Positions 1-64,000 of a DNA stretch of 64,000 nt are shown here, piece after piece. The stretch's first letter is position 1; each line of letters begins with the position of its first letter. The position numbers were made by a program, and so were the translations under genes. Origin of the DNA: Nitrospira lenta (lineage in GTDB: Bacteria > Nitrospirota > Nitrospiria > Nitrospirales > Nitrospiraceae); NCBI RefSeq assembly GCF_900403705.1, contig NZ_OUNR01000001.1, positions 186,001-250,000 of the forward strand, given 5' to 3'. The notes beneath the pieces were generated by a model. It saw nothing but the letters and a program-made list of their open reading frames with translations. It did not search any database and was not told the DNA's origin.

Positions 1-1
1 C

Positions 2-175
2 GGACAATCAATAAATACGGCCACGATCGCCAAGCAAGTTTTCTCACTCAACGATGAACTTAATGGCTTCGAGCTGATAGCAGAATACCGAGACAAGATT
101 CCTGACATACGAAGATCCCGAAGGGAATGCAAAGGAACAAAGGCTGAGACGATTCTTGTCTATCGAAACCAATGA
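2..175 (+). CDS. C-terminal end of an unknown protein (partial)
   Basis: An open frame enters from the left edge and ends at TGA 173-175, giving 57 residues that finish ...TILVYRNQ. The tail is basic and polar, with RRSRRE near its middle. No family is recognised. The stop lies only 12 bases before the ATG of the kinase-ATPase gene and there is no room for a promoter, so it is probably the upstream member of the same operon. Base composition is AT-rich like the next two genes. Confidence 0.5.
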   Translation, partial: GQSINTATIAKQVFSLNDELNGFELIAEYRDKIPDIRRSRRECKGTKAETILVYRNQ

Positions 176-187
176 GCCTAATAAGCC

Positions 188-2917
188 ATGGCAAAGCGAT
201 ACCAGACTAGGAAACCATCAAAGCAACCAGACCCTTGGTTCATGTCGCTCAAGGGTTGTGATGTCGGCGATTTCCGTCTCGATCACTACATCGGATGTGG
301 ACAAATTGGTTATGTGTACAAAGCTATCCGAAAAGATTTGGAGTCGGAAGTTGCAGTAAAGCTGATTAAAGGAACACCCAAAGCAGGATGGCAAACGGAG
401 CTGAAGAAGGTCTCCAAGCTTCATGCAATTCCAGGAGTGGTTCATTTTCATACCCTAGGGACACACCAGATTACTCACGAAAGGCGAACTGAAGTCTTCC
501 AATATACAGTTTGGGACTATATACCCCCAGGCCGTAACTTAAAGACATATCTCCAGGAGATACAATCCTGTCCCGTAAGTTTCCTTCTGGCTGTAATTGA
601 GCGCGTTCTTCACGTTCTCCATGCATGTCGAGCAAAAGGTGTACCTCGACATGGCGATCTTCACGCCGGGAATATTCTAATTGGCGAGCAAGACGACGCT
701 GTACTCGACAACTCCCTTCAGGCAAGAGAGCCTATATATGTTTCTGATTTTGGTTACGGCACATCTGGCGGTGAAAAAAAGCCAAAAGATGACTATCGTG
801 GATTAGCCGCGATTGCCGATGAGATTATTCAGAAAGTTGAGTGGGACGAGGGAAACTTTACGGATCGGCAGATGCTCTACGAAATTAGGACATTTGTCCG
901 CAAACACCTTTATGAAACCTGCCTGAGCGAGCGACATCTTCCGAAAGACCTCCTACAAGTTCTCCGGGATTTCAGGAATCGGGCTCTTGCCCCATCTCCG
1001 TCTGATCATTTTGCTAAGGGAGAATCACCTCAACCCAAGTCGTCGCAACTTCCCCCTCCACCCATCATGAAGGTTGGGCAATTTCAAGTCAGTGAGATGC
1101 TTGGAGATGAGTGGCAACTGTGGAAACGTTTATTTGTACCTTCAGTACCGGCAAGATCACGAATATTGGAGCCTGACATCTCCACTGTGGTCACGGGGCC
1201 TCGTGGATGCGGGAAAACCATGCTATTTAGACGATTGAGCGAGCGCCTTTCTGTCGAATGTGGGCCGATTGATGATTTCCCAGATAGCTCCCTCTTCACA
1301 GGTTTATATGTTAACGCGAACGATATCGCCGATGCGTTCTCCAGCTTTCCGTCACTGCCATCGCAAGAGCAAGCTCGCCAGCTAATTTGTTATGCAAACT
1401 TGTGCGTTCTTTCAGACTTCCTAGCAATTCAATCGGCCCGTCGCGGACAATTTAATGAGGCAGTTCCAGAGCCTCTTATTTCAATAATGCGTATGTTACT
1501 TGCTGGGGACAGTGAGCCACAGCCTCTAGTGGTAGGAGAAGATCCTCTTGATCGATATCGCTCCCTTCTTGAGAGAATCAAATGGAGCTTTCTTAGAGGG
1601 GTAGAGCCGAACGTATTCCCAGGATTTGCCGACCTTTCACAACACTCATGGCTTCGCCAGTTCATCTCCTCCATGAGAGGCATTTGCCCATGGCTCGCAA
1701 AGAAGTCTGTCTTTCTTTTCATCGACGACTACACTACGCCTCGCGTCTCTATTTCAATGCAGAGAATATTAAACAGACTGCTCTTCCAGCGTAGCAGTGA
1801 GTTTGTTTCCAAGGTAGCGACAGAATCAGCAACTACGTTCCTTTCGGAAGATTCAAGTGGGAAGATTCTTCAAGATGGTGATGATTATCACCTCATCGAT
1901 ATGGGCGAGGAATCGCTCTTCATGAGCGAGATCGAACGTGCTCGATTTCTCAATGAAGTATTTGAACGACGTTTACAGTTAGACCATCGCATCCCCTTGG
2001 AGAGCAGGAAACTTCCAACACTCCTTGGTAGCCTGGGGATTAGCAAGACCGAATTTGCTCGCCGTCTCCGAAAACAACTCCCAGAAAAATCAGGAGATGA
2101 TCGCGTTCTAGCCTCCTCCCAGCGCCGTGGCCCCACACGACCTAAAGTGCTTTATCACGGATGGGACACATTCACTTCTCTATGGTCTGGCGATACTAGG
2201 ACAATGATCCAACTGGTACAGGAGTTACTCGATCAATCGAAAGAACAAGCGGCTACCTTCAGCCCACCACTTGATTCGGAAATGCAGGATCGCGTGTTTA
2301 GAAATCGAGGAGGCCAATGGCTAGAGGCGCAGGCTCGCAATCAACCCACAGACAAGGGCTCGGTCGATAAAGCGCTTCTGGAAGTAAAAGAGACCCAGCC
2401 TGACTTTCATTTTGCAGGAGGCAACTACGGGAATCACTTGAAAGCAATAGTTGAAGCTTTTGTTGCCTCCGCACGACAACTACTATTGGGACCTACATAC
2501 AGCATCCGGGAAGGGGCCAAAGTTCGCGATGTTCCTCGAATGGCCTTTCGTATAGAAATTGTAGACGAACTTAGACTCTCCGGCTTGGCCTCAGAGCTCT
2601 ATAAGGATCTCATTCGGTACGGTTTATTCATGCGCGATGCACGAGGGAAAAGCGTTCGAGGAGCATTTGTTCCGAGGCTATATCTAAGGAGGCTTCTTCT
2701 GCCTTTTTGCACTTTAGCACTATCAAAACGGGATAGTGTCTCTCTCTCTTGCGAGAATTTCTGCCTCCTGCTTCTCAAGCCAGACCAGTTCAGGCTGTCA
2801 ATCAGCAGACAGGGGGAACGCTTTGCCGCACAGGGCACTGGCCAGATCGATATGCCATTTGATCTAAACCAAATGGACTCACGATACGACGACCTTAGCA
2901 ATGAGGAATTCTTGTGA
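188..2917 (+). CDS. Protein kinase-like / P-loop ATPase fusion protein
   Basis: The protein has 909 residues. Residues ~30-265 carry protein-kinase landmarks: Gly-loop GCGQIGYV (36-43), VAVK with Lys58, catalytic-loop HGDLHAGN (155-162, Asp157 and Asn162) and DFG (187-189), so the kinase looks intact. A Pro/Ser linker (~270-293) leads to a P-loop NTPase with Walker A GPRGCGKT (337-344) and a Walker B-like FLFIDD near residue 510, resembling ORC/Cdc6- or STAND-like ATPases. The C-terminal ~350 residues are unassigned. There is no signal peptide, so it is probably cytoplasmic. It follows the partial gene by 12 bp and is directly followed by the Rossmann-like partner. Sampled sequence is about 42-50 % GC against about 60 % downstream, suggesting transfer. 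A sensing or signalling NTPase role, possibly anti-phage, is inference. Confidence 0.8.
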   Translation: MAKRYQTRKPSKQPDPWFMSLKGCDVGDFRLDHYIGCGQIGYVYKAIRKDLESEVAVKLIKGTPKAGWQTELKKVSKLHAIPGVVHFHTLGTHQITHERRTEVFQYTVWDYIPPGRNLKTYLQEIQSCPVSFLLAVIERVLHVLHACRAKGVPRHGDLHAGNILIGEQDDAVLDNSLQAREPIYVSDFGYGTSGGEKKPKDDYRGLAAIADEIIQKVEWDEGNFTDRQMLYEIRTFVRKHLYETCLSERHLPKDLLQVLRDFRNRALAPSPSDHFAKGESPQPKSSQLPPPPIMKVGQFQVSEMLGDEWQLWKRLFVPSVPARSRILEPDISTVVTGPRGCGKTMLFRRLSERLSVECGPIDDFPDSSLFTGLYVNANDIADAFSSFPSLPSQEQARQLICYANLCVLSDFLAIQSARRGQFNEAVPEPLISIMRMLLAGDSEPQPLVVGEDPLDRYRSLLERIKWSFLRGVEPNVFPGFADLSQHSWLRQFISSMRGICPWLAKKSVFLFIDDYTTPRVSISMQRILNRLLFQRSSEFVSKVATESATTFLSEDSSGKILQDGDDYHLIDMGEESLFMSEIERARFLNEVFERRLQLDHRIPLESRKLPTLLGSLGISKTEFARRLRKQLPEKSGDDRVLASSQRRGPTRPKVLYHGWDTFTSLWSGDTRTMIQLVQELLDQSKEQAATFSPPLDSEMQDRVFRNRGGQWLEAQARNQPTDKGSVDKALLEVKETQPDFHFAGGNYGNHLKAIVEAFVASARQLLLGPTYSIREGAKVRDVPRMAFRIEIVDELRLSGLASELYKDLIRYGLFMRDARGKSVRGAFVPRLYLRRLLLPFCTLALSKRDSVSLSCENFCLLLLKPDQFRLSISRQGERFAAQGTGQIDMPFDLNQMDSRYDDLSNEEFL

Positions 2918-2921
2918 GGCC

Positions 2922-4025
2922 ATGACGAATTCAGTTTCGAACAAGATCGAAGCTCTTCTTCCAGCGCTTAAACCACTCGCCAAGTCTGGTCTCAGAGATG
3001 GAGAGGTACTGATCACATCTGGCGGATTTGAGGATAGAGCGTTGTCTGCGGCTAAAACACTAAGCTGCAAGGGATCTGGTTGCGCTGTCATTCTCGATTA
3101 TAGCCCCCAAGACGCACGAAATAAGGTCCATGAAATAGTGTCCGTCCTAAGAGGCAATGGATTCTCCCGTATCCGCACAAGCGAATACGATCGGTTTAAC
3201 CCGGAAAGTTTTCCTCAAAGACTAACAACATCCCTAACAGAACTAGGCGCGGATAAAGTGATTCTAGATATTTCGGCCATGTCTAAGCTCGCAATTATCT
3301 TGTGCCTTGACGTATGCAGGGAAATGAATTGTGATGTTCGGCTTTTCTATGCTGAAGCTAGAGAGTACGGCCCATCACAGGCCATGTTTGAGCATGCTAA
3401 AGCGCGCAAAGATCTTCACCAACCCAGCATGCAGGTTTATACCGGTGTTAAGGGAGTAATCCGAGTAACTCGACTGTCTAGTGTTTCAATGCAGGGACAA
3501 CCGACAGCGGCTATCGCCTTTATGTCTCTCAACGAACTTCTAACCCAAGCCCTCCTTGATGTCGCTTATCCAAGTCGCCTTTTCCTAATCAACGGGAAAC
3601 CACCAGACCACCTCTGGCGAGAACAGGCTACAGCATGGATTCATGAACAGTTAAGGCAAGAATGGCCCGAAAAGGATAATCCAGTATTTCTGTCTGGAAA
3701 GAATAAGGGACTTCCTCGAAGAACGACTTCAACCCTGAATTATCGCGAAACAGTCAGAACGTTATTAGATCTTTACTGGGAAATTGCCGTAGATCACCGA
3801 ATTCTACTGGCACCTACTGGCAGCAAATTACAGGCAGTAGGTTGTTTTTTTGCAAAGGCCCTGCATCCAGATATCCATGTCGAGTATCCTACGCCAAATG
3901 GCTTCTTAGACCTCTATAGCAATGGCATTGGCCAGAAATGGGTAGGGAGCTTTGGAAGGCTGAAGGATTGCATCGACTCACTTAGGCATATTGAACGTAG
4001 GGCGCGACTGAGTGTAGTTCCATAA
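2922..4025 (+). CDS. Unknown partner protein with two alpha/beta-like halves
   Basis: The protein has 367 residues from ATG 2922. An overlapping in-frame ATG at 2901 lies inside the kinase gene and would add 7 residues. The stop of the kinase gene (2915-2917) is 4 bases before 2922, so translation is probably coupled. The N-terminal half shows VLITSGGFEDRAL, then VILDYSP and KVILDISAMSK, a Rossmann-like strand pattern with possible phosphate-binding turns. The C-terminal half has ILLAPTGSKLQAVG and a HVEYPTPNGF segment. No catalytic family can be named. Pairing with the kinase-ATPase and matching AT-rich composition suggest one functional module, perhaps effector or ligand sensor. Confidence 0.7.
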   Translation: MTNSVSNKIEALLPALKPLAKSGLRDGEVLITSGGFEDRALSAAKTLSCKGSGCAVILDYSPQDARNKVHEIVSVLRGNGFSRIRTSEYDRFNPESFPQRLTTSLTELGADKVILDISAMSKLAIILCLDVCREMNCDVRLFYAEAREYGPSQAMFEHAKARKDLHQPSMQVYTGVKGVIRVTRLSSVSMQGQPTAAIAFMSLNELLTQALLDVAYPSRLFLINGKPPDHLWREQATAWIHEQLRQEWPEKDNPVFLSGKNKGLPRRTTSTLNYRETVRTLLDLYWEIAVDHRILLAPTGSKLQAVGCFFAKALHPDIHVEYPTPNGFLDLYSNGIGQKWVGSFGRLKDCIDSLRHIERRARLSVVP

Positions 4026-4063
4026 TTCGTCCATCTATGGTTGGGCTTTCAGTGAGTGCTCTT

Positions 4064-5269
4064 ATGACAATGCTTCTCCGCTTTACATCCTTTGCGCGGC
4101 TCACGTTGGCCGGGGCTTTCTACAGCCTGACTCTGTCGGGCTGTCTGTCGCCGATCACGCTGAATCGCGCAGTGACGGCCTATGATGAAGCCGTGACGGA
4201 TGCCATCTCCAAGCAACTGCTCATCAACATTGCCCGCGCCCATCGGCATCAGCCGATTCATTTCACTGGCGTTTCGAATATCGCCGCGACATTCGACTTC
4301 CGCGTGAATGCCGGAGCGACTCCGGCGCTGACGGGCGACACCGGCATGACGCTCGTGCCGACGTTCGGCGGCAGCGTGGCGGAAAACCCGACGATCAGCA
4401 TCGTGCCCATCGAAGGGGAAGAGTTCACCAAGCGGCTGTTGACGCCGTTTCAGGAAACCAAATTCGTGCTGCTACTCCGGCAACGGTTCGACATCGATTT
4501 GATGCTCCGGCTGATGATGCAGGAACTGCGAATCAAGCAGGACGGCCGGGAGGTCGCCTTCCGCAATACGCCGTCTGATAAACAGGGCTATGAAATGTTC
4601 CGCAGGGTGGTCACACACCTCTCAGCCATTCAAGACCAGAATCAGCTCTATGCCGAGCCGCTCATTTCACACCGCACCTGGACGATTCCCGCCAACTCGG
4701 TCAGCGCCGAAGGCTTTCAATCGCTGCAAAATGAATATCTCCTTACCTACAACCAAAAGGACGCCACCTACACACTTCAGAAACCGATTGTGGGACGCGT
4801 GCTCATCACGAACTATGACCCCGACACACTGTCGCCGGAGGAACGGGAGCAGTTGATCTATGAGACGCAGAATGGGCACGTAAGCGATGTGTCCTTCGAC
4901 ATTCGCCCCGGCCATTTCGGCGGAGAGTATCCGCTCAGGGGAAATTTCAGGCTGCGCAGCTTCAATACGATTCTGAGCGCTCTAGGGCGCGGGCTGGAAG
5001 AAGAACGCGAGTACCACGTGGAGAAGGATCCCCGTACAATGCCCGTGGAAGAAAACCCCGTGCACACGATCGAACTTGTGATGTCGGACAGCGCACCGTC
5101 CGACGCTGATATGTCGGTCAAGTTCCATGGCAAACATTACGCGGTCGATACCACCGGACCTCTGACGCGTTGGAACCGCAAAGGGTTTCAGTTGCTCTAT
5201 TTCCTGTTCCAAATGACTGTCAGCGAAGTTCCGCGCGTGGGCGTCCCCAGCATTACGATTGCGAAGTGA
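4064..5269 (+). CDS. Putative outer-membrane lipoprotein of unknown function
   Basis: The protein has 401 residues. I chose ATG 4064 over the upstream ATG 4037 because it gives a classical signal peptide (MTMLLRFTSFARL) ending in lipobox LTLSGC, which predicts diacylglyceryl-Cys anchoring. The mature part is soluble, has no recognised domain or further membrane segment, and contains acidic/charged stretches in the C-terminal third. GC rises sharply to ~62 % here, marking the right edge of the AT-richer cassette. It is separated from the preceding gene by 38 bp but is compositionally distinct, so I do not assign it to that operon. Confidence 0.7.
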   Translation: MTMLLRFTSFARLTLAGAFYSLTLSGCLSPITLNRAVTAYDEAVTDAISKQLLINIARAHRHQPIHFTGVSNIAATFDFRVNAGATPALTGDTGMTLVPTFGGSVAENPTISIVPIEGEEFTKRLLTPFQETKFVLLLRQRFDIDLMLRLMMQELRIKQDGREVAFRNTPSDKQGYEMFRRVVTHLSAIQDQNQLYAEPLISHRTWTIPANSVSAEGFQSLQNEYLLTYNQKDATYTLQKPIVGRVLITNYDPDTLSPEEREQLIYETQNGHVSDVSFDIRPGHFGGEYPLRGNFRLRSFNTILSALGRGLEEEREYHVEKDPRTMPVEENPVHTIELVMSDSAPSDADMSVKFHGKHYAVDTTGPLTRWNRKGFQLLYFLFQMTVSEVPRVGVPSITIAK

Positions 5270-5316
5270 CGCGCTGAAGGCAGGCTGAATTTTACATGGG
5301 GATCTCCGCTGACGGG

Positions 5317-5469
5317 TTATCGGCGGAAGGCGTCTTTCCCCTTGATCACTTCGGAGAGTATCTGGTCCGCCAGTTTGGCCGCAACCCGCCGACGGTACCA
5401 CTGCCGTACCAATCCAATCACGACCATCCCTGCAGCGGCGGCTACGAGCGCCCAGCCTGACTCTTCCAT
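5317..5469 (-). CDS. Small single-pass membrane protein, 50 aa
   Basis: A minus-strand frame starting MEESGWALVAAAAGMVVIG encodes one hydrophobic helix (residues ~6-21) followed by a strongly basic stretch (RQWYRRRVAAK) and an amphipathic tail ending KGKDAFRR. The design (short N-terminus, one helix, positive-inside tail) is that of a real small membrane protein and not of a shadow frame, since no long gene lies opposite. The ribosome site is weak. Function unknown; no homologue recognised. Confidence 0.45.
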   Translation of the reverse strand: MEESGWALVAAAAGMVVIGLVRQWYRRRVAAKLADQILSEVIKGKDAFRR

Positions 5470-5657
5470 AAATACAGCTTAATGCAGTTCCCCAGCCGCG
5501 GACAAGAGGGCGGGATAGTAGGGAGGGCACCAGTGCCAGTTCCATCACCTGCCGTTCGACAATCCGTCCTCGTTGCCTCCCTGACTCTCACGAGAGTGGC
5601 ATCAGGCTTAGCTGTACGGTAGGTCAACGAATCTTCTGGTTCCACGTTATACACTGC

Positions 5658-6752
5658 ATGCGACACACACCTTTCCTGGCCATCAGCCTTTCCTTTGCGC
5701 TCAGTCTGCTCAGCGGCTGCGGTGGCGGCGGATCAGACACGCCCCCTGCGCCCAGCCCTGTCACCGGCCCGTCCTGTTCGGTCGCGCAACTCGAAGGAGC
5801 GATGGATAGCACGCTGGCGCAAACTTCGTCTGAAGTGGACTTTTCCTTCTCAGTTGAACGGCAGGATGGCCGCCGCTACACCTACAACCGGGGCGGCTCC
5901 ACGCTACTGACCTCCTATGAATCCGCCTCGACTTCCAAAATGGTTTCTGCTGTGATCATCCTGCGGCTGGTGGAGAAAGGATATCTGAGCCTGACAGACA
6001 AACCGCAGCGGTACATGACAACCTGGCCTATCACGAACACCGATCCGCTCTTCAATATGACGCTTGAGCAATTGCTGAGCTTCACCTCCGGGCTGACGAC
6101 CGAGCCGCCTTGTCAGGACTTCGGTGGATCGAGCTTTGAAACCTGCGTGAACAGCATCGCGACGACCAACGCCGGAAACGGCATGACCCCAGGGCAACAG
6201 TTCTACTACGCCAGCACCCATCTGCAAGTGGCGGGGCTCATGGCGATCAAGGCACGGGGCGTTGCCACTTGGCAAGATGTCTTCACAGAATTTAAAACTC
6301 AGACAGGTCTCTTCTCCACATCGACCTATGATTTACCCTCTGCCACGAATCCCCGCCTGGCCGGCGGCATGCACTGGACCGGCGAGGAATACATGGCCTT
6401 TCTCAAGGCGCTAAAAAACGGCTCGTTGCTGAATGCCACATCGATGGGCCAGCTCCTGGCTGATCACACCGCTTCCGTCGTAATCGCCCATTCACCGGCC
6501 TTGGACGGCCTAGGCGAAGACTGGCACTACGGGCTCGGCCTCTGGCACGAATGTCAGAGCCCCACGTTCAATTGCACGGCGGGGACGCGCGTCTCCAGCC
6601 CCGGCGCCTACGGGGCCTATCCGTTCTGGGATCGCAGCCACGGCTATATCGGCATCGTCGCCCGCCAGGGCGCGCTCGGGACCTTTCCACAGGGTAGTGC
6701 GATTGAACGATCAGTGAGACCCGACGTGGAACAGTGGCTGACCTGCCCTTAG
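5658..6752 (+). CDS. Serine hydrolase, class C beta-lactamase/PBP fold, lipoprotein
   Basis: The protein has 364 residues. The N-terminus is a signal peptide ending in lipobox LLSGC (Cys21), followed by a Gly/Pro linker. The S-x-x-K catalytic motif of penicilloylating serine hydrolases is visible as STSK within ESASTSKMVSA, and a YAS-type element (FYYASTHLQVAGL) sits where class C enzymes have Y-x-N. This suggests an esterase or D-Ala-D-Ala peptidase-like activity on the periplasmic face. The second motif deviates (Tyr-Ala-Ser), and there is no reason to call it an antibiotic-resistance gene. It is monocistronic, between the small minus-strand gene and the AEC transporter. Confidence 0.75.
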   Translation: MRHTPFLAISLSFALSLLSGCGGGGSDTPPAPSPVTGPSCSVAQLEGAMDSTLAQTSSEVDFSFSVERQDGRRYTYNRGGSTLLTSYESASTSKMVSAVIILRLVEKGYLSLTDKPQRYMTTWPITNTDPLFNMTLEQLLSFTSGLTTEPPCQDFGGSSFETCVNSIATTNAGNGMTPGQQFYYASTHLQVAGLMAIKARGVATWQDVFTEFKTQTGLFSTSTYDLPSATNPRLAGGMHWTGEEYMAFLKALKNGSLLNATSMGQLLADHTASVVIAHSPALDGLGEDWHYGLGLWHECQSPTFNCTAGTRVSSPGAYGAYPFWDRSHGYIGIVARQGALGTFPQGSAIERSVRPDVEQWLTCP

Positions 6753-6830
6753 CAACATAGCGAGATAATCCGATAGCGGCGCACGCTTCCCCCAGGACCC
6801 GCTCAGAGTTTTCTGCTACTCTCCTCCCCC

Positions 6831-7763
6831 ATGCCTCCGACCCTGCAAGCGTTTCTGATTCTCTTCGTCGTCGGCGCTGCGCTCCGTCTGTCGGGCCTGC
6901 TCGGGAAACCCTATGCGGAGAAGCTGGGGCTCTTTGTCTTTTCCATCACGCTGCCGGCGACGATTCTCGTGTCGTTGGATCGCGTGGCCTTCGCCCCGAC
7001 AGCCTGGAAGCTGCCGTTGACCGCCTGCCTCATCTCCCTCCCGCTGGTACTCGTGTCCTGGCCGCTCGCGCGCGCGCTGCACCTCGCCCGCCCGACGCAG
7101 GGCGGATTCCTCCTGGCCATCGGCTGCATCAACTCCGTGTACTTTGCCTATCCCGTCGCCCTGGCGACGTTCGGCGATGACGGTCTCGCGCACGCAATCC
7201 TCTTTGATCTCGGCCAAACCACACTCACGCTGACGGCGCTGTATGCACTGGCCGTGTGGCACGGCACCGCCGCACCGTCGGCGCGCTCAGCGCTCACGCG
7301 CTTGCTCACCTCGCCTCCTTTCTGGGCCTTGACCGTCATGCTGGCGATGAAAGCGGCCGGACTTCATCTGCCCTCCTGGCTCCATGCCATCTTGACGCCG
7401 GTGCACCTCATGACGACACCGCTGGCAAGCCTCGTCCTCGGCCTGTCCATCAGCCTCGTGGCATTGCACCGCACCTGGCGGCTCACCTGTCTGGGCGTGG
7501 CGCTACGAATGCTCGGCGGGCTGTTGTTAGGAGTCGCCGCTGCCTGGCTGCTGGATTTGACTGGAGTGGAACGGGCGGTCGTGATCCTGATCGCCGGGAT
7601 GCCCTCGGCGGTGACGGCGGTCATTTTCGCAACGGAAACCGGATTGGACGAAGATCTTGTCGCCTCGATCGTAGCGCTCTCGATCTGCCTCGGTGTGATC
7701 CTGCTTCCCTGGCTCCCCGGGATTGCCGCCGCGCTCATGGGCGAGGCTGCGGTCGGCCGTTGA
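6831..7763 (+). CDS. AEC (auxin efflux carrier) family transporter
   Basis: The protein has 310 residues, almost entirely hydrophobic, with about ten transmembrane helices in two five-helix halves. The family-typical conserved helix in the first half (GCINSVYFAYPVAL) and the matching C-terminal segment (AGMPSAVTAVIFATE) are present. Members export or import organic anions such as malonate or malate; the substrate here cannot be told. It converges on the minus-strand flavoprotein with 23 bp between stops. Confidence 0.8.
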   Translation: MPPTLQAFLILFVVGAALRLSGLLGKPYAEKLGLFVFSITLPATILVSLDRVAFAPTAWKLPLTACLISLPLVLVSWPLARALHLARPTQGGFLLAIGCINSVYFAYPVALATFGDDGLAHAILFDLGQTTLTLTALYALAVWHGTAAPSARSALTRLLTSPPFWALTVMLAMKAAGLHLPSWLHAILTPVHLMTTPLASLVLGLSISLVALHRTWRLTCLGVALRMLGGLLLGVAAAWLLDLTGVERAVVILIAGMPSAVTAVIFATETGLDEDLVASIVALSICLGVILLPWLPGIAAALMGEAAVGR

Positions 7764-7786
7764 GAGCCGCGCGCGTTCAGATCGTC

Positions 7787-9088
7787 TCAGGCGCGTGAGC
7801 CGGATCCCGGCGAATCGGCCGGAGGCGTTCGTCCCTCCTCGCCGGACTGGCGCGTCCGCGTATAGATGATTTTCGCGCCCGGCTTGAACGTGAAGTAATA
7901 CCATATCCATTCGGCCATGACCCGCACACGACTGCGAAACCCGATCAGGAAAAAGATGTGCACCACGCACCAGAGCAGCCAGGCGAGCAGCCCGGAGAAA
8001 TGCCATGAGCCGAGCTGCACCACCGCTTGCGCGCGGCCGATGGTCGCCAGGGTGCCTCGATCGGCATAGGCAAAGGGGCGCCGCTGCTCCGCCGCGATCC
8101 CTTCACGAATCAGCCGTGCGACATAGTGGCCCTGCTGCATGGCAACGGGAGCCAGCCCCGGCAGCGGATTCCCATCCCGTCCGGCACAATGCGCGGCATC
8201 GCCGATGACAAAGATCCAGGGATCGCCTGGAATTGAGAGATCGGGGAGCACGGGAATGCGACCGGCTTGATCACGGGCAATTCCTAGTGAGGCGAGCAGC
8301 GGGGACGCCGTATTCCCGGCGGCCCAGATGATGTTCGTGGATCGTATGACATCGCCTCCGATCACGACGCCATCGGCGCGGACTTCACTCACTCGACTAT
8401 TGAGCATAAGCGTAACGCCCTTGCTCGCCAGTGCAGCGGCAGCGGTCGCCGATAAATCTGGGGAGAACCCGGGAAGAATTCTGGGCCCTCCTTCGACAAG
8501 AATAATGGACATATTCTCAAGGTGCAAAGCTGGAAAGTCCGGCCCCATGGCCTTTCGACCGATCTCCGCCAACGCGCCGGCCAGTTCCACGCCGGTGGGC
8601 CCTCCCCCCACGATCACGAACGTGAGTCGATCATGGATACCGGTGGCGACCCGCCGCCGTTCGGCCTCTTCAAACGCCAACAGCATGTTCTCGCGAAGAC
8701 GCACCGCGTCGGTGAGGGTCTTAAGCCCGGGAGCGAACTGCTCCCACCCCTCATGTCCGAAATACGCATGGCGCGCTCCGGGCGCTACAATAAGGGCATC
8801 AAATGGAATCGCGTCGCTGTCCCTCAACCGCACCAGACGCGCCTCGCGGTCGATGGCCTCAACCTCATCCATCACCACGCGAAGATGGGGATACCCTCTG
8901 AGGAGAGTGCGCAGCGGCCAAGCGATGTCGCCGGGAGCCAGCGCGGCAGTCGCGACCTGGTAGAGCAGGGGTTGAAACAGATGATGATTGGTGCGGTCAA
9001 TGAGCACGGTCTCGAGATCACCCAACGACCGCGCGGCCGTCAGTCCTCCGAAACCGCCCCCGATGATGACGACTCGTTTGTCAGACAT
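7787..9088 (-). CDS. ndh: Type II NADH dehydrogenase-like FAD oxidoreductase
   Basis: The protein has 433 residues with two dinucleotide-binding sites: FAD at VIIGGGFGGLTAARSLG (residues ~6-22) and NAD(P)H at FVIVGGGPTGVELAG (~157-171). A VIGDAAHC motif, typical for the flavin-binding end of NDH-2 enzymes, is followed by a hydrophobic helix (LLAWLLWCVVHIFFLIGF) near the C-terminus that would anchor it to the cytoplasmic membrane. The likely reaction is NADH to quinone without proton pumping. It is transcribed alone. The related sulfide:quinone oxidoreductases are less likely because the C-terminal anchor and second Gly motif fit NDH-2 better. Confidence 0.85.
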   Translation of the reverse strand: MSDKRVVIIGGGFGGLTAARSLGDLETVLIDRTNHHLFQPLLYQVATAALAPGDIAWPLRTLLRGYPHLRVVMDEVEAIDREARLVRLRDSDAIPFDALIVAPGARHAYFGHEGWEQFAPGLKTLTDAVRLRENMLLAFEEAERRRVATGIHDRLTFVIVGGGPTGVELAGALAEIGRKAMGPDFPALHLENMSIILVEGGPRILPGFSPDLSATAAAALASKGVTLMLNSRVSEVRADGVVIGGDVIRSTNIIWAAGNTASPLLASLGIARDQAGRIPVLPDLSIPGDPWIFVIGDAAHCAGRDGNPLPGLAPVAMQQGHYVARLIREGIAAEQRRPFAYADRGTLATIGRAQAVVQLGSWHFSGLLAWLLWCVVHIFFLIGFRSRVRVMAEWIWYYFTFKPGAKIIYTRTRQSGEEGRTPPADSPGSGSRA

Positions 9089-9172
9089 GAAAAGACCTTA
9101 AGGGACAGGCTAAGCCTCCCCTAAGACGGTGTCAATATTCGAACCGGGACCAGAGCACTTTCACGGCGACCG

Positions 9173-10213
9173 CTATTTATATCCCACCACTATGCCGTCC
9201 GGTCCGGCCAATCGCTCGACCTTAGCCTTCTTAAAGCCGGCCTCTTTCATCCATCTACTGCAGTCGGCGCCGGTGAAGTCAAACCCTCCGGGGGTTTCGA
9301 TCAGCATATTCAGGCTCATCAGCAACCCGAAGGCGTTTGTTTTGCGCGCATCGTCGATGAGCGCTTCGTGGATGATCACCGCGCCATTCGGCGGCAGAGC
9401 TTCATAGGTCTTGCGCAAGAGCATCCGCTTCTCGTCGAGATTCCAATCGTGGAGGATGTGGCCCATGATGATCACATCGACGTTCGGGAGCGGCTCTTTG
9501 AAAAAATTGCCGGGATGAAACGTCAACCGCTTCGCCACACCCTTCGTCTGCGCGTAGTCTTCAAACACCGGCCGGACGACAGGCAAATCCATTCCCAGAC
9601 CTGAGAGGTGCTTGTGCGCAAGCGCGATTTCGACGGCGACGCCGCCCTGCGCGCAGCCGACATCGGCAAAGGTCTTGTACTTCTTCCAGGGAAACTGTGC
9701 TGCAATCTCGCGGCCGGCCCCGATGCTGAGGCCGGTCATGGCCTTGAGAAATCCTTCGAGCCGCTGAGGATCGCTATAGAGCGTGCCGAAAAAATCCCCG
9801 CCGGTCTTGACTTCATTCTGCGGTTGGCCGGTGCGGAGTCCGTCGGTGAGCGACCCCCAAAAGCGATAGAGCCGCGCGTTACACATTTCGAGAATGCCGC
9901 CGATGTACGACGGCTTGGCCCGATCGAGGAATAAGGCCGTTTCCGGCGTGTTCGCGTACCGCGTGCCCGTCCGCTTCAACATGCCCAATGCGACCAGGGC
10001 ATCGAAAAAATCACGCGCGCTGCGCGGATGCAGATTGAGCCGCGCGGTCAACTCCTCCAGCGTGCGCGCCCCTTTCGCCAACTCGGTGAAGAGACCGAGT
10101 TCGATCGCGCTCAACAGGGTCTTCGAGCCGAAAAATCCGGTGCCCAGTTCCATGACCTTCGCCGGGGACAACGATCTCTTTGCCACGGAGCGATCCTTTC
10201 GACTGAGCATCAT
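9173..10213 (-). CDS. SAM-dependent O-methyltransferase family protein
   Basis: The start at 10213 ([15 protein letters not shown]) was chosen because the open frame further upstream runs inside the neighbouring reductase gene. The protein has 346 residues: an N-terminal winged-helix dimerisation domain (~20-100), then the methyltransferase fold with a SAM-binding [15 protein letters not shown] motif and the acidic [10 protein letters not shown] segment typical of the methyltransferase_2 (caffeate/acetylserotonin-type) family. The substrate is unknown. It sits 20 bp downstream of the FAD/NAD reductase and is probably co-transcribed with it. Confidence 0.8.
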
Positions 10214-10233
10214 GCCGGCCGTCAAGCCGCCGC

Positions 10234-10968
10234 TTATTCCGCCGCTCCGGCAGCCGAGTCGTAATATTTTTCGCGATAGATGGGGCACAGCCCCTTCTGC
10301 TGCAACGTCTTCGTCACGTCGGCAATCATCCCGCCGCTTCCGCAGAGATAGGCGGCGAGATGGGCCACCGATGCAATGCGCTCCTCGACCAGCCGTTGCA
10401 CCCGGCCGGTTTCTCCGGACCAGCCCGGCTCCGGACGGGAGAGCGTGAGCACCGTTGTCATCTGCGGTATCGTCCGCGCAAGCGCAAGCAAGTCGTCCTG
10501 ATAGTACAGGTCCCGCTGGCTCCGCAGTCCCCAAAACAAAGTAGCCGGCCGGGGGACGGCCCGCTCCGCGTTCGCCAACAACATCGACCAGATGGGCGTG
10601 ATGCCGGTCCCCGTGGCGACAAACAACAGGTCGCGCCCCGGATCGTCACGCAGCGTGAAATGGCCGGCCGGTCCTTTGAATCGTGCCGTATCGCCTTCTT
10701 TAAACCCATAGAGCAAGGTGGAGCCCGGCCCGCCCGACACGCGATTGAACAGCAGCGTAATGACGCCCGGACGGCTGGGCGATGAGGCAATGGAATAGGC
10801 CCGCGTGACAAGACGGCCCGACTCAGGATGCGGCATGTCGAAGGAAATGAACTGGCCCGGTTTGAAGTCGATGGCGGCCGGCTCGATGAGCCGCAAATCG
10901 AGTTGTCGCACATCGTGCGTCAGATCTCTGACGGACTCAACCTGCGCCGTCACCTGATAGATACTCAC
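10234..10968 (-). CDS. Ferredoxin-NADP reductase-type FAD/NAD oxidoreductase
   Basis: I chose GTG 10968 because a GGAG box lies 10 bases upstream and the protein then begins with the family-like [13 protein letters not shown]; the open frame extends upstream without any family signature. It has 244 residues. The FAD motif RAYSIASSP, pyrophosphate loop, NAD-binding [11 protein letters not shown] and C-terminal YLCGSGGMI (CG-x-G) are all in order. It is a single-domain reductase with no [2Fe-2S] domain, so it needs an external carrier such as ferredoxin. It is followed closely by the methyltransferase. Confidence 0.85.
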
Positions 10969-11183
10969 CGTGAACCAGCTCCAATGTCTGTCAAACCGGG
11001 GCCGTGATTGATGCGCCGGTGGCCTGGTACACAGCGGTACGTTGAGGCTGTGAGTGAGGCGAGGACACTGCCGGCCGATTATTCCAGCATCCTGCAAAGA
11101 CCGGTGCATTATCGGCTGGCCGAGCCGCCAGCGTCAAGAATGGGAACACGCCAAGTGCGAGACGTGGAACGCCCGGAACCGGC

Positions 11184-12647
11184 TCACCAGCCGAGTTGCC
11201 ATTGATGGCCCTGTCGCTCCACCAGCGCATCCGCCTCGCGCGGCCCCCAGGAACCGGCCGAATACGGATACACCGCTTGCGTGCCGGTCAGGAGCGGATC
11301 GTATAGTTGCCACGCCTTCTCCGTAAACTCCGCGCTGACGAACAGCGTCTGATCCCCGATCATCACATCGCGCAAGAGCGTCTCGTACGCTTCGGGCAAC
11401 TGGCCGAACGCTTTCTGATAATCGAATTGCAACGCATGGTCGCTCAGCATGAACGGCCGCCCCGGACTCTTTACGGAGAAGCAGAGGGAAAATCCTTCGC
11501 TGGGTTGCAGGGTAATCAAGAGCTTGTTAGACGCAATGCTGCCCGGATCGATAGACGGAAACACGTGGGCCGGCGCCTCACGGAAAATGACGGCGATCTG
11601 GGTGAGCTTCCGGGGAAACCGCTTTCCGGTGCGCAGATAGAACGGAACGCCTTTCCAGCGCCAGTTGTGAATCTCCGCTTTCAACGCGACATAGGTCTCC
11701 GTCGTGGAATCTCTCGGCACGCCCGCCTCCTCGCGATACCCGGGAATCGTCTGGTCGCCGATCTTCCAGGAGGTGTACTGGCCGAACACGACATCCTGCG
11801 CCGCAATCGGCGCAATGGAATACAGCACTTTCATTTTTTCGCTCTGGATGGCCGCCGCATCGAATGAGACCGGGACCTCCATCGCCACGACGGTCAGAAG
11901 CTGGGTCAAATGATTCTGCAGCATGTCGCGCAGCGCGCCGGCCTGTTGATAGTAGGCGCCGCGATGTTCGACGCCGAGATCTTCGGCGACGGTAATCTGC
12001 ACGTTCTCGATGGCGTCGCGTTTCCAGAGCGATTCGAAAATCGGATTGGCGAACCGGAAGGCCAGCAAATTCTGAACGGTTTCTTTCCCCAGATAGTGAT
12101 CGATCCGGTAGATCTGGGATTCGTCCACATACCGATGCAGCGTGGCGTTCAACTGGCGCGCCGACTGGAAATCGTGCCCGAACGGTTTTTCAAAGACGAC
12201 CCGCACCCACCCGCGCCCCTTGAGCAATCCCACCCGATCCAACCCTTCGATGGCGCTGGGCGCGACGTCCGGCGGCACGGCCAAATAAAAGATACGGTTC
12301 TCAGGCATCGCGTGCTCTTGTTCGATGCGCCGGATATAGGCAGCCAGCGCGACATAGTCGTCCGCCGTGCCCCGGCCGATCGTATGATAGTAGAGACAGG
12401 CGTCGCACCACTCGCGCAATTCGTGATCGTTGTGCCAGCCGGCCGTCTGCAATCCTTCGTGCGCCCAGAGCCGAAATCCGTCCTCACCGATTTCCGGTAA
12501 CGCCGCGCCCACAATCAACGTATTGCCGGTTTCCAGCACACCCTGATCCCGCAAATGATAGAGCGCGGGCAACAATTTGCGGCGGGTGAGATCGCCGGTG
12601 GCTCCGATGATGACAAAGACGTGCGGCTCAACCTGCTGTGGCTGCAT
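11184..12647 (-). CDS. zwf: Glucose-6-phosphate 1-dehydrogenase
   Basis: The protein has 487 residues, normal for the family. The NADP-binding IIGATGDLTRRKLLPALY lies at the N-terminus, FEKPFGHD follows, and RIDHYLGKE contains the substrate-binding His-Tyr and Lys signature. It oxidises glucose 6-phosphate to 6-phosphogluconolactone, generating NADPH for the oxidative pentose phosphate pathway. The ATG at 12645-12647 matches the conserved start. It is upstream of, and divergent in function from, the reductase pair; the usual partner genes gnd and pgl are not in this window. Confidence 0.95.
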   Translation of the reverse strand: MQPQQVEPHVFVIIGATGDLTRRKLLPALYHLRDQGVLETGNTLIVGAALPEIGEDGFRLWAHEGLQTAGWHNDHELREWCDACLYYHTIGRGTADDYVALAAYIRRIEQEHAMPENRIFYLAVPPDVAPSAIEGLDRVGLLKGRGWVRVVFEKPFGHDFQSARQLNATLHRYVDESQIYRIDHYLGKETVQNLLAFRFANPIFESLWKRDAIENVQITVAEDLGVEHRGAYYQQAGALRDMLQNHLTQLLTVVAMEVPVSFDAAAIQSEKMKVLYSIAPIAAQDVVFGQYTSWKIGDQTIPGYREEAGVPRDSTTETYVALKAEIHNWRWKGVPFYLRTGKRFPRKLTQIAVIFREAPAHVFPSIDPGSIASNKLLITLQPSEGFSLCFSVKSPGRPFMLSDHALQFDYQKAFGQLPEAYETLLRDVMIGDQTLFVSAEFTEKAWQLYDPLLTGTQAVYPYSAGSWGPREADALVERQGHQWQLGW

Positions 12648-12709
12648 GCGATCCCTACCTCCTATTTCCGATCATATCGACTGGCGTCTCGACATCCCGC
12701 GATCCGGCA

Positions 12710-13759
12710 CTATAGTCCATGCTGCTCCCGCCCAATACGGCCGTCATAGCGGTTTGTGGACTTGAACAATTCGAATCGCCCGTCCATGGCGTAACGGGCC
12801 ACGCGAGTCCGCAGCCCTTGCATCTCGGCAACCGTCATCGGAACGAACCGCCGCACAATATCGAGGTTCTGGCGCAAGATGTCCCGTGAATCGATGCCGC
12901 TGACCAGCGATGCGATCGGCAGACTCAGCACATACCGCAACGCTTCCTCCGGTGTGACCAGGCCCTGCTTGATCGGTTCGGCATTCCCGCTCAAGCTTTT
13001 CATTCCGATCGGGGCAATGCCCCGCTGCGTAAGAACCGGCAGCACCTCCTGCTCAAAACTCCGATAGGTTCCGTCAAAGACATTGAGCGGCATCTGGCAG
13101 GTGTCGAAAGGGAAATCGTGGCCGAGCATTTTCAGATGGATCGTGGGATCTTTGTGTCCGGTGAAACCGATGAACCGCACCTTACCCTGCCGCTTGGCGT
13201 CGAGCAAGGCCTCGGCTGCCCCGCCCAGCGCAAAGTGCCGATCGGGATCGTCGAGATAGACGACTTCGTGAATCTGCCAGAGATCGAGATAGTCCGTCTT
13301 CAGACGGCGGAGCGATTCGTCGAGCTGCTGCAATGCCACCCGCTTATCGCGTCCGTGCGAACAGACCTTGGTCATCAGAAAGACCTGCTGCCGCCGGCCT
13401 TGCAGAGCCTTCCCCATCAGCTCTTCGGAACGGCCGCCGTTGTACTCCCAGGCGTTGTCCAGGAAAGTCACGCCGGCGTCGATCGCTTCCTGAAGGATGC
13501 GAATCGCCTCGGCGTCGTCTTCGATTCGCCCCCAATGGGCGCCGCCGAAACAGAGCGCGGACACCTGCACGCCCGTTTTCCCCAGCATGCGCTTGGGGAT
13601 TTCCCCGGTTGCGGACGAGCGCGCCGGTTCCAACGCATCGGCCAGTCCGCGAGTGCCGCCCAGCGCGACAATCGATCCAAGCAGGCCGATCGCCTTCAAC
13701 AACTGCCGGCGATTGAGCGACCCTGCCCAAAGATTCCGGTCAGGCATTGGTGATGTCAT
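12710..13759 (-). CDS. Aldo/keto reductase with Tat signal
   Basis: ATG 13759 was chosen because GAGGGG lies 8 bases upstream; an in-frame TTG occurs 6 bases earlier. The ~349-residue protein begins with a twin-arginine signal (NRRQLLKAIGLLGSIVALGG), so it should be exported folded. The aldo/keto reductase tetrad is visible: Asp and Tyr in FLDNAWEYNGG, Lys in FLMTKVCSHG, His in LWQIHEV. Tat export of an AKR is unusual unless NADP(H) is carried along, but Tat-type AKRs of this shape occur in several bacteria. Substrate unknown. Confidence 0.8.
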   Translation of the reverse strand: MTSPMPDRNLWAGSLNRRQLLKAIGLLGSIVALGGTRGLADALEPARSSATGEIPKRMLGKTGVQVSALCFGGAHWGRIEDDAEAIRILQEAIDAGVTFLDNAWEYNGGRSEELMGKALQGRRQQVFLMTKVCSHGRDKRVALQQLDESLRRLKTDYLDLWQIHEVVYLDDPDRHFALGGAAEALLDAKRQGKVRFIGFTGHKDPTIHLKMLGHDFPFDTCQMPLNVFDGTYRSFEQEVLPVLTQRGIAPIGMKSLSGNAEPIKQGLVTPEEALRYVLSLPIASLVSGIDSRDILRQNLDIVRRFVPMTVAEMQGLRTRVARYAMDGRFELFKSTNRYDGRIGREQHGL

Positions 13760-14245
13760 GGCCAAATCCCCTCATCCCATCCCCACTTACCATCCCATGT
13801 CGGCAGACTGACAGTCCGTCAGACTATCGATAGATCCGATGATAGTGGATTTCACTGGTCCGAAGCCACAGAACCGGAGGATGTTCCACGCAAGATGGAG
13901 GAAGACCTCACACCCCTCAAAATAACGGCGCGGGCAATCGATGGCGAACAACTCCCCAGCACGTTCATCGCCACTGCCCTATTACGCAACAGTGCCTGAC
14001 GTATCCTCGCAGGGCTCACACCGCCTGCATGACCGAACTCATTGAATCTCCACTGATTGCATTTTCCGGCAGAACCTCTTCTTGTTTGGCATCGTCGATG
14101 CTCTTCCTCTTCGTGAGCAGTGCACCGATTGATTGAGGTGCGCCATGGCGGCCGGGCAGGGACTCAATGCAATGCTTCTGGAGAGGTCGGACAATACCCG
14201 GGGCACCTGGCCGGACGTTCAGTCTTCCCTCATCGAAAGGAGGCG
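13760..14245. other. 486-bp intergenic region
   Basis: Divergent spacer between the aldo/keto reductase (minus) and the small membrane protein (plus), so it should hold promoters for both. A short plus-strand frame (MEEDLTPLKITARAIDGE..., start near 13895) ends at about 13999 but lacks a clear ribosome site and any recognisable feature. I see no convincing -10/-35 pair, RNA gene or repeat. Confidence 0.4.
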
Positions 14246-14404
14246 ATGATGTTTCGCCATCCCCATTACTTGGACATCCCCTGGTATATCCACTGGCACG
14301 CGGAGACGCCTGCGCGCCATCGCCGCCTCTGGTGGCTGATCGGCGCGGTGGTGGTGATCGCGCTGCTTCTGATCGGAGTGCGAGCCGTCGGCGGAGTGTT
14401 TTAA
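14246..14404 (+). CDS. Small single-pass membrane protein, 52 aa
   Basis: The start is fixed by a strong AAAGGAGG at 14236-14243 directly before ATGATG at 14246. The protein has a His/Trp-rich N-terminus (MMFRHPHYLDIPWYIHWHAE) and one hydrophobic helix (LIGAVVVIALLLIGV) near the C-terminus. It precedes the phosphoribosyltransferase by 40 bp on the same strand and is likely co-transcribed with it and the Usp gene. Function unknown. Confidence 0.65.
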   Translation: MMFRHPHYLDIPWYIHWHAETPARHRRLWWLIGAVVVIALLLIGVRAVGGVF

Positions 14405-14444
14405 GATGCATCAGGTTGAAGGACATGGCCGCGAGGGAGGTGCC

Positions 14445-15146
14445 ATGCTATTTCGCGATCGTCGCCATGCAGGTATTCTGCTAGCCAATCATCTGCAGGT
14501 CTACCGAGGAGACCATCAGGCGGTCATCCTGGCGCTCCCGCGCGGCGGGGTCGTGGTGGGACATGAGGTGAGCATGGCCCTCCATCTCCCGCTGGATGTC
14601 TTTATCACCCGCAAGATCGCGGCGCCCGAATCGCCGGAATATGCCGTCGGAGCCATCAGCGAAACCGGGGCGGTCTATCTCAACCGGGAAGCCGTGCGGG
14701 CGATGCAGCTGTCTCAAGAAGATCTCGACGGATTGATTGCCGCGCAACGCCGTGAAATCGAGCGGCGGCGGGCGCTCTATCGCGAAGGGCGCGGCTTGCC
14801 GCACCTCCATCATCGAACCGTGATTCTTGTCGACGACGGAATCGCAACGGGTGCCACATTGTTCGCCACGCTCGAGGCACTTGCGGCTCTGAATCCCTTG
14901 CGAGTCGTGGTGGCGATGCCCGTGGCGCCGCCCTCGACGGCCGCGCGCATTCGTGCGCTTGTCGAAACCTGCGTGATTCTCTCGACGCCGGAACCGTTCG
15001 AGGCGGTCGGCTGTTTCTTCGAGGAATTCGACCAGGTGACGGACGACGAAGTCATTCGCACCCTGCATCAAGCCAACGAGGCCTTCCAGGGTGACCGCCC
15101 TACCCGACGAACACCATCTGCCATACCGACAACCAGAAGCGTATAA
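14445..15146 (+). CDS. Phosphoribosyltransferase domain protein
   Basis: ATG 14445 has GGGAGG five bases upstream and begins MLFRDRRHAG, the usual start of this family; ATG 14406 is the alternative. The protein has 233 residues. The PRPP-binding loop VILVDDGIATGAT is intact, and ILALPRGGVVVGHEV near residue 38 is the conserved second element. This subgroup is usually found as an uncharacterised stress-associated PRTase, often beside Usp proteins or dienelactone hydrolases, and its nucleobase substrate is unknown. It is followed by the universal stress protein. Confidence 0.8.
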   Translation: MLFRDRRHAGILLANHLQVYRGDHQAVILALPRGGVVVGHEVSMALHLPLDVFITRKIAAPESPEYAVGAISETGAVYLNREAVRAMQLSQEDLDGLIAAQRREIERRRALYREGRGLPHLHHRTVILVDDGIATGATLFATLEALAALNPLRVVVAMPVAPPSTAARIRALVETCVILSTPEPFEAVGCFFEEFDQVTDDEVIRTLHQANEAFQGDRPTRRTPSAIPTTRSV

Positions 15147-15214
15147 TCAATGATCGGTCATCACAAGGCCAGCGGGCACGGGGCTCGCCGGAACTGTTTC
15201 GTTAGGGAGCAGAC

Positions 15215-16072
15215 ATGAAGATTGTCGCGGGCATTGATTGGTCCGATGAGGCATTTGCCGCCGTGAAGCAGCTAGGCCTCCTCTACAAACCGGATGAAGT
15301 CCTGTTGGTCCACGGTGTGGATCTGGGGATGTTTCAGTCGCCTCTCATGGCCGGCGTGGCCAATCTGCAAGGGTATGACGAGTTTCGCGCTTCGCTGATT
15401 GAGGCCGGGCGCCAGGCCGTCGAACGCGGGCGAACCGTATTGCCCGCCGACATTCCTTCCGTAACCACCAAGTCCGAGCCACACCACGCCGCCTCATTCA
15501 TTCTCGATAGCGCCGAGGCTAGTGCCGCCGACCTCATCGTCGTCGGGACTCATGACCACTCCCGCCTCGCCGAGTTCTTCGTCGGCAGCGTGTCGCATCA
15601 CGTATTGCTCCACTCACGTATTCCGACACTCATCGTCAAAGGCAACGCCAAACCTGTCGCGCGCGTGCTCCTGGCGATTGAAGGCCGTGACGATGCCGCC
15701 CGCGTGCAGTCGTGGCTCACAGCACATCCCTTCAGAAATCCCGTGGCGCTGACGCTGCTGTCGATCGTGCCGTCGCTCACCATGGTCGAGCCGGACATCA
15801 TGGCGGGCTATCACGCGTGGGCTGAGGAGCATACCCTCCAGACCGAGCGCATCCTCGCCGAAACCGCCAGGGCATTGGGCGGCCCACAATTCACCGTCAC
15901 CACTCAAGTCCGCTCGGGCGATCCAGTCACCGCGATCTGCGAGGCGGCAGGCGGATATGATTTGCTCATCGCCGGATCGCACAGCCGTACCAGAGTGGAT
16001 CGATTCCTTCTCGGTAGCGTATCGCACGGCATCGTTCACAAAGCCGGATGTTCCGTTCTCGTGATACGGTAA
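15215..16072 (+). CDS. Tandem universal stress protein (two UspA domains)
   Basis: The protein has 285 residues forming two Usp domains of ~140 residues. Each ends in the ATP-binding signature region: GTHDHSRLAEFFVGSVSHHV in the first and GSHSRTRVDRFLLGSVSHGI in the second. It is likely a cytoplasmic ATP-binding stress protein. GGGAG lies upstream of the ATG. Its neighbours (PRTase upstream, hemerythrin and cbpAM downstream) form a stress-related group. Confidence 0.9.
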   Translation: MKIVAGIDWSDEAFAAVKQLGLLYKPDEVLLVHGVDLGMFQSPLMAGVANLQGYDEFRASLIEAGRQAVERGRTVLPADIPSVTTKSEPHHAASFILDSAEASAADLIVVGTHDHSRLAEFFVGSVSHHVLLHSRIPTLIVKGNAKPVARVLLAIEGRDDAARVQSWLTAHPFRNPVALTLLSIVPSLTMVEPDIMAGYHAWAEEHTLQTERILAETARALGGPQFTVTTQVRSGDPVTAICEAAGGYDLLIAGSHSRTRVDRFLLGSVSHGIVHKAGCSVLVIR

Positions 16073-16085
16073 CGCCGGCTCTACA

Positions 16086-16131
16086 CAAGCATTCACACCC
16101 GATGACCGCATTCTCCGCATCGGTATGCTTG
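16086..16131. terminator. Stem-loop between convergent genes
   Basis: Outer arms CAAGCAT/ATGCTTG enclose inner arms CCGATG/CATCGG, 14 bp after the Usp stop and between the convergent Usp and hemerythrin genes. There is no U-tract, so it is a termination-like hairpin and not a canonical intrinsic terminator. The rest of the 16073-16379 spacer holds only a weak 49-codon frame (16217-16366, plus) without a good ribosome site. Confidence 0.35.
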
Positions 16132-16379
16132 GGTCCCCCCGAGCATGCCGGACAGACCACATACGGGAACCCTGACGCGGGCTAGGCCGTCGATGTGCAC
16201 CGGAGCCTACTCTGCCATGACCGCGGACTCAGACCGATGGGGAATCGCTCGTGACGCTTTCCAATGGCGCGCTCTTCAGCCCGCTGCACGGGCGTTGAGG
16301 CAAGCTGGCGGATCAGCAGATGCCGAATGCCCGGTCTCGATTGAAACCCTGAGGGAGTACCGTTGAAACTTCCACAGCC

Positions 16380-16823
16380 TCAGGCAATCTGCTCCATGGC
16401 GCGAAACGCGGCCTCGCGCTCCTCTGGGCTGATCATGCGATCCATTTCAGGATAGAGCACCTCCTCTTCCGACATGTTGTGGCGGTCCAGCAGATCCAGC
16501 AGCGTTGCTTCCTCCCGCTCGGTGTCGGGATTTTGCGCCTGGATCTTTCGCTGAATGGCGTCCAACCAGTCGCCGATTTCACGGTGCTCGCTCCGCATGA
16601 CAATCGTAGGGCCGCCGCCGGTCATTCCCGACGCTCTTTCCCATAGAGGAAACAGCACCTCCTCCTCCCACACCACATGCCGCCGCAGTCCCGCCGTGAA
16701 CGCAAGAAATGCGCGCGTGGCTTCGGGGAAATCGGTTCGCTTCAAGGTCTGAAAGGATGTGAACAGCGCATCCAACCGTGCATGGTCTTCGTCAAACATG
16801 GTGCTGATGGTGCGTTCAGGCAT
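16380..16823 (-). CDS. Hemerythrin/HHE cation-binding domain protein
   Basis: I chose ATG 16823 (MPERTIST), which has GAAGGGAG about 6 bases upstream; an in-frame ATG lies 21 bases earlier. The ~147-residue four-helix protein has the di-iron ligand pattern: His in FDEDHARLD, RHVVWEEEVLFP, SEHREIGDW and HNMSEEEVLYPEMD. Members bind O2, NO or store iron and protect against oxidative or nitrosative stress. It is a single-domain cytoplasmic protein. A second hemerythrin-like gene lies at 36552-37100. Confidence 0.85.
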   Translation of the reverse strand: MPERTISTMFDEDHARLDALFTSFQTLKRTDFPEATRAFLAFTAGLRRHVVWEEEVLFPLWERASGMTGGGPTIVMRSEHREIGDWLDAIQRKIQAQNPDTEREEATLLDLLDRHNMSEEEVLYPEMDRMISPEEREAAFRAMEQIA

Positions 16824-17191
16824 ACATGCTCCCTTCCCATACATGTCGCAATGTCCATTCCCAGTGGCCGGCCGCGCAGGCCTTCACCCCATGAGTGGAT
16901 TGCCGCGGGATTTGCTTGAGATCTGCTGTCGAACGATTGCAGACAAGCGTCTCGCTCTCCAGCGGCCTACGTTAGCAGGATGAGCAATGGGCATGCCTTC
17001 GACCGCTCCATCAGAAGCCCGTGCAGCAGCATGTGCTTGCGCCACAGAGACAACAACTTGGCGGACGCTACTGAAATATGGCCGATGAGAATGGGGTCAA
17101 TTGCGCCAGCAACCCGATCCGTGCTGGCGCACAATGCGACAAGTCCAACCGCCGGCCCGAGTGCGCTCTCAAGATCCCAGGCCGGTCCGGT
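16824..17191. other. Intergenic region with an inverted repeat
   Basis: This 368-bp spacer lies between cbpM and the hemerythrin gene, both on the minus strand. It contains a perfect 10-bp inverted repeat, TGCGCCAGCA at 17102-17111 and its complement at 17122-17131, 60 bp after the cbpM stop. On the transcript this forms a GC-rich hairpin without a U-tract, which may stop or protect the cbpAM message. Nothing else is recognised. Confidence 0.4.
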
Positions 17192-17515
17192 TTATTCCAG
17201 ATCCACGCCGGCTCGCTTCAGACGAGTGCGCAACTGTTCAATCTGATTGAGCAGATCCAGCATCACGGCAGCCGCATCGAGGCTCGCGTCAAAATCGCGT
17301 TGCAGGCGGGCCACTCGGCGGGCGCACGTAAGATCGGTCGCGTGGAACCGCCAGTGCGACGTTTCCGTACCTTGCGGCTCCAGCACGCCGATGGCTACCA
17401 ATTCGACAATCCACTGCGGTTCCGAGCTGCACGCCCTCGCCAAATCCTCGATCGACAATACCCCCTCATCGCCGATCACGCTTCCGCTCAGAATATTCTG
17501 TTCCCTGTTCATCAT
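17192..17515 (-). CDS. cbpM: Chaperone modulator CbpM
   Basis: The protein has 107 residues with the MerR-like fold of CbpM: an SIEDLARACSSEPQWIVELVAIGVLEP N-terminal helix pair and a C-terminal coiled helix (LLNQIEQLRTRLKRAGVD). It binds the J domain of CbpA and blocks its stimulation of DnaK. The start ATG overlaps the cbpA stop by ATGA (17512-17515), so the two are translationally coupled, as in other cbpAM operons. Confidence 0.85.
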   Translation of the reverse strand: MMNREQNILSGSVIGDEGVLSIEDLARACSSEPQWIVELVAIGVLEPQGTETSHWRFHATDLTCARRVARLQRDFDASLDAAAVMLDLLNQIEQLRTRLKRAGVDLE

Positions 17516-18447
17516 GAGACCCCCAGTGCTTGACGTGGATTGAACGCCAGTTCCCGAGCCATCGTCTGATAGACCTGTTGGGCCTGCTCCGTGTCCGCTT
17601 TCGGCAACACCACATCCAGGACGAGATAGAGATCGCCTGCCGGTTCACCGGGTATGCCACGTCCCTTGAGCCGCAGCTTTCGCCCGCTCTGTGAGCCCGG
17701 AGGGATTTTCACTTCCACCACACCGGCCGGCGTCGGCGCCTTGACCGCCGCTCCAAGGGCCGCTTCCCAAGGTGCGACCGGAAATGACAGCGAAAGGTCC
17801 CGGCCCTGCACCTGATAGAGAGCGTGGGGATGAAAATGGATCTCGAGATACAGATCACCGGGGGAAGCCCCCTGGATTCCCGTCGCACCTTGGCCGGCCA
17901 GCCGGATATGCTGGCCTTCGCGGATGCCCTTGGGAATCTGCACATTCAGCAACCGCTCCCGCTGCACCACCCGGCCTTGCGCGTCCACCTGCGGCAGCCG
18001 CAGAGTCACCGCATGGGTTCCGCCCTGAAACGCGACCTCAAGATCAATGGAGATCTTGGCATGGTGGTCTTCGCCCTGAGCCCGAGCGGATGCGCCGCGA
18101 CGAGAGAAATTGCCGAATAGACTGGAGAAGAATTCGCTATAGTCCGCGGCATCCTCCGTATACGCGCCGCCTGAGGCGGGCTCGGATCCCGCATCCCATT
18201 CTGGCGGAGGGGTAAATTCCTGCCCCGCTCGCCAGCGTTCGCCGAGTTGGTCGTAGGCGGCGCGCTTCTTAGGATCCTGCAAGACGTCGTAGGCCTCGCC
18301 GATTTCCTTAAAGCGCGCTTCCGCCTGAGGCTCTTTACTCACGTCTGGATGATACTTTCGCGCCAACTTGCGATAGGCACTCTTGATCTCGTCGGCCGTC
18401 GCCGTGCGGTCAACCTCGAGAAGCTTGTAGTAATCTTTAAATTCCAT
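17512..18447 (-). CDS. cbpA: Curved DNA-binding/DnaJ-class co-chaperone CbpA
   Basis: The protein has 311 residues: J domain (1-70) with the HPD motif in KYHPDVSK, a Gly/Ser-rich linker, then two beta-barrel DnaJ C-terminal substrate-binding domains. There is no CxxCxGxG zinc finger, so it is class B (CbpA-type). It stimulates DnaK and in Escherichia coli also binds curved DNA. It is coupled to cbpM by a 4-base overlap. Confidence 0.93.
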   Translation of the reverse strand: MEFKDYYKLLEVDRTATADEIKSAYRKLARKYHPDVSKEPQAEARFKEIGEAYDVLQDPKKRAAYDQLGERWRAGQEFTPPPEWDAGSEPASGGAYTEDAADYSEFFSSLFGNFSRRGASARAQGEDHHAKISIDLEVAFQGGTHAVTLRLPQVDAQGRVVQRERLLNVQIPKGIREGQHIRLAGQGATGIQGASPGDLYLEIHFHPHALYQVQGRDLSLSFPVAPWEAALGAAVKAPTPAGVVEVKIPPGSQSGRKLRLKGRGIPGEPAGDLYLVLDVVLPKADTEQAQQVYQTMARELAFNPRQALGVS

Positions 18448-18941
18448 CTGGCATCGTCTCCGGCTGTTCAGTCACCTATGTCGCGGCTCCTCCGGCTGTC
18501 CATTACGCTCCGGTTGAATGATTCATGAACGCGGACGGCCGACTCACTCGCCGCCTGAGTCTCTCCCTGCATTCGAGATTTTAACGCAATAGCCGGCGAA
18601 AATCATGAGCAGATTACGGTGAACATCGTGCGTCGTGATGAGCTATAGCGATTCATCCGTAATGAACAGATTCCTCACAAGGAACGTGTCAGGTTTCTGC
18701 CAGACTCAACTGGCCCGTCATCCGCCGCTTGCGCTGATGTGAATCGTGCGTACTGAGCAGAAAAGAGATGGGAGAAAGCGCGGCTGGGACATTTCACGTC
18801 ACGCTGGAAGTGTCGTCTGAGCAACAGACGCCCGTATTGCCTAAGGACAAGATTGGTTCAGCTCATCTGGGGGTACCGCAACTGACAGGATTCTGACTGA
18901 GGTGTTCGATGCGATCAACCGCCTGGTTGATCGCATCGGGC
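18448..18941. other. 494-bp intergenic region
   Basis: Spacer between the cbpA start and the end of the monoheme cytochrome gene, both on the minus strand. It should contain the cbpA promoter and the 3' end of the ppk2-cytochrome transcript. I found no gene with a credible ribosome site, no RNA gene and no long repeat. Confidence 0.4.
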
Positions 18942-19472
18942 CTATCGATTACAGGCTTCGCCGCCACATCCGCCCATTCCTCCACCGGATCCCATCCCTT
19001 CGCCCTGTCCCATCGCCCCATGACCATGCTCTCCGGCAAAACGCCGCTCGTATTGGATGATCGACCAGATCTCTTCATCGGTGAGCTGATCGCCGAATCC
19101 GATCATGGCCGTGCCGGGTGAGCCCTGCTTGATCACCCAGAACACCTCGCCTTCTGTCCGATGCCGCCAGAATCCATGGCGCTGAAAATTGCGCGGCGAG
19201 GGATCGAGGCCGACGGCCGCCATGCCGTTGCCCGATCCGTCTTTGCCATGGCAATTGAAGCAAGTGCCTTTCCCGTTGTAGAGCGCCTTGCCCTTCTCGG
19301 CGATCTCGGCGGAATCCGGCAACGGACTCGCCAATGCGCGCGCTTCCGCCAGCTTGTCGGCCGGCACCAGCGGCGACATCCCCTGGCGCTCCGCCGCCGA
19401 CAATGCCGAGGCGCTCACGATGCCACACGCCACAACAACCGACAGGATACGCATGATTGTCATGGGTGCCAT
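18942..19472 (-). CDS. Monoheme cytochrome c with Gly/Met/Cys/His-rich tail
   Basis: ATG 19472 (MAPMTIMRIL) follows GAGGAACGGG at good spacing, 8 bp after the ppk2 stop. The protein has ~176 residues: signal peptide (MRILSVVVACGIVSASALSA), one heme-binding CFNCH in KGTCFNCHGKDGSGNG, and a Met ligand candidate in the GTAMIGFGDQL region. The C-terminus is an unusual low-complexity tail rich in Gly, Met, His and Cys (GHGAMGQGEGMGSGGGMGG...CGGEAC), suggesting a second metal site. It is a periplasmic electron carrier. Confidence 0.85.
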   Translation of the reverse strand: MAPMTIMRILSVVVACGIVSASALSAAERQGMSPLVPADKLAEARALASPLPDSAEIAEKGKALYNGKGTCFNCHGKDGSGNGMAAVGLDPSPRNFQRHGFWRHRTEGEVFWVIKQGSPGTAMIGFGDQLTDEEIWSIIQYERRFAGEHGHGAMGQGEGMGSGGGMGGCGGEACNR

Positions 19473-19480
19473 CCCGTTCC

Positions 19481-20542
19481 TCACAAATCAAGCTCCACCA
19501 TCTTGCGATGAAAACGCGTGGTGATATTGGGGTCCGGCGTCAGGCGGATCTGCGTCTCTTCTTTGCCCTTATAGGGCAGAAGATTCAACACATACCGCAA
19601 GCTCTCCAGCCGCGCGGACTGCTTGTCATTCGCCTTCACAATGATCCAAGGGCTGAAGGTCGCGTGCGTTTTGCTGAACATTTCCTCTTTATAGCGCGTG
19701 TAGGAATCCCAGAGTTCCTGCGCTTTCTCATCGACCGGGCTCAGCTTCCACTGCTTGAGAGGATTCTGTCTGCGCGCTTCAAACCGCTTCGCCTGCTCAT
19801 CCTTGGAAATGGAAAACCAGAACTTGATGATGGTCACCCCATCTTCATAGAGCATATGTTCAAACTCGGTGACCTGCTGCAGGAAGCGTTGATGATCTTT
19901 TTTACTGCAAAATCCCATCACCGGTTCGACCACCGCGCGGTTGTACCAACTGCGGTCGAAAAACACGATCTCGCCCTTGTTCGGCAATTGCCGAATATAG
20001 CGCTGAAAATACCATTGGCCTTTTTCTTCATCGCTTGGCTTCGGCAACGCGACCACGCGCATCGCACGCGGATTCAGGTGCTCGGTAAAGCGCCGGATCG
20101 TGCCGCCCTTGCCGGCCGCGTCGCGGCCTTCGACCAGAATCGCAATCCGCTGGCCACTCTCCTGCACCCACCGTTGCAAGCGAACGAGTTCGACTTGAAG
20201 CTGCCGCAGTTCCTGCTCATACAGCAAGGTCTTGCGCACATCCTCCAGATCGACCTCTTTCCGCTTCAGAAGCGCCAATAACCCTCTCCGAGTATTGATG
20301 CGGATCAAGTCGTCATCCGTCAACGTGTGGCCGACGACACCGATCGCATAGGCGATCTGATCGACGGCATTGCTCTGTCCCTGGCGATAGCCATCGCCCA
20401 GCTTGGGAATCGCGGTCGGAATGTCTTCCAATTCAGCAGCCAGCCGCGCGCGGTCCGTATCGGCTGTCGCGTCCCCATTCCGTTCGGCCAGGCGCGCTTT
20501 TCTATTCTTCGCTTTTCCCATCGCCTCATCTCCAGCAGCCAT
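19481..20542 (-). CDS. ppk2: Polyphosphate kinase 2 (PPK2 family)
   Basis: ATG 20542 (MAAGDEAMGK) has GGAGG upstream and removes an unrelated leader. The protein has 353 residues. Walker A is ILVEGRDAAGKGGTI; the PPK2 signature DRSWYNRAVVEPVMGFC and the lid region KFWFSISKDEQ are intact. It transfers phosphate between polyphosphate and nucleotides (NDP/NTP). The ~120-residue N-terminal extension is typical of longer single-domain PPK2s. It is the first gene of a pair with the monoheme cytochrome c. Confidence 0.93.
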   Translation of the reverse strand: MAAGDEAMGKAKNRKARLAERNGDATADTDRARLAAELEDIPTAIPKLGDGYRQGQSNAVDQIAYAIGVVGHTLTDDDLIRINTRRGLLALLKRKEVDLEDVRKTLLYEQELRQLQVELVRLQRWVQESGQRIAILVEGRDAAGKGGTIRRFTEHLNPRAMRVVALPKPSDEEKGQWYFQRYIRQLPNKGEIVFFDRSWYNRAVVEPVMGFCSKKDHQRFLQQVTEFEHMLYEDGVTIIKFWFSISKDEQAKRFEARRQNPLKQWKLSPVDEKAQELWDSYTRYKEEMFSKTHATFSPWIIVKANDKQSARLESLRYVLNLLPYKGKEETQIRLTPDPNITTRFHRKMVELDL

Positions 20543-20888
20543 GACAGTCCTCCACGTTAGACTCGGCCCCTGAATCAGAACGCCACACGGCAATCACATT
20601 CAGCGCCACTCATGATGTATGCCGGCAGGCCCTTCACGAACGCGCCGGCAACCAGATTCGTTCCACCGATTTATCCCGCCACGGCATAGGTGCCGCATAC
20701 CCCTACAGGAATATTTGCAGCTTGCACTCCGGCAAGCAAGTCTTTTAACGGAGTCAGATGGTCCTCCGCCACATGACGTGCGCCTACTCTTTGGCCGCTT
20801 TCGCTGCGAGACACTGACGCCACACAGCCCGAACAGTGAGACATCATTCGTGACTTGCGCTCCGAGAAAGAGACCTCCCGCGCGTGCG
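20543..20888. other. 346-bp intergenic region
   Basis: Spacer between ppk2 and the triheme cytochrome gene, both minus strand; it should hold the ppk2 promoter. The frames in it are short, overlap on both strands and have no ribosome site or recognisable domain. No repeat or RNA gene was seen. Confidence 0.4.
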
Positions 20889-21899
20889 CTATTTCGGCCC
20901 TTTGAATGCCGTCTTCAAATACGCCATGACATCGGCCACGCCCTGTTGCCCGATGGTCAGGCCCCAATAGGGCATGTTGGCGGACTTGCCCATCGCGGCA
21001 CCGCCGTGGTTGATCATATTGTAGAGATATTCCGTCGGCACTTCGCTGAAATTGATATTGGCGTGAATCGCGGGCTTCGGTTCAAGAGTGGCTGCGGCTG
21101 GGCCATCACCTTTGCCGGTCGCGCCATGGCATTGCATGCAGTATTCTTTATAAATCACTTTGCCACGCCCCGGGCTGGCCTTTGCAAATTCCGGTGCCGT
21201 CCAAGGTTCATAATATTTGAAGTCCGAGACACCCTGCGCGGCGAGATAGCCGATGACTGCCCGCAATTGCGGCTCGGTGGCGTCGGCCAGAAATTCGCCG
21301 GTGTGGATGATGAAATCCTGTGGGTTCTGGCCGAAACGGAACAGCCAATCCATGTTGTACCGCTGACCGGCTTTCTCCAACGCGATGCTCTGCTGTCCGC
21401 CGATGAGTTTGCCGTTTTCTTCGACCGTATGGCAGCCCAGGCAGGCATGCGCTTTGTAAGCCATCCCGCCGAACGTCACTTCATACTTGGAGACCTTCGC
21501 TGTGTCGAACGCCCCGACCTTCACCCGAGAATCCTTGTTGTGCTCGGCCAGGTAATCGGCAATCCCGTTGGCTTCGGCCTCCGATACCGTCACATGCTTG
21601 TGCACTTCTTGCGACTGATCCCATCGATACCCTTTGACATACAACGGCGCTTCTTTGCCAGTCAGCCATCGAATCAACCAAGCCCGGTTGTACTTGCTCC
21701 CCGCCCAGATGAGATCGGGCGCCTTGAGATTGAACCGGGACTCTGCCTGGCCTTCCATCCGGTGACATTGGACGCAGTTCTGCTGAATCAGCTCCTTCGC
21801 CTTCGGCTGATCGGCTCCGAACAGTACAGGAGGAGTCGACATCAGCCCCACCAACGTCAGCAACGCCCCTCCGACAACCACGCTCCGTCTCACGTTCAT
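20889..21899 (-). CDS. Triheme c-type cytochrome
   Basis: ATG 21899 (MNVRRSVVVGG) has GGAAAGGAG upstream. The protein has 336 residues with a signal peptide and three heme c sites: CVQCH (42-46), CLGCH (~153) and CMQCH (~253), each in a separate cytochrome c-like domain. The first two domains resemble dihaem electron carriers, and the last is a class I domain with the ending typical of cyt c subunits (VADVMAYLKTAF). It follows the diheme cytochrome gene by 38 bp and probably accepts electrons from the Mo oxidoreductase system. Confidence 0.85.
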   Translation of the reverse strand: MNVRRSVVVGGALLTLVGLMSTPPVLFGADQPKAKELIQQNCVQCHRMEGQAESRFNLKAPDLIWAGSKYNRAWLIRWLTGKEAPLYVKGYRWDQSQEVHKHVTVSEAEANGIADYLAEHNKDSRVKVGAFDTAKVSKYEVTFGGMAYKAHACLGCHTVEENGKLIGGQQSIALEKAGQRYNMDWLFRFGQNPQDFIIHTGEFLADATEPQLRAVIGYLAAQGVSDFKYYEPWTAPEFAKASPGRGKVIYKEYCMQCHGATGKGDGPAAATLEPKPAIHANINFSEVPTEYLYNMINHGGAAMGKSANMPYWGLTIGQQGVADVMAYLKTAFKGPK

Positions 21900-21937
21900 G
21901 ACCGCTCCTTTCCTCTGTGGTGAACGCCGTTCTTCCG

Positions 21938-22555
21938 CTACTTCGTCAGTAACCATGTGTGCACATCGGCAATATCCTGCTGACTCAGCACCGATCCCCA
22001 GGCCGGCATCGGCCCTCGCCCGTGCAACACCGTTTCCCAGAACAGGTCGTCATGTTTCAGAATCGGATTCTTCGCCAGCTTCGGTCCCATGCCGCCGGTT
22101 GCACCGGCGCCATGACAGGCCTGGCAATTGTGTTCGAAGATGCCCGCTCCTCTTGTTGAAACGCCGACGAGCGGACCGGTGTCCGCCGGCTCTTGCGTCA
22201 GCGGCTCCGCTGGGCTCGACTCATGATCGAGCGGCGGCAGATGATCCGGCGCAGCCGGGTGATAGCGGGCGGACAGGTACCGCACGAGCAGGTCGGCTTC
22301 GTCGTCGGAAATCTCCGCTCCCCACTGTTTCATTTTGTCGACCGTGGCCAGCCAGCGGTCTTTCGGCAGGCGCTGTTGAGAGACCAGATCAGGACTATGG
22401 CACACCGAGCAACGCGCGATGATCAGTCCTTCGGCGCGCGGCGCCAGCGCGGCGCTCACCGACGCCAGGTCGTCTTCCTGCGCCGCCGTCATCGCGGCCA
22501 CCCCTGCCAGTCCCAAGACGAACAGGCCGATGAACGGAAGGATCCGCATCGTCAT
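21938..22555 (-). CDS. Diheme c-type cytochrome
   Basis: The start ATG 22555 (MTMRILPFIGL) overlaps the upstream molybdoenzyme stop as ATGA. The protein has 205 residues: signal peptide, CSVCH near residue 45 and CQACH near residue 140, separated by an acidic/Pro linker. The layout matches the small cytochrome subunit of cytochrome-linked sulfite dehydrogenases (SorB/SoxD-like) in gene order, but two hemes instead of one make that assignment tentative. Periplasmic. Confidence 0.85.
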   Translation of the reverse strand: MTMRILPFIGLFVLGLAGVAAMTAAQEDDLASVSAALAPRAEGLIIARCSVCHSPDLVSQQRLPKDRWLATVDKMKQWGAEISDDEADLLVRYLSARYHPAAPDHLPPLDHESSPAEPLTQEPADTGPLVGVSTRGAGIFEHNCQACHGAGATGGMGPKLAKNPILKHDDLFWETVLHGRGPMPAWGSVLSQQDIADVHTWLLTK

Positions 22556-23736
22556 AAGACCACCGTCACAGTGGCCCGATCCCATCCGTTCCACAAAAAC
22601 CCGCTGGGATTCCACGGACTCGCTTGGGGTTGAACCTGCCCCACCGCATCCGTCGCACGACAGAGGATCGTCACCGCACCGGCTGCCGTGGGCCTCCAAA
22701 GAAACTGCCATTGCCGCCATGCGTAGGGCTCGTCCTCGCCGACTAGCCGAGCCTGCTCCCAGGTCTTGCCGTCATCGAACGAAAGCTCCACGGTCGCGAC
22801 AGAGGCTTCTCCGCTCCACGCCACGCCCTGCACGGTGACCGGCCCCCGTCCGACTTGATCGCCATTTGTCGGCGAGGCGATGAGCGATTTCACCACCATT
22901 GCTTCGACGGGAACCATCGAGGTCCCCGGCAGACCGGAGTTCGGCTGAATCGCCGTGACCGGCACGCGATAGGCCGTCTGCATGTAGTAGCCCTTGGCTT
23001 CATTCGCCTGCACGGTGATCTCCGTCAGCCACTTGGTGCAGGAATCCGCCATCCAGCCTGGAGTCATCACCCGCAGCGGCGCGCCATGCAGCAGCGGCAA
23101 GGGCCGCCCGTTCATGTCATAGGCCAGGATCGTATCCGGATGAACGGCTTTCTCCAGCGGAATGCTTCGCGTAAACAATGGGACAGACGACACCACCGGA
23201 CGATCGGCGCCTTGAAGCTGCACATGCTTCGCGGACGGCCGTATGCCGGCCTTGGCCAGCACGTCGCGCAATCGCACGCCGGTCCATTGTGCGTTCCCAA
23301 CCGCGCCGCGCTCCCATTGCACGCCCGGCACTTTCGGGCGATGGAACGCGCGCCCGTTGCCGCTGCATTGGACCATAGCCGTAATCGTCACCTGTTCGAA
23401 TTCTTTAAGATCCTTGAACGTGAGTTCCAACGGATGTGCGACCAATCCTCCGACATGCAGCCGCCAATTGGCCTCCGCAATCAATTCAGGCGCAGGCGGA
23501 CCGAAATGACTCCGCACGAAAAACCGATGATTGGGGGTCAGATAGGACGTGAATTCGCGCACCGGCGTTTCCGCATCGTACGGTCGCATCACGCGCACGG
23601 TCTGCGGGCCGGTTTCCGGCGAGCTCGCCTGCTGAGCCTGCGCCGGTCGTACCTGACGCCAGGCCGCGAACCCGCCGATAATTTCGGCCATCCGCTTGAA
23701 CAGTGTTCGACGAGAGGATGACACGGACTCACTCAT
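22552..23736 (-). CDS. Sulfite oxidase-family molybdopterin oxidoreductase (Tat-exported)
   Basis: ATG 23736 (MSESVSSSRR) overlaps the OsmC stop by ATGA. The protein has 394 residues: a twin-arginine signal (SSRRTLFKRMAEIIGGF), then the sulfite-oxidase Mo-cofactor domain with the molybdenum-ligand Cys124 in AMVQCSGNGRAF, and a C-terminal Mo-co dimerisation domain (Ig-like) with the ELSFDDGKTWE motif. It lacks a cytochrome b5 domain, so electrons must go to the cytochrome c genes downstream, as in SorAB or SoxCD. Sulfite or a related sulfur oxyanion is the inferred substrate; other members act on different sulfur compounds. Confidence 0.88.
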   Translation of the reverse strand: MSESVSSSRRTLFKRMAEIIGGFAAWRQVRPAQAQQASSPETGPQTVRVMRPYDAETPVREFTSYLTPNHRFFVRSHFGPPAPELIAEANWRLHVGGLVAHPLELTFKDLKEFEQVTITAMVQCSGNGRAFHRPKVPGVQWERGAVGNAQWTGVRLRDVLAKAGIRPSAKHVQLQGADRPVVSSVPLFTRSIPLEKAVHPDTILAYDMNGRPLPLLHGAPLRVMTPGWMADSCTKWLTEITVQANEAKGYYMQTAYRVPVTAIQPNSGLPGTSMVPVEAMVVKSLIASPTNGDQVGRGPVTVQGVAWSGEASVATVELSFDDGKTWEQARLVGEDEPYAWRQWQFLWRPTAAGAVTILCRATDAVGQVQPQASPWNPSGFLWNGWDRATVTVVL

Positions 23737-24146
23737 GAATGGACTCCGGTGGTATGAGGATTGAGCTGGATCGTGACGGCGGGAGCGCCGGACAGGGATT
23801 GGTGCACCGTGCACCCGTGGGCGACCTTCAACAAGCGCTCTTTCATCTCCGGTGTGAGGCGATGCGGCAACCGGATCGCCAACACCATCGTCCCCACGCG
23901 ATGAGGCCCTTCGGCCATCTCCCACTCGGCATCCACCGCCAGGCCTTCGCGCGAAATGTCATGCCGCGCGCAGAACTGACCGACGAAGTAGCCGACGCAG
24001 CCGGCGACCGAACCGACAAAGAGTTCGACCGGACTCATCCCCGCATTGTGGCCGCCGTCTTCTTCAGGCTGATCGGTCACTACCCGATGCCGACCGCTAG
24101 TAATGTCGTACCGTGTGCCGCCGTGATAGGCCACCGTAAGATTCAT
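23733..24146 (-). CDS. OsmC/Ohr-family protein
   Basis: ATG 24146 (MNLTVAYHGG) has GGAGG 7 bases upstream; the longer frame has no family signature. The 137-residue protein has both redox Cys of the OsmC fold: one in VAGCVGYFVGQ and one in VAHGCTVHQSL. These proteins reduce organic hydroperoxides, or act as sulfur-carrying proteins when placed in sulfur gene clusters. Here the ATGA overlap with a sulfite-oxidase-like gene favours a sulfur-related role (inference). Confidence 0.85.
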   Translation of the reverse strand: MNLTVAYHGGTRYDITSGRHRVVTDQPEEDGGHNAGMSPVELFVGSVAGCVGYFVGQFCARHDISREGLAVDAEWEMAEGPHRVGTMVLAIRLPHRLTPEMKERLLKVAHGCTVHQSLSGAPAVTIQLNPHTTGVHS

Positions 24147-24192
24147 CGCGCACCTCCTGACTACGCCCGATGACCGCCTGACAAGCGACGGT

Positions 24193-25050
24193 TCAATAGG
24201 GTATATCCGCCGGCTTGCCGCCCTTCGGCCAATCATGCTGCTTGCCGGGGACATCCGGACGCGGCTGACTGTTGACATAGGCCGCCACATCGACGGCTTC
24301 ATCGTCCGTGAGTGTCCAACCCCAGCCTCTCGGCATAGTGGACTTGATAAACGACGCCGCGACCGTGACGCGAACCATCTCAGCCGCAATCGTGTAGGAA
24401 TGCGGACCCCAGACCGGCGGCGCAGCCCTCGTCCCTTGGCCGTCCGCTCCATGGCAAGACACACACTTCACGGCAAACTGTTTTTTTCCATTCACGGGAT
24501 CAGGAATGTGACTGGAGGTTAAGCGTGGGATCCCACGCCAGGGCACCGCACTGCCCGGCGGGACGTTTTGCGACAACCACTCGATGTAGGCCACGACAGC
24601 CTGCAACTTAGAACTATCGGGGGGAAGGGCTTTGCCGTTCATACTGCGCTCGAAACATTCATTGATGCGATCCGCCAGCGTCATCTGCCGGTCCACCCGC
24701 GCCCGATACTCCGGATATAACCGGCTGATGCCCACAAAAGACGCGGCGTTCGGATTCCGGCCGGCATCGAGATGACAATTCGTACAATTCAGCCGATTGC
24801 CCACATAGGACCGCCCATATTCCTGCGTATTGGCGATGATTTCGTAGCCCAAGCGGATCTGTTCCCCTCGCTGATCGCCCGGGATCATCTGCGGCGACGG
24901 CGGCGCAAACAGCATATCGGCGGATGTTAACCCGTCACCCCTGTGGCCGGACTCCAGGGCCGAAACGGCCTTGGGGGTCGGCGTGCACCCACTCTCGCCA
25001 ACCAGTAATCCAACGACAATGACGCAGCAGGTCCAAAGAGATAGCCGCAT
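24193..25050 (-). CDS. TsdA-like diheme cytochrome c lipoprotein
   Basis: ATG 25050 (MRLSLWTCC) gives a signal peptide ending in lipobox VGESGC, so it is anchored as a lipoprotein. The 285-residue protein has two heme sites, CTNCH and CVSCH. It shows the arrangement characteristic of thiosulfate dehydrogenases: RLNCTNCHLDAGRNP, SRLYPEYRAR, a DRINECFERSMNGKALP stretch and a VWGPHSYTIAAEM segment after the second heme, ending VAAYVNSQPRP. The known TsdA reaction is 2 thiosulfate to tetrathionate. The heme-1 Cys ligand should be checked. Gene and function are inferred from motif order. Confidence 0.8.
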   Translation of the reverse strand: MRLSLWTCCVIVVGLLVGESGCTPTPKAVSALESGHRGDGLTSADMLFAPPSPQMIPGDQRGEQIRLGYEIIANTQEYGRSYVGNRLNCTNCHLDAGRNPNAASFVGISRLYPEYRARVDRQMTLADRINECFERSMNGKALPPDSSKLQAVVAYIEWLSQNVPPGSAVPWRGIPRLTSSHIPDPVNGKKQFAVKCVSCHGADGQGTRAAPPVWGPHSYTIAAEMVRVTVAASFIKSTMPRGWGWTLTDDEAVDVAAYVNSQPRPDVPGKQHDWPKGGKPADIPY

Positions 25051-25060
25051 AAGCGCCTCG

Positions 25061-25279
25061 CTAGCTTTTTCTCCCAGCAGTGATGGGACAGGTATTGATT
25101 CCGAATACCCTCCACAACGGGCAAAATCCAATGGCGCCCGTCACCAGCGCAATGGTCCCAACCACCAGCGCCACCCCGGTCCCCACCGGCGGTAACTCCG
25201 CAAAGGCTCCGATTCCAAGCGCCAGAATACCAACGATCATCCGAATGGGTCGCTCAATTCCACCCACGTTACATGTCAC
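25061..25279 (-). CDS. DUF2892 (YgaP-like) inner-membrane protein
   Basis: The 72-residue protein starts at GTG 25279 with AGGAGG 8 bases upstream (MTCNVGGIERPIRMIVG). It has two hydrophobic helices with a short loop and ends in GINTCPITAGRKS, the pattern of DUF2892, which is fused to rhodaneses in YgaP. The stop is 10 bp before the TsdA-like start, so the two are probably one operon, again pointing to sulfur handling. Confidence 0.85.
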   Translation of the reverse strand: MTCNVGGIERPIRMIVGILALGIGAFAELPPVGTGVALVVGTIALVTGAIGFCPLWRVFGINTCPITAGRKS

Positions 25280-25375
25280 AATGGCACCTCCTGGTCTGAG
25301 AGAAGCATGAACTCTGTGCTATCGGCTGGTTGGAGGCACGGCGGCTGAAAGAGATTCGTCCGAACGTCACCCCAC

Positions 25376-25741
25376 CTACTCCTGCCGGAACGTCCGCACA
25401 TAGGCTAAGACATCCCAGATTTCGTCGTCTGATAACGCCGTGCGCCATGCCCCCATCGCCGTATTCGGTTTGCCGTCGTGAATTCGCTTGAAGAGGCTGC
25501 CATCTAACCGGCTCTGTATACTCGGTGAGGTCAGATCGGCCGGCAAGGGAACGAGATGCAGTCCCCTCGTTCCCTTGCCGTCGATCCCATGGCAGCGGAT
25601 ACAGGTATTGGAATAGATTTCTCGACCGGTCACCGCGTCATATTCTTTCCCCGACGCGGGAAGTTTTTTCAATTCGCCGCCGCCAAACCCCACTGACGCA
25701 ATCCCGATGAACACGCACAACATGATTCCAACAACACGCAT
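25376..25741 (-). CDS. Monoheme cytochrome c
   Basis: The 121-residue protein has a short signal peptide and one heme site, CIRCH, followed by GIDGKG, with an ending typical of class I cytochromes (DDEIWDVLAYVRTFRQE). Candidate axial Met lies in NTAMGAWR. A 15-bp inverted repeat (25541-25555 / 25566-25580, 10-bp spacer) lies inside the coding sequence around DGKGTRGLHLVPLPAD. It is the first gene of the cytochrome cluster in minus orientation, 96 bp upstream of the DUF2892 gene. Confidence 0.85.
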   Translation of the reverse strand: MRVVGIMLCVFIGIASVGFGGGELKKLPASGKEYDAVTGREIYSNTCIRCHGIDGKGTRGLHLVPLPADLTSPSIQSRLDGSLFKRIHDGKPNTAMGAWRTALSDDEIWDVLAYVRTFRQE

Positions 25742-25841
25742 AGCACCTCACCTGTTCGTGAGGAGAGTAATGCGAGCGATGTGCCACCAGCGTGGAAGTC
25801 AGGCGAGAACGCTATTCAATAATCCCAGCAAGTTAGCTTCT

Positions 25842-26075
25842 CTATCTGGAAGACAGATGAACGCGCGAACGCCAACTGGTGAGAAACACCCCACACCGGT
25901 TCTCACAGACAGTCCCAGGATGCCCCAATGCGATGCGATCGGCGAAGGTGACTTTGATGTCGGTCTCGGCATAAATCTTCGCTTTGGATTGCCCAACCTG
26001 CATAAATCCACCCTGGGCCTGCCCCAGTCGGCGAATGAAGAAATACCAAATGGAAAAGGATATCTTCTTATTCAT
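25842..26075 (-). pseudogene. ftsH: Remnant of ftsH (membrane AAA+ protease)
   Basis: ATG 26075 overlaps the phosphoketolase stop by ATGA, then reads [18 protein letters not shown], like the first helix of FtsH, and AKIYAETDIKVTFAD, like the segment just before the FtsH AAA module (usually followed by VAGVDEAK). The whole periplasmic domain and second helix are missing, and the frame ends 29 residues after TFAD with no Walker A, B or zinc site. This is an internally deleted, truncated copy, most likely inactive. A short new protein cannot be excluded. Confidence 0.6.
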
Positions 26076-28450
26076 GACCGGAATCCCGGCCATGTCCAGC
26101 GGCGAATCTCCGGCAGATCTTCGCCGTGTTCAGCGATGTATCGCTTGTGCTCGATCAGTTTGTCCCGCATCGCCTGCCGCACATAATCGGCGCGGGCCCC
26201 GCGCAACGCGACCCGGTCGATGACGTCCCCGGCCAAGTGGAACCGGTCGAGGTCGTTCATCACCACCATGTCGAACGGCGTCGTCGTGGTGCCTTCTTCC
26301 TTATAGCCCCGCACATGCATATTCCCATGATTGGTGCGCCGGTACGTAAGCCGGTGAATCAACGTGGGATAGCCGTGGAACGCAAAGATGATCGGCTTAT
26401 TCGCCGTGAACAGCGCATCGAACTCCTTGTCGCTCAGCCCATTGGGATGTTCTCTCGTCGGCTGCAGCTTCATCAAATCGACGACATTGACGACCCGAAT
26501 CCTCAATTCCGGCAGGTGCTCGCGCAGCAAGGCGACCGCCGCCAGCGTTTCCATCGTCGGCACATCCCCGCAACAAGCCATGACCGCGTCCGGCTCGCTG
26601 TCCCGGTCGTTGCTGGCCCATTCCCAAATACCGATACCGGCCGTGCAATGGATGATCGCGGCCTCCATATCGAGCCACTGCGGCGCGGATTGTTTGCCGG
26701 CGACAATCACGTTCACATAGTTGCGGCTGCGCAAACAATGATCCGTGACAGACAACAAGGTGTTGGCATCGGGCGGAAGAAAGACCCGGATCACCTCGGC
26801 CTTCTTGTTGACGACGTGATCGATGAAACCGGGATCCTGATGGCTGAACCCGTTGTGATCCTGCCGCCACACGTGGGACGACAAGAGATAGTTGAGCGAC
26901 GCGATCGGCCGCCGCCAGGGAATGTGTCGGCAGACCTTCAACCACTTGGCATGCTGGTTGAACATCGAGTCGATAATGTGGCTGAAGGCCTCATAACAGG
27001 AAAAGAATCCGTGCCGGCCGGTGAGCAGATACCCCTCCAACCACCCTTGGCACTGGTGCTCGCTGAGCATTTCCATGACCCGGCCGGTCGGCGCCAGGTG
27101 ATCGTCGTACGGATACCGATCCGCCACCCACGCGCGATCGGTGACCTCCAAGACATCCTGCCAGCGATTCGAGTTGTTTTCATCCGGACTGAAGAGGCGC
27201 AAGTTGCGACTGTCCATATTGAGCGTCATCGTGTCGCGCAGAAACTGCCCCATGAGGCGGGTCGACTCCGCGTCAATCTTGCCCGGCTTCGTCACCTTGA
27301 CGGCATACGCGCGGAAATCCGGCAGGCGCAAATCCTTGAGGAGGAGCCCGCCGTTGGCCTGGGGATTGGCGCTCATGCGGCGAGACTTCTTCGGGGCCAG
27401 CGCGGCAAGTTCAGGCTTAAGCCGCCCTGCCTTGTCGAACAACTCCTCCGGTTTGTAGCTCTTCATCCATCGCTGAAGAATCGCAATATGCCCAGGCTTG
27501 TCCATATCGCCCATGGGCACCTGATGAGAACGCCAGTAGTCCTCCGTTCGCTTGCCGTCGATCGTCTTCGGACAGGTCCAGCCCTTCGGCGAACGCAGAA
27601 TGATCATCGGCCAGCGCGGACGGCCGGTGAATCCTTTCACACGGGCGGCCTGCTGAATCTTCTTGATCTCCGCGACGACGACGTCCAGCGTCGCCGCCAT
27701 CAGCTGATGCATCGCGCGCGGCTCCCGCCCTTCGACGACATAGGGTGTGTAGCCATACCCGCGAAACAGCTGGTCTAGCTCCTCGTCACTGATCCGGGCC
27801 AGGACGGTGGGATTCGCAATCTTGTATCCGTTCAAATGGAGAATGGGCAACACGGCGCCGTCCGTCGCCGGATTTAGAAACTTGTTCGAATGCCAGCTCG
27901 TCGCGAGCGGACCGGTTTCCGCTTCGCCGTCGCCGACCACGCACGCGGCAATCAGGTCGGGATTGTCGAACACGGCTCCATAGGCATGCGACAACGAATA
28001 CCCTAACTCACCGCCTTCATGGATGGAGCCCGGTGTTTCCGGCGCCACGTGGCTCGGAATGCCGCCGGGAAATGAAAACTGCTTAAAGAGCCGCTTCATG
28101 CCCGCTTCGTCCTGTGAGATATTCGGATAGACCTCACTGTAGGTGCCTTCCAAATACGCATTCGCGACGATGCCCGGACCGCCGTGCCCCGGACCGGTGA
28201 TATTGATCATGTTCAAGTCATGCTGCGCGATCACCCGGTTCAAATGCAGGTAGATGAAGTTGAGGCCCGGCGTGGTTCCCCAATGTCCCAATAACCGCGG
28301 CTTGATATGCGCGCGCGTCAACGGCTTCTTCAGGAGCGGGTTATCGTACAGATAGATCTGACCGACGGACAGGTAGTTCGCCGCCCGCCAGTAGGCATCC
28401 ATTTTCTTGAGCACATCCTGCGTGAGCGGCTTTTTCTTTGTCAGCAGCAT
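26072..28450 (-). CDS. xfp: Phosphoketolase (xylulose 5-phosphate/fructose 6-phosphate)
   Basis: ATG 28450 ([12 protein letters not shown]) is preceded by GGAGAGGAGGGG. The 792-residue protein has the family signatures: [37 protein letters not shown] and [20 protein letters not shown] (thiamine diphosphate site). It cleaves xylulose 5-phosphate or fructose 6-phosphate with phosphate to acetyl phosphate and an aldose phosphate. It follows acetate kinase by 7 bp, which would turn acetyl phosphate into acetate and ATP. The stop overlaps the ftsH remnant. Confidence 0.95.
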
Positions 28451-28457
28451 CGTCTTC

Positions 28458-29672
28458 TCACCCCTCCTCTCCTGTCGTTGCCAGTAGGTGAAACACAGAG
28501 TGCGCCAGCTCGCGCGCTTCATCGGTCGGGATGACGCGCACGATGGCCCGGCTCTGTTCGGCTGAAATCACTGCGTCATTGGCCTTGTTCCGCCGAGCAT
28601 CAATCGCGATGCCAAGGAACCCCAACCCGTCACAAATTCTGGCGCGGATAGCCGGTGAGTGTTCGCCGATTCCTGCGCTGAACACCAGGGTGTCCACACC
28701 GCCTAACGCAGCGGCCAGCGCGCCGATCGCTTTCTTCGCCTGATAACAAAACAGCGCGACGGCTTCGGAGGCCCGCGGGTCATGCGCCTCCAGGGCGAGC
28801 AAATCGCGGATATCGGAACTGCTCTCCGACAGGCCGAGCAGGCCAGACTCTGAATTGACCATCGTGTGGAACTGCTCCACGGTCAGGCCTTCCGTTCTGG
28901 TGAGATAGGACATCACGCCCGGATCGAGATCGCCCGAGCGACGGCTCATCGGTAGACCCGAAGCCGGCGTAAACCCCATGGTCGTTTCGAGGCTCTTCCC
29001 GCCCAGCACCGCCGTCATGCTGGCCCCGTTGCCCAAATGCGCGAGAATGACCCGCCCCTCGGCCTCTCCCGACGCGCCGATTCCAGCCAGCTCCTTCATC
29101 AGGTACGCATAGGACAACCCGTGAAATCCATACCGCCGGATGCCCAGCTTGTCGTACCGTCTCGGAATCGCCAGCAGGCGAGCCACGCGCGGCAGGTCAC
29201 GATGAAACGTCGTGTCAAAACACGCGATGTGAGGCACCCGCGGATAACGCCGGGCGAATAGTTCCATCAGGCCGATCGCTGCAGGAAGATGTTCCGGATC
29301 GTAGGAACTGATTCGCCTTAATTCCGCGATCACGGCCGGAGTCACCGGCTCAGGCCGGCTGTACATCGCTCCGCCGTGGACGATGCGATGCCCCACGGCT
29401 TGCAGCGCCGAGGCACCGACTCGCTGTTCAACCCGATCCAACAGCGGCCCGATACAAGCCGCATGATCGGCCCCTTGTATCGCAACCTGCTCCGTCCGGC
29501 CGGTTACGACATCCGTCATCGACAGCCGGGTGCCGGGCAATCCGATGCGTTCGACTTGGCCTTCCATGAGGCGGCGCAGCGCCGGCTGAGCTTCAAACAA
29601 CGCCAGCTTGATACTGGACGACCCAGCATTGATCGTCAGAATGCCAGGAGCCGGCTGAGGCGATGACGACAT
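28458..29672 (-). CDS. ackA: Acetate kinase
   Basis: ATG 29672 (MSSSPQPAP) is favoured by GCGGAG upstream and by TGATG overlap with the HAD hydrolase stop. The 404-residue protein has the N-terminal [16 protein letters not shown] phosphate motif, [14 protein letters not shown], and [11 protein letters not shown] with the conserved Asn and Gly. It interconverts acetyl phosphate plus ADP and acetate plus ATP. It is co-transcribed with the phosphoketolase 7 bp downstream. Confidence 0.96.
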
Positions 29673-30358
29673 CAGGATCTCCGCTGAGGAGAGTTCGGCC
29701 ACGCCGAACCATCATGGGCCAGCAAGTCACCGATGCGCTCGACCGTCATATCCGGCGCCGGATAACGGCCCGGCAGATGCGGATCCAACGCATAGTGCCC
29801 CTGCCGAGGAAACACCGTCGTCACCCGTGAGCCCCACACTTTTTTCACCGCGGAGAGAATACGCAACTTGTCATCGATCAAGACATACTGCCGAGCCGGA
29901 TACCGCTGCTCTACATCGCGTAACTCCAGCTCCTTATGCACATAGATCAATACGTTCCCCTCAAAGGCCTCGAACAATCCCGACCGCTCGACTTTCCTCG
30001 GCTGAAACACCACATCGCCATCGGACAGAATGACGACCTTGCCCCACTGTTTGACGTGTTCGACGACGGCCAGCGCCTGCGGGTACAGCCGATCGGCAAA
30101 CGGATACTGAATCAGAAAGTGAGAGACGGTTAACAGATGGGGATCGTGGGGGTACTCGATGCGGTACTGCTGGAGGGCGCCCAAATAATCTGCGTAGCCT
30201 AGCTTGGCCCGCAATTGTTCGAAGATGATCCAGTAGCGTTGCTGACGCTCATGTCCGACTTCCTGCTCGAGGTAATTCGCGAGATCTTCTGTGACCCGAT
30301 CGTTGTCCAACAGCGTATTATCGACATCAAACAGAAACACGATGTCTGATGACGACAT
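29672..30358 (-). CDS. HAD-superfamily hydrolase
   Basis: ATG 30358 (MSSSDIVFLFD) has GGAGG 6 bases upstream. The 228-residue protein shows HAD motif I FLFDVDNTLLD (nucleophile Asp), motif II VVILSDGD and motif IV QYVLIDDKLRIL. It belongs to the small C1-cap phosphatase type. It heads the three-gene operon with ackA and phosphoketolase, so a phosphorylated sugar or acetyl-phosphate-related substrate is plausible but not shown. Confidence 0.85.
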   Translation of the reverse strand: MSSSDIVFLFDVDNTLLDNDRVTEDLANYLEQEVGHERQQRYWIIFEQLRAKLGYADYLGALQQYRIEYPHDPHLLTVSHFLIQYPFADRLYPQALAVVEHVKQWGKVVILSDGDVVFQPRKVERSGLFEAFEGNVLIYVHKELELRDVEQRYPARQYVLIDDKLRILSAVKKVWGSRVTTVFPRQGHYALDPHLPGRYPAPDMTVERIGDLLAHDGSAWPNSPQRRS

Positions 30359-30543
30359 AAGGCCCTCCTTCTCAGACGTACAGACCCGCTCCACCCCTCA
30401 GGAGCCACATGCAGCCGTTGCCGGAGACCGATGCCGATCAAATGGGTTTCCCCCCGGCACGCTCTGGCGAGCGAAGCGCCATCGCCAGCCCACAAATAAT
30501 GCACCTTCCGTTCAGACGACGCAACGGAGGTTTTTCCCGACGG

Positions 30544-31869
30544 TTATGGCGTGCGCTTGAGGCTGAGCACGTAGCTCGTCAGATCTTGCAACTGTTGATC
30601 GGTGAGTGGGAACTTCGGCATGAAAGACCCGGGCGATACCGATTGCGGATCCTTGAAATGCTTCAGGTGCCATTCCCGTTCCGGCCTTGTGTCGCCGACA
30701 AACGACAAGTCCGGTGCGACAGCTCCACCGGCGCCATGAATTCGATGACAGCCCGCGCATCCGAACCCCGCATACAGCGCCTGCCCGCGAGCGACCGCCG
30801 GATCGGCTCGCGGCACGGCATAGAGGTTCTTGATCGACAGCCCCAACAACGACAGGACGACGGCCAGAAAAAGAACGCCTGCGCCGAGCGCCACAGGCCG
30901 CTTGATCGGATTGCGCGCAGGGTTGCGATCGATAAATGGCCAAAACAACATAATCAGAATCACGACCATCGGAAGCACCCAGGTCGCCAGCGGTTCCAGC
31001 GGCCCATGCACGTACTTCAATAACTCGTAATAGAACAGAAAGTACCATTCTGGCACCGGGACAAAACTCGTATCGGATGGATCGGCCTTATCCGTCAGTG
31101 GGAATGGAAGCATCCAGGCCGCCGTCGCCACCAAAGCGAACACGGCTCCGATCACCACGGCGTCCATATAGACCTGGCGGGGATAGAACGTCTCTTTGGT
31201 CAGGGCGCTGCGCTCGTCGGTCCAGGGTCCGGCCGGTCCGACGCGGCGCAGGATGAAGAGATGCAGCACGATGAAGGTGACGATGACGCTGGGCAAAAAC
31301 AGCACGTGGATGGCAAAGAACCGAGACAGCGTGAGCGCGCCAAGCACCTCGCCTCCACGCATCACGCGCATCATGAAGTCGCCGATCACGGGAACCGTCC
31401 CCACCATATTGACCCCGACTTGCGTCGCCCAATAGGCGGTCTGATCCCACGGCAACAGATATCCGGTAAAGGCGAAGGTCATGACGACGAGAAACAAGAC
31501 GACCCCGACCATCCACATCGCTTCGCGCGGTGGCTTGTACGCCCCGTAGAGAAACGTTTGCAGCATGTGGAGCCCGATCGCCACCACCATGGCCGAGGCG
31601 CCCCAATGGTGCAACCCTCGTACAAACGCGCCGAACAACACCTCCGTCTCGATGAATCGGATACTGTCGTATGCATGGTCGGGGGTCGGCGCGTAATAGA
31701 CCGCGAGAAACATTCCCGTGATGGCTTGCATGACGAAGAGAAACAGCGTGACCGATCCGAAGACGTAGATCCAGCTCGCGCCGCCCGGGATGGGCTCGTC
31801 AAGAAGGGTTCGCTCTACCGGCTTGAGATTCAGCCGGCTGTCCAACCACTGATAGAACCGTGAAGCCAT
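30544..31869 (-). CDS. Cytochrome b fused to a C-terminal cytochrome c domain
   Basis: The protein has 441 residues. The b-type part has eight or so helices, with bis-His pairs for two hemes b (RGLHHWGASAMVVAIGLHML and SRFFAIHVLFLPSVIVTFIVLHLF), a PEWY quinol-site motif in VPVPEWYFLFYY, and subunit IV-like helices. After residue ~355 a soluble class I cytochrome c follows, with CAGCH in GFGCAGCHRIHGAGG and a C-terminal Met candidate in SFMPKF. It would replace cytochrome c1 in a quinol:cytochrome c oxidoreductase. The Rieske gene lies 101 bp upstream on the same strand. Confidence 0.92.
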   Translation of the reverse strand: MASRFYQWLDSRLNLKPVERTLLDEPIPGGASWIYVFGSVTLFLFVMQAITGMFLAVYYAPTPDHAYDSIRFIETEVLFGAFVRGLHHWGASAMVVAIGLHMLQTFLYGAYKPPREAMWMVGVVLFLVVMTFAFTGYLLPWDQTAYWATQVGVNMVGTVPVIGDFMMRVMRGGEVLGALTLSRFFAIHVLFLPSVIVTFIVLHLFILRRVGPAGPWTDERSALTKETFYPRQVYMDAVVIGAVFALVATAAWMLPFPLTDKADPSDTSFVPVPEWYFLFYYELLKYVHGPLEPLATWVLPMVVILIMLFWPFIDRNPARNPIKRPVALGAGVLFLAVVLSLLGLSIKNLYAVPRADPAVARGQALYAGFGCAGCHRIHGAGGAVAPDLSFVGDTRPEREWHLKHFKDPQSVSPGSFMPKFPLTDQQLQDLTSYVLSLKRTP

Positions 31870-31970
31870 GAGTCCCTCGTAATTATCCTAGGCCAGGAAT
31901 GCCGGGCCAGATCGTGCGCGGCACCCATTCGCTCCGCGCCACAGAAGCGTTGCCGCCCCTTCACCCCGCA

Positions 31971-32522
31971 TCACAATGCCTCTGAGGTGGAACTGCCCGA
32001 TTTGAATTCTTCAAAGACCACCATGAGCCGGCCGTTCTCGATTTTGACAGGCAAGCGATCCAAAGGGCGCGGCGCCGGTCCGGCCAACACCTGGCCGTCG
32101 ATGCCGAACACGCTGCCGTGACAGGGGCACTTGAACTGTTTCTCCTCGCCGGCCCAGCGATACCCGCAACCGAGATGCGTGCACTTGGGGGCGAAGACCG
32201 TCACTTGCCCATCTGCTTGTTTCACGGCCCAGACCGCTTTCTGGGAGCGGGTCTCCAAATAGCCATCCTGGATGGTCATCGCATAGTCGAGCTGCTTCGG
32301 CTCGCCGACAGGAACATCCCCGACGCCGCCGACATCGACCCACGCACGCTCACGCCGTTTCAAGGCAGGCGCAATGATATAGCCCAGCAATGGAACCGCC
32401 AGTCCGGCGCCGATCAGGCCGGCAATGCCCGCCGTGGCCCAGTTGAAAAACGTGCGCCGCGAACCGACCGGCGTATGAAACCCAGCATCTCCCTTGACTG
32501 GCCCGCTGCCATCAGACGTCAT
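31971..32522 (-). CDS. Rieske [2Fe-2S] iron-sulfur protein
   Basis: The 183-residue protein has an N-terminal Tat/membrane anchor (GSRRTFFNWATAGIAGLIGAG) and the two cluster-binding boxes CTHLGCGY and CPCHGSVF (two Cys, two His). It is the electron-transfer subunit of the bc-type complex, encoded just upstream of the fused cytochrome b/c gene. Together they form a two-subunit complex without a separate cytochrome c1. Confidence 0.93.
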   Translation of the reverse strand: MTSDGSGPVKGDAGFHTPVGSRRTFFNWATAGIAGLIGAGLAVPLLGYIIAPALKRRERAWVDVGGVGDVPVGEPKQLDYAMTIQDGYLETRSQKAVWAVKQADGQVTVFAPKCTHLGCGYRWAGEEKQFKCPCHGSVFGIDGQVLAGPAPRPLDRLPVKIENGRLMVVFEEFKSGSSTSEAL

Positions 32523-32664
32523 AGCTCCCTCTCCCGTTTCATCCTCGCATTCGCATTTACGCGGGTGGGCTCAACGAGCGTCCGCTCCCGCCCGCGCATT
32601 CTCTTCATGGACGAAGCATCATCTCCGATCATGGCAACCTCGACCATTCTTCTCCCGCTACTCA

Positions 32665-33138
32665 CTACCGCTCCACTCCGAATCGATAGAGATCATGGCA
32701 CGTGGTACAGCGGGCGGTCATGCTCGACAGACGCAGGAGGATCTGCTGCGTCGTTTCCTTATTCACGACCGCATCGGCCAACGCATCCATATCGCGGTGA
32801 ATCGACATCCCCATCTGCTTGAAGGGAAGCGGCAGCTTCGCCATGACCGCCGGATTCACATCCACTGCCATGCCCATCCCGGCTCCACGAGCGGCTTGTT
32901 CGATTTGCTGCCGGTCTCCCGATTGATCCTGCTCTGCCAGACCGACGACGACACCATGCACCGCTTTCAACAGCTGCCGCATTTCTCCGAGAATCATATC
33001 CCGTTCGCTCGGAGCGAGGAGGATCTCCGTACGGCCGTCAGATGATGGCGTCGTCCATCCCTTTACAAACGACCACCCGGCGACGGCCACCGTCACCACC
33101 CACAAAACCGCCAGAACCAGACAGAGGCGTGCTTTCAT
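32665..33138 (-). CDS. Membrane-anchored cytochrome c'-like protein
   Basis: The 157-residue protein has an N-terminal membrane helix (LCLVLAVLWVVTVAVAGWSF) and a helical body. Its single heme motif CTTCH lies almost at the C-terminus (SMTARCTTCHDLYRFG), the arrangement of cytochromes c' and c556 and not of class I cytochromes. The rest of the helical bundle contains Met-rich segments. It precedes the Rieske/cytochrome b genes by 142 bp and may be co-expressed. Function in NO or electron handling is possible but not shown. Confidence 0.75.
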   Translation of the reverse strand: MKARLCLVLAVLWVVTVAVAGWSFVKGWTTPSSDGRTEILLAPSERDMILGEMRQLLKAVHGVVVGLAEQDQSGDRQQIEQAARGAGMGMAVDVNPAVMAKLPLPFKQMGMSIHRDMDALADAVVNKETTQQILLRLSSMTARCTTCHDLYRFGVER

Positions 33139-33549
33139 CTTATGCTTTCAAAAACCCGTCGGAGAATATCCCATCACACCCACGCGCTGCTCAGCTGCAT
33201 CTTCCGCCGCGGCTCCAGAGACCACTGTCACCGTATCTTGAAACATCCAAAGGCCAGTCTGTACTGATTGCCTCCTAAGATGTAGCGATCTCGATTTATA
33301 AATGCAAGCCGAGGGCCTGAGCAGCGGCCAGGATCCGAACGCTTCGCCCTAACAGAAACGCCCAGTACACGTACCATCTCAGACGAACGAAAGACTTCAT
33401 GAGGGACGTCTTTCCCCAGTCCTATGAATCATACTGGGGCAGAACGGGGCACATGCGGGAATACGCCGAGCAGGTCTGAGATTGAAACGCCACACGACAC
33501 ACAGCCTGAGCCTCCGGACCTGAATCCGGAGGCCCCCAGAGAACTCGTC
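33139..33549. other. 411-bp intergenic region with hairpin
   Basis: Spacer between the beta-propeller and cytochrome c'-like genes. Besides the hairpin at 33510-33533 it holds only short frames without a ribosome site. A 7-bp inverted repeat (GAAAGAC ... GTCTTTC, ~33389-33414) is weak. No RNA gene seen. Confidence 0.4.
33510..33533 (-). terminator. Hairpin downstream of the beta-propeller gene
   Basis: A perfect 9-bp stem (GCCTCCGGA/TCCGGAGGC) with a 6-base loop lies 17 bp after the propeller stop on the minus strand. No U-run follows, so it may slow or block transcription or protect the message without being a standard intrinsic terminator. Confidence 0.45.
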
Positions 33550-34803
33550 TTACTTTCGCACGGCGAGCCCGTGCGTGTCGGCGGTTTCTTTGTCGTCTTT
33601 CTTATTCGAAATGGCCGCCTGTCCCTTGTAGTGTCCGACTTTGCCGCCGGCATCCACATGAATCACGCCGACGCCGGGAACGGTTCCCTTGGCGTTATGG
33701 ACGCCCTTGTCGTTGCCGGTTAATGGATTGGGGCCACGCAGACCGACAAAGACGTATTGGCCATCCGGCGCAACATCCATCAAATCGGGAGCCGGATCCT
33801 GGTTGGCGTCACTCACGAGGGCAATGGAACCCACTGAAAAATTACTGAGCGTGTCGATGATCTCGACGTTATTGCCGGCGCGATCCGCACTCCAAACATA
33901 GCGACCGACTCCGACCATGCCGTGCGAGTCGGCAAACTTGTCGTCCCGCTGCGAGACCAGCCGGGCTGACACTTTCGCGGGCAGACCCGACATATCGAGC
34001 GCATACACATCATAAGAGAGCGGCGCCACCGGCCATCCGCCGCCGGAGTTGATATACATCGTGTCACCGACTTGCACGCCGCCGCAGCCGGCCGGATGAA
34101 CCTGGTTGTTATCCAGCATCGCCACCGCCTTCATCGGGGTCGTCGTCACATCGAAGACCAGTAACCCGCCGCCGCGCAGCGTGACAAACGCATAGCGGCT
34201 CGACGATTCAGTGATCGGACAGATCGGCGACGTATCCGGGCGCTCACCCCCTTCGAACGCAACCAGGTTCACGACATCTTTTTCAGGATCGAAGCTGAAG
34301 GTATGCGCGGCATAGTCCGTCCAGATCCGGATGAATTTCTTTTCTGCAATGTTTGCCGCAATCGCCATCTTCTGATCCGGCGTCGGCCAGGCGGCGTGGA
34401 CGTTCTTCCCCATGGAGAGACAAGCATCCGGCTTCTTCGTCGCCGCGTCCATGAACAACACATGGCCGCTCAGGAAAGAGATGATCGCGTGGTCCTGATT
34501 TTTATTGAAGAACAGCATATGCGGGCGACGCACGGCCTTCTTGGTCGCCTCTTCGCAGAACTTCCCGATGTCGCCAGCAAAATCGATCGTCAGCGTCGGC
34601 TTCGCCGAGGCAGGATTCGCCGTCAACTGCGCGCCGTCATAGATATGGAGATAGCCGCCGCTTTCCTTTCCGGTATCCGACTGATCGGTCAACCAGACTT
34701 CGTAGGCCGAAGCCGGTGAGCCGCCGCCCAACATCGCTCCCAACGCCACCCATCCGCCGACGAGCATGGTACGCATCGACGACTGCTGATGTGGTCTCTT
34801 CAT
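33550..34803 (-). CDS. Secreted beta-propeller (methylamine dehydrogenase heavy-chain-like) protein
   Basis: ATG 34803 (MKRPHQQSSM) has GGAGG 9 bases upstream. The 417-residue protein has a signal peptide (MLVGGWVALGAMLGG) and repeated blade segments such as WPTPDQKMAIAANI, SSRYAFVTLRGGGLLVFDV and DVAPDGQYVFVGLRGPNPLTG, each about 45-55 residues apart. It contains several conserved His (VHPAGCGGV, DSHGMVGVG, DTHGLA). Periplasmic scaffold or quinoprotein-type role is possible; no cofactor motif is visible. Family assignment by eye only. Confidence 0.6.
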   Translation of the reverse strand: MKRPHQQSSMRTMLVGGWVALGAMLGGGSPASAYEVWLTDQSDTGKESGGYLHIYDGAQLTANPASAKPTLTIDFAGDIGKFCEEATKKAVRRPHMLFFNKNQDHAIISFLSGHVLFMDAATKKPDACLSMGKNVHAAWPTPDQKMAIAANIAEKKFIRIWTDYAAHTFSFDPEKDVVNLVAFEGGERPDTSPICPITESSSRYAFVTLRGGGLLVFDVTTTPMKAVAMLDNNQVHPAGCGGVQVGDTMYINSGGGWPVAPLSYDVYALDMSGLPAKVSARLVSQRDDKFADSHGMVGVGRYVWSADRAGNNVEIIDTLSNFSVGSIALVSDANQDPAPDLMDVAPDGQYVFVGLRGPNPLTGNDKGVHNAKGTVPGVGVIHVDAGGKVGHYKGQAAISNKKDDKETADTHGLAVRK

Positions 34804-34907
34804 CGCTGGCCTCCTTCTATATCGCACGACACAAATGCTCTCCCCGGCCCATAGCTTAGAAGGATTGCTGAGGGAGAGCAACCGACCGGACCAGCCACCT
34901 GCACCGG

Positions 34908-35387
34908 CTATGACCGGGCCAGTACCACGGCGGCAAACAACACGCCCAGCGAGAGCAGCAACGCGATGCGAGGAAGCCAGGTAGCAGCCGTCAGAAATGT
35001 TTGATCGGAGACCGTTCTTTTATCAGTCGGAAGGGCCAGAATCGTCCGGACACGAGGGCCAAACACAAGATCGTGAGCGAGGGTCAGCATCAGCAGCGCG
35101 GCCACCAACGACAACTTGAGTCCCAACGGGAACGGCCATCGAGCGGGCTCGAAGAGCGGCCATCCGTGGGAGAGCACCAGCATGGGACCGGTCAATACCA
35201 GAACGGCGACCGCTCCCCAGACAATCAGACGAAACCGTTTTGCCGACGTCCTGAACAACGCGCCGGCATCGGGCTTCGACGCCAGCGCGCGATAGGAAGG
35301 GGCCAGTGCCAGCGAGAGGAAGATTGTGCCTCCCACCCAGCCGACTGCGGCGAGGAGATGGATCCAGACGAGAACAAATTGCGACAT
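34908..35387 (-). CDS. CopD-like four-helix membrane protein
   Basis: The 159-residue protein has four hydrophobic helices and begins VLVWIHLLAAVGWVGGTIFLSL, with His10 in the first helix, as in CopD/DUF2214-type proteins. The second helix follows FRLIVWGAVAVLVLTGPMLV. No heme or quinone motif is otherwise visible. CopD is linked to copper uptake in operons with copper-binding periplasmic proteins; the neighbouring copper gene cluster makes a copper-linked role plausible. Family call is tentative. Confidence 0.6.
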   Translation of the reverse strand: MSQFVLVWIHLLAAVGWVGGTIFLSLALAPSYRALASKPDAGALFRTSAKRFRLIVWGAVAVLVLTGPMLVLSHGWPLFEPARWPFPLGLKLSLVAALLMLTLAHDLVFGPRVRTILALPTDKRTVSDQTFLTAATWLPRIALLLSLGVLFAAVVLARS

Positions 35388-35626
35388 AATCGATGCGACT
35401 CTACGGCTTACGCGGCCTCGGTATCAAGAGGCCTGCCCACGGGAAACTCAACGCCCCCTTGAGGAACGCACGATGCGGACACCAATCGATCTCAGCGTCA
35501 CCACCGCGACATGCAACGACATACTCAACCGTGACGGTGGGCGCGCTGAGCCTTGCTCAGCGCGCTGGGATTCTCGTCCGTCATCCGGCGCGAGATGGAC
35601 ACGGCCCCACGTATGACACTCGTCAC

Positions 35627-36319
35627 TTAGAATCCGATGCCGACGAACGCTCCAACCGTTCCATAATTATTCACGGTACTGGTTTGATTGGAGGCGACGT
35701 GATACCGGGCATCGACGCCCAGCCACAGCTCTTTCCAAATCCGATACTCCGCGCCGCCACCGAACTGGACTCCGATGTCCAGCACAGTGGTCTGATTTGA
35801 CGGCGGACTGATCACATGGAAATCTAACCCGATCGGAATGATCCATGGCTGAAAATCGCCGCCTTGCATGAATTTTACTTTGGGTGCGACATCGATGGTC
35901 AACATGGTCAAGGGTACCTTGGCCAGGCCGCCGTTGCTGACCCCGGTCACCGTGGATGTATCCGAGTTCGCCACCGTGTGTGAATTGAACCGCTTGAATT
36001 CCACTCCGATCTCACCCACGATCCCAATCCCTTTCATCATCCCCCACAGATCTCGGGTCAGCATGAGGTCCGTTCCTGCTCCCACATAATAGCCACCGGT
36101 GGCATCATTGCGGCCGGCTGTATTATGCCCGTCGGTGAATAACTCACCGCCCCGGCTGCTGTTCAAGCCAGGATACCCTCCTCGAAAGAACACGCGATTC
36201 CCGGTCGTTGTCGTGTCTTCAGCCGAGACCGGCGACACACCAGAGACAGCGAGCCCCCCGGCGATCGCAACTCCGACACACCACACTCCAATGCTCCGCA
36301 CAACTCTCTGGACCTGCAT
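35627..36319 (-). CDS. Outer-membrane beta-barrel protein
   Basis: ATG 36319 (MQVQRVVRSIG) has AAGGAGGGGG upstream. The 230-residue protein has a signal peptide ending near SPVSAEDT, then alternating hydrophobic/polar strands and a C-terminal segment ending VGAFVGIGF, with terminal Phe, the usual OMP insertion signal. A small eight-stranded barrel of the OmpA/outer-membrane-domain type is likely. No pore specificity can be inferred. Confidence 0.75.
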   Translation of the reverse strand: MQVQRVVRSIGVWCVGVAIAGGLAVSGVSPVSAEDTTTTGNRVFFRGGYPGLNSSRGGELFTDGHNTAGRNDATGGYYVGAGTDLMLTRDLWGMMKGIGIVGEIGVEFKRFNSHTVANSDTSTVTGVSNGGLAKVPLTMLTIDVAPKVKFMQGGDFQPWIIPIGLDFHVISPPSNQTTVLDIGVQFGGGAEYRIWKELWLGVDARYHVASNQTSTVNNYGTVGAFVGIGF

Positions 36320-36551
36320 GATGTCCCCCTCCTTGATTGGGCACATGAGAGCGTTCGTGGCTCTCTCGTTGGCTTACCGTCTTACACTCGCCGGCCCGAG
36401 GCATGAGCACCGTCAGCATGTGGTTCACTCGTCTCAACATCGTGACGTTCCTCTCCTTAGCCCGGCTACGATCGTCGAAGCAGCAGCGGCTCTCGTGTGG
36501 CCTCGCTCAAGCAAATCTCGCGCATCACGCCTTTCCCGCACATCGGTGACA

Positions 36552-37100
36552 TCACACTTCCAACATGCGCCGGCTGATCCGCCGTTTCTGCTCAGCAGTC
36601 ATCCGCATCTCAGCCAATACGAACAGCAGCCGTTCCTCGGAGGAGATGTGGCCACGATAACGACGAATCAGCGCGCGTAGCTCTGTGTTCAGCGTCCGCA
36701 CTCCGCCGAGGCTCTGTAGCGCCGCTGGATCTCGGCCATCGGCCCGTTTTCTCCGAAGCGTTCTCATCACCGCTGTCGCGTCGGCTTTCAGTATCCGGTG
36801 TTCGTCCAAGAAGCTCTGGAACTGCTCTTGCTTCTCCTGCTTCCGGCCAAGGATTCGCTGGAGATCTCCGACCAACACCGCTTCCCGTTTGAAATGAACG
36901 TCCACGGGGCCGGTAAAGAATCGGAGCAGTTCCCGCAACGTACCTCTATCCATTCCCCTCGCCTCACCGCCCCCGACGGAGCGAGGACTCATCGCCGTTT
37001 CAATCATGGCCAATTGATCCAGAATCTTTCGGTGCTCTCGCTTGAGAAGGGCAACCGGATCGACGGTGATACTCGTTCGCCTGCATTCTGGAGACACCAT
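36552..37100 (-). CDS. Hemerythrin-like (HHE) domain protein
   Basis: ATG 37100 (MVSPECRRT) was preferred; an in-frame ATG 30 bases upstream adds ten residues. The ~182-residue protein has the HHE pattern: LLKREHRKIL, GPVDVHFKREAVLV, FLDEHRILKAD and YRGHISSEERLL, which supply His/Glu ligands for a diiron site. It is basic overall. Function in O2/NO or iron handling is inferred; compare the more compact paralogue at 16380-16823. Confidence 0.75.
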   Translation of the reverse strand: MVSPECRRTSITVDPVALLKREHRKILDQLAMIETAMSPRSVGGGEARGMDRGTLRELLRFFTGPVDVHFKREAVLVGDLQRILGRKQEKQEQFQSFLDEHRILKADATAVMRTLRRKRADGRDPAALQSLGGVRTLNTELRALIRRYRGHISSEERLLFVLAEMRMTAEQKRRISRRMLEV

Positions 37101-37421
37101 CGTTCCAGGATCCCCTGTACGAAAGCTCAAACCTGCGCGCGATGCGTCCGCCTTATGCCGCGCTCACTGTACCGAGCAGCAAGGCAGAGCCACACTGGGA
37201 TTGGCCGGTCCGGTCTATGATGTATCTCAATGTTTTGGATAGGCCATTGGGCCTATAGCGAGAATCGCCATCAGCCGTCCGCGATGGAGTCGCACGCACA
37301 AGACTGATGGCTACATGCTGGGGGCGCGGGGCGGAATTCCGAAGGGGTCGTGCGATGCTGCCGAGAGGGAATCGAAGAGGAATGCCGTTTCAGACTGATG
37401 GCCGAACGCTGAAGACGGCTT
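37101..37421. other. 321-bp intergenic region
   Basis: Spacer between the FNR-type regulator (stop 37422) and the hemerythrin-like gene (start 37100), both minus strand; it should hold the hemerythrin gene's promoter. The only frames are short and unsupported. No FNR box (TTGAT-N4-ATCAA) was found by eye. Confidence 0.4.
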
Positions 37422-38180
37422 CTAGCGCCGAGCTATTCTGGCGAGACGGTCTGGATTCAGTAAGGTGATGGTGCGTCCATCGATGGTGAGCAACGCCTCA
37501 TCCCGGAACAGGCCGAGCAGGCGGATGGCGGTTTCAACCGTGATCCCGGCCATCTCAGCCACTTCTTCCCGTTTGAGCGTCAGTCCAACCCGGACATGAT
37601 CGTCGTCTTTTTTGCCGAACCGATCGCCGAGCTCCAGCAGCAGGCCGGCCAATCGCTCGCGAGCCGTCTTGAATGTGAACTGATCGAGATGATCCATATT
37701 GACCCCGACCTCATGACTGAGGAGTTGAATCAGTTTGATCGCCAGTTGAGGATTTCTATGGATGACCGCAAGGTAGCGTTCTTTGTCGATGACGCAAACT
37801 TGCGAGGGTTCCAATGTCTCACACGTCACTTCATGGAGCGCACGCTCCCCAAAGACATGTTTCTCGATCAGCTCACCAGGGCCCAAGATCCGGACGATCT
37901 GCCGCTGGCCTCGCGCCGAAGAACGAGTCAGCTTGACCTTGCCCGCGCACAACAAATAGAGGCCCAAACATGCATGGCCTTCATAGAAGACGGTCTGGTG
38001 AGGCGCGTAGTCGAGGGTGCGTTTGATTGTCTGGAATTCGGCGAGGTCGCTGCCTTTGAGATCGCACAACACGACCTTCGCGCGAAGCGCGCAGGTGTCG
38101 CACCGCTCAATGGAACAGGGTTTCCGTTTCACGATGTGCCGATCATTCAGAGCGAGAAGAACTTTGGCCGGCATCGACAT
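37422..38180 (-). CDS. Crp/Fnr-family regulator with FNR-like cysteines
   Basis: Counting from a TTG at 38192, which gives the open frame of 256 residues, the first ATG is 38180 (MSMPAKVLL); I report that start, but see the hairpin entry. In that frame the N-terminus has Cys26, Cys31, Cys34 and Cys43, and Cys133 sits in SQVCVIDKERY, aligning with E. coli FNR Cys122 (MVCEIP). This suggests an FNR-type [4Fe-4S] oxygen sensor. The cNMP-type domain is followed by the HTH with GITVETAIRLLG, where the Glu and Arg of the FNR recognition helix are kept but Ser is Ile. It follows the SUMF1 gene by 53 bp and may share its transcript. Confidence 0.85.
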   Translation of the reverse strand: MSMPAKVLLALNDRHIVKRKPCSIERCDTCALRAKVVLCDLKGSDLAEFQTIKRTLDYAPHQTVFYEGHACLGLYLLCAGKVKLTRSSARGQRQIVRILGPGELIEKHVFGERALHEVTCETLEPSQVCVIDKERYLAVIHRNPQLAIKLIQLLSHEVGVNMDHLDQFTFKTARERLAGLLLELGDRFGKKDDDHVRVGLTLKREEVAEMAGITVETAIRLLGLFRDEALLTIDGRTITLLNPDRLARIARR

Positions 38181-38194
38181 GATGCCGGCCAAAG
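38162..38194 (-). promoter_or_regulatory. 14-bp inverted repeat enclosing the start codon of the FNR-type gene
   Basis: CTTTGGCCGGCATC (38162-38175) and its exact complement (38181-38194) flank the five bases ATGTC on the minus strand. In the mRNA this is a 14-bp GC-rich hairpin whose loop contains the candidate AUG (38178-38180). A GGAG at 38196-38199 sits just outside the stem. It could hide the start codon or be an operator dyad bound by the dimeric regulator. The TTG start at 38192 lies in the stem. Confidence 0.6.
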
Positions 38195-38233
38195 ACTCCA
38201 GCCTGATAACACTCTCTCACTGCCACTCTCGTC

Positions 38234-39196
<963 letters not shown>

Positions 39197-39213
39197 AACT
39201 CGGCCTCCTCTGA

Positions 39214-40176
<963 letters not shown>

Positions 40177-40219
40177 TCCCTGCCCTCTCGCCCCTTAGCC
40201 GCTCGCCGTTTCGTGCGGT

Positions 40220-41152
40220 TTAGTGATCCTGCTTATGAACCAGCGGATCGATTTCTTTCTTGGCTTCCTCGGTCACGTTGTAGCGCGTATACGCATGGTC
40301 CAACACTTCATTGGCATAGAGCCGGCCCGTCGGAGCCGGGACGGAAATCGCAGCCTCCACGGTCCCCTTCGGGCTCACCGTCACGGTCTGCTCGGTTGTC
40401 GTGCGAACGTAGGGATGCCAGACCACCAGCTTATAGGTACCGGGCGGCACATCGGTCAGGGTAAACCGGCCCTGCTCGTCCGTCTTGGCAAAGTACGGAT
40501 TCGTAATGGCCAAGCCCCAACTTTCCATATAGGCGTGGAACCCGCATTGCATCACGAAAATGCGGCGGTTCTTGCTGAGATTGACCAACTGCTTCATCGG
40601 CGGCCCCGCCATATGTTTGTGATACATCCCAGCTTCGGTGCGATCCTTAAAATTGCGAGGATGTTGCGAATTCATCGGCAGGGGCACATTGAAGAGGACA
40701 CGCGCGCCTAAATTCGAGGTTTCATAGGCCTGAATGTCGTGCATGACCGGGTCCATGTTGACGACGGTCACTGACTGATCGTCCCGCACGACGGTGGTGA
40801 ACGGCAGAAACAGACAGTCTCGCGCCTCGATCTGCGGCACTGTCTTTTCCTCGAACGGTTTGCCCTTCTCAATTCCTTCCAGATAGACCACCACATCGCG
40901 GAACTCGCCGTCGGACCCGACCTGGAACGGCTGGAGAATCCGCCAGCCTTGTCCGTCCGAAATACGCCCACAATAGAAGGGGTCGGGCAGCGTCGTCAGG
41001 TTGTAGCCTTTCGGCTTGGGAACTGCGCCATCGAGCTTCACGGTCCCCGTGATGGTCCCGCCATCGGAGACCGTGGCTTCTTCATAGGCCAACGCCGGAC
41101 TGCCCACCGCCAGCGCCAATATTCCCGCAATCAGTTGTGTTTTGATCGTCAT
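40220..41152 (-). CDS. Cupredoxin-like / carboxypeptidase-regulatory-like periplasmic protein
   Basis: The 310-residue protein has a signal peptide (MTIKTQLIAGILALAVGSPALA). A Cu-site-like set is visible: His in NMDPVMHDIQAYE and the C-x2-H-x2-M motif in MQCGFHAYMESW, matching type 1 copper ligand order (His ... Cys, His, Met). A carboxypeptidase-regulatory-like beta domain follows (GRFTLTDVPPGTYKLVVWHP), and the rest is extracytoplasmic. It may deliver or receive electrons to the multicopper oxidase encoded just upstream. Copper binding is inferred from motif only. Confidence 0.7.
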   Translation of the reverse strand: MTIKTQLIAGILALAVGSPALAYEEATVSDGGTITGTVKLDGAVPKPKGYNLTTLPDPFYCGRISDGQGWRILQPFQVGSDGEFRDVVVYLEGIEKGKPFEEKTVPQIEARDCLFLPFTTVVRDDQSVTVVNMDPVMHDIQAYETSNLGARVLFNVPLPMNSQHPRNFKDRTEAGMYHKHMAGPPMKQLVNLSKNRRIFVMQCGFHAYMESWGLAITNPYFAKTDEQGRFTLTDVPPGTYKLVVWHPYVRTTTEQTVTVSPKGTVEAAISVPAPTGRLYANEVLDHAYTRYNVTEEAKKEIDPLVHKQDH

Positions 41153-41269
41153 TACTCTCCGGCCTCCTTCGTCAGATTGAGGTTAAGGTGAAAACTGAAG
41201 TCCCTTGATCTCCAGTATACAGGGATCGCCCCCCTTATCTCAGCCTCCCCCATCCCTTTCAAAACACAA

Positions 41270-41304
41270 GTGGGGGAGCCGCATAGTTCTGGCAGCTCCC
41301 CCAC
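41270..41304 (-). terminator. Intrinsic terminator after the multicopper oxidase gene
   Basis: On the minus strand GTGGGGGAGC and GCTCCCCCAC form a perfect 10-bp GC-rich stem with a 15-base loop, 27 bp after the multicopper oxidase stop, followed by TTGTGTTTTG, a loose T-rich tract. This separates the multicopper oxidase transcript from the cupredoxin-SUMF1-SUMF1 operon, whose start is ~118 bp further down. Confidence 0.7.
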
Positions 41305-41330
41305 GAGGTGTTACACCATGTCCGCTCCGC

Positions 41331-44300
41331 TTACTTCATTGCGGTCGGAATGGCTTTCACTGCGGGCTCCGCTTCCGCCTGCTTGGCGCCCATACCGGCT
41401 GCGCCGAGCGGTTGGATCCGTGAATCGCCAGTCGGCAAGACACGGAGGTAGCCCCACTGTCCGGACTGCGTGTACGGCAGCCGCGCGTTGGACCAGACGA
41501 AGTCACCCACCTGACGATACGGTCCGCCCGCACCGCCACGGATAAACACGTCCAGCACTTCCGACCCGGCATACTCTACAACGCTGATCATGTCGGCACC
41601 CGGCATATACGGCTCGATGGGCCACTCATGGCCTTCGACGCCGAACATTCCGTTCTGCTCGCTGTTCGCACCGATGACATGGATGCGAATCGCGTCGCCC
41701 GCATGCGCCTCGATCAGAGGCGTGACGGGATCCTCGGGCTTATCCACCGCACAGGGCTGGAAAATCTTCCCGAGCGAGCAGCCTTGCTCTTCACGGAACT
41801 TGTACGGTTCGGCGCGGTAGTTCACCGACGTCAAACCGGCGACGTTCTGCACATAGGGCATGAACGCGGTTCCGATGATGTTGTCTTCATCCTGGAAGAA
41901 CAGAGCGACATCGCGATAGTTCCGCCTGCCTGCATTCTCAGACAAGCTGGTATCGACGATGACGTCCGCACGCCAGCTATTCTTCTCCGAGACATCGGCG
42001 CCGGTGACCGGATCGCGGTACTGCGATCCCTTCGGACCGACGACAATGGCACCGTACAATCCGTTACGCGGATTGACGACGATGTTCCCACCATCCCACA
42101 CCAGCGACGTCGTTTCCTTGTTCGCCGGATGCGCATAGTAGGTGTAGCCCCGGCTTTCGCCCGGACCGATGGTCTGCTCGCCGCTGTTGTTGCCGACGTT
42201 CAGCCCCTGGCTGTCTCTCGGATCGAAGGCCAATCCCGGCGCAAAGAACGACGCCCGGCTTGCCTTCATCTTGTTCTTCAGATTCACCTTGATGCAATCA
42301 CCAAGGTTGACGCGCAGCGTCAGCGGATTCGGGGTGACCCCGCTGGCGACCGTCGTGGCTTCGGATTCGAGCGCGAAGATCTTGCCTTCCGGCATGGTCA
42401 TTTCAATCTTCCGCTCGAAGTCCACCTCAATCGCATCCGGTGCCTTCGGATGGAGCTTCATCGGGCGATCCAACGCCACGACATTGAAGTTCTTCACCGG
42501 AGCATCAGCCGGACAGACCGAGCTGGGAGTGGCTGGAATCCCGAGGGGATTGGTCCCCCTGGGAAGCGGCTTCAGATCCGCGGTTTCCTTATCCAGCACG
42601 CGCACGATGCCCCATCCGCCTTCGGCGAAGTGTGACGTTCTGCCGTTGAAGTGGATGTAGTCACCGGGCATGCCTTGGAATCCGCCCGCCTTGGTCACGA
42701 GGTCATACCGCTCGGCGATCCCGACGTGAATCGAGTTCTTCCGGTTGGCATCCGCCGCATACCGTTCCGTGAGGAAGGTGTGGCCGGCGATCGTCCAGAC
42801 GTGCGATTCGTTCATCAGCTGGTGCAACAGGCGGAACACCATGGTGTCGCCCGTGTACGCCCGCAGGAGCGGTGTACCCGGATCCCCATGGATCGCGCTG
42901 CTGAACAGCTTCGACGTATCGGGATTGTTCGAGAGACGTTGTGCAAACGGAGCCGCGCGGAAATTGAAACCGCTGCCGGTCGTATGCGTCCCGCCGTTGA
43001 TGTACTTGTTCGGTGCGTTCATGATCTTATCGGGCATCTGGAACGACACCGTCTTGCCTGCTTCCAACGCCACTTCGATCGGCTGTCCCGGAGGATTGCC
43101 GGCTTCGATGACGTTGACCGTGTGGGGCACCGTGTCGTGGATGGAGACCATCAACTCACGGAAGCTGCCGCTCACACCGGCACCGATCGGCTCATTGCTA
43201 TGGATGTCCGCCACCGGACCGCTCCACACCAGCTTGCCGTTCTTCGGATCGTGATAGGTGGACCCGAACGGCTCCACGATCGTCACGCCGAACCCGCCAT
43301 GTGGCCAGGTCGTTGCGCCGAACGCGTGGTCATGCCAGAACACGGTCCCCATATCCACGTCCACCCACCACCGATACCGCACGAACTCCGGCGACACGAG
43401 GTCGTTCGCCGGGTGGTTGTTCTTCAACGGCTTGAAGAAGGTCACCTGATCGCCCTTGATCTCCTTGATCCGGGCGACTTCGGAGCAGCTCTTATCCCGC
43501 GGCAGTGACGCCGTCGGATCGTTGCCCTTCTCTAAGCAATCCATGCCCACCATGACTTCCGTGTTCACATGGAAGGCCGTGGCGCCAGGGGCCAGCTGAA
43601 TCTTGATGGAGCTGGCTCCGGCTTTGGCTCCGCCGATGATCTTGGCGACCATCGGAGCGGGCAATCCGTGCTTCGTCTTCTTCCCCCACATCGTGAAGGG
43701 GCGCACGGACATTTCATACTCCATCCCGGAGATGACTCCGTCCGAGTTCCCTGTATCGAACTGGAAGAAGTGGGGATGGATGTTGATCTTCGACGACTGG
43801 AAATTCGTGTAGTCGTCATCGTCCCACTCGCTGGTGAGGACCAAGTCCACGCAGTCATACACGTTGGCGCGAATGACCGCCGGAAGCTTGAGATCGTCGT
43901 TGGCTCTGGTCAACCGCTCTTCTTCGTGGAGCAGATAGATCAGACCGTCTTTATCCACCATGGCCGGCTCTTTCCCCTGCTTCTTGGCCAGGGTGATCGG
44001 CATGCGGACAAAGTGAATGTTATAGAACTTCCGGTTCGCATTGACCGGGCAGAGACTCCAACGTCCCTGCTCGCCGGGCTGGGCCGGCTCGGAAGTCCGC
44101 TCACCGTTGGCATCCTGGTGGATCGGCTCCAGCCAGGGGGCGCCACTATGGTTCGCAGAGAAGGGCACGCGCTTGCCGAAGTGCGGTTTGAACAGCGGCC
44201 AGGCCATCTTGCCCGTGGTCGGGTCAAAGAGAATAGCCGGTCTGGTGCTGTCATCCCACTTGGCGGCCCATGGATACTTGGGGTTCGCCGCAGTGCTCTC

Positions 44301-46271
44301 GCGCTCGCCCCGAGCGATGTTGCCATCCCACTTCCAGTCCCACACCGTCGAGTCATAGGCCATGATCTGGCCCTTCTCGTCATTGGTGTGGCCTGGTTGA
44401 CCCTGAGCCGGCACGAACATTTCGACCCAATCCTTGACGTTCACGATCACCGGATCGGACTTCCAGTTCGTCTTCTGGCTCTTGTCGACAATCTTGAAGG
44501 TCTTGCCGAACCAGTCGAGGGTCGAACCGATCAATTTGTCCGACGAGACACCCTGCCGCATGCGGCCCTGACGATCAGGCAACTCACGCATATCCGGCAT
44601 CGTGTCGGTATGCGCCGCACCAACTTGGAGGGTGTTGTAGAACCGGCCGTACCCCCACATGCCCGCGACGTAGTGATGCGCCACATGGCAGTGATAGAGG
44701 AATTCGCCAGCCAAATGCTGACAGCCGCCGCCGCCGCACTCCGGCTCCAGGTCGAGCGCTTCGGACGGACCGACGACTTCCACGTCCACCCGATCGGATT
44801 TGGTCCGAACGACCGGATACTTCACCGGACCGTCCTGACCTTTATACCAATGCTCTTCCTGATCGGAACGCGGGCTGCGCTGCCAGCGGATCGTTCCGCT
44901 ATGGGGATGGTGGGAGTGGAACACTTCCGATCCACCGTGCACCAACCGCCACTTGACCGGGTCACCCAGGTAACCGCGAGCCACCGTGGTGGGAGGATCG
45001 CCGAAGGTGTACGCACTGTACGCCATCGACTCGTCCTCGAACCCGAAATACTCATGCTGCAAATGCATCTGATCGATGCCGAACGGCTCGCTGCGATAGT
45101 TGATCGCGCGGCCACCCGGACGATAGGCGTCTGTCAACGGATCGCGCTGCGGCAAGAAGTCACCCTTCTTGTTCAGCGGACGGAACGCTTCGTCGCCGAT
45201 TTCGTGATAGAAGAGCACGAATTCGCGGAAGTCCGGTCCCGAGCCGTTATCGATCATGACCTGCCATCCGCCATTCGTGTCGGGCGCCGCGCCCGTACCG
45301 AGCGGATCGAGGTACTTAGAACCCTTCGGTTCGACGATGAAGGCGCCGAACAGGCCCAACACCGTCAACTCGCGGTCATGGCTCCATGAATGGAACTGCC
45401 GCACACCTTCCTGCATGCCGGGGTTGATATACCATTCGAAGTCCTGCGTCTTACCCGGTGAGACGACCGTATCAGGATTCGTGGTGGTCGCAGGCTTTCC
45501 GGTGGCGCTCACAATCATGCTGGAAGCCTGAATGACTAAGCTGCCATCCTCGCCTTCCATCTGATTCCGCAGCGTCATCTTGACGCAATCGCCCTGGTTG
45601 GCGCGGAGCACCAACGGCTGAATCGCATCGCCCTGATTTCCGGTCGTCACTGCGCCCGGATCAAAACCGTCCTTCTCGCGAGCGGCTTTGTTCTTAGACT
45701 CTTCGGCCCGGACTTTGTCGATGTCGCCCGTGTGGACGTACATGTACCCTGGATAGAAGTCGAGCCAGCGATTCAAGCTGATCTCGATGTTGATCATCGA
45801 GACGTCGTACTTCTTGACCGGAGCATTGGCCGGACACTTCCCGCCGGACGCGATGACCGGCTCGCCCTTGCCGGAATCCGTCATGAGTAGGAAGCTGCTG
45901 CCGTCCTGCCCCATGTACTGGTGCATCATCGACATCTCGTTGAACGCACCGGAGGTCGGGGTTGCCTGCGCGTCTTTCTTCGCCTGGTCCCCCAGCTTCT
46001 CCATCAAGCGATGGTGCTGCATCTCCATCTTCTCTGCATTGCCGGCACGACCCTCCATGGCGTTTTCCACCACGGTCTGGCCTTTGAGCTGTTGCGTCCA
46101 ACCCGGCATCGCGACCGGAGTCGCGTGACCGTCATGCGACGGTTCGCCAGGTCCTGCGGCAAACAGCCATGGTGTTGCCACCAGGCTGCCTGTCAGCAAC
46201 ACGCTGTGCAGCATCAACGACAGGCGGCTACGCCGCCGTTGACGCTGAGATTGAAGTTGAAAAACCCTCAT
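41331..46271 (-). CDS. Giant multicopper oxidase (1646 aa)
   Basis: The protein has 1646 residues, far longer than the ~500-600 of three-domain laccases. An N-terminal signal (LMLHSVLLTGSLVATPWLFAA) indicates export. Cupredoxin repeats run throughout. Copper-type motifs include HSWSHD (~292), HSHHPHSG (~450) and a complete T1/T3-like HCHVAHHYVAGMWG (~527-540) in the N half. The middle has NIHPHFFQF (~828) and FWHDHAFGATTWPHG (~975). SHVWTIAGH (~1153) and HFNGRTSHF (~1205) are in the third quarter, and VEGHEWPIE is near 1543. The size and internal duplication resemble manganese-oxidising MnxG-type oxidases, but substrate is not determinable here. It is preceded by a sigma-54-like promoter and followed by a terminator. 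Confidence 0.85.
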   Translation of the reverse strand: MRVFQLQSQRQRRRSRLSLMLHSVLLTGSLVATPWLFAAGPGEPSHDGHATPVAMPGWTQQLKGQTVVENAMEGRAGNAEKMEMQHHRLMEKLGDQAKKDAQATPTSGAFNEMSMMHQYMGQDGSSFLLMTDSGKGEPVIASGGKCPANAPVKKYDVSMINIEISLNRWLDFYPGYMYVHTGDIDKVRAEESKNKAAREKDGFDPGAVTTGNQGDAIQPLVLRANQGDCVKMTLRNQMEGEDGSLVIQASSMIVSATGKPATTTNPDTVVSPGKTQDFEWYINPGMQEGVRQFHSWSHDRELTVLGLFGAFIVEPKGSKYLDPLGTGAAPDTNGGWQVMIDNGSGPDFREFVLFYHEIGDEAFRPLNKKGDFLPQRDPLTDAYRPGGRAINYRSEPFGIDQMHLQHEYFGFEDESMAYSAYTFGDPPTTVARGYLGDPVKWRLVHGGSEVFHSHHPHSGTIRWQRSPRSDQEEHWYKGQDGPVKYPVVRTKSDRVDVEVVGPSEALDLEPECGGGGCQHLAGEFLYHCHVAHHYVAGMWGYGRFYNTLQVGAAHTDTMPDMRELPDRQGRMRQGVSSDKLIGSTLDWFGKTFKIVDKSQKTNWKSDPVIVNVKDWVEMFVPAQGQPGHTNDEKGQIMAYDSTVWDWKWDGNIARGERESTAANPKYPWAAKWDDSTRPAILFDPTTGKMAWPLFKPHFGKRVPFSANHSGAPWLEPIHQDANGERTSEPAQPGEQGRWSLCPVNANRKFYNIHFVRMPITLAKKQGKEPAMVDKDGLIYLLHEEERLTRANDDLKLPAVIRANVYDCVDLVLTSEWDDDDYTNFQSSKINIHPHFFQFDTGNSDGVISGMEYEMSVRPFTMWGKKTKHGLPAPMVAKIIGGAKAGASSIKIQLAPGATAFHVNTEVMVGMDCLEKGNDPTASLPRDKSCSEVARIKEIKGDQVTFFKPLKNNHPANDLVSPEFVRYRWWVDVDMGTVFWHDHAFGATTWPHGGFGVTIVEPFGSTYHDPKNGKLVWSGPVADIHSNEPIGAGVSGSFRELMVSIHDTVPHTVNVIEAGNPPGQPIEVALEAGKTVSFQMPDKIMNAPNKYINGGTHTTGSGFNFRAAPFAQRLSNNPDTSKLFSSAIHGDPGTPLLRAYTGDTMVFRLLHQLMNESHVWTIAGHTFLTERYAADANRKNSIHVGIAERYDLVTKAGGFQGMPGDYIHFNGRTSHFAEGGWGIVRVLDKETADLKPLPRGTNPLGIPATPSSVCPADAPVKNFNVVALDRPMKLHPKAPDAIEVDFERKIEMTMPEGKIFALESEATTVASGVTPNPLTLRVNLGDCIKVNLKNKMKASRASFFAPGLAFDPRDSQGLNVGNNSGEQTIGPGESRGYTYYAHPANKETTSLVWDGGNIVVNPRNGLYGAIVVGPKGSQYRDPVTGADVSEKNSWRADVIVDTSLSENAGRRNYRDVALFFQDEDNIIGTAFMPYVQNVAGLTSVNYRAEPYKFREEQGCSLGKIFQPCAVDKPEDPVTPLIEAHAGDAIRIHVIGANSEQNGMFGVEGHEWPIEPYMPGADMISVVEYAGSEVLDVFIRGGAGGPYRQVGDFVWSNARLPYTQSGQWGYLRVLPTGDSRIQPLGAAGMGAKQAEAEPAVKAIPTAMK

Positions 46272-46380
46272 ACACGGCCTCCCCCTGTTATGACCGCCCC
46301 TACCATGGGCGGACGGTTAAAACACACCGACAACGAATGCCCTTCGTCCGTGTTCCGCGTACCTTTTTTCAAAAAGCACC

Positions 46381-46497
46381 GGCCTCCGACTCTACCCGGC
46401 CTCTCCACTGGAGGAATTTAGAGCTGGTGAAGGATCCTTCTTACGAAGGAATGGGTCATTCGGAGGCCGGTCCAAAATTACCCAGACCTTCACCAGC
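46381..46497 (-). promoter_or_regulatory. Leader with interleaved complementary arms
   Basis: Arm A pairs GGCCTCCGA (46381-46389) with TCGGAGGCC (46460-46468); arm B pairs GCTGGTGAAGG (46423-46433) with CCTTCACCAGC (46487-46497). The order A1, B1, A2, B2 is interleaved, so they form either a pseudoknot or two alternative folds. A local hairpin TCCTTC-TTAC-GAAGGA (46435-46450) lies between. Near-complete complementarity suggests a regulatory leader of the oxidase message. Confidence 0.45.
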
Positions 46498-46510
46498 GAG
46501 ACTTTCTATC

Positions 46511-46527
46511 CGCAAGCGCTATGCCTA
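46511..46527 (-). promoter_or_regulatory. Candidate sigma-54 promoter of the multicopper oxidase gene
   Basis: The minus strand reads TAGGCATAGCGCTTGCG: GG (-24) and GC (-12) are exactly ten bases apart and the -12 box is TTGC; the -24 box (AGGCA against TGGCA) is one mismatch. It would start transcription near 46500, giving a ~230-base leader. A sigma-54 activator gene lies just upstream. Confidence 0.45.
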
Positions 46528-46685
46528 ACTCGATACACTTTCAGCATATTTTCGATTTTCCAGTCCTGGAGCGGCTCCGCTGCCCTTCATTCATTCCTCA
46601 GCACAGGACCCTCGAATGGCGTGATTCCACAGCCATAGACAGTCCCCTACGTCTCTAACTTTTGAATCCTGTATTTTCATGTAGT

Positions 46686-46713
46686 TGCACTGTCTAGCCG
46701 TCTAGACAGTGCA
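46686..46713. promoter_or_regulatory. 12-bp perfect inverted repeat, candidate activator site
   Basis: TGCACTGTCTAG and its exact complement are separated by CCGT. It lies 36 bp after the stop of the PAS/sigma-54 activator gene and about 160-190 bp upstream of the sigma-54-like promoter, the usual place for an enhancer-binding-protein site. There is no U-tract for a terminator, which favours an operator. Confidence 0.55.
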
Positions 46714-46749
46714 GATTGATTGGTTGGGGCAAATAAGGGCACGGAAGGA

Positions 46750-48144
46750 TTATTGGAGGCCGTACTCTCGCAACTTATTGTAGAGACCAGCTCGGCTGAT
46801 CTTGAGTAGCTTGGCTGCCCGGAGTCGATTGCCACCGGTCTTTCTCAAGGCTTCGACGATGCGCGTCCGTTCTGTGAGACTGACTGCATCCCGGACGACC
46901 ATTCTCAGCCCTTCCTCCGGTGCCTTCGATCTCAATGCCACGATATCTCCGCAGGCCAGCTCCGGGCCCGTTGTCGTGACAACGGCCCGCTCAATGTAAT
47001 GCTGCAGCTCACGAACATTCCCCGGCCACGCAACCTCACTGAGCGCCTGCATGACATCGGGCGAAACCGTTCTCGGCGCCTGCCGATGCCGTTTACAAGA
47101 CGCCACGACAAAATGATCGACAAGCAAGGCAATGTCGTCTCGCCGCTCTCGAAGCGGGGGCAGAAACAGCGGCAGAACGGCCAGACGGTAATAGAGATCC
47201 TGCCGAAATGCCTTGGCCTTCACCAACTCACTCAAATCCTTGTTGGTGGCCGACACTACACGCACCTCAACTTTGATCGGCTGGTTTCCTCCCACCCGCT
47301 TGACCTCTCCTTCCTGCAACACCCGCAACAGTTTGGCCTGGAAGGTCGGCGTCGTATCGGCGATTTCATCCAGGAAGATCGTCCCGCCGTCGGCCTCTTC
47401 GAATAAACCCCGCTTGTTGGCCGTCGCACCGGTAAACGATCCCTTCATATGGCCGAACAACTCACTCTCCAACAACGTCTCCGGAAGCGATCCGCAATCG
47501 ACCACTACGAACGGCTTATCCCGCCGATCACTGAGGCGATGAATCGTTTTGGCGACCAATTCCTTACCTGTACCGCTTTCGCCCTGGATCAGGACCGTGG
47601 CCTGACTCTCTGCGACTAGGACAATCATGTCGAACAGCTGCTGCATGGCCGCGCTGCGACCGATGAGATCGCCCAAATGCTCTCGTACCGTCAGAGCGGG
47701 AAGATCGTTTGAGACCGGCAATGCCGTGCGAAGGGTCGTCTGAGAAAGGGGGTTAAACAACACCAGCATGGACGTGACCTGCCCGTCACCGGCGGCCAAC
47801 GGAAATGCTTGGCGCATCCCACAGGCCGTTCCATCGCCTTCCGTCCCGCACGAAATAGACTGGACGTCCGGCGTTTCAAACACTTTTGTCGCCGGGCAGG
47901 CGCCGCAGGGATCGGTCCGCTGCGCAAACGCCTGATAGCACTTCGCCTGATGCGCATCCGCGTCACCGGGCTCACGATTCGTCCACGCCGACGAATTCGC
48001 ATAGACAATATTGAACTCGCGATCCACTACCGCCACGCGATCGGATATCCCACCTGCCAGCTGCCGAATCGCTTCGACCCTCGCGACAAGAATAGGATCA
48101 CTGAACGATGGAACCGCGCACACCTCTGGCTGAGATCCGGCCAT
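46750..48144 (-). CDS. PAS-containing sigma-54-dependent activator
   Basis: The 464-residue protein has an N-terminal PAS-like domain (~20-120) with Cys69, Cys80, Cys83, Cys99 and Cys108; the arrangement CY...PCGACP is a possible redox or metal-sensing site. An AAA+ domain follows with Walker A GESGTGKE and the sigma-54 loop GSFTGA, and a Fis-type HTH ends it ([25 protein letters not shown]). It has no receiver domain, so it responds to its own signal. It is directly upstream of the multicopper oxidase regulatory spacer on the same strand. Confidence 0.88.
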
Positions 48145-48204
48145 CTCTATACTCCATTTAGATTCTCGAGAACGTTAACACACGATTGCCGTGGCCACGC
48201 CACG

Positions 48205-48591
48205 CTAGAACACCTGCTGACTCCCGGCCCCGAGCAGTTGCTTCACGCAGGACCTCAGCTCTGCCAGATGCACCGGCTTGCTGAAATACCTCGTCGCACC
48301 GGCTCGAAACACCTTCGCCTTCACCTGTTCATCGCCGAATGCTGTCATGACGACGATAGGGCAATGCGGGACGATCGCTCTGAGACGATTGATATAGTCG
48401 ACCCCGCCAGCAGCCAAATGAATCTCCGTCAGAATCAAGTCCGGCACCGCCCGGAGGATCACATGACACGCCTCCTCCCCGTCTCCGGCTTCCCGAAGGA
48501 CATACCCTTCGCTCCACAAACCGTCACGAAGAAGGCTGCGCATCTCTCCGTCATCGTCCACCACCAGTACAGTCGGCTTACCCTCTCCCAC
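48205..48591 (-). CDS. Stand-alone response-regulator receiver protein
   Basis: The 128-residue protein is one CheY-like receiver: VLVVDDDGEM acidic pair, LILTEIHLAAGG at the phosphorylation-site region, where the usual Asp position reads TEIH, and VMTAFGDE with the Thr, KPVH with the Lys. The usual phospho-acceptor Asp is apparently Glu, which may make it constitutively active-like or pseudo. It has no output domain. It lies between the histidine kinase and the PAS activator, 60 bp upstream of the latter. Confidence 0.8.
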   Translation of the reverse strand: MGEGKPTVLVVDDDGEMRSLLRDGLWSEGYVLREAGDGEEACHVILRAVPDLILTEIHLAAGGVDYINRLRAIVPHCPIVVMTAFGDEQVKAKVFRAGATRYFSKPVHLAELRSCVKQLLGAGSQQVF

Positions 48592-48822
48592 GAGGACACC
48601 TTCCTTAACAGTTTTTTGTCACCGCACAGTCGTTCGTCTTGGGGGAAGTCGCAAGGACAATGCCATTGCGCCAACTCGCAGCCACAGACGAATCAGGCTA
48701 TTTTAGAGGGCATTCGCGACGAACGATTTGCCCGCGATCGCAGGCTGAAGAGAAACACCCCAACATACGTACATTCGGCTGTTGCAAGATGCCCCAACCA
48801 AGGCGAGAGGTGACGGCACGCA

Positions 48823-51108
48823 CTATCCGCTTTTCGGCAAGAGAATCGTAAACGTGGTGCCCTGACCTTCCTGGCTTTCAGCGACAATCGAACCGTGATG
48901 CTCTTCAATAATCCCTTTCACCACCGTAAGCCCTAACCCCGTTCCCTTGCCAAACTCTTTGGTCGTAAAGAACGGGGTAAACACTTTGGCGATCACCGCC
49001 TGAGGAATCCCGTGGCCAGTATCCGCCACAGTGAGCTTGACCATATCGTCAGCCGGGACCATCCCGATACGGAGTTGCCCGCCGTCCGGCATTGCGTGAA
49101 TGGCATTCATGATGAGATTGATGAGTACCTGATTCATTTGATCAGCATCCGCCTGCACTCTGGGACAGGCCTCATCCAGCTGCATCTCGACCTGCACCCG
49201 GCTTTTCACAAGCCGCTCCTGAAACATTTCGACGCTGTTTTCGATGACATCCCGCAAGAACAACGGGCCGCGCTCAGACGGTTTGCGCCGAGCAAAGGCC
49301 AGGAGCTGATTCATGACGCGCGTAATGCGTTCCACCTGCGCCACAATCGTTTGCAAACCCCTCTTGACCGTCTCATCCGTCACGCGATCCATCAGGTATT
49401 CCGCGCGGCCTAGAATGACATTCATGGGCGTCCCAATCTCATGCGCCATCCCGGAGGCGACCGTTCCGAGCTCCGCGATGCGCTCGGTCTTGCGTAGCCG
49501 CTCCTGCAGCCGTTTCCGTTCACTGATATCGCGCAGCATCGCCAAAATCGCCGGCCCCTCTTCGTCGGAAAATCCGGCCGAGCTGACCTCGACATCCATC
49601 GGCGTGCCGTCCTGCTTGACGATGCGCTCCTCAACCATCGGAGTCACCTGGCTGCCACCGAGCAGCGCATGGGCCCGCTCGCGCATCGCGTCATGGCATT
49701 CCGGATGAAAGAGTTCGAAAGGCGATCTCCCGACGATTTCCTCGGCCTTCACCGCGCCGAACAGTTTCAGCGCCTGATCGTTGGCAAAAATGATCCGATC
49801 GGCCCGGACCACAAGGATGCCATAGGGCGACACCGCAACCAGACGCCGATAGCGCTCTTCGCTCTGCCGGATCAGATGCTCCACCCTCTTACGAGCGGTC
49901 ACATCCTGCGTGGTCCCGACCACACGAGTCACCCGAAAACCCTGTCCGGCTCCGTCGAAAAACGCCTGTGCCCGCACCACCATCCAGCGCACTTCCCCGT
50001 CGGGATACTGCATCCGGTACTCCGACGTAAACCGGGCATCCGGCGCGTCCGGCCGATGCGTCGACGTCATCAACTCCTGCAAGGCATGAGCGTCATCGGG
50101 ATGCACGCAGGCGATCATCGTTCCGAGCGACACGCCGGTCCCACACCGATAGATCGCCTGGGCCCGGGCATCCAGCTGCACCAGACCTGTCGCCACATCA
50201 TGCTCCCACGCCCCGAGCTGGCCGGCTTCAAGGGCCAGCCGGGATCGTTCTTCGATTCCCCGCAACTGCTCTTCGGCCCGCAGCCGCTCCGCAATGTCTC
50301 GGAGAATGACGGTATAGAGCGTCTTACCTTCCACGACGATATGGGAAATCGCCGCTTCGACCGGAAACTCTTCGCCGTTCGCGCGAAGCCCCATCACCTT
50401 CCCGAGTTGCCCCATTTTCCGGCTCGTCACGCGAGATCGTCCGAACTCCTCCACATGATGCCGATGGGCATCTCTAAATCGCGCGGGCAGAAACTTGTCT
50501 ACCGATTGACCAATCGCTTCACGGGCAGGGCACTGAAACATCCGCTCAGCGGCCTCGTTGAATAACAGAACCTGCATCCGTTCATCGCTGGTGATAATGG
50601 CGTCCATGGCAGACTGGACAATTCCGTCCAATCGAAGACTGCTGAGCAGGAGTTCTCGGGCGGCTTGGGACTCGCGGTGAATCGCGCCGGTCGCACTGGC
50701 TTCCGCCAGCTCACGCGCCGCCACCGCCGCTTTGCGGCCAGCCTCTGCCTGTGCTTGCGCGGCCCGGGCGCCGACGAGCTGACTCTGCACCTGCCTCTGC
50801 CGAACAATGATCCAGGTGACCCCCCACATGATCATCAGGCCGAACGCACGATTCATCAACGCCACCGCCGGGTGAATGTCGCGCGGCGAGAAGTACCCAC
50901 CCAGGGCGGTCAACAGGGTGACCGCCGCGACAAAATTGTAGGCGTCACGATCCCGAAGCGATTGCAGGGTCATCACGAGAGGAATGAAATACAACAGCCA
51001 GTCCGCCCATCCCAACGGGGTCAGGAGATCCAGACCAAAGATCGAGAGAGTGAGCAGGAGAATAGCCCCTGCTTTCAGGCGAGTGGAGGTGTCGAGTGGC
51101 GGGCTCAC
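48823..51108 (-). CDS. Membrane PAS histidine kinase
   Basis: The 761-residue protein starts at GTG 51108 (MSPPLDTSTR). It has three to four N-terminal helices, a coiled linker, three PAS/PAC units (~160-280, ~290-400, ~415-530), the HisKA H-box MAHEIGTPMNVILGRAEYL and a HATPase_c domain with DTGHGIPQ and GTGLGLTVVKGI. The likely partner is the NtrC-type regulator 36 bp upstream, and perhaps the receiver downstream. Confidence 0.9.
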   Translation of the reverse strand: MSPPLDTSTRLKAGAILLLTLSIFGLDLLTPLGWADWLLYFIPLVMTLQSLRDRDAYNFVAAVTLLTALGGYFSPRDIHPAVALMNRAFGLMIMWGVTWIIVRQRQVQSQLVGARAAQAQAEAGRKAAVAARELAEASATGAIHRESQAARELLLSSLRLDGIVQSAMDAIITSDERMQVLLFNEAAERMFQCPAREAIGQSVDKFLPARFRDAHRHHVEEFGRSRVTSRKMGQLGKVMGLRANGEEFPVEAAISHIVVEGKTLYTVILRDIAERLRAEEQLRGIEERSRLALEAGQLGAWEHDVATGLVQLDARAQAIYRCGTGVSLGTMIACVHPDDAHALQELMTSTHRPDAPDARFTSEYRMQYPDGEVRWMVVRAQAFFDGAGQGFRVTRVVGTTQDVTARKRVEHLIRQSEERYRRLVAVSPYGILVVRADRIIFANDQALKLFGAVKAEEIVGRSPFELFHPECHDAMRERAHALLGGSQVTPMVEERIVKQDGTPMDVEVSSAGFSDEEGPAILAMLRDISERKRLQERLRKTERIAELGTVASGMAHEIGTPMNVILGRAEYLMDRVTDETVKRGLQTIVAQVERITRVMNQLLAFARRKPSERGPLFLRDVIENSVEMFQERLVKSRVQVEMQLDEACPRVQADADQMNQVLINLIMNAIHAMPDGGQLRIGMVPADDMVKLTVADTGHGIPQAVIAKVFTPFFTTKEFGKGTGLGLTVVKGIIEEHHGSIVAESQEGQGTTFTILLPKSG

Positions 51109-51144
51109 GAGGGCCTTGGACCGGCGTGCATGGTGAACGACAGT

Positions 51145-52521
51145 CTACTCGTGAGTCTTCGCTTCTTCAATCTCACCGAGCTTGCGGTAGAGGGTCTTCC
51201 GGTCGATGCCCAACGCCTGCGCAGCCTGGTACTTGTTCCCGCCGGTTTTATCGAGAATCTTCTTGATGTACTCCTGCTCGATCTCATGCAGCGGCAGCAT
51301 CTTTTCCGCGGCTTCGTCGAGCACCCGCCGGTCCCCGCGAGCGCCCTGCACCGCCAGCGGCAGGTCGTCCGGCGCAATCTTCTCACCGCGATGGAGCGTC
51401 ACGGCCCGCTCCACCACATTTTCCAGCTCTCGCACATTGCCCGGCCAGCTGTAGTCCATCAACATCGCCAGAGCCGATTCACTGACCCCCTTCACTTCTT
51501 TGTGCCGAACCTCCGCACATTTCTTGAGAAAGGCTTCCACTAGGATGGGAATATCCTCCCGGCGATCCCGCAACGGCGGCAACACGACTTCAATGACATT
51601 GAGTCGATAGAACAAGTCATCACGAAACCGCTTTGCCTTCACCTCCTCCGCAAGATGCAGATTGGTGGCGGCAATGATGCGGACATCCACCGCGATCGGC
51701 TTATTGGCGCCGACTCGGCGGATTTCCTTTTCCTGAATGGCGCGCAGGATTTTCGCCTGGAGCATAATCGGCAACTCGCTGATTTCATCGAGAAAGAGCG
51801 TGCCCTTTTGCGCCTCCTCGAACAGCCCGCGCTTGTCCGACTTCGCGTCGGTGAAGGCCCCGCGCATGTGACCGAAGAGCTCGCTTTCCAACAACTGTTC
51901 GGGAATCGCGGCGCAGTTCACCGGAACGAACGGCGCATCCTTGCGATCGCTGTTGTAATGAATGGCCTTCGCCACCAGTTCTTTTCCCGTTCCACTCTCC
52001 CCGGTGATCAACACATTGGTCGGACTATCCGCGACGCGGCGGATCAGATCGAACACCGCCTGAATCGCTTTGCTCTTTCCGAGAATGTGATGAAAGCTGT
52101 ATTCCTTGTGCACTTCTTTCCGCAGCCGGCTTACCTCGCGCCGAAGAGCGGATTCCCGCACGGCGCGTTCCACCACACGAATAATCTCCTCCGTCTTCAC
52201 CGGCTTCGTGAGGTAATCGCTCGCGCCTCGCTTCATCGCTTCCACGGCGGTTTCGACGGACCCGAACGCGGTCATGAGGATGACGCCGATATCGGGATAC
52301 AGCCGTTTGATCTCGAGCAACAATTCTGTCCCCAACATCCCCTTCATTCTCAAATCGGTGAGCACAACGGCAAAATCTTCTCCGGCCAAGAGCTTCAGCG
52401 CCTCCTGCCCGCTTCCCGCCGTCGCAATCTGATGGCCGCGATCCTTGAGTACATCAAAGACCAACTCGCGCATCTCGGCATCATCATCGACGACCAGCAC
52501 TGCGCCCCATTCTTCCGTCAT
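51145..52521 (-). CDS. NtrC-family sigma-54 response regulator
   Basis: ATG 52521 (MTEEWGAVLVVDD) is preceded by AAGGAGTCGAGC; the longer frame has no family signature. The 458-residue protein has a receiver (VVLTDLRMKG with the phospho-Asp), AAA+ domain with GESGTGKE and a sigma-54 loop GAFTDA (GAFTGA variant), and a Fis HTH (NKYQAAQALGIDRKTLYRKLGEI). It pairs with the PAS histidine kinase 36 bp downstream. Confidence 0.92.
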   Translation of the reverse strand: MTEEWGAVLVVDDDAEMRELVFDVLKDRGHQIATAGSGQEALKLLAGEDFAVVLTDLRMKGMLGTELLLEIKRLYPDIGVILMTAFGSVETAVEAMKRGASDYLTKPVKTEEIIRVVERAVRESALRREVSRLRKEVHKEYSFHHILGKSKAIQAVFDLIRRVADSPTNVLITGESGTGKELVAKAIHYNSDRKDAPFVPVNCAAIPEQLLESELFGHMRGAFTDAKSDKRGLFEEAQKGTLFLDEISELPIMLQAKILRAIQEKEIRRVGANKPIAVDVRIIAATNLHLAEEVKAKRFRDDLFYRLNVIEVVLPPLRDRREDIPILVEAFLKKCAEVRHKEVKGVSESALAMLMDYSWPGNVRELENVVERAVTLHRGEKIAPDDLPLAVQGARGDRRVLDEAAEKMLPLHEIEQEYIKKILDKTGGNKYQAAQALGIDRKTLYRKLGEIEEAKTHE

Positions 52522-52805
52522 GCTCGACTCCTTCTTGTCGTCATCACTGAGACAGCCTAATCCTGCCGTCGCGTTCGCTTCAAGCCACAAATGCCCCCAA
52601 AGGCCACACTGCAACCGCTCCCCATTGAGGGGAAATGCCACAGTGACACCCTATTTAAAGGGACTAAGACAAACTCAGCTCTGTCTTAAGCAAAGCCGGG
52701 ACCAATCGAAGCGCATTCAAGAAAGGAGAGATACGCGGACGCCATCGGAGCCGTCAGACCTCGAAGAAATCCACACGGGCTCTATTTGAATTGAGGAAAG
52801 TGATT
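52522..52805. other. 284-bp spacer before the response regulator
   Basis: It carries the promoter region of the regulator-kinase operon. A 7-bp inverted repeat, TAAGACA (52665-52671) and TGTCTTA (52682-52688) with 10-bp spacer, lies about 145 bp upstream of the start and could be an operator, but the match is short. The 3' side ends at the tRNA-Ala gene. Confidence 0.4.
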
Positions 52806-52881
52806 TGGTGGAGGGCAGGGGAGTTGAACCCCCGACCCCTACGTTGCGAACGTAGTGCTCTCCCAACTGAGCTAGCCCCCC
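52806..52881 (-). tRNA. tRNA-Ala (anticodon CGC)
   Basis: The minus strand reads from GGGGGGC (acceptor) through GCTCAGTTGGGAGAGC (D arm), CTACG-TTCGCAA-CGTAG (anticodon arm) to GGGGGTTCAACTCCCC (T arm) and GCCCTCC with discriminator A, followed by an encoded CCA. The acceptor stem pairs fully with one G-U. The loop's middle triplet is CGC, decoding GCG. Length 76 with CCA. Confidence 0.96.
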
Positions 52882-53072
52882 ACCTGGCGGAACAGAAGAC
52901 ACGAGCCGCGAATCCCGCAGGGTTGGTTGCGCATGAGCGCGCACACTCGATGCTGCGGTAGAAGAACGGGGAGGAAGTATGGCTCGCGTCCCCTTAGCAG
53001 CCGGATTATACACAACCAGTCCGCGAGTCTCTACAGGAAGTTCACTTGCGGACGATCATTCAGCAACAAAGG

Positions 53073-53747
53073 CTATGACGGGCCGATGACGGCTTCCCCG
53101 ACCGGTTTCCCCTGCTCAATGAATACCCGACGCCCCTCTACGCGCAGCCGGCCTTCGGCGAAAAGCTGCACGGCTCTGGGATAGAGTTTGTGCTCCTGCA
53201 CCAGAATCCGCGCGGCCAACGTCTCGGGCGAGTCGTCATCCAAGATCGGCACGGCGGCCTGCAAAATAATCGGCCCTTCGTCGACCCCTTCGGTCACAAA
53301 ATGAACGGTGCAACCCGCCAATTTGCATCCCCACTCAATGGCTTTCTTCTGCACATCCAATCCCGGGAATGACGGCAACAACGACGGATGGATGTTCATC
53401 ATCCGGTTGGCATAGGCATTCACCAACACGGCTGTGACAATTTTCATGTAGCCGGCCAGCAACACCAACTCCACATCATGTTGCTGCAAGATGGCTAGAA
53501 GCGCCCGATCATAGGCTTCACGGCTGTCGGGCTGCCCGGCAAACGGCTTGGGATCGACAAAGAGATCCTTGAGCCCGTGTTTCCTGGCCCGTTCCAGCGC
53601 CACGGCATCTTTTTTATTGCTGACGACCGCGACGATGGTCGCCTGAACCAGATTGGCTTCAATGCTATCGATGATGGCTTGGAGGTTGGATCCACGCCCC
53701 GATGCGAGGACGGCCACTCGAAGAGGAGCCGTTCTTTTACCCGACAT
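53073..53747 (-). CDS. purN: Phosphoribosylglycinamide formyltransferase
   Basis: ATG 53747 ([19 protein letters not shown]) overlaps the purM stop by 11 bases. The 224-residue protein has [16 protein letters not shown] (phosphate site), the catalytic Asn-His-Asp set visible in [12 protein letters not shown] and [17 protein letters not shown]. It formylates glycinamide ribonucleotide with 10-formyl-THF in purine synthesis. It is translationally coupled to purM. Confidence 0.95.
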
Positions 53748-54774
53748 ACTCCACCTGTGGATCTGTCTCAGTGCCGGCGACGATTTCACCGATCACATAG
53801 CCCTGATCGCCCAACGCCTTCGCCCGCGCAATGACGGCGTCCGCCGATCCGGCGGGGACCACGAGGATCAATCCGATCCCCATGTTAAACACACGATACA
53901 TCTCATCTCGCTCGACGGAACCCAGCCGGCTGATCAGCGAACAGATCGGCGGCACGACCCAGCGATCCCGGTGGATCCGCGCCCGCACGCCGGCCGGGAA
54001 GACGCGCGGCAGATTTTCGGTGATCCCGCCGCCCGTAATGTGCGCGATGCCCTTGATGGGATATTCCTGAATGAGCGCCAGTATCTGCTTGGCATAAATT
54101 CTGGTCGGAACCAGCAGGGCTTCGCCGACGGTCGTCGTGAGTTCCGGCACGCGGCTGGTCACGGTAAGCTTGGCCTGCTCGAACAACACCCGCCGCGCCA
54201 ACGAATAGCCATTGCTGTGCAGCCCGGAAGATGCGAGCCCGATGATGACATCACCCGGCGCAATCGACCGGCCGTCGATAATCTTCGGGCGGTCCACGAC
54301 GCCCACGGCAAAGCCAGCGAGGTCGTACTCCCCGTTTCCATACATCGACGGCATCTCGGCCGTTTCGCCTCCGATGAGCGCGCACCCGGCCTGGCGGCAG
54401 CCCTCGGCAATGCCCTTCAGCACTTCTTGTGCTTTGGGAACAGACAATTTCCCCGTGGCGAAATAGTCGAGGAAGAAGAGCGGTTCAGCGCCGCTGACGG
54501 CGATATCGTTCACACACATCGCCACGAGATCGATGCCGATCGTGTCGTGCTGATCCATGAGAAAGGCCACTCTGAGCTTGGTCCCGACGCCATCGGTGCC
54601 GGAGACCAGTACCGGATCTTCATACTTCTTGGCCTGGAGGCGGAACAGTCCACCGAAGCCGCCAAGATCGGTCAGCACTTCCGGACGAAAGGTCGACCGG
54701 ACAAGCGGCTTAATGCGATCGACAAACTCGTCGCCCGCATCGATATCTACACCTGAGTCGCGATAGGTCGTCAT
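53737..54774 (-). CDS. purM: Phosphoribosylformylglycinamidine cyclo-ligase (AIR synthetase)
   Basis: The 345-residue protein has the family ATP-binding Gly-rich and Mg-binding pattern: [29 protein letters not shown], and [14 protein letters not shown]. It closes the imidazole ring in purine synthesis (FGAM plus ATP to AIR). It overlaps purN and shares its transcript. The ntrX gene lies 155 bp upstream. Confidence 0.96.
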
Positions 54775-54929
54775 AAGAGGGACGCATCTTATACGGAGCG
54801 TCTTGCGAGGGTCAACGCAGTAGTTGGAGAGCCCATTCCCCCGCCATATAAACCACGCAAACAGCGGGGACGTCCACGATACGGCGACGGGCCGTTTTTT
54901 AGGCAGGCTCTGGCTTATTCCCCAACGAG

Positions 54930-56324
54930 CTAGACTTCCGGGCGCATCTCCACTTCAAGCAGCTTAATCTTGCGATGGAGATGACTGCGCTCGATCTGAA
55001 GATCTTCGGCCGTCCGCGAGATATTCCAATGGTGCTCGCGCAGCTTTCGGCCGATATAGTCCTTCTCGAACGCATTCCTGGCATCGCGCAAGGAATCATA
55101 GGATTTCGTCAGCAACGGGCTGTTCCCCTGAGCACTGGCCGCCGCGCTCTGGCTGCTCCCCCGCCCCTGTAGCGACATCGCCGCCTGCGGCGCATCGATC
55201 ACCGTTCCCGGCACCATGATCATCAGACGCTCAATGAGATTGCGCAATTCGCGAATGTTGCCGGGCCATTCATACTGCTGGAAGACCGTCATCGCCTCGG
55301 GTGTCACTTCTTTGATACGCAGCCCCTGCTCCTCGGCATGAATCTTCATGAAATGCCGAACCAGCGCAGGAATGTCTTCGCGGCGTTCCCGCAACGGCGG
55401 CACAATGATCGGCACGACGTTCAGGCGGTAATACAGATCTTCACGGAACGTCCCCTTGGCGATTTCTTTTTCCAAATCTTTGTTCGATGCCGCCAGCACC
55501 CGCACGTCCACCTTCATCAACTTCCCGCCGCCGACCCTGGTGAACTGCTGTTCTTGGAGTGCGCGCAGCACCTTGGCCTGCGTGTTCAAGCTCATGTCGG
55601 CGATCTCATCTAGAAATAACGTCCCGCCGTCGGCCTGTTCGAATTGCCCCCGCTTCATCGAGGTCGCGCCGGTAAACGATCCCTTTTCATGGCCGAACAA
55701 TTCACTTTCAATCAACGTCTCGGGAATAGCAGCGCAGTTCACCGCCACGAACGGATGCTCGACCCTGGCGGAGTGCGTATGAATTGCGCGCGCCACCAGC
55801 TCTTTGCCCGTCCCATTCTCCCCGCCGATCAAGACTCGGCTGTTGGTGGGGCCGGCTGTTTCAATCAGCTGCCGTAGTTGCTGCATGACGGACGATTGGC
55901 CGACGAGTTCGAACTTCCGTTGGACCTTCGTCTTGAGCGTCCGGTTTTCCTGTTCCAACCGATATTGATCGAGCGCGTGCTTCACGCGGAGCGTGACATT
56001 TTCCAGGGACAGCGGCTTTTCGATGTAGTCGTACGCCCCCAGCTTAATCGCCCTGACCGCTGTCTCGATGGAGCCATGCCCCGACATCATCATGACCTGG
56101 GCCGTCGGCACGAATTCTTTCACCCGTTTCAGAGTCTCCAATCCATCCAGCTCCGGCATCCAAATATCCAAGATCATGAGGTCCGGCGGATCCGTCGTAT
56201 AGATCTTCAAGGCCTCAATGCCGCTGCCGGCGACGGAAACGTCATACCCCTCATCCTCAAGGATGCTCCGCAATGACGTTAAAATAGCGGCTTCGTCGTC
56301 GACGATTAAGATCGATGCTGACAT
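54930..56324 (-). CDS. ntrX: Sigma-54-dependent response regulator NtrX-like
   Basis: The 464-residue protein has a receiver ([11 protein letters not shown], phospho-Asp in [12 protein letters not shown]), AAA+ domain (Walker [10 protein letters not shown], sigma-54 loop GSFTGA) and Fis HTH ([23 protein letters not shown]). Its position directly after the ntrY-type kinase gene (56 bp) and the linkage to purMN identify an NtrYX-like pair. The target could be nitrogen or respiratory genes. Confidence 0.88.
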
Positions 56325-56380
56325 GCGTCCCCCGTAATACGTGAATCCCGCTTCACCTGACCGCCCATTCCTCGTGGCTC

Positions 56381-58720
56381 CTACACCGGCAGATCGAAGG
56401 TAAACACCGCGCCCTTCGGTTGATTATTCGACGCCTGAATCTGGCCGTCGTGATCGGTGATGATCCGGCGCACAATCGCCAGCCCCAGCCCCGTCCCGGT
56501 TTTCTTCCGCGTAAAATATGGCACAAAGAGCTTCTCTTGATCTTCGAGCGTAATCCCGATGCCTTCGTCGGCCACGCTCACGATCGCGCGCTTGCGTTTG
56601 GTGTCATATTTCGTACTGACCCATACACGCCCCGTATGATTCATCGCCTGAATGGCATTATCAAATAAATTCACACAGACCCGCTTGAGCTGTTCACGGT
56701 CGAAGTTGAGCACCGGAAGATCTTCATCCAACTCGACGCAGAAGGCGATGTCCTTATGCGCCGCACGGTACAGCGTGAGCACTTCCTCAATCACCTCATT
56801 GAGCGACTGCCGGGCCATCTGCGGCGCAGGCAGGCGGGCGAACTTCGAGAACTCGTCCACCATATGCTTCAAGCTGCCCACCTCGGTCACGATCACATTG
56901 GTGGCCTCATCAAAAATCTTGTCGAAGTCCGGGGACTTCTCGAAAAACTTCTTCCGCAAGCGCTGCGCGGAGAGTTGGATCGGCGTGAGCGGATTCTTGA
57001 TCTCGTGCGCCACGCGGCGGGCGACTTCCTGCCAGGCCGCGACTTTCTGCGCCTTGATCAATTCCGTGAGGTCGTCGAAGATCAACACGTACCCGAGGTC
57101 TTTATTCGCCTCATCCCGCATACGCGACCCGTTCAGCCTGATTTTCACGGGCTTGCCTTGCACATCCACTTGCCCTTCCAGCGACCAGTCGTCCCGGGCA
57201 TCGGCTTGCATCCGGTCGTAGACCGCTTGAAACACATCCAGGCCGAATTCTTTAAAGACCTCGTTTGCCGGACGATCCCGGATCCGGTCGGCGGACAACC
57301 CGAGAATCCGCTCGCCGGAAGGATTGAATGTCGTGATGATGCCGTTGCGGTCGATCGACAGCAATCCGGCGGCAATCGTCTCCACCACGGTTTCGATATA
57401 GGCCCGGCGGCGATCCAGTTCGACGTTCGTTTGCCGCAACGAGCGGTTGGCATCTTCCAACTTGAACTTGCTGCCTTGCAAGTCCCCGGTCATCCGGTTG
57501 AAGGACTCGATCAATGTTCCGATTTCATCGGTCGCTTTGGCATCGATCTTCACCGACAGGTCGCCTTGCGCCACCGCCTCGGTCGCTTCGGCCAGGCGCT
57601 GAATCGGCACCGTAATACTGCGGGCGACATAAAATCCGAACCAGGTGGCGCTAAAGAGGATCATCACAGTCACGACCGCCACGAAGAGGTAGGCGCCGGC
57701 CTTAATTGGATTCTTCATAGCCTTGATCTGCTTATACTCTTCGTATTGCCGCCCGATGCCTTCCATTTTCGTGAGCAGCGATTCCGGCACATAGGCCTCG
57801 ACGACTACGACGCCGGCCAGTTCACCCCGATTGTTCCCGGCCGCGACCGGCACCCCCGCCCGTACCAACCGGCCGGTCTGCGCCTCCTGCACCGACGTGA
57901 ACTCCTGCTTCCCGTTGATGACCTGCAACACCAGCTGACTGACCGGAAGGTCCAACACGCCGGCGGGAATGTCCGCATCCAGCGCTTTGGTGAGCGTCTC
58001 CATTTTCGATGAAAACACTTCGATCCCCGCCACGCCGTATTCCATCCGCTTGCGGGCCATGGCCGCAATCAGCAGATCGCGCTGTTCGGACATCAGCATA
58101 TCTTCGCGAAACAACTCCTGCCCGATCGCGCGCGCACTGTTGACGGCCAGCGCAATGTGTCCGGCATGTTGCATGCGGGCAACTTCATACGAATCCTTCA
58201 TCACCCGATCGATCTGATCGCTGAACCAGACATCGACTGCTTTATTGACCAGCCCGCTCGCCACAATCGCCAGCAGAATCGTCGGGATCAGCGAGAATCC
58301 GATAAAGGCCGCGATCAGCTTCGTCCGAAACCCCGATCCGACCAGCCGGTGCCGCCGCTCGAAATAGGCTTTGATCAAGTTGCGCGAGAGCAACAGCGTC
58401 AGCACAACGAAGCCGATTAAGTCGAGATTCAACAGCAGCAGCACAAAAGCGTAGCTGGTCGTCGGCAAAAACGAATCGGCTTCGCCCCCGCCGGGCACCG
58501 CCATCTGCGAATAGTAGAACGTCAGCGCCAGACTGGGGATCAATAAGATGAGGACGAACCAGACCGGACGGAGCTGGGGCGCCTTGCGCTCGGGTTCGTT
58601 GGAACGAGGGGGCTTGCCGGAGGCGGCAGAACCGGAAGACTCGATGCCGGACACGCGACGTTCCGCCAAGCCCGGCCCCGCAGAGGACAATGAACGTGAT
58701 GGCTGTTCCGAATCCGGCAT
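56381..58720 (-). CDS. ntrY: Histidine kinase NtrY-like
   Basis: The 779-residue protein has several N-terminal helices, a large periplasmic loop, a HAMP domain after the helix ending FYVARSITVP, a PAS domain (~440-560), an H-box VAHEIKNPLTPIQLSAQRL (His phospho-acceptor) and a HATPase_c domain with GTGLGLAIVRRI. The Ser/Pro/Glu-rich first ~40 residues are cytoplasmic. It is the cognate kinase of ntrX. The combination of HAMP, PAS and KNPLTPI motif is typical of NtrY. Confidence 0.9.
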   Translation of the reverse strand: MPDSEQPSRSLSSAGPGLAERRVSGIESSGSAASGKPPRSNEPERKAPQLRPVWFVLILLIPSLALTFYYSQMAVPGGGEADSFLPTTSYAFVLLLLNLDLIGFVVLTLLLSRNLIKAYFERRHRLVGSGFRTKLIAAFIGFSLIPTILLAIVASGLVNKAVDVWFSDQIDRVMKDSYEVARMQHAGHIALAVNSARAIGQELFREDMLMSEQRDLLIAAMARKRMEYGVAGIEVFSSKMETLTKALDADIPAGVLDLPVSQLVLQVINGKQEFTSVQEAQTGRLVRAGVPVAAGNNRGELAGVVVVEAYVPESLLTKMEGIGRQYEEYKQIKAMKNPIKAGAYLFVAVVTVMILFSATWFGFYVARSITVPIQRLAEATEAVAQGDLSVKIDAKATDEIGTLIESFNRMTGDLQGSKFKLEDANRSLRQTNVELDRRRAYIETVVETIAAGLLSIDRNGIITTFNPSGERILGLSADRIRDRPANEVFKEFGLDVFQAVYDRMQADARDDWSLEGQVDVQGKPVKIRLNGSRMRDEANKDLGYVLIFDDLTELIKAQKVAAWQEVARRVAHEIKNPLTPIQLSAQRLRKKFFEKSPDFDKIFDEATNVIVTEVGSLKHMVDEFSKFARLPAPQMARQSLNEVIEEVLTLYRAAHKDIAFCVELDEDLPVLNFDREQLKRVCVNLFDNAIQAMNHTGRVWVSTKYDTKRKRAIVSVADEGIGITLEDQEKLFVPYFTRKKTGTGLGLAIVRRIITDHDGQIQASNNQPKGAVFTFDLPV

Positions 58721-58848
58721 GGGGACGACTACGCTCCTCGCCTCGTTGTACGAAGCACTGAGCCCACTATAACGGAATTGGCGAGCCGTCTCAAAAGCTC
58801 TGAACTGAGCGGATCCGTGGGAAACCGGTGAGTGCTGCCCCGTCGGAG

Positions 58849-59235
58849 CTATTTGCCGGACGAGAGGGAAACGTACTTCATGCGAAGCGCGTAGAGCATG
58901 TCCCGCAAGACCGCCTGCTCTTCCGAGGTGAGATTCCCTTTGGTTTTCTCTTCGAGCACGGAGAGCAAATCGACAATTTCTTTGGCTTGCGGAAGATTGA
59001 CGGGAACGGCCTGTTGCTGAGGGTCAAGCTTTTCTCCCATCAGCATCAGCGAAGAAGAGCCTAGTGAAATGACGAAGGAAGAGAACGTGACGGGAAACGC
59101 CGATGCGTGAGACTCGATATCCGAGTCCGGCGCCACCGTCGGCTTGGAAGATTCGCGTGGACCTGAGGCATTCGCGGCGGTCTCCCCACTTCCACCCCGC
59201 CGATCCCGGATGACGAATCCTTCTTCTTCCGCCAT
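58849..59235 (-). CDS. DUF1844 protein
   Basis: The 128-residue protein has a disordered, charged N-terminus (~1-45) and a C-terminal helical part containing VTFSSFVISLGSSSLMLMGEKLDP and LTSEEQAVLRDMLYALRMKYV, the signature of DUF1844 proteins. Function unknown. It lies upstream of ntrY and is usually found near housekeeping operons in this group. Confidence 0.85.
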   Translation of the reverse strand: MAEEEGFVIRDRRGGSGETAANASGPRESSKPTVAPDSDIESHASAFPVTFSSFVISLGSSSLMLMGEKLDPQQQAVPVNLPQAKEIVDLLSVLEEKTKGNLTSEEQAVLRDMLYALRMKYVSLSSGK

Positions 59236-59366
59236 AGCTCCCTCATCAACAACTCGGAATTTATGCGCGGTACCCTACCATAGGCTCCCGGAGCTCGCAA
59301 GCGACGGACGACCGTTGAAGCCGACATTCCTATCGGTATACAGTGCGGCTCTCAACCGAGGAACGT

Positions 59367-60245
59367 ATGTCCGAGCGCTTTGCAAAATTGATCGATCTTA
59401 TGGCCACACTCCGGGCTCCGAATGGATGCCCGTGGGACCGCAAACAAACACACGAATCGCTGAAGCCCTACCTCCTTGAAGAAGCCTATGAAGTCCTGGA
59501 GACCATCGACCACCGGGATACCGCCAAGCTCAAGGAAGAACTCGGCGATGTCCTGCTTCAAGTCATCTTCCACAGCCAGATTGCGTCCGAATCCGGCACC
59601 TTCACCATCGACGACGTCGTCGACCATTTAGCCGCAAAACTGGTGCGGCGGCACCCGCATGTCTTCGGTGCTCCGGACACGGCGACGAAACCGGCTACCG
59701 GTGAACAAGTCCTGAGTCAGTGGGAAGAGATCAAGCGGGCCGAACGGCAGGCCGCCGGTGGAACACAATCGGCATTGGATGGAGTGCCTAAAGCGCTCCC
59801 GGCGTTGCTCCGAGCCTATCAAGTCCAGGCTCGGGCGTCGCGCGTCGGGTTCGACTGGTCCCACGATGCCACCGGGCTGGCCGATGTCTTCAAGAAGATC
59901 GCGGAGGAAATCGGCGAACTACAAGCCGCCCTGGCAGCGGCGGCAGCCGCCCCTTCCGTTTCGCATCAGGACGACGTCGCGGGGGAACTCGGCGATCTGC
60001 TCTTTTCACTCGTCAACCTCGCCCGGTTTCTCAAGGTCAACCCTGAAGATGCCCTGCGGCTCTCGACCAATCGCTTTGTCGACCGATTTACCCTGGTGGA
60101 ATCCCAGGCGGCCGAACAGCAACGCCTGCTGTCCGGCATGACGGCCAGTGAATTGGACGGGCTCTGGGAAAACGCCAAGCGCCGGCTACGCGAATCCGCC
60201 GTGCAATCAGACTCAGCGGCCACAGCAAAGGATATCCCTTCATGA
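59367..60245 (+). CDS. mazG: Nucleoside triphosphate pyrophosphohydrolase MazG
   Basis: ATG 59367 (MSERFAKLIDL) has GAGGAAC upstream; the ATG 59343 is 24 bases earlier. The 292-residue protein has two MazG folds: LRAPNGCPWDRKQTHESLKPYLLEEAYE...ELGDVLLQVIFHSQIA with the E-x2-E and D metal ligands, and a second DVAGELGDLLFSLVNLARF. It hydrolyses NTPs to NMP and PPi and removes damaged nucleotides. It overlaps the following gene by ATGA. Confidence 0.93.
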   Translation: MSERFAKLIDLMATLRAPNGCPWDRKQTHESLKPYLLEEAYEVLETIDHRDTAKLKEELGDVLLQVIFHSQIASESGTFTIDDVVDHLAAKLVRRHPHVFGAPDTATKPATGEQVLSQWEEIKRAERQAAGGTQSALDGVPKALPALLRAYQVQARASRVGFDWSHDATGLADVFKKIAEEIGELQAALAAAAAAPSVSHQDDVAGELGDLLFSLVNLARFLKVNPEDALRLSTNRFVDRFTLVESQAAEQQRLLSGMTASELDGLWENAKRRLRESAVQSDSAATAKDIPS

Positions 60246-60859
60246 GCGACGAGCAGAATCCCTATCAAGAAGGCAAACGCGCCGGCGCCCATCCCCTCGT
60301 GGTGGTGTTCGCCATCTTGTTGGGCCTCTGGTTGTTTGTCGCGCTGATCGTGCCCAGCTCACGCAACAAACAAGCGACCGGGACGGAGGGCCCCGCAGGA
60401 CCCGTTGTGGAAGATCCGGAATCCGCGCCAGTCATTTTCAAAGTCCAGACCAGCATCACAGACATGAACGTCGTCGCGATTGTCGTACCGCCGGAAGCGA
60501 CCGACAGCCAAGTGGCCGGCCTGTTAAAACAGCTGAAGAGCGAACGGCTGGCCGGCACGCTGAGCGACCATATCCCCGCCACGACACCGGGACACCAGCT
60601 CGGCGATCATGCCGTCGCCGACATTTATGTGTTTTCGGATAAGCAATATGCCGGAGTGGAAGCACTCAAGACCTTGGCACTTGGTGCCCATGCACCCGGC
60701 ACACTCCTGCCGCGGGCGATTCCTTTTGAAGTGACGATGGAGGAAGTGCGCGGCCACTACCGGATCGACTTGAGCGATACCGGCGCGCCGGACAAAGGAT
60801 CGCTGGGCTATACCGACGAATCCGGCGTCCATTCCAAACGGTATCGCTCTATTTTCTAG
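60242..60859 (+). CDS. Membrane-anchored protein of unknown function
   Basis: The 205-residue protein starts at ATG 60242 (MSDEQNPYQEG), overlapping mazG by ATGA. It has a short cytoplasmic N-terminus, one membrane helix (LVVVFAILLGLWLFVALIV) and a ~150-residue extracytoplasmic part with no recognised domain. Translational coupling with mazG hints at co-regulation, not at shared function. Confidence 0.7.
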   Translation: MSDEQNPYQEGKRAGAHPLVVVFAILLGLWLFVALIVPSSRNKQATGTEGPAGPVVEDPESAPVIFKVQTSITDMNVVAIVVPPEATDSQVAGLLKQLKSERLAGTLSDHIPATTPGHQLGDHAVADIYVFSDKQYAGVEALKTLALGAHAPGTLLPRAIPFEVTMEEVRGHYRIDLSDTGAPDKGSLGYTDESGVHSKRYRSIF

Positions 60860-61140
60860 TGAAATCCTAAGTGATTTGACTGCTTCGGAACACTGTCTGT
60901 CCACAGGCCGCGCAGCCCTGTCAAGAGCCATTCAGGCCTTTGCTGTCCGCCACAAGATCTAGTAGGAGACGGCGCAGACACCCCAATGCCTAAATCTCAG
61001 GCAAAAAGCTCATCTGTTGGCAGAACCAGCACATCCAGGCTGATGAATATCGCTATCCACAGGGCTATCCCCAGAATCTGTGTGTGAACGCGACCGCTCG
61101 GAAGATCGGAGCCAATCGCCTCTAAAGAAGGGATGATCCG
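60860..61140. other. 281-bp intergenic region
   Basis: Convergent spacer between the membrane-anchored protein and a minus-strand gene. A CTATCCACA, eight of nine bases of a DnaA box, occurs near 61052, but it is isolated and there is no AT-rich repeat array, so no origin is claimed. No other feature is seen. Confidence 0.4.
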
Positions 61141-61548
61141 CTATAAGCCGACCCGTTTTCTGACCTCTTCCCGCAACGTCGCCTTTTCCTGCTCAAACAC
61201 GAGTTCTAGCTTTTGAAACAAATGGACCAGCGGTCCCACGAATGGAGCCAGCATCACATCGCGCCGCTCCAGCAGCATCCCCTCCGCCTCGGCAATTTGC
61301 ACTTTCCAATCCGCGATCGTCCGCGAAAGGACTTTGCCGATCACCAGTTGCTGTCCGGGAGATCCGGCGACCGGCCCCAACAATCGCTCGCGCAACACAT
61401 CCAGCTCATCGGGAATCGAGACTTTGACACGAATCCCAACCGGCGTCGCCCAGGCCTGCCGTTGAACGGAGTAGTCATACGAAAATATCGGCTCGCGCGG
61501 TTCACGGAACGGCCCGCTCACATCGAAAATCGTCAGCTTGTTATCCAT
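61141..61548 (-). CDS. Unknown protein, 135 aa
   Basis: The protein has no signal peptide or membrane helix. It is acidic at the N-terminus (FDVSGPFREPREPIFSYDY), has a middle part with a possible beta segment (VGIRVKVSIPDEL), and ends in a coiled-coil-like helix (FQKLELVFEQEKATLREEVRKRVGL). No family recognised. It is monocistronic, before the decayed RHS locus. Confidence 0.55.
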   Translation of the reverse strand: MDNKLTIFDVSGPFREPREPIFSYDYSVQRQAWATPVGIRVKVSIPDELDVLRERLLGPVAGSPGQQLVIGKVLSRTIADWKVQIAEAEGMLLERRDVMLAPFVGPLVHLFQKLELVFEQEKATLREEVRKRVGL

Positions 61549-61696
61549 CTCGCAGTTTCCAGTTCAGGTTCGAGGGGGTGCCACCAATCCACCGTACTAT
61601 AGAGGCTGCCTTCCAACGATGACAAGAGCCTCGAAATCACCCATCACATCCGACACTGTTATCAGCGTAGCCCTGCTCCCCTCCAATGACTATACC

Positions 61697-61716
61697 CGAA
61701 TGGGCTAGCCCATTCG
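61697..61716. repeat. 20-bp perfect palindrome
   Basis: CGAATGGGCT followed immediately by its complement AGCCCATTCG. It sits ~35 bp before the RHS remnant in the spacer after the 135-aa gene. It may be a recombination scar, a regulator site or a hairpin. Confidence 0.5.
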
Positions 61717-61750
61717 CCTATCTTGCGTGGTGTGGAGTGCGGACAATTAA

Positions 61751-62528
61751 CCCTTCGGCGAAATCGCCGGCCTAGTGGAAAATGTCGCCAACAACCAGTA
61801 GTTCCTCGCCAAGATCGTCGATCCAGAAACCAGCCTCCACCTCCTTGGGGCGCGATACTACGACGGGAAACTTGGGGCGCTTCTTGTCCGTCGATCCAGG
61901 ATTATTGCGGGGGCAGCAAGCCTCAACGCTGGGACGTGGGCAATTTCATAATGTTTATGCATATTCGGCGAATAATCCTTATCGGTTTGTGGATCCCTCC
62001 GGCAACACGCCGATCGATCTCGTATTCCTCGCCGTCGATGTCGCGAAGCTAGGATTTGCCGTCTATACTGGCGTGGGGATTAGTTCCGCCGTCGTTGATG
62101 TGGGCCTGAGTATTGCTGGCGTCGTGAGTCCTGTCGCGGGAACGGGAGAACTTCTCAAAGCAGGGCGCGGAGCGGAACATTCGATTGAAGCGATAACGGG
62201 CATTCAAAATGGTGCTGACGCAGTCAGAAGTTCAATTACCATCACAAAAGAAACTATTGAGAAGAAGACTCTCGGGGCAGACGGTGCTCGGAAAATCGAA
62301 ACCATTGAGCGGGAGAATGGAGCTGCTATATCTCGAACTCAAACGGTGACTAAGGATGGGGAGATCATACATCAACATCAGAACCAAATTGGAAAGCATG
62401 GTGGAGAGCGGCAATTTCCTGATGAATGGACAGGAACGAAAACAGTTGGTGAAGGTAAGCAGAAGCCTCCATACGAAAACCATCCACCACAGTTTGGTCC
62501 AGATAAAGTTCCTGGTGGACGCTACTGA
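61751..62528 (+). pseudogene. Decayed RHS repeat-protein C-terminus with toxin tip
   Basis: Reading from 61751 gives PFGEIAGLVENV..., then an in-frame TAG (61799-61801), then VDPETSLHLLGARYYDGKLG, the RHS core, in the same frame. The GRFLSVDPG that normally follows RYYD lies in another frame, so there is also a shift between 61861 and 61876. Downstream the open frame continues with NPYRFVDPSGNTPIDLV, a hydrophobic segment and a charged C-terminal tip containing IIHQHQNQIGKHGGERQFPDEW, likely a polymorphic-toxin domain of unassigned type. The repeats are gone; this is an orphan C-terminal remnant. Confidence 0.7.
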
Positions 62529-62545
62529 ATGTTCTGGGAGGGGCC

Positions 62546-63019
62546 ATGTTAGACCCAAAGTTAGCCAATTGGATTTGGGAAGTCATTAAAGTTGGCTTAC
62601 TTGAAGACGACATCGAAAAAGCGAAAGCTATGATTGCTGCCTTGTACGACAGGGGCCTTGAGCTTCCCTCTCAGATCGAAACGATGTTGTTAGAGATCTG
62701 GTCTTCTGGTGATGAATCCGCGCTTTGGGATCTTGCCCTTCTTTCAGCGGAGAAAGCTTTCTTTGATGTACGCGAGAGCGTTCTCCTCATAGCACTATTG
62801 GTATGCAAGGGTAAGCTGGGCATAAAAACAGCCTTTGGCCTTTTAGGGTTTGTCGGATTCAATCTCAATGAACTTGACCCTTCAATTCGGCATGTGATCG
62901 ATGTTGTTTGGCTATTGCGTCATGATTCAGAGGCGGGAGTCATGGAGGCTGAAGACGATACTCTTCTCGCAGAGGCACTTGAGAGAGTACTCAATGAGTA
63001 CAGGACAAAAGACCGATAA
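62546..63019 (+). CDS. Putative immunity protein to the RHS toxin tip
   Basis: The 157-residue protein starts at ATG 62546 with GGGAGGGG upstream, 17 bp after the toxin frame. It is acidic and helical (LANWIWEVIKVGLLEDDIEKAKAM; LLIALLVCKGKLGIKTAFGLLGF), consistent with RHS-type immunity proteins but without a recognised family. Base composition is AT-richer (sampled ~50 % GC) than the surrounding chromosome. The role is inferred from position. Confidence 0.5.
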   Translation: MLDPKLANWIWEVIKVGLLEDDIEKAKAMIAALYDRGLELPSQIETMLLEIWSSGDESALWDLALLSAEKAFFDVRESVLLIALLVCKGKLGIKTAFGLLGFVGFNLNELDPSIRHVIDVVWLLRHDSEAGVMEAEDDTLLAEALERVLNEYRTKDR

Positions 63020-63193
63020 GTCTACTTGACCGGCTTCATCTAGAGAGAGCCGCGTTATGTGTGTAGAGCAGTGTTTGGTTCGGTGCGTCGTGGAAGTCGA
63101 GCAAAACGGATGAGGCGACTAGTGAGAATTGCACTAAGCACAGGGAATCCCAGGGCTAAAATATATGAGTAGGCTTGAAAGGCAGGACCTAGG

Positions 63194-63679
63194 ATGAGCT
63201 GGTACAGGGAAGCACCAATGCCTCTGATCAAAGACAAAGTCCGTCCCATACTCAACGTAAGCTGTGCTGCGATTATGCTCAGTCTGCTCGTAGGATTTGT
63301 CCCATCTCTCTGGGCCCAGTCGGCGGGTGATGGGAAAGATGATCCGTTCTATGGCCAGAAGGGGCAGTATGGCGCGACGGATGTCAGCCAGCTCTTGGCT
63401 GATTCAACCCAGGCGATCTTTCAACAGGTGCAAGAAAGTGTGGCGCCGTTCACGGGGAATTTGAGTCTGGTGCACACCGATCTGGTGTTGCCCGGAAACG
63501 GCGGGTTCGATCTGAAAGTGCAGCATGCCTACAACAGCCGCATTGGGGGGCGGCGGAACACGTCAGCTCCAGGCGTGGTGGCGTACAACGAGCGCAGCAT
63601 AGCGGGCCTTGGATGGTCGTTCCACTTTGGGCGCGTCCGGAATCCGTTCGGAAGTGGTGAAATGATTGTGCTTATCTGA
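63194..63679 (+). pseudogene. Truncated N-terminus of an RHS/YD-repeat protein
   Basis: The 161-residue frame starts with a basic N-terminus and signal-like helix (AAIMLSLLVGFVPSLWA; an in-frame later ATG gives MPLIKDKV), then SQLLADSTQAIFQQVQESVAPFTGNLSLVHTDLVLPGNGGFDLKVQHAYNSR and GLGWSFHFGRV, typical of the N-terminal end of RHS proteins. It ends abruptly after GSGEMIVLI, where the repeat region should begin, and hemG/hemY lies directly opposite. It is a deletion product, likely inactive. Confidence 0.7.
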
Positions 63680-63703
63680 TACGGGTTTCACTGCGCGCCG
63701 GAA

Positions 63704-64000
63704 TTATGATCGGGATGGGTTTGCCAAGTGCTTCAGAACCTTCTCCGCGGCAACGGCTCCATCGCGGATACAGTCGGGGATCCCCACGCCGCGATACCCG
63801 GCGCCGGTCAGCACGAGTCCCCCGTAACGGCTCAACGCGGCATCCAGCTGCGTCAGACGATCGAGATGCCCCAGCGTGTATTGCGGCATCGCCTTCCACC
63901 AGCGATTCACTTCGACATAGGTTGGCTCAGTTGTGATGCCACACAGCGCGGCTAAATCTGCGCGGATCTTGGCGACCATCTGATCGTCGCTCAGCTGAAG
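63704..64000 (-). CDS. hemG: Protoporphyrinogen oxidase, C-terminal part (partial)
   Basis: The minus-strand frame enters from the right edge and ends at 63704. It encodes EPTYVEVNRWWKAMPQYTLGHLDRL and LVLTGAGYRGVGIPDCIRDGAVAAEKVL, the C-terminal FAD-binding signature of the HemG/HemY type protoporphyrinogen oxidases. It oxidises protoporphyrinogen IX in heme biosynthesis, fitting the cytochrome-rich window. The N-terminus lies outside the window, so length and start are unknown. Confidence 0.85.
   Translation of the reverse strand, partial: LQLSDDQMVAKIRADLAALCGITTEPTYVEVNRWWKAMPQYTLGHLDRLTQLDAALSRYGGLVLTGAGYRGVGIPDCIRDGAVAAEKVLKHLANPSRS

Follow-up and report, generated by a model that had tools for sequence, protein, structure and literature searches.

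Antisense hairpins that target Shine-Dalgarno (SD) sequences are known from Staphylococcus aureus RNAIII and similar RNAs, leader or riboswitch RNAs can act in trans, as exemplified by SreA of Listeria, and Qrr and GlmY/GlmZ are small RNAs driven by sigma-54. Nitrospirales rank among the major nitrifiers. Whether their giant MnxG-like oxidases serve in Mn oxidation or in defence against reactive oxygen species (ROS) is unsettled. For the multicopper oxidase (MCO) of Nitrospina and Nitrospira, ROS defence or Mn oxidation has been proposed (PMC3578206; PMC12070406), and the accessible parts of these two articles describe neither the regulation of the enzyme nor a leader RNA. In Pseudomonas putida, IHF-sigma-54 promoters are predicted for mnxG and mcoA, which require Mn and have a dedicated regulatory system, MnxS1/S2-MnxR (PMC11930936).

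Here, we analysed a window of 64,000 nucleotides from Nitrospira lenta (the whole stretch of DNA under study) that contains an operon headed by such an oxidase gene. We consider it moderately probable that a sigma-54-driven leader RNA uses an antisense hairpin loop, termed L2, to control MCO translation in cis and probably also in trans. The operon comprises the following genes:

41331-46271, minus strand: MCO1, a 1646-residue MnxG-like multicopper oxidase
40220-41152, minus strand: P310, with a CarboxypepD_reg domain and the SD GGAGGCCGG, complementary to L2
38234-39196, minus strand: FGE2, formylglycine-generating-enzyme-like, with the SD GGAGGCCG, complementary to L2

MCO1 is homologous to MnxG (9bxa; E = 1.3e-84) and evidently belongs to the same enzyme family as the putative Mn-oxidising MCO of Nitrospina and Nitrospira (PMC3578206; PMC12070406). 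It is not an assigned MnxG equivalog, its match to the NCBIfam equivalog model NF041487 (E = 7e-31) reaching 106 bits against a cutoff of 3100. Between MCO1 and P310 (41262-41300, minus strand), a terminator-like GC-rich hairpin is followed by TTGTGTTTT and then by GGGGAGGCTGAG, another motif resembling the complement of L2. A regulator-like gene, labelled CRP-like by reading alone, lies after FGE2 (37422-38192, minus strand), and some relatives (L274, L278) also have a homolog of it close to where the operon ends.

Upstream of MCO1, the control region is made up of an activator gene, two upstream activator sites (UAS) and a promoter element:

46750-48144, minus strand: sigma-54-dependent activator gene, encoding an AAA+ domain, a Fis-type HTH and a cysteine-rich, PAS_4-like N-terminus
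46686-46713, minus strand: UAS1, a perfect dyad with 12 bp per arm, predicted activator site
46624-46641, minus strand: UAS2, TGTCTATGGCTGTGGAAT, an asymmetric and weaker second site, 67 bp downstream of UAS1
46512-46525, minus strand: sigma-54 -24/-12 element, GGCATAGCGCTTGC, GG-N10-GC

The activator matches the Pfam families Sigma54_activat (1.7e-71) and HTH_8 (4e-11) and contains the sequence GSFTGA, thus combining an AAA+ domain bearing a GAFTGA-like motif with a C-terminal HTH, as is characteristic of enhancer-binding proteins. A first-pass annotation of this DNA had spoken of a PAS activator; its domains are those of a sigma-54 activator, and the PAS part comes down to a weak PAS_4 match that falls below the cutoff (E = 0.008). 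Inside this match lies a cysteine cluster (a stretch of 16 residues followed by two spaced cysteines), which may sense metals or redox state. The activator gene is itself immediately preceded by genes for an isolated receiver domain, a histidine kinase with a PAS domain and an NtrC-type regulator (48205-52641, minus strand).

The UAS1 dyad reads TGCACTGTCTAG-N4-CTAGACAGTGCA and has the core TGTCTA-N6-TAGACA (46691-46708). It found no match in 100 shuffles with three mismatches allowed, and a genome-wide motif scan identified a single occurrence of the core, written as TGTCYA-N6-TRGACA, in the organism's own 3.76-Mb genome. All 31 close copies of the locus contain the core near -230 from the L2 core with at most one substitution (shuffle expectation, 0.085), and UAS1 deviates by no more than two mismatches from the consensus in the 56 divergent copies of the sigma-54 type. 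Across most copies, the TGTCYA-N6-TRGACA dyad is situated about 180 bp upstream of the sigma-54 element, and most divergent copies show a UAS2 pattern, TGTCYA-N6-TRGAAN, about 66 bp further downstream. In the window, UAS1 is 161 bp away from the -24 element, a spacing within the 80-200 bp that would be expected of an upstream site for a bacterial enhancer-binding protein. The GG-N10-GC signature of a sigma-54 promoter, at 46525-46512, occupies a fixed, aligned position upstream in the 31 close copies, and elements of the GGCAY-N5-TTGC type are present in 56 of the 63 divergent copies, -27 to -29 from the first helix of the leader RNA (P1). Seven copies, which we refer to as subtype II, possess neither the sigma-54 element nor a UAS. 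Judging from the position of the element, the transcript is predicted to start near 46500, which would place about 230 nt of leader before the ATG at 46271.

Orthologs of the N-terminal domain of the activator are encoded just upstream of most divergent copies in most genera. Given this arrangement and the uniqueness of UAS1 in the genome, the activator looks dedicated to the MCO1 operon, and it is predicted to bind UAS1 and UAS2. The first-pass annotation had already named the 12-bp dyad, a promoter about 160 bp from it, a leader of roughly 230 bases and the geometry of a sigma-54 enhancer. All these elements are present in the sequence, and the enhancer and promoter interpretation is strongly supported by phylogenetic footprinting, with the dyad, the -24/-12 element and the adjacent activator kept across genera; UAS2 (46641-46624) had been overlooked.

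The leader that follows contains a structured RNA:

46423-46497, minus strand: three-way-junction RNA with helices P1, P2 (bearing the L2 loop) and P3, showing covariation
46497-46487 with 46433-46423, minus strand: P1 (arm A), 11 pairs
46451-46435, minus strand: P3
46471-46460 with 46389-46378, minus strand: arm B, formed by L2 and a downstream element, R2

The leader element as a whole (46497-46378) appears in the alignment as a sharply bounded conserved block that runs from the start of arm A to just past R2. A sequence search of relatives recovered it in 33 of 59 genomes, all from the same genus, and a covariance model built from the 31 close copies detected it in 112 of 396 Nitrospirota genomes, spanning 19 genera, and in 73 of the 79 genomes of its own genus. 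For the divergent set, 60 loci were fetched, in which the model gave 64 forward matches; one of these (L135) lies inside an NtrC-like gene and was discarded as a false positive. An MnxG-like MCO is the next gene after the RNA in all 31 close copies and in 61 of the 62 divergent true matches. The sole exception, L119, reflects an automatic gene call that assigned a wrong start, with the expected SD, GGAGGCCGGCCGATG, lying further on. Among the close copies, the downstream gene is always the MCO, even at a protein identity of only about 48%, so that conservation is higher for the RNA than for the protein. Rfam contains no covariance model matching the leader at the gathering score or at E-values up to 10, and a literature search among open-licence papers retrieved no earlier description of this RNA. 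A loose DNA pattern scan of genome contigs yielded at least 80 loci, and the model confirmed three among the matches listed, all labelled Nitrospira/Nitrospirae; with chance matches across many phyla, the scan was too loose to serve as a family finder.

The organism's own genome has one more copy of the RNA, a divergent one of subtype II, before another MCO paralog (locus L132, G000:C18:87118-87227, minus strand). It begins with UCUGGUGAAGG, has CCGGCUUCC as its L2 and lacks a sigma-54 element, and its SD, GGAGGCUGG, can still pair with its own L2 via wobbles.

The copies from the same genus alone are too invariant for an analysis of covariation, and divergent copies were used for this purpose. 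In an alignment of 48 diverse copies made from sequence alone, P1-P3 display 108 double-change cells, compared with 27.7 in shuffles, and none of 500 shuffles reaches 108. Both sides have changed in nine of 11 pairs of P1, three of four of P2a and all five of P3, P1 is paired in 99% of the alignment cells, and RNAalifold predicts the same three-way junction. The RNA thus combines a conserved, compensated structure with a fixed place upstream of one gene family, as is typical of a structured cis-regulatory RNA.

The loop of P2 faces several complementary segments further downstream:

46462-46473, minus strand: L2, GGACCGGCCUCC, a nearly invariant antisense element
46396-46403, minus strand: R1 decoy, GAGGCCGG, complementary to L2, in nearly all own-genus copies
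46378-46389, minus strand: R2 decoy, UCGGAGGCCGGU, the 3' side of arm B, followed by U5
46275-46282, minus strand: MCO1 SD, GGAGGCCG, complementary to L2 over 8 nt

At least seven contiguous pairs between L2 and the MCO1 SD are possible in 86 of 89 copies, and CC follows GGAGG in 76 of the 89 MCO1 SDs, compared with five of 35 background families of other genes. Such extended complementarity above background would be expected of an antisense element directed at the SD. The SDs of two subtype-II copies (L126 and L112_11766) pair with L2 over only 5 nt. Since L2 is almost invariant, the putative L2:SD helix shows wobble-preserving changes but no true compensatory ones, and since the loop proper is a hexaloop (CCGGCC) closed by GGA/UCC, full pairing with the SD would need the stem to open. 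A significant decoy between the RNA and the SD (shuffle p <= 0.05) is present in 46 of 89 copies and is near-universal only in the genus of the window, so that L2-R2 was rejected as a general conserved pair. On these patterns, the conserved predicted partner of L2 is the SD and not R2.

These results also clarify the interleaving of arms A and B (in the order 5'A-5'B-3'A-3'B), which the first-pass annotation had interpreted as a sign of pseudoknot or two-state folding, to be checked through compensatory changes. For P1-P3, such changes exceed those in 500 of 500 shuffles, and P1 is supported as a helix. Arm B is not conserved in all genera, and L2-R2, conserved within the genus, is one of several possible loop pairings; that the loop is complementary to the SD of its own gene, and over 12 nt to the SD of a paralog, had escaped notice.

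The decoys are central to two other explanations. One is a purely cis-acting two-state leader, in which L2 would alternate between pairing with R1/R2 and pairing with the MCO1 SD, the balance would shift in response to temperature or to a metal or ligand, and the match to the paralog, MCO2, would be an ancestral residue. The combination of a three-way junction with a pseudoknot is a frequent riboswitch layout, R1 and R2 are conserved within the genus, and the L2:R2 duplex (-28.1 kcal/mol) is predicted to be more stable than L2:MCO1 SD (-20.3 kcal/mol; 16S:MCO1 SD, -11.0 kcal/mol). However, about half of the copies would have to work without a significant decoy, L2 fits the MCO2 SD (12 nt) better than the SD in cis (8 nt), and the MCO2 match persists in families whose upstream regions are otherwise unrelated. 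We regard this explanation as rather unlikely. The other, a transcription attenuator in which L2:R2 followed by U5 would terminate transcription with P1 as the alternative, would require a conserved hairpin with a U-run and was rejected as very improbable: although the window contains a 12-bp GC-rich helix followed by CTTTTT and a weak terminator match at 46390-46378, the U-run does not extend beyond the clade to which the window belongs, L2:R2 does not have the form of a short-loop hairpin, and about half of the copies have no significant decoy.

The complementarity of L2 extends beyond the MCO1 SD. The GGAGGCC-type sequence GGAGGCCG is carried not only by MCO1 but also by the SDs of P310 and FGE2, and an even longer match is found at MCO2, a leaderless paralog of about 67% identity whose promoter resembles the sigma-70 type:

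G000:C17:235755-240605 (locus L288, own genome), minus strand: MCO2, promoter TTGACAG...TATCGT, SD GGAGGCCGGTCC

In most genomes, a distant family included, GGAGGCCGGUCC forms the SD and spacer of MCO2 and is perfectly complementary to L2 over its full 12 bases. The variant GGAGGUCGGUCC retains 12 pairs, one of them G-U, and the variant GGGUCGGUUC retains 10. At least 10 contiguous nucleotides able to pair with L2 are found in 32 of 39 MCO2 upstream regions, compared with two of 102 other genes with a GGAGG-type SD, again as would be expected of an SD-targeting antisense element, and the L2:MCO2 SD duplex has a predicted energy of -31.1 kcal/mol. In the own genome, GGAGGCCGGTCC is the only such 15-mer with an ATG. 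The exact 15-mer GGAGGCCGGTCCATG occurs once each in 19 of 76 genomes of the genus, marking the MCO2 start wherever coordinates are comparable, and a reversed control pattern gave no matches. Beyond the order, where genomes have MCO homologs but not the RNA, the complete SD motif is missing from these homologs. The conservation of the RNA, the covariation of P1-P3, and the complementarity together with its retention across genera are directly supported. Against this background, it is hardly credible, and the least probable of the explanations considered, that the RNA serves in stabilising or processing the transcript at its 5' end and that its SD complementarity is coincidental: the start of the element, only a few nucleotides from where transcription is predicted to begin, would suit this role, but its loop rather than its stem is extremely conserved, and the enrichment at MCO2 over other genes speaks against coincidence.

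Three relatives in which the RNA was not detected (G042, G045 and G052) nevertheless keep the 12-nt SD at their MCO, and a leader search in G036, G039, G042, G045 and G052 returned only L2 matches that are the SD itself read on the opposite strand or that, as their neighbourhood indicates, probably lie in coding sequence. The SD motif may thus have another reader. A translational repressor protein could act on MCO1, P310, FGE2 and MCO2 by recognising GGAGGCC(G) at their SDs, with the decoys as extra sites and L2 limiting access, and the recurrence of the SD extension at several cistrons, also in genomes without a detected leader, would agree with this notion. Taken alone, however, such a protein would leave unexplained why L2 is the exact complement of the motif and nearly invariant and why the three-way junction covaries, and we consider it improbable. 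The trans step of our preferred reading, an antisense leader RNA, is backed by the longest match and weakened by these three genomes, and it probably applies.

In the mechanism that we propose, the dedicated activator would act on UAS1 and UAS2 to drive transcription from the -24/-12 element, and the transcript would start within a few bases of the three-way-junction RNA, whose hairpin P2 would display L2. We infer that L2 would then pair with MCO SDs and lower translation, in cis at MCO1 (8 bp) and probably at P310 and FGE2, and in trans at the SD of the leaderless, sigma-70-type MCO2 (12 bp), and that R1 and R2, where they exist, would compete for L2 and free the SD. It is tempting to go one step further and to picture a bifunctional leader that, besides its role in cis, would shut off MCO2 translation via its 12-nt loop, such that sigma-54-dependent induction of MCO1 would swap isozymes throughout the order; we offer this tentatively, as a serious possibility that falls somewhat short of being probable. 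In any case, the complementarity of L2 to the SDs of both MCO1 and MCO2 suggests a new RNA layer in the control of this oxidase family. The conserved activator site, promoter and RNA provide a direct handle on the signal that induces the oxidase and on the pairing of the loop. If the action in trans holds true, an mRNA leader would constitute an isozyme switch, and the RNA would be a new family that Rfam does not contain.

Compared with known systems, the locus resembles P. putida mnxG and mcoA in that MnxG-type genes are combined with predicted sigma-54 promoters and a dedicated regulatory system (PMC11930936), but it features a single adjoining activator with a cysteine-rich, PAS-like N-terminus, two UAS and a structured leader RNA. 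With respect to the proposed mechanism, RNAIII-type RNAs come closest, as they also present a C-rich hairpin loop complementary to target SDs; in our case, the putative antisense loop resides in the 5' leader of the target's paralog, and structure and phylum are unrelated. As in Listeria SreA, a 5' leader is proposed to act on another mRNA, whereas the leader described here is driven by sigma-54, has no known ligand and is predicted to pair at the SD of a paralog. Finally, Qrr and GlmY/GlmZ likewise link an enhancer-dependent promoter to a base-pairing RNA, with the pairing being predicted in our case, but the RNA of Nitrospira is an mRNA leader and has no counterpart in Rfam.
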